DNA of 28,677 nucleotides from a virus. The stretch lies in the IMG/VR virus record IMGVR_UViG_3300047563_000087, positions 1-28,677 of that record; one strand, 5' to 3'. This document shows positions 1 through 28,677 of the stretch, piece by piece; position 1 is the stretch's first letter, and each line of letters opens with the position of its first letter. The notes under the pieces are model-generated. The model ran no database searches, was not told where the DNA came from, and saw nothing but the letters and a program-made list of their open reading frames with translations. Position numbers and translations under genes: made by a program.

Positions 1-417
1 GTACAACGTGCGGATTGCTCCAGCTGCTGCTTGGCGCATTGCCTCAGGGAATGGCTCAAGGTTGAAGTCGCCAACCATTTCAATCCCCCAATGGGTGCGG
101 TTCCAGCTTGGGGAATGAGTGCCCTCGAGCCAAAGCGGCCAGACCGTGTTGATAAGGCCATCAGGAGAAATTAACAGGTGTGGGCCGCCTGTAAAGTGAC
201 GTGCCACCCAATCAACGCTCATGTTCTCGATTCGCTGAGCTGGAGTGATTGGGTGGCCGTTGCCGTCGTGTCCTGGCCAGGACATTGTTCCGGTATTGTG
301 AAGAACAACACCATAGGGGATCCAGCGCCCCATTTTCGCTTTCACTTCAGTTTCGACATAGCTTTCGAATTCCTGAATCGTGTATGACTTTTTAAGCAGT
401 CCATCCATTGCTTGCAT
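1..417 (-). CDS. Endolysin, N-acetylmuramoyl-L-alanine amidase (partial, 3' end outside window)
   Basis: I translated this by hand. The minus strand is open from ATG at 417 to the window edge, giving 139 residues with no stop. A GGAGA ribosome binding site lies just upstream. The protein matches the amidase_2/PGRP fold: a hydrophobic strand ending in VVLHNTGT with a candidate zinc ligand His40, then ARHFTGGPHLLISPDGLI at about 72-89, then THSPSWNRTHWGIEMVGDFN at 100-119, the usual H...N...GIE core. Such enzymes cut the amide bond between muramic acid and L-alanine in peptidoglycan and lyse the host late in infection. No signal peptide is visible, so a holin would be needed for release. It lies directly downstream of the fibre gene, a common place for lysis genes. 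The remaining zinc ligands would lie in the missing part. Confidence 0.88.
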   Translation of the reverse strand, partial: MQAMDGLLKKSYTIQEFESYVETEVKAKMGRWIPYGVVLHNTGTMSWPGHDGNGHPITPAQRIENMSVDWVARHFTGGPHLLISPDGLINTVWPLWLEGTHSPSWNRTHWGIEMVGDFNLEPFPEAMRQAAAGAIRTLY

Positions 418-439
418 TATAGTTCTCCGTTGTTTTTGT

Positions 440-1540
440 TTATGCGTATTCGTAAATTATGATCAGGCCGTCGCCGCCAGAGCCTGCAGAGAATGCCCCA
501 GGGAAAGAATATGGCGTCCACCCATAACCAGCGCCGCCGCCAGCGCCAGTGCTGCCATCGCTGCCGTTAACTGCAGGGTTGCCCCAGTGGCCTGCGAATC
601 CACCTTGCCCGTATGGGCTTGGTGCACCTGTCGTATAAACAGGATTGCTTGGGCTGCTTACGCCAGTCGAAGTATTAACAGGAGTGTACATCTCTCCAAT
701 CAATGGCTGATTGCCTTGTGCTGAGAACAGCATGCCTGCAGACATTGGGCTCGCAGGGATGATAGAGTTTACCAGATTCAAAGCCTGACCGCCAGGAAGA
801 TTTGTTGACCCAAGCCCAGAGTACATACCGCCATGACCACCCTTTGCAATAAGAGATCCGAAGATCGTATCTCCGCCATCAGCACCATTCGTGTTAACAG
901 CAGTGACAGCACCAGCTCCACCTTTTCCGATGGTGAATGCTGTTGCTGCAGGATTCGCGATATATGCCTTCAACCAAGACCCTGAAGATCCGCCATTGCC
1001 CCAAGTTGCAGTGTAGGTGGTATTGCCGCCTTGGCCTTGTTGGTTCAAACCGCCACAACCACCAGCGCCGCCGCCGCCAATCATTTCAACAATGATGCCT
1101 TTTGTTCCAGCTGTTGGGGTGTAGTTGCCGCTTTGCGTCAAAGTCTGAACGCCCAAGAGTCCGCCAGCAGATGGCGTTGGGGTTGAAGGAATTGCCGGAA
1201 CAACAAAAGTTACACCGTCAACAGAAACAGTCTTTGATCCATCGGAATTTGTCGTAACTGTAGCCACAGCATCAGGAGCTGCACTTGCAGCAATTAGCTT
1301 TTCGATCGCATTATAAAGGTTGCAATTCGAAGCCGTATCCCAACATGAAGTGGACTTATCAACAACGCAAAGCATTTCGGAAATGAGGCTGTTCATCACC
1401 TCTGGCGTCAACTGCAAAAGGCACCCATTCGCATAGAACGTTGGTGCGGTCGTGCAGTTTGGAGTTGTTGGCGTATAGGCGTGAGGTGCTGCTGAAGGAA
1501 CAACACCACCATTCGCAGAGTTAGGAAATGGTCCAGTCAT
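440..1540 (-). CDS. Tail fibre protein with Gly-rich C-terminal adhesin domain
   Basis: This 366-residue protein starts at ATG 1540 behind AAAGGATTAATTT. The first 80 or so residues carry clustered Cys (NCTTAP, NGCLL, MLCVV, SCWDTASNC) and probably attach to the baseplate. From about residue 130 it reads LTQSGNYTPTAGTKGIIVEM followed by IGGGGAGGCGG and many Gly-rich turns, ending GGDGLIIIYEYA. That pattern (a 'G-Y-T-P-x-G' strand, a Gly-rich body and a closing 'GlIIIeEY' strand) is the Gly-rich domain found at the tips of phage tail fibres, where it binds host surface molecules. It is the last gene of the tail module, after the gp48/gpI-like gene, as expected for a receptor-binding fibre. The receptor cannot be read from sequence. 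Confidence 0.8.
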   Translation of the reverse strand: MTGPFPNSANGGVVPSAAPHAYTPTTPNCTTAPTFYANGCLLQLTPEVMNSLISEMLCVVDKSTSCWDTASNCNLYNAIEKLIAASAAPDAVATVTTNSDGSKTVSVDGVTFVVPAIPSTPTPSAGGLLGVQTLTQSGNYTPTAGTKGIIVEMIGGGGAGGCGGLNQQGQGGNTTYTATWGNGGSSGSWLKAYIANPAATAFTIGKGGAGAVTAVNTNGADGGDTIFGSLIAKGGHGGMYSGLGSTNLPGGQALNLVNSIIPASPMSAGMLFSAQGNQPLIGEMYTPVNTSTGVSSPSNPVYTTGAPSPYGQGGFAGHWGNPAVNGSDGSTGAGGGAGYGWTPYSFPGAFSAGSGGDGLIIIYEYA

Positions 1541-1557
1541 AAATTAATCCTTTCAAG

Positions 1558-2538
1558 TTAGTTTGGTGTGATGTTTGGAGGTGTTACAGAAACGTCAGGT
1601 GTTGCGCAACGTTTCAATTTGTCAACAGCAGGACAAGGCACGATAGAACGAAGAATACACTCAGCAGCAAGCAACCCAGGATAAACCCTAGGATTGTTAA
1701 TCCCAGGACAAGTTGGGATATACCATGATTGAATTTGTATTTCGCATCCATTATTGCATGCGTCTCCTGTCCAGCCGCAAATCGTGTCATTCTTGTTGCA
1801 AAGCAGATAGTCAAAAGCTGATGCTGGCTTGGGGCAAATTCCAGACCCAAATACATATGATCCAGGAAAACAATCTGCTGTGTCGGTTAGCGAAAGGCTC
1901 GCGCCCAAAGGCTCTATTATCCAATTAAGCGTTGCAAGGTTTTTCACCCCAACCATTGCAGCGCGGCTGAGCGCAACAAGAATGCCGTGCTTAACTGCGT
2001 CGCGCAAAGCCGGAGAGCTTTGGTCTGGGCAGAATACAGCGCCTGTAGCCGTAACAACGTCCAGCGGGCCAGCCGTTCCATTACAAACATTTCCGCAGTG
2101 CTGCGTAAAGCAGTCTTGCCAACCAAGACGATCAAGCCAACTGTCCATAGTTGAATAGGCAGTGTAAGGAGAGCTTTCCTGAAGTGAAGGCAAAAGCCCA
2201 TTCATCAAAACATCATACAGCTCGTTCGATTTGTAAATTGAGTATTGAACGATGCTTGTGCAATTCGCCTTGCCCAAAAGCGAAGCACACTTTTGCCCAG
2301 GACGCAAACCATATTTGCAATCGCAGTTGTTGCAACGATCAAGCCAGAACATCTTTTCATCATCCCACATTGGCCCACTAGGCAAAAGGTTGATGAAATT
2401 GCAAGCAAGGTTGCAGCGCGTAATTGTGCAAAGGTCTGGAGGGCAGCAGTTGCTTGGGGCAAGCTCGCCGACATAAACGATGCCATCCGCTGAAGTCGGT
2501 CGGCCTAGAACCATTGAGTCGATAAAATATTGCGTCAT
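1558..2538 (-). CDS. Baseplate/tail protein, Mu gp48 (P2 gpI, DUF2313/YmfQ)-like, Cys-rich
   Basis: This 326-residue protein starts at ATG 2538, two bases after the baseplate J stop, so translational coupling is likely. The family helps close the baseplate and links it to fibres. Supporting features are NLLPSGPMWDD at about residues 50-60, matching the 'LLP.G..W' opening of this family, and YSTMDSWLDRLGWQDCF at about 127-143, matching its 'tA...l..WE..lGl.d' segment, plus the position right after baseplate J and before a fibre. It is longer than the roughly 180-200 residues usual for the family. The extra length is Cys-rich: NCCPPDLCTITRCNLAC, DRCNNCDCKYG, QHCGNVCNG, and CNKNDTICG followed by DACNNGCEI. 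The paired spacing suggests metal sites or disulfides. The C-terminal third is not recognised. Confidence 0.72.
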   Translation of the reverse strand: MTQYFIDSMVLGRPTSADGIVYVGELAPSNCCPPDLCTITRCNLACNFINLLPSGPMWDDEKMFWLDRCNNCDCKYGLRPGQKCASLLGKANCTSIVQYSIYKSNELYDVLMNGLLPSLQESSPYTAYSTMDSWLDRLGWQDCFTQHCGNVCNGTAGPLDVVTATGAVFCPDQSSPALRDAVKHGILVALSRAAMVGVKNLATLNWIIEPLGASLSLTDTADCFPGSYVFGSGICPKPASAFDYLLCNKNDTICGWTGDACNNGCEIQIQSWYIPTCPGINNPRVYPGLLAAECILRSIVPCPAVDKLKRCATPDVSVTPPNITPN

Positions 2539-2540
2539 GA

Positions 2541-3719
2541 TCAGGCCAAGTTGGTGAAGATTTGAACAGCGCCAGAATAGTTGATATTGTTAATGCAAGG
2601 CATGTAGTCGCAATTTGGAACAAGGTCGCCGCACTTGCTGATATATCCGCCAATGCTGTCGAGTGGCGCAAAAGAAATAACAAACTGCGTGTCAGCACCA
2701 ACGATTTGCGCAATAGCGAGGTCAAGGTTGCGCAACGAAAATGGGTTGCCAGGAGATGCCTTTTTGAGCAAGTCACTCAACACAGAATTGATAGCCTGCT
2801 GTTGGGCTGCTGTGAAGCAACCTGCAATGTTTAAATCAATCATCCAAGGCGATGCCGTATAGCACTGCCCACAAACCCCAACCTCCATCTGCCCACGCCC
2901 AAGCCCAGCAGGCGAACCCCAAAGCCAGTTGTTAAGGTCGTCAAGAATGTTTTGCGGAGCAAGGCCACACTTGAATGTGTTGTCAAACATGACATAGAAC
3001 TTGCTTTCGTTACCGCAGCAACTTGCGCATTGTCCACAGTTTTCAACACAGTTACAAGTCCTGTCAACAACGCGCGTGACGCAAGGCCATTCCATAATCT
3101 TGTCGACGATGAACGAGCGCGTTGCACGCGGAACATTGGCCTTGCGGTTCAAATAGCGCGTGCGGAATGCTTCGCATTCTTCCGCATTGCTTCCGCCGCA
3201 AAATGCTGAACCGTATGGCGTAACTGTAGGATCAATTCCTGTAACAGGAGAAGCCAGCGTGCCAGTTCCTGAAACGTTGTTGCCGTCTGGCCCAGGAACA
3301 ATCGCCTTGACCTGCAAAACTGCTCCGCCTTGGGGCAGAATTGGCGGAACCGTACCAACAGCACGATATTGCTGAGAGCCGAAAGTTATCTGAAGCGGAA
3401 GAGGAATTGTTGTTCCTGTTACGCCAGTTATTTGAACATAGCCTTGCGCAAATCCCGCAGGCTTAGGATAAATTCCGTCAAGCGCCGCCAACTTAACAAG
3501 ATTGTCGCAGCAAGCTGTGCGTGGATCACGTTCGGCCCATTGCTGCGCAGAAATTGAATAGAATTCCTCTGCCATTGCATAGTTGTTTGCGACAACATAG
3601 TATTCCACGCTCTCTGGAATTACAGAAGCGCCGCCCAAAACTGTTGCCTCAAACGATGCCTTTATCTTGTCGTACAAGGCTTGTGGATCGGGACGAGGAA
3701 GAATGCAATCATTTGACAT
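2541..3719 (-). CDS. Baseplate J-like protein (Mu gp47 family) with Cys-rich insertion
   Basis: The ATG at 3719 behind GGAATTAAAA is preferred over an upstream TTG, giving 392 residues. Baseplate J proteins form the wedge of contractile-tail baseplates. The N-terminal helices, the QGYVQITGVTGTTIPLPLQI strand region at about 92-111, and the segment SNAEECEAFRTRYLNRKANV at about 177-196 leading to RSFIVDKIMEWPCVTRVVD match the family's 'GtdpEs..e.R.R...' and 'Wa.ev.GVt.v.V' stretches. Directly after VVDRT, where relatives have a short turn, lies CNCVENCGQCASCCG (222-236). Further Cys occur at 213, 251, 283 and 286. The gene follows gp46 and precedes gp48, exactly the Mu order. Fold assignment is good. 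The role of the Cys loop is unknown. Confidence 0.85.
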   Translation of the reverse strand: MSNDCILPRPDPQALYDKIKASFEATVLGGASVIPESVEYYVVANNYAMAEEFYSISAQQWAERDPRTACCDNLVKLAALDGIYPKPAGFAQGYVQITGVTGTTIPLPLQITFGSQQYRAVGTVPPILPQGGAVLQVKAIVPGPDGNNVSGTGTLASPVTGIDPTVTPYGSAFCGGSNAEECEAFRTRYLNRKANVPRATRSFIVDKIMEWPCVTRVVDRTCNCVENCGQCASCCGNESKFYVMFDNTFKCGLAPQNILDDLNNWLWGSPAGLGRGQMEVGVCGQCYTASPWMIDLNIAGCFTAAQQQAINSVLSDLLKKASPGNPFSLRNLDLAIAQIVGADTQFVISFAPLDSIGGYISKCGDLVPNCDYMPCINNINYSGAVQIFTNLA

Positions 3720-3721
3720 TT

Positions 3722-4255
3722 TTAATTCCAAACAAATCCGTTTGCAAGAGGTGAGCCGCTCAAATCAACAGTCGATACATTGGCGTTGTTTGAGCCAAAG
3801 ATTTTCGCAACAAGGCTGAACAAGTTGTTGCCAGAATAATTAACATCGACCTCAACCGACTTCGCAACGCCATATTTAACGAGCTTTTGAAGATCGAATT
3901 CGGCTTGGCGTTTAATGGCGCTTACAGTTTCAGCAGTCGTCTTGCCTGCCTTTACCTTGCGCAATAATGAGCCTGAGCTTTGGTTGGGGCCAGCGTATGA
4001 ATCGCCCCAAAAGCCGCCAGCCTGTCCAGGCTTATAGCCGCAATTCGTTGCAGGCATAAGTGCGTCCGTCAGCAAAATGTTGATTGCCAAGCCCTTCACC
4101 CAATCAGCAGTCGAAATGCCTTGGGCAGATTCACCATTGTTAAAAGGCAAACCAAAAGTTGCGCAAGGCTCTCCGCAACCATTTACGTTAGAGCTGCAAG
4201 GGCCAGTGGCCCAGAATAGCCTGCGTCGATCAGGACTTACAACATCACAAGTCAT
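3722..4255 (-). CDS. Baseplate protein, Mu gp46 (PF07409) family
   Basis: This 177-residue protein has its ATG overlapping the TGA of the spike gene (ATGA). Family hallmarks are visible: LAINILLTDALMPATN (about 57-72) resembles the 'v..sLlTDrra' strand, GGFWGDSYAGPNQSSGSLLR (about 80-99) matches 'RGWWgD...gSrLW', and a following helix (TAETVSAIKRQAEFDLQKLV) then KYGVAKSVEVDVNYSG match the 'A..aLqwLv.dGva..v.v' end. These proteins are T4 gp25-like and help tie the baseplate wedge to the tube and sheath. An N-terminal extension of about 45 residues contains GPCSSNVNGCGEPC, another Cys cluster. The position between spike and baseplate J agrees with Mu. Confidence 0.83.
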   Translation of the reverse strand: MTCDVVSPDRRRLFWATGPCSSNVNGCGEPCATFGLPFNNGESAQGISTADWVKGLAINILLTDALMPATNCGYKPGQAGGFWGDSYAGPNQSSGSLLRKVKAGKTTAETVSAIKRQAEFDLQKLVKYGVAKSVEVDVNYSGNNLFSLVAKIFGSNNANVSTVDLSGSPLANGFVWN

Positions 4256-4548
4256 GCGCTAAATCCTGGAACAACAACAGGCTGCGGGCCAGTTGGTTGA
4301 TTTGTATTCATTACGCCTGAGACAGTAAGATTGCCACCAACGCTCAAGTCGCCTTGGATAACAACGTTGCCGCGAATGTACAATGTGTTGCCCTTGACTT
4401 CAAAAATGCCATTGCGCGTTGCGAAATTATCGTCGTCAACATAGGTGCGATTTTTGTTGATCTCAACAGCACGTTTAGGATCAACTGGCGATTGAATTCC
4501 ACCAACGCCTTCTGGCCATTGGCGTTGTTGCTTGAGGGAATTGCCCAC
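4252..4548 (-). CDS. Baseplate spike, Mu gp45-like, C-terminal part (frame-interrupted gene)
   Basis: This frame is open from just after a TAG at 4597-4599 down to the TGA at 4252. The first start-like codon in it is GTG 4548, with no convincing ribosome binding site. It encodes the second half of a Mu gp45-type spike: QRQWPEGVGGIQSPVDPKRA, then RTYVDDDNFATRNGIFEV, then the repetitive beta strands LYIRGNVVIQGDLSVGGNLT that wind into the trimeric needle. The stop overlaps the gp46 start as ATGA, as at other junctions here, so this is the real 3' end of the gene. The N-terminal half lies in the neighbouring frame (4787 down to about 4533). It could be made as a fusion by frameshifting or as a separate short protein, or the split could be a sequence error. 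Confidence 0.72.
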   Translation of the reverse strand: MGNSLKQQRQWPEGVGGIQSPVDPKRAVEINKNRTYVDDDNFATRNGIFEVKGNTLYIRGNVVIQGDLSVGGNLTVSGVMNTNQPTGPQPVVVPGFSA

Positions 4549-4787
4549 TTCTTGTTTGAATCGCTTGAGCCAGAAAGCAAAAGCACTTCTGCGTCGCTAT
4601 TGCTTGGGATATTGAAGCCGCCAACACCGTGAACAACAAAGGCCTCTTGATCCTCTGTTCCAGTGCCTTTCACCTTGATGTAGCTGCCGCCGCTTGAGCT
4701 GTACTTAAGCTCGCCCCAAATGTGGGCTTCAACTTGATCAAGGTTGTCTGATGAGTGATTTGTATCGCTGCGCAATGGTGCGGTCAT
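4344..4787 (-). CDS. Baseplate spike, Mu gp45-like, N-terminal part (frame-interrupted gene)
   Basis: The ATG at 4787 overlaps the hub stop as ATGA, behind AGGAACCAATAGC. The first 85 or so residues resemble the start of Mu gp45/gpV-type spikes: EAHIWGELKYSSSGGSYIKV, HGVGGFNIPSNSDAEVLLLS and GSSDSNKKWAIPS. After about 4533 the frame loses family character and runs on as a probable shadow to 4344, while the expected continuation (KQQRQWPEGVGG) is in the -1 frame. Joining the frames by re-reading one base at the TCA AGC codons near 4530-4536 gives about 178 residues, close to the family size. Restoring a single A (TCAAGC to TCAAAGC) would do the same. The spike punctures the outer membrane, so loss of its needle would probably be lethal. 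Confidence 0.7.
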   Translation of the reverse strand: MTAPLRSDTNHSSDNLDQVEAHIWGELKYSSSGGSYIKVKGTGTEDQEAFVVHGVGGFNIPSNSDAEVLLLSGSSDSNKKWAIPSSNNANGQKALVEFNRQLILNVLLRSTKIAPMLTTIISQRAMAFLKSRATHCTFAATLLSKAT

Positions 4788-5923
4788 GCTATTGGTTCCT
4801 GGGGAACAGTGCCAGCTTCAAGATTTGCTCCGCTCCATGGCAACGGATATTTTCCATTCGTTGTAACCTGCTTCCCTGCCTCTGCTGCAGATTTAAGAGT
4901 TTGGGCTGAGCCTTTAACTGACTTTTGATGTGGAGGAGCTAAGGTCAAGCTCGTAGTGATTGAATCCTTTGTGCACTTATATACGAGGTCTGTGCATTCA
5001 AGAGTTTGAGACAATCCTTCAGAGCCGATGAACACCATATGCAACATCCCAACATCCCACGGGTTGCCGCTTGGCGTTTGAACATGAAGCACATCAACAT
5101 TCACCTTAAGGCTTTCGCTTGCGCGTTTGCCTGCCTCGAACTTTGCTCGACGCTCAAGAGTGCTCTGCTTTCCATCGCCAAAGTGATGAATTGTCAAAGG
5201 CACGTTGATTGGGACGTTCTTGTTCTCAATCAGAACAATTTGGTTAAGCAGGCTCGCCTTGCCGCGAATATCCTTACTGGTGCGCTTGCCTTTGACTTTG
5301 ATCTTGTTCTTTTGATTATGAATGCTCTGCTCAACGCTAAACTTAAGAATGTTTCCGCCATCAGCATAAATCAAAGGCTCACCAGTTTCCTGGAGCGTGT
5401 CGTCAGTTACAACGAGCTTTCCCTCACGACCTTCAAACATGAAGTGCGAGTTTTCAGCTGCAAGCCTATGAAGCTCATCGCTAACATAAGCCCCGTCCCT
5501 AAAGATAGAACGCTCAATGTCTTGGGCTTCTGCACGCCAATCAACATCAATACCAAAGTCATCACTCAATGTCTTTGTGACCTTTTGGGTGTTTGTCTTT
5601 AGGATCGTACCAGTCTTGTGTTGGTGCGAACTATCGACAAGAACGCGAGTTTTACCTCGGCACTGAAGGGTGATCTTGTAGGTGTCTTTGTCTGCCGAAG
5701 CTGAGCGACTGTCAACGCCTCCAGTGAATGCGATGTGTCCGCCAATATAGATTTGAACATCAACACCAGCAACCGCCTGAACAATAATTGGGGAAACAGG
5801 AATTACAGAATAGAAAACTGTGATCTCGGCAGAGCCTGTAAGGTCTTTCTTTTTGCGCGTCAGAGACATCTCTGTCCATTCGGAAAGATAAGCGCCGCCA
5901 ATAAGAATTGTTACAGGATCCAT
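4784..5923 (-). CDS. Baseplate hub protein, Mu gp44/gpP (phage late control D, T4 gp27-like)
   Basis: The ATG at 5923 overlaps the previous stop (TGATG) with AAAGG upstream. A TTG one codon earlier is unlikely, so the protein has 379 residues. It begins VTILIGGAYLSEWTEMSLTR, then continues with beta-rich segments: the YIGGHIAFTGGVDSR strand, VDSSHQHKTGTILKTNT, a LHRLAAENSHFMFEGREGKL segment (about 153-172) like the 'l..la...g..~~~.dg~l' part of hub proteins, and a domain rich in charged strands (NKIKVKGKRTSKDIRGKA). Order and length match Mu gp44, the trimeric hub that carries the spike and joins it to the tube. It is translationally coupled on both sides. Function rests on context plus family-like pattern. 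Confidence 0.82.
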   Translation of the reverse strand: MDPVTILIGGAYLSEWTEMSLTRKKKDLTGSAEITVFYSVIPVSPIIVQAVAGVDVQIYIGGHIAFTGGVDSRSASADKDTYKITLQCRGKTRVLVDSSHQHKTGTILKTNTQKVTKTLSDDFGIDVDWRAEAQDIERSIFRDGAYVSDELHRLAAENSHFMFEGREGKLVVTDDTLQETGEPLIYADGGNILKFSVEQSIHNQKNKIKVKGKRTSKDIRGKASLLNQIVLIENKNVPINVPLTIHHFGDGKQSTLERRAKFEAGKRASESLKVNVDVLHVQTPSGNPWDVGMLHMVFIGSEGLSQTLECTDLVYKCTKDSITTSLTLAPPHQKSVKGSAQTLKSAAEAGKQVTTNGKYPLPWSGANLEAGTVPQEPIA

Positions 5924-7107
5924 CAAACACCTTTAGCCGAAACAATCGGCCCAAGCAAGAATGGCAAAGCATTGGTGTTTGCAGCTTCAAGCTCTGCAAA
6001 TCGTTTCGCATCGCCATAAATAGAAAATGACGCAACAAGCGAATGAACAGAAGCCCCAAAGTCATAGCGGATTGTCGATGGCTTGTTGTATGCATTGCTA
6101 AGAATGCGTCGCCCAGCAATAGAAGCAAAGTCTCGCAGCTGCAGGAATAGCTTATCGTTGCAGTTTGCCTTTGCGATCTGTGCTTCGTTTTCAAGCAGCG
6201 CCATAACAGCATCATACTTTGCAAGTGCATCAGACATCGTTACAGGAGGATTGTCAATAAGCGCCTTTGCCATTTCAGCAGCCGCGCTAATGCGCACAAG
6301 GCTGAACACGGCATTTTGCGACTTTCCGCCAACCCCATTAAGTGTTGTGTTTTGGGCAGCCCAATTCGCAACGCTTCGGAATGCATCATATTTGTCTGCA
6401 TCACTTACATAGTTGTCGATGACTTTGATGCTGCTCATTATCTGCTCAAGAGCATAAGGCCGAACCTTGAAGCTAGAAGAACTTGCAATTGCATCGTCAA
6501 ATGCGCCCAGCACTTGCCATTGGTCAACTGTTCCGTTGATGCCGATGTTCTTGTAATAAACACCGCGCATGAATTGAACAGCCCCAACAGCTGAATTGAC
6601 GACTGATGCAACATCAAAGTACATCGTCAATTCAGGAAAGTATGAAGAGCTGAAGCTGATCCCAGCAGCATCAAGAATTCCGCCAATGTCAATGCTAAGG
6701 AAATTGCCAAGCAAGTTTACAGGGCTGATGTTGAAGTTGGCTTCAACAAAGCTAAGTTCGCAGGTGGTGATGCCTTTGCCTTCAAGAACATCGTCTTTGA
6801 ACTTTGCTTCAGTGCAAGCCGCAATAATTGTTCCACGTGTTGGGTGGATCAATGGTCCAGGGCCAGGACTTTCACAAGCCGCAATAAGAACAGCTGCGTC
6901 CTTAATGTGGGTGTTCTCGACGAAGCGCCCAGAAAGCGTGTACTTGCGGATCTTTCGCCCAAGGTCAACATAGCCAGTGTGTTCGGCGAATGGGAATTCG
7001 CCTTCGTGACCGCGCCGCCCATGCTCTGAAGTTACCTCCATCGCATCAAACTGAACGCCTTTGAACGAGGCAATTGCATAATCTGGGCAATAGTTACCAC
7101 GTGCCAT
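5923..7107 (-). CDS. DNA circularization-type tail protein (Mu gp43/gpN, DNA_circ_N)
   Basis: This 394-residue protein starts at ATG 7107 behind AAGGTGATTTGA. The first 100 residues fit the DNA_circ_N family: ASFKGVQFDAMEVTSEHGRR, GEFPFAEHTGYVDLGRKIRK, TLSGRFVENTHIKDAAVLIA and ACESPGPGPLIHPTRGTI (the conserved 'A.e.pGpG.LvHPt.G'). Despite the family name, in Mu-like phages this gene sits between the tape measure and the hub and is treated as a baseplate or tail protein (gpN). A role at the distal end of the tube is likely. The C-terminal two thirds are helical and variable, as in relatives. The stop overlaps the hub start. Confidence 0.85.
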   Translation of the reverse strand: MARGNYCPDYAIASFKGVQFDAMEVTSEHGRRGHEGEFPFAEHTGYVDLGRKIRKYTLSGRFVENTHIKDAAVLIAACESPGPGPLIHPTRGTIIAACTEAKFKDDVLEGKGITTCELSFVEANFNISPVNLLGNFLSIDIGGILDAAGISFSSSYFPELTMYFDVASVVNSAVGAVQFMRGVYYKNIGINGTVDQWQVLGAFDDAIASSSSFKVRPYALEQIMSSIKVIDNYVSDADKYDAFRSVANWAAQNTTLNGVGGKSQNAVFSLVRISAAAEMAKALIDNPPVTMSDALAKYDAVMALLENEAQIAKANCNDKLFLQLRDFASIAGRRILSNAYNKPSTIRYDFGASVHSLVASFSIYGDAKRFAELEAANTNALPFLLGPIVSAKGV

Positions 7108-7112
7108 TCAAA

Positions 7113-9503
7113 TCACCTTGGTCCAAAGGACTGCGAACCAGTTGGCGCATGCGCTGCGGCAGCACGTCCTGGAATGCTTGGGTCAACACGACCGTTAAGA
7201 TTGATGCTCAGGCCTGAGACTGCGCTGCTAATTGCGCTGCTCAAAATGCCTGCAGCTGTTTGCGCTCCAGAAACAATACCATCACGCAATGTTGGTTGGG
7301 CGTTTGCAGCGCCTTGCGTCAATCCAGTTTGAATAGGTGTCCGGATGTCGTCGGTTTTCCCAATGGCAGGATGTGAGTCCAGTTCCTTTTGGGTTGCTGC
7401 ATCAGAGAGTTTACGATTCTGTTGATCTTTTTCCGTAAGAGGCTTTTGCTCAAAATACTTGTGCCAGAATGCAGTTTGGTCTGCAATCTCTTTCTCGCTC
7501 TTTGTATCGAGTGCTTTCTTGCTGTCACCAAATATGGATGAATATGCACTTTTTGCTTCAGTTGAAATTACTGAAGAAGCATTCTTGAAGAATTCACCGA
7601 TCGTTTGCTGTGGGCCTTCTTGACGATCACGATCTTTGAACTTGTTCTTGTTCTGGCTATCGGCAATTTCAGCATTCAGCCTTGCGCTTGCAATCGTTTG
7701 GCTATCGATTAGCGAAGTTCCAGTTGCTTTCTTCATCGCAAAGTTCGCAGCAGCTGCTGTTGCTCCAAGCGCAAGCAAAGGCGCAATCGCTGAAGTACCA
7801 GCAACAGATACGCCAGACAGAGCTGTCGTTGCAGCAGCACCTTCCGCGACTATACCAGCGCCGCCTGCTGCCGCACCTGTTGCCTCTGCAGCCGTTGCAG
7901 CCGTACCAGCGGCAGCGCCTCCACCACCGAATATGCTGGAAAGGCCGCCCCAAGCCCAGCCAGCTGCCTTTAGCGAAGCGATAACGCTAATCAAACCAGC
8001 GCCGCCCAAAAGGCCGCCAGCCGCAACCTTTCCGGTTGTGCCGTTATTGGTAACGAATTGCGCAACGCTGCTGAGCGAACCAGACACAGCATCAAGAGCA
8101 GGAATGAAGATGTCCTTCAAAGACGTTGCAGCCTGTCCCAATGAGTTCTCCCATTGGGACTCAACTGTTGCGATTGCGACATTGGTGCTGTTCTTCATTG
8201 CTTCTTTGATGAAGCCTGAATCGGTCCTCATATTCGGATCTAGACCAGTGTCTGTTTCGCGCTTTAGCTCAAGACGTTTGTTCAGCAGCTCTGAGAAGAT
8301 TGCATCTTTACGAGCTGAGAATCCCAACTTGTTCAACCAAACGCCGACAGCCTCAGCATTGTTTACGTCAACACCCTTCTTTTCAAGAGCAGGAATGACC
8401 TTGTCAAGAACATACTTGAGCGGATTAGACGTGATAAGCTGTGCGTCGTTTGCGACGTATGATTGGCCATACATCTTGCGACCTTTGCTGTCGCTGCCAG
8501 TTTGAACGCGCTCAATATGTCCCAATCCAAGATCAACAAGCGCCGCCTTGGCTTGGGCTGATGCTTGACCGCTCAAGCCCTTGATTAGTTGGTTAATGCC
8601 TGCACCTGCACGGTCTGGCCCAATTTCACGAGCCAGAATTGCAGAAGACATGAAGCCTTCGTCGCTCAACGTCAAACGCGAAGCACCAAGATTTCGATCC
8701 ATCGTACGGATTGCGTCTGCGTCAAGCATTTTGCCGCCGCGCATACCCAACCGCACCATGATGTCAATCATGTGGTCAAATTTAGCAGTGTCGATTTGGC
8801 CTGTCTTTTTGTCGATAATGCGGCCAGTTGAGTCTGCGACTTTAACAGCCTGCTCGGCAAGGTGAACAGCATCTTCTGCAGACTTGCCTTGAGACATGTA
8901 CAAATCTGCAAGCCGCATTGAACGTTCGGAAAGCTCAATGCCGTGAGCAGCATTAAGTTGGCCTGTTGCAGGATCCTTCCCAGACATCAAGGTGTTTTCT
9001 GTCATCATGCTCTTCATCTGAGCAATGGTGAAAGAAGGATTTTCCTTAGACATTCGAGCGGCAGCTTCTTCGATTGCCTTCTCGTTGTCTTTACCAACTT
9101 GCGCAAGGGTCAGATTGACGTTGCTTTTGTCAGCGTCTTCCATGCCCTTAGACATGCCATGAATAACAGCATGGGTGATAGTTACAATCGCGGAATGAAT
9201 GATCATTCCTTTTGCGACTTCCCAAGCGGTCGGGCCGCCAAAGCTAGCGCCGCCTCCACCGCCTGGGCTTTTGGGTGGGCCTTGGATTCCGCTTGCAGAC
9301 TTCTTCAAGACGTTGAGCTTTTCGTTTGCGCGGTCAACAGAATTGATAAAGCTCTCCAACCCACGCGACTTCACATTGATATCGATGCCTTGCGACAAAG
9401 CCTTAAGGGCCTTGTTCAAATCAGAAGCAGCACGATTGATCTTTGCCATTTTCGGCGAAGCATCGTCTTGTACTGTCATCTGTGCAAGTGCGATAAAGCT
9501 CAT
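7113..9503 (-). CDS. Tail tape measure protein
   Basis: This 796-residue protein is the longest in the tail module. It starts at ATG 9503, overlapping the TGA of the frameshifted chaperone product (ATGA). It sets tail length and is thought to form a channel during DNA entry. The N-terminal region has amphipathic helices (SDLNKALKALSQGIDI, FINSVDRANEKLNVLK). The middle has Gly/Ala-rich hydrophobic stretches (about residues 490-620, for example GKVAAGGLLGGAGLISVIAS and SAIAPLLALGATAAAANFAM) that may insert into the host membrane. The C-terminus has an Ala-rich helical segment. Position after the chaperone frameshift and before the gpN-like gene is diagnostic. The large plus-strand frame over 7636-8505 is a shadow of its Ala-rich part. 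Confidence 0.9.
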   Translation of the reverse strand: MSFIALAQMTVQDDASPKMAKINRAASDLNKALKALSQGIDINVKSRGLESFINSVDRANEKLNVLKKSASGIQGPPKSPGGGGGASFGGPTAWEVAKGMIIHSAIVTITHAVIHGMSKGMEDADKSNVNLTLAQVGKDNEKAIEEAAARMSKENPSFTIAQMKSMMTENTLMSGKDPATGQLNAAHGIELSERSMRLADLYMSQGKSAEDAVHLAEQAVKVADSTGRIIDKKTGQIDTAKFDHMIDIMVRLGMRGGKMLDADAIRTMDRNLGASRLTLSDEGFMSSAILAREIGPDRAGAGINQLIKGLSGQASAQAKAALVDLGLGHIERVQTGSDSKGRKMYGQSYVANDAQLITSNPLKYVLDKVIPALEKKGVDVNNAEAVGVWLNKLGFSARKDAIFSELLNKRLELKRETDTGLDPNMRTDSGFIKEAMKNSTNVAIATVESQWENSLGQAATSLKDIFIPALDAVSGSLSSVAQFVTNNGTTGKVAAGGLLGGAGLISVIASLKAAGWAWGGLSSIFGGGGAAAGTAATAAEATGAAAGGAGIVAEGAAATTALSGVSVAGTSAIAPLLALGATAAAANFAMKKATGTSLIDSQTIASARLNAEIADSQNKNKFKDRDRQEGPQQTIGEFFKNASSVISTEAKSAYSSIFGDSKKALDTKSEKEIADQTAFWHKYFEQKPLTEKDQQNRKLSDAATQKELDSHPAIGKTDDIRTPIQTGLTQGAANAQPTLRDGIVSGAQTAAGILSSAISSAVSGLSINLNGRVDPSIPGRAAAAHAPTGSQSFGPR

Positions 9504-10257
9504 TTCAATTCCATTCGGGCCAGTTTAACTTTGAGCTCAAATTCTTTATGGTGTGTATCTCTAAAGCGAGCAAGTCTAAGAGCAGCAACCTTCAGCGGAA
9601 CATATCGAACATCAGCGCCATTGCTGGAGTGATATTCATAATCGGCAATTCTTTGGGAAAGAGTTGCCGTCAGTTCAAAAAACTTGGCGCAACATCTCGC
9701 ATTATCCCAACGCCATCCCCAACAGTAAGCGCATCAACTGCCCAGCTTGGCAAGGCGAGCATTCCTGCAGGACGAGCAACAGTTTCAATCAGCTTCAAAG
9801 TTTTCATCAGTTGATTTTCTTCAACCAAAACCATTTCAAGCTCGCCATAAGTATTGGCCAGAAATTCAATTTCTTCAATAGGCTTTGCGTTTCCGAACTT
9901 AAGCGGCGTCGCAAGACGATAGACGATCGACTTTGATGTTCCATCATTATCGCTTGGGCTAACGATCTTGCCTGATGGTGATCCATCCTCAATAGCTGCT
10001 TCACTGAGTTGCTTACCAGTCTTAAATGGAAGCTGCTGAATTGACGCATCTGTAAGCGCCGCAGTCTTATCTCCATTCACAAGAACAACTTGTCCCTTCA
10101 TCGCAACACGACGAAGATTGACTTGGAACTTTGAATTTTCTGCAGATGCTTCAGTTGCGTAGTTCGCAAATTTCTTGAAATTGATAGGAGAGATTTTTGC
10201 CTGAGCGTACACGACATCATCAATCGTGACAGGCGAAACGAGGTCAATGGTTTTCAT
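9500..10257 (-). CDS. Frameshifted tail assembly chaperone (TAC-T), 252 residues, by -1 ribosomal frameshifting
   Basis: If ribosomes slip -1 at TTTTTTG (9676-9682), reading continues past the chaperone stop into a frame that stays open for 58 codons. It starts ELTATLSQRIADYEYHSSNG, includes AALRLARFRDTHHKEFELKV and ends MELK at TGA 9500-9502, overlapping the tape-measure ATG. The span of 758 bases plus one re-read base makes exactly 253 codons. In lambda (G/GT), Mu and many other phages the minor frameshift product carries a T domain that recruits tube subunits while the chaperone coats the tape measure. The extension fills the otherwise empty 166 bases before the tape measure and is rich in basic residues, like other T domains. 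Efficiency cannot be judged from sequence. Confidence 0.85.
9643..9682 (-). promoter_or_regulatory. Programmed -1 frameshift signal: slippery heptamer plus stem-loop
   Basis: On the minus strand the zero-frame codons are AGT TTT TTG AAC TGA, giving the canonical heptamer T TTT TTG at 9682-9676. The zero-frame TGA lies in the 6-base spacer (9675-9670). A stem-loop follows at 9669-9643: CGGCAACTCTTT, loop CCC, AAAGAATTGCCG, with 11 of 12 positions paired (one C-A mismatch). Slippery site, spacer and hairpin have the standard arrangement for -1 frameshifting. Confidence 0.87.
9670..10257 (-). CDS. Tail assembly chaperone (TAC), Mu gp41-like position
   Basis: The ATG at 10257 (195 residues) is preferred over a TTG at 10305 that lies inside a hairpin. 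The opening MKTIDLVSPVTIDDVVYAQA and the later block RLATPLKFGNAKPIEEIEFL, ending VGDGVGIMRDVAPSFLN, both look like the 'l..Pi..dg..i.el.l' and 'l...D...l.....FL' ends of Mu-type chaperones, so the protein may hold two related halves. It is larger than the roughly 100 residues of Mu gp41. Chaperones of this class bind the tape measure in the cytoplasm and are absent from the virion. The gene lies between tube and tape measure and carries the frameshift site in its last codons, which makes the role secure even though sequence similarity is weak. Confidence 0.8.
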   Translation of the reverse strand: MKTIDLVSPVTIDDVVYAQAKISPINFKKFANYATEASAENSKFQVNLRRVAMKGQVVLVNGDKTAALTDASIQQLPFKTGKQLSEAAIEDGSPSGKIVSPSDNDGTSKSIVYRLATPLKFGNAKPIEEIEFLANTYGELEMVLVEENQLMKTLKLIETVARPAGMLALPSWAVDALTVGDGVGIMRDVAPSFLN

Positions 10258-10280
10258 TTGTTTTCCGTTTTTCCGTTGTG

Positions 10281-10316
10281 CTGGGTGGTGGGAGTATCGC
10301 GGCAACCACCACCCAG
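10281..10316 (-). other. RNA hairpin between tube and chaperone genes
   Basis: A perfect 11-base inverted repeat, CTGGGTGGTGG and CCACCACCCAG, encloses a 14-base loop. On the minus-strand transcript it lies about 47 bases after the tube stop and 23 bases before the chaperone ATG. No U-run follows, so it is not a standard intrinsic terminator. It could protect the 3' end of tube mRNA or limit chaperone expression. Confidence 0.7.
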
Positions 10317-10363
10317 ACTATACCCTTTCCGCCCAACGGAGAAAAGCTAAAAGGGCATTTTAG

Positions 10364-10783
10364 TTAGGCAGCGATAAGACCGCCAGTTGGCAAGAGTTCG
10401 TCAATAGACAGGAAGGTCATCTTCATGTCAACTTGGTGCGTATCGCTTTGCGTATCGCCAGTTGAATTGCCGTTGATGCCAGTGAACACATCGCCATTCA
10501 GATATTCAATCTGGATGTCAACAGCCGCACAGCCCTGATAGTAAGAGAGCGGAATGCGGATGTCGCGGATCACCTTCAGCTCCATAAGGGCTGAGTCCTG
10601 AACGCGCTTGACGTAGCCGCCAGGAAGCATTTCGGACTTGTGATCGCAGGCACGAATGGTTGGAAGGTCATTCGTTGCGAGCTTGTGACTGATTGGGCCA
10701 ATCTTCAAATTGCGATCGCAATCGTTGAAGGTCATCAAGATGTTCTTGACGCCAATGATGTTAGAGCAGGGATTGATAGCCAT
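10364..10783 (-). CDS. Tail tube protein (Mu gpM-like)
   Basis: This 139-residue protein starts at ATG 10783 behind GAAGGAAATAACC, 16 bases after the sheath stop. The size, the mixed beta pattern (DSALMELKVIRDIRIPLSYY, AAVDIQIEYLNGDVFTGING, HQVDMKMTFLSIDELLPTGG) and the place right after the sheath and before the chaperone identify the inner tube subunit, which stacks as hexamers around the tape measure. Mu gpM is slightly shorter. The N-terminal half has Cys at positions 6, 22 and 46. A strong hairpin follows the gene, which may matter because this protein is needed in many copies. Confidence 0.8.
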   Translation of the reverse strand: MAINPCSNIIGVKNILMTFNDCDRNLKIGPISHKLATNDLPTIRACDHKSEMLPGGYVKRVQDSALMELKVIRDIRIPLSYYQGCAAVDIQIEYLNGDVFTGINGNSTGDTQSDTHQVDMKMTFLSIDELLPTGGLIAA

Positions 10784-10799
10784 TGGTTATTTCCTTCAA

Positions 10800-12302
10800 T
10801 TAGCGGTTGCAGTTATCGAGCATCGATGGCACCAAGGTGGTGGCGATGTTGCCGATGCGTGTTGGCGGGATGTAACGGATTGTCAAGTGCAACTTATTTG
10901 GGTTGCCTTGGCAAGGCGGCATAACGTCGCTGTCGGTCTGGAGAACGATGTCGCTGTCGATGTTCTTGAATTCAGAGAACAGAACGCCAACCTGATCCTT
11001 TGCCCAAGCGCGGATGCTGGCGAGCAGCAAGCGCGGATTGGTTCCGAACACGCCCTTCTTGATGTCGGTGTTCTTGGTGAACAACCCAAGGCCAGCATAT
11101 TCATCAAGTTTCGTTGCAAGGCTGATGCCAGTGCTTGCAGCAAGGCGACGAGAGCTTGCATCGCGGAAGGTTGCATTCGGGCGACCGTTTGCATCGTACA
11201 GATAGTTGGTGACGTCGTTGGTGACGTATGGATTGGTGTAAGTACCAACGCCACCGCCCAATGGCAAGGTCACGACGAAGCCAGCTGCGCGCAACTGGTT
11301 CTGCTCGTCAAAAGTCCAAGGCGAGGTGCAAGAAGAAGGTTGCTTCAAGCAAGAAAGCACGCCATTCAGTCGGCCCTGAATTGAGAGCTCGGGATTGTCG
11401 CAAGAAGAGCAGCAAGACAATGCGCCATAAGCAGCAACCTTCAACCAACCAGCCATTGGGTCAGATGCATTCTGAGCAATGACAGACATCGTTGGAGAGT
11501 TGGTTGCAGAAGCAAGCACAGCTCCAAGCGAGCCTTGCGAATAGCCATAAGCATGACCAAAGCACATGGGCAAGTTGCAATCCCACTTGGTTGCGAGATA
11601 ATCATTCCAGCCCTTTTTCACAGCAGCATCTGGCGACAGCGAGATGAAGCAAGAATAGCAGCAGGTGCCAATGGCGCTTTCGTAATTGATAACAGCAGGT
11701 GCGCCAGCGCCGACGACAGTTTGAGCCTGCGTAACAGTTACGCCAGCAGGTGCCCAGTTTGCGCGGCCAGTCCAGTTATAGATGGCGTTAAGCGAATTGC
11801 CGATAACACCAGCATTCTTTGCAGTCAGCGTGATAACGCCAGCAGCAACTGCGACAGTGTATGGGAAGCTCGCAGGAATTGCAGCAGCAAGATTTGCAGC
11901 AATCGTCGTTGCAGTATCGCCCAATGTAACAGGAACAGACACAGAATAATCGCCATCGATCATGAACAGATCGGCAACGCCATCAGAAGTCGCAGGGCCA
12001 GTAACAGTGAGCGTGTAAGCAGCAACAACAGCCCCAACAGGGTCGGCGCGGCCAATAGCATACAACTCAATGTTGTTCGGGCACTGGCAGAAGATTTTCT
12101 TGAGCGACTCTGCCAAAATGCTGCCAGCGCCAAACTGCGTGTCAACATTGCGGAGGCTCGTTACAGGAACGACTGTGTCAGCAGTCACACCAGTACCAGT
12201 GAATTGGCCTTCAACCAGCACTCGGCACTTGCCGCCGAAATAGTTGAGGCTTGGATCGATGCAGAGGCTAACAAAGCCATCAGCCAAAACGTCTTGTGCC
12301 AT
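10800..12302 (-). CDS. Contractile tail sheath protein (Mu gpL-like)
   Basis: This 500-residue protein starts at ATG 12302 behind AAGGATTAAAATA. Length matches Mu gpL (about 495 residues), and it lies between a DUF2635-like gene and the tube as in Mu-like phages. The N-terminal domain has the typical early strands (VLADGFVSLCIDPSL, GKCRVLVEGQFTGTG). A middle Ig-like segment contains AYTLTVTGPATSDGVADLFM and TIAANLAAAIPASFPYTVAV, the motif seen in sheath insertion domains. The C-terminal part (NPRLLLASIRAWAKDQVGVL, KLHLTIRYIPPTRIGNIATT) resembles the conserved sheath core that makes the inter-subunit mesh. Unusual Cys pairs occur: FCQCPN, IGTCCYSCF, LSCCSSCDN. The sheath contracts to drive the tube through the envelope. 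Confidence 0.9.
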   Translation of the reverse strand: MAQDVLADGFVSLCIDPSLNYFGGKCRVLVEGQFTGTGVTADTVVPVTSLRNVDTQFGAGSILAESLKKIFCQCPNNIELYAIGRADPVGAVVAAYTLTVTGPATSDGVADLFMIDGDYSVSVPVTLGDTATTIAANLAAAIPASFPYTVAVAAGVITLTAKNAGVIGNSLNAIYNWTGRANWAPAGVTVTQAQTVVGAGAPAVINYESAIGTCCYSCFISLSPDAAVKKGWNDYLATKWDCNLPMCFGHAYGYSQGSLGAVLASATNSPTMSVIAQNASDPMAGWLKVAAYGALSCCSSCDNPELSIQGRLNGVLSCLKQPSSCTSPWTFDEQNQLRAAGFVVTLPLGGGVGTYTNPYVTNDVTNYLYDANGRPNATFRDASSRRLAASTGISLATKLDEYAGLGLFTKNTDIKKGVFGTNPRLLLASIRAWAKDQVGVLFSEFKNIDSDIVLQTDSDVMPPCQGNPNKLHLTIRYIPPTRIGNIATTLVPSMLDNCNR

Positions 12303-12306
12303 TATT

Positions 12307-12537
12307 TTAATCCTTATTGATTAGAGTTGCGTTGGGGTCTTGAGGAACTTTCACCGACAAATTGATCGGCGCTTTTGCAGGCTTCGGTTCCTGCATGATT
12401 TCGATGTCTTTGTGAACATCGATCAACCGTTGAATGTATTCGCTGGGTTGAACTTTGATGTAAGCATCATTTGGGATGAATGCTCCAGTAGGTGAGACGC
12501 GAGCAATTCGCCCCTCTTTTGCTTTTACATAAATCAT
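12307..12537 (-). CDS. Small tail-module protein, DUF2635-like (Mu gp38 position)
   Basis: The ATG at 12537 behind GGAGTGAAA is preferred over a TTG at 12552, giving 76 residues. The start MIYVKAKEGRIARVSPTGAF with later KVQPSEYIQRLIDVHKDIEI follows the DUF2635 pattern of a 'm.vkP..G..v..P..g..lp' strand followed by 'V....yw.rrl.dGdv'. In Mu-like prophages a DUF2635 gene sits just before the sheath, as here. The end (PKPAKAPINLSVKVPQDP) is Lys/Pro-rich and probably flexible. No biochemical role is established. Confidence 0.65.
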   Translation of the reverse strand: MIYVKAKEGRIARVSPTGAFIPNDAYIKVQPSEYIQRLIDVHKDIEIMQEPKPAKAPINLSVKVPQDPNATLINKD

Positions 12538-12539
12538 TT

Positions 12540-13085
12540 TCACTCCAAGCAAATTTCAGGATTTGGATTTAGACAGAAAGTCAAAATGTCTATTGCTTTT
12601 CCATCGGTGTCATCAGTGACCGGATCACACCAGTCATAGATATGAGAGAAGGTGAATGTGATGCAAGATGCGACCGCTGTGCTATCACATTGAAGAGCAA
12701 CGTATTGGAATGTTCCGCCGCTCGGACTCACCCAATTCGTGATGAAGTGCAAGAGCTTGTCTCGCAGCGTCTCATAGTCAAAGTATGAATAGAAAGGAGA
12801 CTCACTTCCATCAGAGCGTTTGTACTTTTGCTTTTCAAACCAGAATTCGATGATGAATTGATCCTCAATCTTGATTGTCGATCGTGGGATGTTGTTCTGG
12901 TTCTTTTCCTTAACCAAGGCAACACAACAAAGCGGCAACTTTGGCATGTTCACAGAGCTGATTGGTTCAATTTCTGAGACTGCCAAGCAGCGTCCGCCAA
13001 GTTCTGGGAACCAGGTTTTAATGGCTGCTGCAAGCTCAGGCAGCACCGGAAGCCCACTTAGCGATAGCTCTTGGGACTGTTGCAT
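12540..13085 (-). CDS. Putative tail terminator / neck protein
   Basis: This 181-residue protein starts at ATG 13085 behind AGAAGG and overlaps the end of the HK97-gp10-like gene by 50 bases. The sequence runs from a helix (LPELAAAIKTWFPELGG) to a strand with PLCCVALVKEKNQ, the charged strand TIKIEDQFIIEFWFEKQKYK, a helix YETLRDKLLHFITNWVSP and the closing strands TFQYVALQCDS and ASCITFTFSHIYDWCDP. Helix-sheet-helix-sheet proteins of this size at this place, between gp10-like and sheath genes, usually cap the tube and join it to the neck. Family identity is not certain. A general neck protein is the alternative. Confidence 0.55.
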   Translation of the reverse strand: MQQSQELSLSGLPVLPELAAAIKTWFPELGGRCLAVSEIEPISSVNMPKLPLCCVALVKEKNQNNIPRSTIKIEDQFIIEFWFEKQKYKRSDGSESPFYSYFDYETLRDKLLHFITNWVSPSGGTFQYVALQCDSTAVASCITFTFSHIYDWCDPVTDDTDGKAIDILTFCLNPNPEICLE

Positions 13086-13431
13086 TCGCCATGCCTTCTG
13101 TTAGGGCTTCGTTGAACAATTTTCTTGCAGCCATGCGTGAGGTGCCATTCTGCAAATATCCAGCATATGGCGCTGAAGATCCGATTGTAAGAGTATCGCC
13201 AGCAATTTCGTAATTCGTTGTTGAAAGGAGCAGGCCTGTTTGTCGTGCTGGATATTCTCCAGGAGCAGAAGCTCTGTTGCGCTTTGCGTATATGCGGCCA
13301 GATTTCTCAGAAGCAACACCACGCATAAAAGCATACACAGAATTGCGCCCAACATTGTCAAGCCATTCGTGCTCTGCAGCTCGATCAACCATCGCATGAA
13401 AAGGATTTACAAGCGCAACAGAGAACTTCAC
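13036..13431 (-). CDS. HK97 gp10-like neck/tail completion protein
   Basis: This 131-residue protein has a GTG start overlapping the preceding TGA (GTGA), with AAGG upstream. The C-terminal part IGSSAPYAGYLQNGTSRMAA followed by RKLFNEALTEGM matches the HK97-gp10 signature 'n.a.YA.ylEfGTskm.arPFl..al'. An earlier ASEKSGRIYAKRNRASAPGE and the ARQTGLLLSTTNYEIAGDTL strand also fit. Members bind at the head-tail interface and help finish the tail. The neighbours (head closure upstream, putative terminator downstream) agree. Confidence 0.8.
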   Translation of the reverse strand: MKFSVALVNPFHAMVDRAAEHEWLDNVGRNSVYAFMRGVASEKSGRIYAKRNRASAPGEYPARQTGLLLSTTNYEIAGDTLTIGSSAPYAGYLQNGTSRMAARKLFNEALTEGMANATVPRAIAKWASGAA

Positions 13432-13889
13432 AGGTCAATACCTTCTGGCAATTCCATCGCAGGATCGAAGATTTTTTCTGTAGCAAGCAGCTGCGGCTGA
13501 ATTGCACTGTCAGAACGCTCCCACAAACGGGCATTGATGCGTGTATAAGGGTCGTCCTCAGTTGCGCTCGTTACCTTATACCAGCGTGGGCTGCTCTTGC
13601 GCCGCTCTTCATAAATCCAAGCAGCCATAGAGATGTTGATCTCACGACGCGAACGGATAGTAATTTTGTGAGTTGGGGTGTTTGACTTTTGATTCGACTC
13701 ATAACCATCACGCGTCATGATAGAAGAGTTAACAGTTGTGTCGATTGCTTCGATATTCGCCCACGACTTAGCAATACCTTGGCGCGTCAAGCGCATCATC
13801 CCATTGTCATCGATCACGTCATCCTGACTGCACAGGATAATGCGATTGCGCATTTCAGAAATAACACTGCGTGTTGAGTAGAAGAACAT
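13428..13889 (-). CDS. Head closure / head-tail joining protein
   Basis: The ATG at 13889 overlaps the connector stop (TGATG) with AGGA upstream. A longer TTG form from 13916 is less likely. The 153-residue protein reads RLTRQGIAKSWANIEAID, then THKITIRSRREINISMAAWI and RWYKVTSATEDDPYTRINAR, which resembles the 'w.d......a.v' plus 'i.iRyr..i.....i.~~g~.y~I..v.....~r~l.l' layout of head-tail joining proteins (SPP1 gp16/HK97 gp7 type). Such proteins form a ring under the connector and keep DNA inside the head. Assignment rests on this pattern and on gene order. Confidence 0.68.
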   Translation of the reverse strand: MFFYSTRSVISEMRNRIILCSQDDVIDDNGMMRLTRQGIAKSWANIEAIDTTVNSSIMTRDGYESNQKSNTPTHKITIRSRREINISMAAWIYEERRKSSPRWYKVTSATEDDPYTRINARLWERSDSAIQPQLLATEKIFDPAMELPEGIDL

Positions 13890-14527
13890 CAGTAGTCTAT
13901 CCTGAATTTGCGCCAAAGCTCAACAGCGCCAGAAGCCCAAGCAACATCGTTCGTTCCGCCGACGCCAGAGTTGGTTCCGCGAATTGGGGTGCGGCTTGCC
14001 AACATCGTTACAAGTTCGTCGCCAGTGTTTTGAACAGACCAAGCAATGTACTTTAGGCAGCCAAGTTTGATCATCGCAGGAATATCATCAACGCACTTGA
14101 AGCCTGTACGATAGCGCAGCTCAAGACCGGAATTTGTTCCGCAGGTGTTGCAGCATTCCGCATCCCACTGCTGCGCAGGCAACTTGACCTTATAGTCGTT
14201 CACAGTTTGGGCTGTTCCGCGAGCAGCGTGCCCTGCCCAATACACAATCCCGTCATAAACGCGATGCTTAAGACGATAGGTCATAAATCGCCGCGAATAG
14301 TTGCGTGGCTCTCCATCCCCAGCAACGCGCTCTTCAACTTGACGCAATGGGCCCAAGATCATGCCTGTAAACATCTCGGCAGCTTCAACCGCAGCTGCAC
14401 GATAGATCTCCATCTGCTCGTCAGTCACAGATGCAATGTCGTCGGTCTTTGTGTGTGATCGAATGAGATCCATCGACAGCCAATCTTCGACTGAGAACTT
14501 CTCATTCTTTGTGAGGTCTGGAAGCAT
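13889..14527 (-). CDS. Head-tail connector (adaptor) protein
   Basis: The ATG at 14527 behind GGAGCAATA is chosen over GTG 14545, giving 212 residues. An N-terminal helical half (SVEDWLSMDLIRSHTKTDDI, QMEIYRAAAVEAAEMFTGMI) is the pattern of gp6-type connectors, whose opening reads 't..dlk..lri....dd..l...i.aA...ie...g'. The distal part contains PAMIKLGCLKYIAWSVQNTG, typical of the last helix, and a Cys cluster ECCNTCGTNSGLELRYRTGF. It would sit as a ring on the portal. Neighbours are the Ig-like protein upstream and the joining protein downstream. A direct family match was not testable here. Confidence 0.68.
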   Translation of the reverse strand: MLPDLTKNEKFSVEDWLSMDLIRSHTKTDDIASVTDEQMEIYRAAAVEAAEMFTGMILGPLRQVEERVAGDGEPRNYSRRFMTYRLKHRVYDGIVYWAGHAARGTAQTVNDYKVKLPAQQWDAECCNTCGTNSGLELRYRTGFKCVDDIPAMIKLGCLKYIAWSVQNTGDELVTMLASRTPIRGTNSGVGGTNDVAWASGAVELWRKFRIDY

Positions 14528-14538
14528 TATTGCTCCAA

Positions 14539-15288
14539 TCAGCACTTGGTGATTGTTACGTCGATGCAGTCGATTCGAGTTGCAACAATGCGATCACAAT
14601 CTGCTGCATCCATCTTGATTGAGATCCGATATTTGCTGCCAACGCAATTCGCAGGAGAAGCAACAACTGAGAAATTGAGTGATTGCCAAGGCTGATCGAT
14701 GTACGCGCTGTTCGGGAAGATCGTCAAGCCTGGAGTTGCATTCGCTGCAGTTGCCGCAGGCACGACAGGAATTGCGGCCAAAGCGCTGCTCACTGTGATA
14801 ATCGCCTCAACAACAACAGGAGGATTATATCCGTCAGAAACGCTGTAGAAGAACCGATCATAGCCATAGAAAGTGCCATTGGGTGCATACGTGAATGCTC
14901 CAGTGTTCGGGTCAATGGTTACGGTGCCGCCCTTTGGAGCCCAAAGCGGCAGCAACGCATACTTGTACACAGGCAGCGGCTGGCCAGCTACTGGGGTGGA
15001 CGTTGCCGTACCAGCGAGAGTGCCCAAGATAGGCGCGTTGTTAAGGCCTGAAGCCAGGAATGGCCCATTGCCTACAAGACCTTGCCCGCAAGCGTCGATG
15101 ATCTTTTGAACATCAATCACAGGATTTGGCATAATGCCTGTGCCGCGAATGGGCCCAGTCCAAATTGCATATTGAACTTGAAATGCTTCCATCTCACCAG
15201 CCGACAAGCTCGCTGGCTTGCAGCAGCAAGTTGCGCAAGAAGCTGAGGTGTTGTTCTGGCTTGGGAGGTCGGCAATGAATGTTTGCAT
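14539..15288 (-). CDS. Virion accessory protein with Ig/cadherin-like domain
   Basis: This 249-residue protein starts at ATG 15288 behind a strong GAGGAAAT site. The N-terminus has SASCATCCCKPAS (Cys 18, 21, 22, 23). A central domain (about residues 105-168) reads KGGTVTIDPNTGAFTYAPNG then YGYDRFFYSVSDGYNPPVVV, a clear cadherin/VCBS-type repeat ('GtvtldpdGsftYtP...f.G.DsftY.vsDG'). The C-terminal portion is another beta-rich domain ending in RIVATRIDCIDVTITKC. Ig-like domains on phage capsids, necks or fibres are usually surface decorations that bind carbohydrate. It lies between head and connector genes, so it may decorate the head or neck. The exact place in the particle is unknown. Confidence 0.65.
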   Translation of the reverse strand: MQTFIADLPSQNNTSASCATCCCKPASLSAGEMEAFQVQYAIWTGPIRGTGIMPNPVIDVQKIIDACGQGLVGNGPFLASGLNNAPILGTLAGTATSTPVAGQPLPVYKYALLPLWAPKGGTVTIDPNTGAFTYAPNGTFYGYDRFFYSVSDGYNPPVVVEAIITVSSALAAIPVVPAATAANATPGLTIFPNSAYIDQPWQSLNFSVVASPANCVGSKYRISIKMDAADCDRIVATRIDCIDVTITKC

Positions 15289-15316
15289 TTTATTTCCTCT
15301 TTATGCAATTATGGTG

Positions 15317-15353
15317 GTGGGCTGGACATCTTTTTTGCAGGGATCCAGCCCAC
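15317..15353 (-). other. RNA hairpin after the 32-residue peptide gene
   Basis: A perfect 10-base inverted repeat, GTGGGCTGGA and TCCAGCCCAC, encloses a 17-base loop. It lies 13 bases after the small peptide stop and 28 bases before the next ATG. A run of six T on the plus strand is inside the loop, not after the stem, so it is not a standard terminator for either strand. Confidence 0.6.
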
Positions 15354-15366
15354 GGCCATCACAGCA

Positions 15367-15465
15367 TTAGGTGTGAGCGGCACAGTTCCAGCAAGGTGCA
15401 TTCACCAACGTTTTCGCGGCAGCAGGAGCACAAGCAGGAGCACAAGTCACTTTGATAGGCAGCAT
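15367..15465 (-). CDS. Small Cys-containing peptide (32 residues), hypothetical
   Basis: I found this by hand. ATG 15465 lies 3 bases after the stop of the previous gene, behind AAAGGTTAAGTC, and TAA is at 15367. The sequence begins MLPIKVTCAPACAPAAAKTL and ends with APCWNCAAHT, so it has four Cys arranged CxxxC and CxxC. A 12-base direct repeat (gcaggagcacaa, twice, about 15422-15445) encodes the CAPACAP segment. The good ribosome binding site, tight spacing and shared Cys pattern with neighbouring virion proteins argue that it is translated. Without it the interval 15298-15468 would be an unusually long gap in this operon. Function unknown; metal or disulfide binding is possible. Confidence 0.55.
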   Translation of the reverse strand: MLPIKVTCAPACAPAAAKTLVNAPCWNCAAHT

Positions 15466-15468
15466 GAC

Positions 15469-15855
15469 TTAACCTTTCGTTTTTGCGTCAGTCTTTGTCG
15501 GTGCTGACGCGCTCACCGTTTCCGTAGTCTCTTTGGGTGGCTCAATTTGAGCTTTGGCTTTTTGACGAGCTTCCTGACTTTTCTTGATGATGTCGGCAAC
15601 ATCAGCCTCTTTCACTTTGCGAGCATATTGGTTCTCAACCAGGAATTGAGAGACACCCAATGGAAAAAGTGCAATGTTTGTGCCTTGTTCCCAGTTCAAA
15701 CGGACGGTGTCGCCCATGATTGATGATTTGTATTCAAAGAAATTCTGGCCGCTTTCTTCGTCGATGCCGCTTGCGCGTTTCATTTCGACGAATACCAAGT
15801 CCTGATCGGTTGTGCCAAACCAACCATTTTGAAGTTTTGCGAGGTTCAAATCCAT
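15469..15855 (-). CDS. Hypothetical head-associated protein
   Basis: The ATG at 15855 behind GGAGTAAATTT is chosen over GTG 15882, giving 128 residues. The first 80 residues mix strands and turns (MDLNLAKLQNGWFGTTDQDL, VRLNWEQGTNIALFPLGVSQ), then a Lys/Glu helix (ARKVKEADVADIIKKSQEAR) leads to a Thr/Ala/Lys-rich disordered tail. I do not recognise the family. It overlaps the previous gene by 10 bases and belongs to the block between capsid and connector genes, so a minor head or neck role is an inference. Confidence 0.7.
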   Translation of the reverse strand: MDLNLAKLQNGWFGTTDQDLVFVEMKRASGIDEESGQNFFEYKSSIMGDTVRLNWEQGTNIALFPLGVSQFLVENQYARKVKEADVADIIKKSQEARQKAKAQIEPPKETTETVSASAPTKTDAKTKG

Positions 15856-16229
15856 AAATTTACTCCGTTTTTGGAAAGCCACTGAAGGATCTTTCCCTGT
15901 CGTTTGATGATGACCTTTGGCTTGGGGTCTGTGAGCTTATCACAAATCACTGAGCCGATAAATTCGCCTGCTTCGTCTGCGATAAATTCAACGACAGCAA
16001 CAGGCGAGCCTGCTGAAACAAAGCAATGAACATCTGAGTGAACCGCAGGCGCACCATCGACAAGCACATCGCTAATTTCAAAAGTGTAAGGAGCAAAGGG
16101 CCACTCCGCACTGGCCCTCTGGAATATTGTTACGTCGGCAAAGCCTTTGAATGCTGGATTATGTTTTACAGTAAACTTGACTTTGTCACCAGCATCAACA
16201 CGGCGCGATTTTCCGCATTTAGCTTTCAT
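15846..16229 (-). CDS. Hypothetical beta-rich head-associated protein
   Basis: The ATG at 16229 lies 2 bases after the preceding stop and starts MKAKCGKSRRVDAGDKVKFT, 127 residues. The upstream part of the open frame (to 16406) is a shadow of the neighbouring gene. No strong ribosome binding site is seen, so coupling to the upstream gene is likely. Alternating strands (KVKFTVKHNPAFKGFADVTI, YTFEISDVLVDGAPAVHSDV, SPVAVVEFIADEAGEFIGSV) suggest an Ig-like or jelly-roll fold. Not recognised at family level. Position in the head block suggests a virion component. Confidence 0.7.
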   Translation of the reverse strand: MKAKCGKSRRVDAGDKVKFTVKHNPAFKGFADVTIFQRASAEWPFAPYTFEISDVLVDGAPAVHSDVHCFVSAGSPVAVVEFIADEAGEFIGSVICDKLTDPKPKVIIKRQGKILQWLSKNGVNLWI

Positions 16230-16231
16230 GC

Positions 16232-16636
16232 TTAGTGTGGGCCTTGCAGCAACATCACAGCGTGAACTTTGGCAGTATCGCCAGAGACAGCTTTCATCTG
16301 CAGGAACTTGTCTGGTTTGCAAGGCAACGTGCCACGGCAAACCTGACCAGCTTTTGTGCCAGCTGGGATCATCACTGAAGCGAGCGTGCCAACTGGAACA
16401 GCCCAAGGCTGCAAGCAGATAACGACAGCATTCACATCAGAGAATGAACCAGGAACACAGGGATTTGCAGCCGAAGCAGGTGCCGATTGAAATGTGAACA
16501 CAGCATCAGTTGTGATATCAGCAGTCACTTCAAAAGTGAAGCCGAAATTGTTGTAGGTCGAAACATCGCGTGGAGTGGCAGCAGCACCATCCCAAGCAAC
16601 AAGGCCAGCAACTTGAATTGCAGGATTGAAGTTCAT
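16232..16636 (-). CDS. Putative head decoration protein
   Basis: This 134-residue protein starts at ATG 16636 behind AAAGGATAATAAA and is the first gene after the major capsid gene and its hairpin, the usual place for decoration or head-fibre proteins. The sequence is beta-rich: AIQVAGLVAWDGAAATPRDV, NNFGFTFEVTADITTDAVFT, LASVMIPAGTKAGQVCRGTL, AVSGDTAKVHAVMLLQGPH. Cys residues are CVPG, CLQP, CRGT and CKPD. No family was recognised. Decoration is an inference from position, size and predicted strands. Confidence 0.6.
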   Translation of the reverse strand: MNFNPAIQVAGLVAWDGAAATPRDVSTYNNFGFTFEVTADITTDAVFTFQSAPASAANPCVPGSFSDVNAVVICLQPWAVPVGTLASVMIPAGTKAGQVCRGTLPCKPDKFLQMKAVSGDTAKVHAVMLLQGPH

Positions 16637-16664
16637 TTTATTATCCTTTCAGGAGTTTGGGTGG

Positions 16665-16688
16665 AGGGTGCTGCTTTCGCAACACCCT
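16665..16688 (-). other. RNA hairpin directly after the major capsid gene
   Basis: The minus-strand transcript reads AGGGTGTTGC, loop GAAA (a GNRA tetraloop), GCAGCACCCT: ten pairs including one G-U. It begins 6 bases after the capsid stop. No U-run follows. It may block 3'-to-5' decay of capsid mRNA or partly separate expression of downstream genes. Confidence 0.7.
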
Positions 16689-16694
16689 GTTTTG

Positions 16695-18074
16695 TTAGCC
16701 GACAGTCAGAACGCGAGCCGCAGGTGCGCAGGTCATGAAGCCAGTGTTTTCGGCATCAAACTGCCACTTGGAGCACCACTTGCTCGAGCCGCCAACATAA
16801 AGCTGGAAGTTGAGTGGGGTCTTTTCGGCCACAGCATAAGCACGTTCCCAGTTGCCAACAGCCATCAGGAAGTCGCCAGCAGTGAACGGAGCAGAAGCGT
16901 TGCCCTTGGTGCGGGCAGCAGTTGCGTCAGGCAAGCAGTTGCTGATGCGGATCAGATCGAGAACCTTGTCGGGCCCAAAGATCATGTCGCCGCGACCGAA
17001 GATGAAGTCGCCCTGAGAGTTGACAGAAGAAGCCAGATAGCTGAAAACGTTCTGGTGCATAACAGCAACAGCCTTGCCGAATTCAACAGGGTGGCTCATG
17101 AAGAACGAGCGGAAGTCCTGCGGATTGAACTGGCCAGGAGTTGAAGTCTTGAACTGCTGGAAGCCTTTGCCAGCAGCAGTTTGGGTCATCCAGCCCAATG
17201 GCTTATTTACGCCATCGCCAGTGATCATTGCAGCGTTTTCGTTGATGCGGAGCGAACGCTCTGCAGAACGGATCATGAAGCCGAACAGATCATAGTTTGC
17301 TTCCTGGAGAACAGCTTTCTGCATGCAGAACATGCCACGGAAAGAATAGATCTGACCGTTGTTGAAAGTGATGTTGCCTTCTGGGCCAGGATTGGTGTCG
17401 CAAGCAGCGTCGCATTCGTAAGAGCCCATTGCGCCCCAATCATTAATGCGCGGATACATGAACGTGCGACGGGTCACGCTGACATGCTGATAAAGATCCA
17501 TGATGTACCAGCATTCTGGCAAGCAGTTGATCTCGATGCCCAGCATCTGCGGGACAAAGAAGCCAGTGTCAAGGCCAGACATGTCGAATGCCTTCTGCTC
17601 AGCAGCAGTAAAGCTGCGGCGGATGGTGTCAACAGTTTCCAAGCCAGCTTTCTGCAGCTTGCGAGCGGCAGAGCGATAGGCCTTTGCATCAACCAAGTTG
17701 CCAAGATCTTCGCGGAACGAATCGATATCGCCGCCCTTTTGCAGATAGTTGCGACGCTGAATTTCAATAGCAGCCTTGCGGTCGCTGTCTTCCAGCTCTT
17801 TGCCGCCTTTGAAGATCGGGCTGTCGAGCTCGCGCTTCATGACATCAACGCCTTCTTCGAGGGTTGCGAGCTTCTTGGTGATAGCAACATATTCGTCAGT
17901 GTGCTTCTTGACCTGACCATTCAATTCATCATTGCTGGCCTTCAAGCCAGAATAATGAGTGGACAGATCTTTCCACTGTTGTTCCTGTGCCTTCTTTGCA
18001 TCAGCAGCCAAACCGATCAGCTGATCGAGGTCGGTGCGCATTGCTTCAAAGGACTTTTCTGCATGGGTGTCCAT
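16695..18074 (-). CDS. Major capsid protein, HK97 fold
   Basis: The ATG at 18074 behind TTGGAGATAACC gives 459 residues. The TTG four codons upstream overlaps the ribosome binding site and is unlikely. Residues 1-110 are a coiled coil (FEAMRTDLDQLIGLAADAKK, EYVAITKKLATLEEGVDVMK) typical of the delta domain, which acts as a scaffold and is cut off by the prohead protease. The shell domain begins near SGLDTGFFVPQMLGI (166-180) and includes NENAAMITGDGVNKPLGWM (278-296), the 'e.a.l.GdG...p.Gi' motif of HK97-type capsids. A Cys-bearing stretch INCLPECWYIM and YECDAACDTNPG is unusual. Neighbours are the protease upstream and a putative decoration gene downstream. The long plus-strand frame over 17181-18209 is a shadow. 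Confidence 0.92.
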   Translation of the reverse strand: MDTHAEKSFEAMRTDLDQLIGLAADAKKAQEQQWKDLSTHYSGLKASNDELNGQVKKHTDEYVAITKKLATLEEGVDVMKRELDSPIFKGGKELEDSDRKAAIEIQRRNYLQKGGDIDSFREDLGNLVDAKAYRSAARKLQKAGLETVDTIRRSFTAAEQKAFDMSGLDTGFFVPQMLGIEINCLPECWYIMDLYQHVSVTRRTFMYPRINDWGAMGSYECDAACDTNPGPEGNITFNNGQIYSFRGMFCMQKAVLQEANYDLFGFMIRSAERSLRINENAAMITGDGVNKPLGWMTQTAAGKGFQQFKTSTPGQFNPQDFRSFFMSHPVEFGKAVAVMHQNVFSYLASSVNSQGDFIFGRGDMIFGPDKVLDLIRISNCLPDATAARTKGNASAPFTAGDFLMAVGNWERAYAVAEKTPLNFQLYVGGSSKWCSKWQFDAENTGFMTCAPAARVLTVG

Positions 18075-18110
18075 GGTTATCTCCAAAAAATGTTAAGGGT
18101 GATTTTCGCT

Positions 18111-18962
18111 TCAGGAGCGGAAGATTTCTTTGAGCTTTTCCATTCGCTCTTGGATGCTCTCTTTTTGCATCTTCGCCAACAAGGGCGAATGCGTGACGGT
18201 GGGGGTTGATACATGATCAACCCCACCACCACTCACCGATACACTCTTGGACATCACTTCATGAATGACAGCCAAAGCATCGGAAACGTTGTTAACAAGC
18301 CCAAGTGTAACGAGCTTATTGGCCTCTTCAACGAAGCCCTTCACAATCTTGAATGCCTTTCCAGCATTCTTGCGGTCTTTCACGAGGCCGCTCGCAACAA
18401 AGCCCTTCTCAATTTCTGATGGGGCTTGTGTGAACTTGCGTGTTGACTTGATGTCAGTCATTACACATTCGTCATTTGCAGGAAACGGAACAGCGCTTAC
18501 CTCGATAAGGTCGCCTTTTGTGATGATGCGTTGATCATCACCGTCATCGTCTTTCTTGATGCTGTATTCTTGGATACGGAACCCAACGCTGAAATTGAAG
18601 CCGCCATTCATCTTTGCAACTTCATAAAAGTCGCGCACATAGCTTGCCCCAAGAGCAAGTTGGGCTTCGATCCAGAGCTTACTATCGCGATATTCTAGAA
18701 CTTCAATAACACCAGCAGGATCTTCAGAATCGTGGTTCAACAGCAACTTGACGCCCTTTGGGCCTTTTGTGCCGCGCAAGTTTATGCTCTCAGCGAATGC
18801 GCCTGGAGCAACAACATCATCATAGCAATCCAGAGCAGAAGTGCTCGCCCAGCCAGCAATATAGCCTTCTTGCTTTTCGCCAAGCATTTTCTTCTCGGCA
18901 TCACTGGCTGGATCAAACTTCATCACAAGACGTTTCGTCTCGGTCTGGCGCTTCTGTTGCAT
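18111..18962 (-). CDS. Prohead protease, HK97/U35 family
   Basis: The ATG at 18962 behind AAGGAAATTAAA gives 283 residues. The open frame extends to 19037 but that part overlaps the portal gene. The protease domain fills residues 30-170: GYIAGWASTSALDCYDDVVA and GAFAESI at the start, then KLLLNHDSEDPAGVI with catalytic His77, NGGFNFSVGFRIQEYS with nucleophile Ser125, and DLIEVSAVPFPANDEC with Glu154. These are the expected residues of the HK97 protease, which trims capsid delta domains and itself during head maturation. The C-terminal 110 residues are helical and might assist scaffolding. A hairpin-forming stretch is inside the coding region near 18198-18227. Confidence 0.92.
   Translation of the reverse strand: MQQKRQTETKRLVMKFDPASDAEKKMLGEKQEGYIAGWASTSALDCYDDVVAPGAFAESINLRGTKGPKGVKLLLNHDSEDPAGVIEVLEYRDSKLWIEAQLALGASYVRDFYEVAKMNGGFNFSVGFRIQEYSIKKDDDGDDQRIITKGDLIEVSAVPFPANDECVMTDIKSTRKFTQAPSEIEKGFVASGLVKDRKNAGKAFKIVKGFVEEANKLVTLGLVNNVSDALAVIHEVMSKSVSVSGGGVDHVSTPTVTHSPLLAKMQKESIQERMEKLKEIFRS
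18198..18227 (-). other. Inverted repeat inside the protease gene
   Basis: GGGGTTGAT (18202-18210) and ATCAACCCC (18216-18224) pair perfectly around a 5-base loop, extending by GGT/ACC after a single bulged G. It codes for part of the Ser/Gly-rich stretch near the end of the protease, about 90 bases before its stop. It may be a chance product of a Gly/Val codon run or an mRNA structure upstream of the capsid gene. Confidence 0.45.
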
Positions 18963-18963
18963 T

Positions 18964-20295
18964 TTAATTTCCTTCAGCAGATGGAGAGACGACTTCTTTA
19001 ACTTTGGGTTGCGTTTTTGCAGCCCTTGCCGCTTCAATCTCTTTTCGTTGTTCTGGGGTTAGAGGCGGCATACCCAACAGCATGCGCTTTTCGTCATCGG
19101 TTAGATATGAAACGATCTCGAGTTCCTGAGCTTTTGCTGTGCGCCCAGCCTCAACAGCAGGAATGCTGTCAAAGTCAAACTTAACCACAACACCTTCTGG
19201 GCAGATTGCCTGCGTCAGACCTTCAGCAATAGGCTGAAGGTACATCGGCATGATAGTATCTTCCCAGAAGCTCAATCGGCTTTCTGCATAGTTTGCAGCA
19301 TACTTAGAGCTGTCGCTCGAGTTGATCCCAAGCAAGGCTACAGGAACCCCAAAGGCACCTGCAATCATCCGGCTCATATCGTCGAGCGGAATTTTTGTGT
19401 GAATGTCTTCCATCGAGATGTCGAGGCTTTCAATCTTGATCTCAGCATCTGCCAAGAACAAAATTGATGCAGCTTCTTCGCCGCCTGGAGTGCTGTCCTG
19501 CATGTGTTCGCGCAAGGCTTCAGTTTGCGCAGCAGTCAAATTCTTTTCGGTCGTGATGATGTGGCGTTTGTTAGGAACACCAGCCGCGCTATCAAGTGCC
19601 CGACGAAGTAGCAACTTGATGATCTCGCTTGGGCCGCCAACCGACTGCAATGGGCTGCTGCCATAATTCAGCGTTTCCATTTGTGTCAATGCAAAATTGC
19701 CAGAAAGGTTTGGCATGTAGATTTCGGAAGCCCAACCCTCGTCAGTTGTCTTAGTACGAATTGCCTGAGCACGAGTGTTCATGTGTTTAGCAGGAGTTGA
19801 GCCGACTTCATATCCATATTGATATGTTGTGACGTAGCCACGTGAGTCTGTGTATGCTTTTACAAAGCGAGCTTCAAGCGGATAGATGCCATTCGCTTTA
19901 CCTGAAACGCCAACGCCGACCTTGAATGGGATGCGTCCATAAGCAGCAAAGTTGAGTGCCATCCAATAGCGCAGCTGCGCACCAGTCATCGTATCGTTTG
20001 GGCTGCTGAGCAGCTTGTTCACAGCATTAACGTCGCCTTGGGCTGCTTTGCTTTCGCCTTTTGCGCTTTTGTCGTGCTCGGCATACCAGTTTACAGACTG
20101 AACAGAAGAAGCAATCTTGTTCAAGATCCTGTAAACAACAGGATGCTTCATTGCCTCAGCAGCTTCAATCGCTGCATTATAAGGCAGCACCATTCGTGGC
20201 ATATTTGCCATGAACTGCCCAAGCGGGATCTTAGGAGCATCTTGCAAGGCGCGAGCAGGTGCAGCTTTCTCTATTGTTGCTTTGCGCTTTGCCAT
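18964..20295 (-). CDS. Portal protein, HK97 family
   Basis: This 443-residue protein starts at ATG 20295, just after the terminase stop. Family features are the helix HPVVYRILNKIASSVQSVNW (51-70), the segment LLSSPNDTMTGAQLRYWMAL (95-114) matching 'll..Pn~~~t~~~f~~~~~~~l', ANGIYPLEARFVKAYTDSRG at about 134-153 with the 'l.pl.p..v......g' pattern, and MIAGAFGVPVALLGI (310-324), the hallmark 'iaraFgVP..llg' of HK97 portals. Next comes YAANYAESRLSFWEDTIMPM ('~n.eq~~~~f~~~tl~P~'). Twelve copies form the ring through which DNA is packaged and ejected and to which the connector binds. The C-terminus is Lys/Ala-rich and likely disordered. Confidence 0.93.
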   Translation of the reverse strand: MAKRKATIEKAAPARALQDAPKIPLGQFMANMPRMVLPYNAAIEAAEAMKHPVVYRILNKIASSVQSVNWYAEHDKSAKGESKAAQGDVNAVNKLLSSPNDTMTGAQLRYWMALNFAAYGRIPFKVGVGVSGKANGIYPLEARFVKAYTDSRGYVTTYQYGYEVGSTPAKHMNTRAQAIRTKTTDEGWASEIYMPNLSGNFALTQMETLNYGSSPLQSVGGPSEIIKLLLRRALDSAAGVPNKRHIITTEKNLTAAQTEALREHMQDSTPGGEEAASILFLADAEIKIESLDISMEDIHTKIPLDDMSRMIAGAFGVPVALLGINSSDSSKYAANYAESRLSFWEDTIMPMYLQPIAEGLTQAICPEGVVVKFDFDSIPAVEAGRTAKAQELEIVSYLTDDEKRMLLGMPPLTPEQRKEIEAARAAKTQPKVKEVVSPSAEGN

Positions 20296-20296
20296 T

Positions 20297-21517
20297 TTAT
20301 CTCAGCTTGAAAATGTTAAGTTGTCGGCTGTCTTTTGCATTGATCATTTCGTCTTCAACAGCATACCGAACAGCATCCCAACCATGGTTGAATTTGTCTT
20401 CAGCCATCGGAAGAACAAGACCGTTGCGGTCTGTCTTCCAGAAATAGCGCCTTGCCTCTTCAATCATCTCAGGCATATCAGGATTGATATAGATCTGGAA
20501 GCCTTGCAAGAATGTCAAACCAGACTTAATTGATCCTGGGCCTTTTACTGCAGGAATTACACGATAGCCTTTTCGATTCAAGAAGTCGATCGTTTGAGGC
20601 TGGGAGCTGTCGGCAGTAATTGTGTAGTCTCGAGCTTCTGGAACTTGCTCAATGAAGTCAGGCAGGCTTTCAAGAGGAATTCCCTGTCCAAAATATGCAT
20701 AGGCGATATAGACAATCTTGTTCGCATAGTCGATGTAGCACTTAACAATCGTGCTTGGATCAGTGCTGAACCCAAAGTCCATACCAAACATTGGGCGAAT
20801 ATGATCTTTTACTTTGTAGCGAGAGATTTTCACATTCTGGAAGATGCGAGCATCACTGTTTTCGTCATAGCCGCCACACCAAACATGCTCAAACACGCGC
20901 TTATTCGTAAGCCTTGCGTGATTGTATTGTTGGTGGAGTTCTGTTGCGAAGAAGAAAGGATTGTCTTCGTATGTTACGTGCCTGATGTAGCTATCAGGCG
21001 GTGGCCCATTTGGGCCGCGAAACATATCGTCAACAGGATCATCTTTGAAACGAGGATTCCAAGTCCAAATTAGTTGGCTGTTCTTTTTACGCAAGAATGT
21101 AGGAACAGTTACTGCCAAAGACTTAACATTTGTTGTTTGGGCTTCTTCGTTCCAAAAGACGTCTATGCCTTCCATAGACTTTCTGGATTCGATGTTTCGT
21201 TCAAGGCCGATGAAGAACATCTTAGAGTTGAAAGTCTTATGGGTGATCTCTGTTTTGCCGATTTCGAAATTCTCATTCGCCCCGAGGGTGAAGATCTTCT
21301 GTTCGAGAAGAGACTTTGAGCTTTCGTTAATTGAGTTTTGGAACTGTCGACCGCAAACAACATTTTGAGGTTCGCGAGCTGCTCGCACGATAATTGCCTC
21401 AGCAACGCTGTGCGATTTCGCAGTACCGCGACCGCCATAAAGGGCGAAGTGACGATACTGCTTTTTTGGATCAAGTAGAGGTTGAAAAACCTCACCGATA
21501 ATACACTGTCGCGGCAA
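20297..21517 (-). CDS. Terminase large subunit (PBSX/Terminase_3 type)
   Basis: This 406-residue packaging ATPase and nuclease has Walker A GGRGTAKS at 28-35, Walker B GIDVFWNEEA at 117-126, the coupling motif WTWNP at 151-155, and nuclease acids at GMDFGFSTDP (Asp247), TADSSQPQ (Asp303) and GWDAVRYA (Asp381). It cuts concatemeric DNA and drives it into the prohead through the portal encoded just downstream. The start used is TTG 21517, 2 bases after the preceding stop. There is no ATG nearby and no clear ribosome binding site. The frame stays open a little further upstream, so the exact N-terminus is uncertain. No small terminase subunit is recognised beside it. Confidence 0.93.
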   Translation of the reverse strand: MPRQCIIGEVFQPLLDPKKQYRHFALYGGRGTAKSHSVAEAIIVRAAREPQNVVCGRQFQNSINESSKSLLEQKIFTLGANENFEIGKTEITHKTFNSKMFFIGLERNIESRKSMEGIDVFWNEEAQTTNVKSLAVTVPTFLRKKNSQLIWTWNPRFKDDPVDDMFRGPNGPPPDSYIRHVTYEDNPFFFATELHQQYNHARLTNKRVFEHVWCGGYDENSDARIFQNVKISRYKVKDHIRPMFGMDFGFSTDPSTIVKCYIDYANKIVYIAYAYFGQGIPLESLPDFIEQVPEARDYTITADSSQPQTIDFLNRKGYRVIPAVKGPGSIKSGLTFLQGFQIYINPDMPEMIEEARRYFWKTDRNGLVLPMAEDKFNHGWDAVRYAVEDEMINAKDSRQLNIFKLR

Positions 21518-21518
21518 A

Positions 21519-21704
21519 TTACACCGTTGTGCGTACAGGTGCCGAATTGATGACAGTTGTGCCAGTCGCTGGGGCAGTTGCCTGATATTTCACAGCATTA
21601 ACCACTGGCTGGCCTGTAGTTGTAACAACACCGTTGTTGAGCTGAGCAGCTTGTACAACATTGCGATTAGAGAGGCTCTGGCCTCCACCACAATTGCATC
21701 CCAT
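21519..21704 (-). CDS. Hypothetical small protein starting MGCNCGGG
   Basis: This 61-residue protein starts at ATG 21704 behind GGAGAAATAAA, one base after the preceding stop. It begins with a Cys/Gly-rich tip (MGCNCGGGQ) and then is Asn/Thr/Val-rich (VVQAAQLNNGVVTTTGQPVV). No membrane segment or known domain. It lies directly before the terminase and probably couples its translation. Function unknown; the CxC pair fits the Cys-rich style of the whole region. Confidence 0.72.
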   Translation of the reverse strand: MGCNCGGGQSLSNRNVVQAAQLNNGVVTTTGQPVVNAVKYQATAPATGTTVINSAPVRTTV

Positions 21705-21705
21705 T

Positions 21706-21930
21706 TTATTTCTCCATTAAACGAATAAGCGACAATACTGCATAGCTTGAAGCAGTGCCAAATAAAAGTCCGATTATCAGACCGCGCCAAAAAAGGCAGC
21801 AGCCGCAGTCGATGAAAAAGAAGCCAGAGAATTTTGCCGATGGATGATTTTCGCTTTGGCAGAAGCCTTTAAGGATTGGGAGTTTCATCCCAAGCTCCCA
21901 GACTTTCTCAGACTTTTCCTTCGGTGTCAT
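21706..21930 (-). CDS. Small single-span membrane protein
   Basis: ATG 21930 with a strong GAGGAGCAAAA site gives 74 residues. The longer frame to 21987 lacks such a site. A charged N-terminal half (TPKEKSEKVWELGMK) is followed by a Phe/Cys patch FFFIDCGCCLFW (37-48) and a membrane segment LIIGLLFGTASSYAVLSLI (51-69). It overlaps the upstream gene by 23 bases and forms a membrane-protein trio with the next two genes. A lysis or inner-membrane role is possible but not shown. Confidence 0.7.
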   Translation of the reverse strand: MTPKEKSEKVWELGMKLPILKGFCQSENHPSAKFSGFFFIDCGCCLFWRGLIIGLLFGTASSYAVLSLIRLMEK

Positions 21931-22156
21931 TTTTGCTCCTCGTTGCTCCGGTTCCAAGTGCGCCGAAAGCATAGGTGCTCGCAGCACCTAAGACAAGCAG
22001 GCTTAAATCTTTGAATGTCGAGTCCAAAGGTTGCATCGGATCGGGCAACTTGTTAAATGCGAATAGAATGTGAATTCCACAGAACGTCACAACAGGGAAT
22101 ACACAAATCAACGCCGCAATTATCTTCAAGGCATTGTCTGTGTAGCTGCTTTTCAC
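21908..22156 (-). CDS. Small two-span membrane protein, holin candidate
   Basis: This 82-residue protein has a GTG start overlapping the upstream TGA (GTGA). There are two hydrophobic segments: about residues 10-33 (LKIIAALICVFPVVTFCGIH) and 50-68 (DLSLLVLGAASTYAFGALGT), with a short polar loop between and a charged tail. Size and topology suit class II holins or other small phage inner-membrane proteins. The endolysin is 20 kb downstream, so lysis is only one option. Confidence 0.6.
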   Translation of the reverse strand: MKSSYTDNALKIIAALICVFPVVTFCGIHILFAFNKLPDPMQPLDSTFKDLSLLVLGAASTYAFGALGTGATRSKNDTEGKV

Positions 22157-22497
22157 GTGACAATTCCTTCAGCATTAACAACGTGACGTTCGATAAGCAT
22201 CTTCATGATGCTGTCATAGTTTTCCTTTAGCGTTGTATAGGATGCCTTTAGGATTTCGTGTTCGGCTTTGAGGTCTGCGAACTTTTCCTTGAGTAATTCT
22301 GTTTCTGTATCGGTTGATCCAAACAAGTTTGGCATTGCTGCAGCGCCGCCACCAAGGACGACTCCAAGAACTGTGACAATGATTTCCTTATTCTGGCTCG
22401 GGACTGGGATGTAAGTAAGATATCCAATGATCCCAAGCAGGATGACGAGCATGAGCAGGCTTGCCCAATACTTGCGGATTTCGGTGCGGTTCGACAT
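22153..22497 (-). CDS. Two-span membrane protein with C-terminal coiled coil
   Basis: This 114-residue protein starts at ATG 22497. Membrane segments are at 11-30 (WASLLMLVILLGIIGYLTYI) and 37-58 (EIIVTVLGVVLGGGAAAMPN), followed by LFGSTDTETE and a long heptad-like helix (residues 63-104, LLKEKFADLKAEHEILKASY). Two spans, an 'FGS' motif and a coiled coil resemble some phage holin-like and accessory membrane proteins. Its stop overlaps the start of the next membrane protein. Function is not established. Confidence 0.65.
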   Translation of the reverse strand: MSNRTEIRKYWASLLMLVILLGIIGYLTYIPVPSQNKEIIVTVLGVVLGGGAAAMPNLFGSTDTETELLKEKFADLKAEHEILKASYTTLKENYDSIMKMLIERHVVNAEGIVT

Positions 22498-22781
22498 TTA
22501 GGCTTCCTGCTGTGCTTGGTTTTAGGTTTAGAGGAAGTGGGATGAACCACTTCCTCTAATGTCATAATTGCTTTGCGCCTTGCTTCAATTGCATCCATGA
22601 ATTCACCATACTTAGGGTGCCCCGGATTGCTCTTTAGTACAAGACTGTTGTATTCGCTTAAACCACTGGCGCGGCTGGCGCGGCTGGATCCGGAGCTGGC
22701 GCTGGAGCTGGCGTTGCGGATGGCGTTGGCGCGACTTGAGCTGGAGCTGCGGACGCTGTCAATGAAGGCGGATAAAGACAA
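22248..22781 (-). CDS. Doubtful overlapping frame in the 22498-22657 gap
   Basis: The 160-base interval after the 241-residue gene has one protein-like frame (SEYNSLVLKSNPGHPKYGEF then MDAIEARRKAIMTLEEVV). It has no ATG start: the only upstream start is TTG at 22781, deep inside the previous gene, and downstream it runs on through the next gene. It lies in the -1 frame relative to the 241-residue gene, so it could be a C-terminal extension made by frameshift or separated by an indel. I see no slippery heptamer at the GTG GTT TAA junction. Only the middle 55 or so residues look real. Confidence 0.25.
   Translation of the reverse strand: MSLSAFIDSVRSSSSSRANAIRNASSSASSGSSRASRASGLSEYNSLVLKSNPGHPKYGEFMDAIEARRKAIMTLEEVVHPTSSKPKTKHSRKPKCRTAPKSASIGQACSCSSSCLGSLDILLTSQSRARIRKSLSQFLESSLVAALQQCQTCLDQPIQKQNYSRKSSQTSKPNTKS
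22528..22559 (-). other. Perfect 13-bp RNA hairpin upstream of the membrane-protein trio
   Basis: TTAGAGGAAGTGG and CCACTTCCTCTAA form an uninterrupted 13-base stem with a 6-base loop, ending 30 bases before the ATG at 22497. Neither strand has a following U-run. The stem contains GAGGAAG, but it is too far from the ATG to be its ribosome binding site. It may separate the surface-protein genes from the packaging genes. Confidence 0.7.
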
Positions 22782-23383
22782 TTCATCAGCTTGCCTTTGC
22801 TTGTTGCGGTCGCCGTAGCAATAGCCATAGTGATAGCGTCCACAATCGTCACAGAGCGACAGTCGATATCGCTCTCGTCCAACTTTGGGGCAGCTTCGAG
22901 CGCCGCCACGCGCTTGTCGATTGCATCAACCTTGACGAAGAATGCAGCGATGTTGTTCAGATCAGGATTGTTCTGAATGAAGGTCAACAGAACATTCAAC
23001 TGTTGCAGAGACTGTGCATCAGTCTGCAAGGCAGCAGCGATTTGAGCAGCAGCATCGGCTTTCGCAGCAGCAAGAATGTCAGCAGAATTTACTGCTGGCT
23101 GAGCCGCAATGCCGTCAACTTCCTTCTTAAGGCCATCAACGATTTGCAACACCGTATTCACAGTGGTGTCGGTGTAGTTCTTGAGGTCGGTGTCGTTCTG
23201 CTTGGCTTCGGTGCGCGCGCGATTGATAGCATCGCAAACGTCGCCAGTGATTGAGTCGATAGAGCTTGCAAAGGCAGCAGCAAGAGCTTTCAAAGATGTG
23301 TCGACATCGTTCGGGCCACAGACCATGTCTGAGGCAAGAACAGGAGCCTTCAAGTGATCATTAGTTTCGTCGCGTGCAGTCAT
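22658..23383 (-). CDS. Hypothetical helical protein with Pro/Ala-rich tail
   Basis: This 241-residue protein starts at ATG 23383 behind AAGGAATTTTGA. The N-terminal portion carries MVCGPNDVDTSLKALAAAFA and helices with Ala/Asp heptads (ADILAAAKADAAAQIAAALQ, AFFVKVDAIDKRVAALEAAP), suggesting an oligomeric coiled coil. It ends in a long Pro/Ala tail (APTPSATPAPAPAPDPAAPA). No family recognised. Its place upstream of terminase and beside fibre-like genes makes a structural or fibre-attachment role possible. It is also a position where a small terminase could be sought, but I see no helix-turn-helix. Confidence 0.72.
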   Translation of the reverse strand: MTARDETNDHLKAPVLASDMVCGPNDVDTSLKALAAAFASSIDSITGDVCDAINRARTEAKQNDTDLKNYTDTTVNTVLQIVDGLKKEVDGIAAQPAVNSADILAAAKADAAAQIAAALQTDAQSLQQLNVLLTFIQNNPDLNNIAAFFVKVDAIDKRVAALEAAPKLDESDIDCRSVTIVDAITMAIATATATSKGKLMNCLYPPSLTASAAPAQVAPTPSATPAPAPAPDPAAPAAPVV

Positions 23384-23402
23384 TTCAAAATTCCTTCAAA
23401 TG

Positions 23403-23996
23403 TTACTTGGTTTGCGATGCGAGTTGAGCATTGAGCTGTGCAAGCATAGCCTGAGCAGCGGTCATTGCTGATTGTCCAGGAGGCACCGTTGCGGTTGCCT
23501 GAACAGTTGTAGTCGTAGTGGTGCCTTGTTGGGTTGTGGTTACAGTTGCTGGAGCTTGAGTTGGTGAAGCTTGAGTTGGTGAAGCTGCTTGAGCTGGCTG
23601 AGCTGGCTGAACTGCTGCAGGCTGAGCTGGAGTTGCTTGGGCTGCAGGAGTTGTTGTAACAACTTGGGCTGCGGCTGCGGCTGCGGCTGCGGCTGCGGCT
23701 GCGGCTGCTGCGGCTCGTATAGGTGCATCTTTAACATACTGAAGAGCCTTTGCATCAAGAATTGCTTTGCGCACGACAGGGGTGTCAATCCCCAATCCAT
23801 CACGAATATCTTCAGGAGCGATTCCGACTTTAACAAATGCAGCATGAACGCGGTCAAGCGCCGCATTCTTAGTTGTGTCGGCTGCGCTTACAGAGCTGTC
23901 AACATCAGTTGGCAACTTTGGATTTGGGAGAGGCTTTTGCTTCTCGAAATTGCTTTCGTCAATAGCCGAATTCGGAATTTGAACTTGATCAACCAT
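23403..23996 (-). CDS. Hypothetical protein with poly-Ala and Ala/Pro/Gln/Thr-rich tail
   Basis: This 197-residue protein starts at ATG 23996 behind AAGGTGAAAC. The first 95 residues look folded (ALDRVHAAFVKVGIAPEDIR, then DGLGIDTPVVRKAILDAKAL). A run of 16 Ala follows (23667-23714), then low-complexity APAQPAAVQPAQPAQAASPT and Thr-rich stretches, and a final helix SAMTAAQAMLAQLNAQLASQ. The poly-Ala tract is coded by six tandem copies of a hexamer. Function unknown. The tail may be a flexible linker on the virion or an unstable repeat. Confidence 0.7.
   Translation of the reverse strand: MVDQVQIPNSAIDESNFEKQKPLPNPKLPTDVDSSVSAADTTKNAALDRVHAAFVKVGIAPEDIRDGLGIDTPVVRKAILDAKALQYVKDAPIRAAAAAAAAAAAAAAAAQVVTTTPAAQATPAQPAAVQPAQPAQAASPTQASPTQAPATVTTTQQGTTTTTTVQATATVPPGQSAMTAAQAMLAQLNAQLASQTK
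23667..23714 (-). repeat. GCGGCT hexamer repeat coding for poly-Ala
   Basis: Six perfect head-to-tail copies of gcggct lie at 23671-23706 (plus strand), with degenerate copies at both ends. On the minus strand they alternate GCA and GCC codons and make 16 Ala. The unit is a multiple of three, so gain or loss of copies keeps the frame. Confidence 0.95.
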
Positions 23997-24004
23997 GTTT
24001 CACC

Positions 24005-26080
24005 TTATGCGATTTCAATTCCGTTGATGCATTCCATGTTAAGCCATGCACCAGCACCCAATGCAACGTTGTTGATGCTGCCACCATTGATTGCCCAGAC
24101 TGCAGAAACAACAACTTGAACGCCATTGATGCCGCCGACAGTTGCTGCTTGCAAACGCAAATCAACCAAAAACATCGTTGAAGCTGCATTCGAAGAACCA
24201 TGCGCCAAGAACATATGGTTATTTGTCTGCCCAACTCCTGGAATAAATGCCAGAACATTGCCTGCAGAGATTGTCGTTGCAGCTGTGAATTGCAAAATGC
24301 CTTTTGTACGAAGAACAGGAACATCTTTTTCGCATACAATTCGATAAGCCGCAGGCCAACCAGCATAAACGCCAGCAACATTACCAGCACCAGAAGCACC
24401 AGCAGCAGCACCATAAATGAATGCGCGCCAGCCTTCAGTTGAGCCGATTGTGTCGAGTTGTCCGATTGGGCCTGTTGTCGTTCCAGGAACAAGCCAGTGC
24501 CCCATGAACCAAACGCGGCTGTAAATCTGATTGCCGCCGCCAATGCCTGAGCCACCAAAAGGAGCCGCCGCACCAACAGCACCAGCAGGAGATTTACCAG
24601 CCCAAGTGAATTGTGCAACAAGAATTGCATGAGCAGGAATTGTCTGGCTAATCCCGTGATAACCGATCATCCAACCAGCATCAACAGATGCGTTGCCGCC
24701 CATGTGGGTTGGAGGAACATAATACAGAGCTTCGTATGGCCCCAATGGAATGCCCATGGTTGGATCGACGACGCGAGTGATCGCAGTGTTTCCAAGAACA
24801 GGAATTGCAAAACCGTTTGATGGCATGTTCAACTGAACATACTGAAGACCGTCAGCCTGACCAACATTGCTTGAATAGCCCATGCCAATGCCAGCATAAG
24901 CAGCATCACCGACCCATTTCACAAACACGCCATAAGGATTTGCAAGAACGCCGTTAGCGCCAGCGCCTGCGAAATATGGGTTAGGTGTCCATGCGCACAT
25001 CGCAGTACCATGAGAGCCTTGCTCAGCCATAGACTGACGCGTCACGCGTGCGCGTTGATGCTCTTCAACATCCTGTATGTTCCAGCGGTCACCTGTTGCG
25101 AGGTTAACGCCATTCCAGAAGTGAGTTGAATTTGAATAGCCTTCCTTATAGGCAAAACGGATCCAAGTTGGAGGAACTGTGAAGCCCTGACCATTCACGC
25201 CTGATGCGCTGTATGAAATTGCATGCCAAGTGCCAGTCGTCGTATTCGTCGCAGTTGGGTTCCAATACAAACCTTCGTCCTGGTTCAAATCGAACACAGT
25301 TGCTGTTGCGAGCGAACCGATGACTTCGCGTGGGTCGCCCATCTTAGCAAGTTCAGCAGCAGTCATAACGCGCCAAACGCGGCCAGAGGCAGCACCTGTA
25401 GAGTCATAAACGATCGTGCCTGCAGCAGCATTCGCTTGTGCGCAATCGCTATAGAGAAGGTCTGTTGCAGATCCAGAATAACCTTCCCCAATGCGCAAGC
25501 GCAGCTGACCGATGTAGCCTACAGGATTCGGAGTTGCACCAGAATTTGTAGGAGCGACAAAAAGAACACCGTTGCCGCCCCAGTTGTTATTCTGATCACG
25601 CAAATTGCGCAATTCAGAGACAACAGAAGTCGTTCCCATGTGTCCGGGCATAACGGTGCTGCCATCACCGAGACGAATTTCGTTGACATCAGAGCGCGAA
25701 GCAACCATCACCCAGTTTTCGTCTGGATCAAACTGCTGGGTGTATGGAACAATTAGGAAGTTCGCGTTGATTGTTGAGTTACCAGCCTCAAGCGGCAAGC
25801 GATACCAAAGTGTTTCCCAAGTGTTAAGCGGAATGCCGCCATAGGTGAGCCCAGCAGCAGCAGCCGTAACTGCACGCGCCGCACCGCCAACAACGCTGAT
25901 ATTTGTACCAGCAGCAGGCTGAACGATGTCCCAATAGCCAGAACTGTCAGTGTCAACATGAACGCCAGAGCCAATGATGATGAAGCGGCCATTCCAGCCG
26001 AAGTCACCATTCAGCGATGCCTTGATCATCCCATCAACGCGGAAAACAGCATTGTGGTTTTGTTGCTTATTCAAAGACAT
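24005..26080 (-). CDS. Large beta-rich virion protein, putative fibre/surface protein
   Basis: This 691-residue protein starts at ATG 26080 behind AAGGAAAAATCGCA. It is rich in Gly, Asn and Thr with many short strands and no hydrophobic signal. Segments include NGRFIIIGSGVHVDTDSSGY, NTWETLWYRLPLEAGNSTIN, PYGVFVKWVGDAAYAGIGMG and a C-terminal domain AATTISAGNVLAFIPGVGQT then NGVQVVVSAVWAINGGSINN. LNTWETLWYRLPLEAGNSTINANFLIVPY near the start and GPYEALYYVPP followed by NASVDAGWMIGYHG later look like two related copies of one beta module. Such composition and size are typical of phage fibres or head spikes that contact the host. It is transcribed ahead of terminase rather than with the tail fibre at 440-1540. 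No catalytic motif seen. Confidence 0.65.
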   Translation of the reverse strand: MSLNKQQNHNAVFRVDGMIKASLNGDFGWNGRFIIIGSGVHVDTDSSGYWDIVQPAAGTNISVVGGAARAVTAAAAGLTYGGIPLNTWETLWYRLPLEAGNSTINANFLIVPYTQQFDPDENWVMVASRSDVNEIRLGDGSTVMPGHMGTTSVVSELRNLRDQNNNWGGNGVLFVAPTNSGATPNPVGYIGQLRLRIGEGYSGSATDLLYSDCAQANAAAGTIVYDSTGAASGRVWRVMTAAELAKMGDPREVIGSLATATVFDLNQDEGLYWNPTATNTTTGTWHAISYSASGVNGQGFTVPPTWIRFAYKEGYSNSTHFWNGVNLATGDRWNIQDVEEHQRARVTRQSMAEQGSHGTAMCAWTPNPYFAGAGANGVLANPYGVFVKWVGDAAYAGIGMGYSSNVGQADGLQYVQLNMPSNGFAIPVLGNTAITRVVDPTMGIPLGPYEALYYVPPTHMGGNASVDAGWMIGYHGISQTIPAHAILVAQFTWAGKSPAGAVGAAAPFGGSGIGGGNQIYSRVWFMGHWLVPGTTTGPIGQLDTIGSTEGWRAFIYGAAAGASGAGNVAGVYAGWPAAYRIVCEKDVPVLRTKGILQFTAATTISAGNVLAFIPGVGQTNNHMFLAHGSSNAASTMFLVDLRLQAATVGGINGVQVVVSAVWAINGGSINNVALGAGAWLNMECINGIEIA

Positions 26081-26092
26081 TGCGATTTTTCC

Positions 26093-27298
26093 TTAAACGA
26101 TGCGCCAAGTGTTTGCAGTATTGTCCCAAACGAGCACAACCGACTCACCAGTCACAGCACCATAGGCAGTTGAAGTGCCCAACAAGATCGTATTGCCAGG
26201 AGCACCGTCAATAGGTGCGCTGAAGCCAACACGAGCTGTGAAGAGTGGATTGTTGTCGACGCGCTTGATTGTAATGCGCGTGTTCTGATTTGCGAGCGGA
26301 AGAACAGGCGCAGGCAAGGTAACTTGTACGTTACCAGCGTTCGCATTTACAAACAGAACTTGATCATTAATCAAGTCGAATGTTGCATTCGCGGAAACAG
26401 TTCGCGTTGCAGGTGCGTCAACAAAGTAAGAGAGACGCTTGCGCGGAATCGTTACAACATTGGTGACGCCACCGCTGAATGCGCCAGTATTGGAAACTGT
26501 CCAGCCTTGGAACATATTGTTTGTTCCAGCACTTGGGCCGTCGCAATATGCAGAAACTTCCCAGCGCTGATAATACTCAGCAGCAGGCCAAGTGAGTTCG
26601 AGAACGAGGAAGCCGCCCAAATAACCAGCACGAATTTGCGTCGGTTGATAAGTGCCTTTGCTGACCCAAGCAGTGTTGATGATTGAGCCCGATGGTGCAT
26701 TGTAAGTGTACAACGAGAGCTGCAAATCGATTTCATCAGAAGTGCCGTAATTATAGCCTTTGATGAAGATCGTTGGCATAATCGTGCTATCGATCGGGAT
26801 CGTCGTCGTGATGACTTGATATTGGAAATTGTTGTTTCCAATGTAGGACAAGATCGATTCGTGGTGGAAGCTGATCAGAGGATTAGATGCTTCAGAACCA
26901 AAGTGAACAGTGCCGTCGTGAGCGATGCCTTCGGTCGTATCGTTGGTGCCATCTGGACGAGCCTGAGCTGCGGTCGTATCGCGCCAGAAGTCAGGAGGTG
27001 TTGCGCCAGCAGGAATTCGCCAAGCAGCATTGTCCCATTCAAATGAGGAAAACTGTCCAGGGAACACAATCGTTCCATTCAAAGTGAACGAAGCAGAACC
27101 AGAATTCGAAACAATTACAAACGCACCATTAAGCGCCTGCGTAGGATTTGGCAAGGTGAGTGCCAGACCTGCAGTCGTCTGATTGATTGCGAAGTTTGTT
27201 GCGATGTCGACTGTTGCTGCGGCTGTCCCAATGGGGCCAGAAGCTGCAATGTTCGCAAGCTGAACTTGATCAAAGATCGTGAAAGAATTTACACGCAT
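26093..27298 (-). CDS. Putative fibre/surface protein with repeated beta module
   Basis: This 401-residue protein starts at ATG 27298 behind AAAGGTAAACC. Two terminal segments are alike: ALTLPNPTQALNGAFVIVSN ending FEWDNAAWRI (about 45-94), and VQVTLPAPVLPLANQNTRIT ending LVWDNTANTWRIV (C-terminus). Both begin with 'TLP.P...l.n' and end with 'WDN....WRI', a module common in phage fibre proteins. Between them is a jelly-roll-like middle (IDLQLSLYTYNAPSGSIINT, GFLVLELTWPAAEYYQRWEV). Likely on the virion surface and perhaps receptor binding. Exact place unknown. Confidence 0.65.
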   Translation of the reverse strand: MRVNSFTIFDQVQLANIAASGPIGTAAATVDIATNFAINQTTAGLALTLPNPTQALNGAFVIVSNSGSASFTLNGTIVFPGQFSSFEWDNAAWRIPAGATPPDFWRDTTAAQARPDGTNDTTEGIAHDGTVHFGSEASNPLISFHHESILSYIGNNNFQYQVITTTIPIDSTIMPTIFIKGYNYGTSDEIDLQLSLYTYNAPSGSIINTAWVSKGTYQPTQIRAGYLGGFLVLELTWPAAEYYQRWEVSAYCDGPSAGTNNMFQGWTVSNTGAFSGGVTNVVTIPRKRLSYFVDAPATRTVSANATFDLINDQVLFVNANAGNVQVTLPAPVLPLANQNTRITIKRVDNNPLFTARVGFSAPIDGAPGNTILLGTSTAYGAVTGESVVLVWDNTANTWRIV

Positions 27299-27308
27299 TG
27301 GTTTACCT

Positions 27309-27710
27309 TTACACGTCGATTGTGATGCGAGCAGCCGCCACTGCTACAGGGACAAACAGCGTCACAGAATTTGCAGTTTCAGCAACAACACGCGCCGTGA
27401 TAGTTGCGCCAGTCGCGTTGTCGCGCACTTCAACCTCAGTTGAGAATCCAGCCCCAACAGCAACAGCTCCGAGGTTATGGATGATGACGTTATTTCCAGC
27501 AACGAGCGGCTGAACAATACGGAAGGTGTCAGGCGTTTCAAGCAACTGATGCCAGACTTGCGCAACAGGATCCCACCAAGCATCAGGTTGATTTGTGATG
27601 GTGTTGATATGCATGAACACTTGCGTGTTCGGGCTTGGGATTGTTGCAGCTGTATAAGGGCCAGCTGAAGTAACAAGATGGTCAACAGCCACAGGGCATG
27701 GAATTGTCAT
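27309..27710 (-). CDS. Small fibre-type beta protein
   Basis: This 133-residue protein starts at ATG 27710 behind AAGGAAAAACC. The C-terminal half FRIVQPLVAGNNVIIHNLGA followed by VEVRDNATGATITARVVAET and NSVTLFVPVAVAAARITIDV matches the short fibre-tip module 'f~~~~~~g.n.i~HnLg...v.V.v.d..tg....~~~~~~~~~v~i.f~~~~~~~~v~i'. The first half includes INTITNQPDAWWDPVAQVWH. It may be a fibre tip or a small adhesin made beside the larger surface proteins. Confidence 0.62.
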   Translation of the reverse strand: MTIPCPVAVDHLVTSAGPYTAATIPSPNTQVFMHINTITNQPDAWWDPVAQVWHQLLETPDTFRIVQPLVAGNNVIIHNLGAVAVGAGFSTEVEVRDNATGATITARVVAETANSVTLFVPVAVAAARITIDV

Positions 27711-27719
27711 GGTTTTTCC

Positions 27720-28190
27720 TTATACTGTTGTCCAGCTCACAACAAAACCAACCGCAGGCGTTTGGCCTGCTGGGCCTGATATTGTGAATGGTCCATTTGT
27801 GAATGGGCAACAATCGCAAGACTGGATCTTCCAAGTGAAGCAGCAAGCAATCGTTTCGTTAACAAAGCCAAGCGAATCGGTGATGGTAACAGGGCCATTG
27901 GTAACTGTAATCTCAAGCGAAGTTATATTCGCAGGCGTCACAAAATTGCCACCATTTGAAAAGCCCTTCAGACCTGCAACTTTCGTCATTGAGCAAGGCG
28001 CAACACACGCCCCAGCAGTTGTATTGGATACAGTCGCACCAGCAACAACAACGCCAGCAACGTCTGTAATTACAACTTTCGGTGCACCTTGATTGTCGAG
28101 CGTATAATGGATGACGACAGGGTGAAGAACCCCAGCGCCATCCTTATAGCAGCCGACAACAGAAGTGTTATTGAGGCATGCGTTTGCCAT
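27720..28190 (-). CDS. Hypothetical surface protein, paralog of the upstream gene
   Basis: The ATG at 28190 (156 residues) behind AGAGGGTTGGCCGAT is chosen over TTG 28199 because it aligns with the start of the paralog. The first 55 residues (NTSVVGCYKDG, then VVIHYTLDNQGAPKVVITDV and AGATVSNTTAGAC) closely match those of the gene at 28215-28634. The rest differs: a beta domain with LEITVTNGPVTITDSLGF and a Cys cluster IACCFTWKIQSCDCCPF. No known family. A shared N-terminal anchor with variable tips would suit a set of surface proteins, but this is inference. Confidence 0.7.
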   Translation of the reverse strand: MANACLNNTSVVGCYKDGAGVLHPVVIHYTLDNQGAPKVVITDVAGVVVAGATVSNTTAGACVAPCSMTKVAGLKGFSNGGNFVTPANITSLEITVTNGPVTITDSLGFVNETIACCFTWKIQSCDCCPFTNGPFTISGPAGQTPAVGFVVSWTTV

Positions 28191-28214
28191 ATCGGCCAAC
28201 CCTCTATTGCTAAG

Positions 28215-28634
28215 TTACCAGATGGCCTGAACGCCACGCTGAGCAGCAGTCAGTGGAGGGCAAATGGGGCATTCGCCAACAGTACCAGTCGTCGCATAGG
28301 CGGTGACGCGGTCGAGCTTGAAGTCTGTAACAGTATTCGTCGGAACACCAGTGGTGCTGAACGTGGTGATGACGCGACGAGAAAACTGAACAGCAGTGCC
28401 GTTGGCTTGAACATCGCAAAGATCCTGCCATTCAACCTGTGGAGGAGCAACCTGACAAGCACCCAATGAGGTATTTGCAAGAGTTGCGCCAGCAATCACT
28501 GCACCAGAAAGGTCAGTGATGTGAACTTGGGGTGCGCCATTGTAGTCATATGTGTAGTGGATTGTGACTGAAACTGGAGCAGCACCGCCAGTGTAACAGC
28601 CGACGACAGCAGATGTGTCTTTGCAAGATGACAT
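28215..28634 (-). CDS. Hypothetical surface protein, paralog of neighbours
   Basis: This 139-residue protein starts at ATG 28634 behind AAGGAAAAATC. The N-terminal 55 residues (DTSAVVGCYTGG, then VTIHYTYDYNGAPQVHITDL and AGATLANTSLGAC) are the twin of the downstream gene. The C-terminal part contains VEWQDLCDVQANGTAVQFSR, TVTDFKLDRVTAYATTGTVG and ECPICPP, ending in TAAQRGVQAIW. The last residues resemble the end of the partial gene just upstream, so at least three related genes lie in tandem. Function unknown. Confidence 0.7.
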   Translation of the reverse strand: MSSCKDTSAVVGCYTGGAAPVSVTIHYTYDYNGAPQVHITDLSGAVIAGATLANTSLGACQVAPPQVEWQDLCDVQANGTAVQFSRRVITTFSTTGVPTNTVTDFKLDRVTAYATTGTVGECPICPPLTAAQRGVQAIW

Positions 28635-28643
28635 GATTTTTCC

Positions 28644-28677
28644 TTACCAAGTGGATTGAATTGAACGAGCAGAAGCA
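28644..28677 (-). CDS. 3' end of a further paralogous gene (partial)
   Basis: The last 34 bases read on the minus strand as ...ASARSIQSTW and stop at TAA 28644-28646, 9 bases before the next ATG. The ending resembles that of the downstream gene (AQRGVQAIW): matching R, Q and final W at the same spacing. This suggests a third member of the tandem family extending beyond the window. The visible part is too short to be sure. Confidence 0.5.
   Translation of the reverse strand, partial: ASARSIQSTW

Follow-up and report, generated by a model that had tools for sequence, protein, structure and literature searches.

A relative of Agrobacterium phage Milano with a probable -1 programmed ribosomal frameshift and a lineage-specific candidate stimulator in its tail assembly chaperone gene

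In phage lambda, genes G and GT follow a logic in which a common chaperone is accompanied by a rarer form extended by -1 frameshifting, while phage Mu has been reported to use -2 frameshifting (PMC5009743). Phage P2 uses the heptamer TTTTTTG for its E/E+E' frameshift and is reported to do so without a hairpin (PMC3091744). The announcement of Agrobacterium phage Milano describes a putative frameshift product analogous to lambda G/GT (PMC6588377), and in the Milano record the two frames are joined and annotated as the frameshift product of a tape assembly chaperone. Because this join is annotated and has been likened to lambda G/GT, the kind of system described below is already recognised in a relative.

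We analysed a stretch of 28,677 nucleotides, hereafter the window, for which an initial annotation had claimed a programmed -1 frameshift in the tail assembly chaperone (TAC) gene. The features on which the analysis rests are the following.

1-28,677: metagenomic virus record IMGVR_UViG_3300047563_000087 (the window)
7113..9503, minus strand: tape-measure protein, 796 aa, at the position of the annotated Milano tape measure protein
9500..9676, minus strand: 58-codon extension in the -1 frame, closed by TGA; C terminus of the predicted 252-aa fusion, with a presumed lambda gpT-like role
9643..9669, minus strand: stem-loop with a 12-position stem, 11 paired, and a CCC loop; putative stimulator, specific to the window genome
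9670..9675, minus strand: spacer AACTGA, 6 nt, containing the zero-frame TGA (9672-9670)
9676..9682, minus strand: slippery heptamer T TTT TTG in X XXY YYZ register
9670..10257, minus strand: zero-frame TAC, 195 aa, an open frame from ATG 10257 to TGA 9670, with a presumed lambda gpG-like role
10364..10783, minus strand: tail tube protein, 139 aa, weakly matching PF10618 Tail_tube and phrog_4699 tail tube
10800..12302, minus strand: tail sheath protein, 500 aa (phrog_165 tail sheath, E 7e-54)

The genes are arranged in the order sheath, tube, chaperone, tape measure, DNA-circularisation/hub, baseplate hub, GP46 baseplate and baseplate wedge, and the terminase, portal, protease and capsid genes lie upstream of this block. 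The chaperone gene is thus placed between the tail tube and tape-measure genes, as in G/GT-type systems. The sheath shares 50-53% identity with those of Milano, 7-7-1, OLIVR4 and Synechococcus phage Ssp-JY38 (JY38), and the tape-measure frame has no Pfam or PHROG match of its own. At 21706-28634, most open reading frames upstream of the terminase have no PHROG match at E 0.001, among them a 691-aa frame at 24005-26080.

The window TAC is 33-36% identical to the Milano and OLIVR4 TACs and to a JY38 protein, with E ~1e-21 against the recognised chaperones of Milano and OLIVR4. It has no significant Pfam or PHROG match, and PF10109 (Phage_TAC_7, which holds P2 E and Mu 41) is absent from the record even at E 10; among 31 relatives, five match this family at E up to 0.01 (best 0.0011). 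The structure was predicted with high confidence (pLDDT 95.8). Its best viral fold match is a 251-aa protein (TM 0.85) that, by its length and rank, looks like the Milano fusion. A tail assembly chaperone ranks lower (TM 0.51), Mu FS-gp41 matches weakly (E 0.23), and solved structures, searched by sequence or by fold, gave chance-level matches only. Two tandem copies of the ~90-aa TAC_7 domain were considered as the origin of the 195-aa protein and rejected, as its halves align poorly (hhalign probability ~1-2%).

The ~105-nt gap between the tube and chaperone genes (10258-10363, minus strand) contains two strong hairpins (-40.9 kcal/mol; CTGGGTGGTGG/CCACCACCCAG). Strong hairpins are also present in this gap in Milano, followed there by TTTTGTTTT, in JY38 and in three further relatives (L057, L061 and L043), which suggests an attenuator or processing site that holds tube expression above that of the chaperone.

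At the end of the chaperone frame the codons read AGT TTT TTG AAC TGA, and the anatomy claimed for this site was reproduced in full: the heptamer is in the correct frame at 9682-9676 (gene offset 575), the 6-base spacer at 9675-9670 holds the zero-frame stop, and the 58-codon -1 frame runs from 9676 to 9500, where its TGA (9502-9500) overlaps the ATG at 9503 of the tape-measure frame as ATGA. The fusion has 194+58 = 252 residues, and the stem at 9669-9643 pairs at 11 of its 12 positions around the CCC loop, with one C-A mismatch. The heptamer is the single in-register X XXY YYZ within the 61-nt overlap of both open frames. Such heptamers occur at 20 among 7,080 in-frame positions in the record's larger genes, TTTTTTG once. 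The open -1 frame alone is weak evidence, since 57 open codons have a probability of ~0.035. The +1 frame was rejected as an alternative in the window, being open for just 11 codons.

The conservation of the junction was examined in 57 distinct loci, window included, in which it is readable. These were collected by alignment-based scans; IMG/VR and GTDB scans with the window TAC as a single sequence gave no matches, and no relatives were found in the plasmid collection. The loci share descent, and their counts are not independent. The -1-frame protein is kept in ~57 distinct related loci as a homologous domain, RVAxRVxERVEEYRYYSASAGDxRxLxIxxLxLRxxxFxKVH, and its conservation starts directly past the slip site in the -1 frame of the relatives, while the zero frame terminates in P-x-F, mostly with one to few residues after it. 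The Phe codon and its preceding base read T_TTT in 55 of the 57 loci and T_TTC in two; our slip locator demanded a T before the Phe codon, and a plain codon-by-codon listing gave the same pattern. For comparison, across these genes T stands at 23% of all third codon positions, and TTT accounts for 41% of Phe codons.

The bases that follow are more varied. Twenty distinct loci, the window, Milano, OLIVR4, 7-7-1 and JY38 among them, have T TTT TTN. In 28 the T_TTT is followed by CTN or CAA, in eight a T_TTY stands immediately before the stop (one of these, L050, can also be read as A AAT TTT), and one locus has T_TTC TTG. Because Z_ZZN tetramers are recognised minimal -1 sites (PMC5009743), the group of 28 would most simply slip on tRNA-Phe alone. 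These T_TTT CTN sites (once CAA; 28 loci among L008-L054, L076, L086, L089, L109, L112 and L114) mark a large soil clade that includes a Bradyrhizobium lablabi genome contig (L054) and has a covarying two-tier stem downstream. In L055/L056/L058 (IMGVR_UViG_3300033407_000012) the chaperone gene comes after, not before, the tape measure gene; its -1 extension is conserved, and its site is without T_TTT and may be GGGGGAG. A further locus, L102, has the homologous extension in the +1 (or -2) frame near TTC TTT CCC, not in -1, and may contain a sequencing error because it is a single contig.

These data bear on three explanations that dispense with ribosomal slippage. The -1 frame might be a gene in its own right that yields no fusion, its translation starting independently or through re-initiation, as the annotation of the equivalent stretch as its own CDS in OLIVR4 and the presence of some ATG, GTG or TTG in the -1 frame of many relatives would allow. 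However, the window's -1 frame has no start codons other than an ATG and a TTG, which are 158 and 164 nt downstream of the stop, so that translation from them would miss the conserved domain. In addition, the conserved T_TTT coincides exactly with the frame junction, and protein conservation sets in right behind it; we regard a separate gene as very improbable. Even less probable is transcriptional slippage on the T-run. The window has six T in a row, but most relatives have T4-T5 only (TTTTCTN, TTTTTGA), which to our knowledge is too short for known transcriptional slippage, and both the in-register placement of the site and, in relatives, an RNA stem are conserved. In a metagenomic record one could also suspect that the break stems from faulty sequencing or assembly, or that the gene has decayed, but the same codon is broken in tens of separate records, including those of the cultured phages Milano, OLIVR4, 7-7-1 and JY38, which refutes this explanation for practical purposes.

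Because gene order, TAC homology, the conserved -1 protein, the selected T_TTT core and the lack of a usable -1 start all point the same way, we conclude that the chaperone gene of this contractile-tailed, Milano-related phage almost certainly contains a -1 programmed ribosomal frameshift, as first annotated. We infer the occurrence and efficiency of shifting, the role of the hairpin and the functions of the proteins as follows. Most ribosomes would end at the TGA at 9672-9670 and release the 195-aa chaperone, whereas a minority would pause at T TTT TTG, with the downstream hairpin as the probable cause; both tRNAs would then re-pair one base back and 58 further codons would be read, giving the 252-aa fusion. 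On the model of lambda G/GT, the shared part may bind the tape measure protein and the rarer extension may recruit tail tube subunits.

The compact hairpin begins exactly 6 nt after the heptamer. Its arms are CGGCAACTCTTT (9669-9658) and AAAGAATTGCCG (9654-9643), and its stability is -11.7 kcal/mol, a value reached by one dinucleotide shuffle in 500 (z -4.5) and, over 36 nt, by 2 of 500 randomisations preserving the -1 protein (z -2.6). Around 4% of the record's 36-nt windows fold as stably, and a longer 81-nt piece around the hairpin reached a z of only -1.25. Rfam gave no match within 9400-10400. The hairpin was also considered as an intrinsic terminator and rejected: it is without a T-run, and no terminator was found on that strand. 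Across the aligned relatives the hairpin was not found, with 22.6% of alignment cells pairing, equal to shuffles, and over 36 nt the relatives fold no more stably than expected by chance (mean z 0.03, n=54). A search for a nearer relative with sheath and hub queries yielded a closest sheath of 58% identity and a TAC ~40% identical, too distant to test the hairpin.

Over 90 nt the relatives do show excess stability (mean z -1.35; 21 of 54 below -1.64). Within the largest clade the structure is a two-tier stem of ~63 nt, seen in 27 distinct loci and formed by alignment columns 13-25/63-75 and 37-47/52-62, in which 91.6% of cells are paired and 35 double changes stand against 13.7 (sd 3.6) in shuffles; the signal vanishes when the partner strand is slid. 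Its strongest pair, columns 39-60, occurs as GC, CG, AU and UA with both columns at third codon positions of the -1 frame, and judged from this alignment protein constraint is no explanation for the covariation. A comparable long-range stem (CGRAAGGT with ACCTTTCG) is present in Milano, OLIVR4 and 7-7-1. Inspection of the aligned positions showed the two-tier stem to be absent from the window.

The expectation that heptamer and stem would both recur across relatives therefore held in part: heptamer and -1 frame are conserved, but the window's stem is not present in them, and the hairpin does not qualify as the good specimen of a conserved signal for which it had been taken. Because it is absent from relatives, which hold a different stem, the hairpin is either a replacement stimulator or dispensable. 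The frameshift could be real and the hairpin at 9669-9643 without a role, the heptamer being sufficient as reported for P2, where TTTTTTG works without a hairpin (PMC3091744); its absence from relatives and the equal stability of 4% of the record's 36-nt windows fit this possibility. Its position exactly 6 nt past the heptamer, the 498 of 500 synonymous randomisations that it beats and the structure that relatives also keep there speak against it, and we consider a roleless hairpin unlikely, though well within reason.

More tentatively, and with slightly less than even confidence, we propose that the family keeps the frameshift event while both of its signals, slip site and stimulator, are exchanged. 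The slip site would alternate between a heptamer (two-tRNA), a T_TTT tetramer (one-tRNA) and T_TTY before a stop, with single cases perhaps using GGGGGAG or +1, and the ~63-nt stem of most lineages would have been lost in the window phage, which has the compact hairpin instead. Its members form a natural series that combines one and the same frameshift with varied slip sites and RNA structures, so that the contribution of each signal is measurable. The comparison also favours annotating a frameshift in the chaperone genes of these phages where a classical heptamer is lacking.

Compared with the described systems, the locus resembles lambda G/GT in pairing a common chaperone with a rarer -1 extended form. 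Lambda uses the heptamer G GGA AAG, which differs from that of the window, and no sequence similarity was seen. The comparison with Mu made in the initial annotation is loose, since Mu FS-gp41 is likewise a frameshifted tail assembly chaperone but a -2 shift has been reported (PMC5009743). P2 E/E+E' is the closest mechanistic match, with the same TTTTTTG heptamer and -1 shift between tube and tape measure, and a distant link to the window family through PF10109 is possible; its protein E has 91 aa versus 195 aa, and no downstream hairpin has been reported in P2. Milano gp22/gp23, like the corresponding genes of OLIVR4 and 7-7-1, shares with the window a homologous gene in the same place, a homologous -1 extension and 3 nt to the zero-frame stop. 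The Milano heptamer TTTTTTG is that of the window, whereas OLIVR4 and 7-7-1 have TTTTTTA, and all three differ from the window in their ~35% identity and in a longer-range stem instead of the compact hairpin. Judged from these sequence comparisons, the window would represent an ordinary case of a known phage device, equipped with a lineage-specific candidate stimulator.
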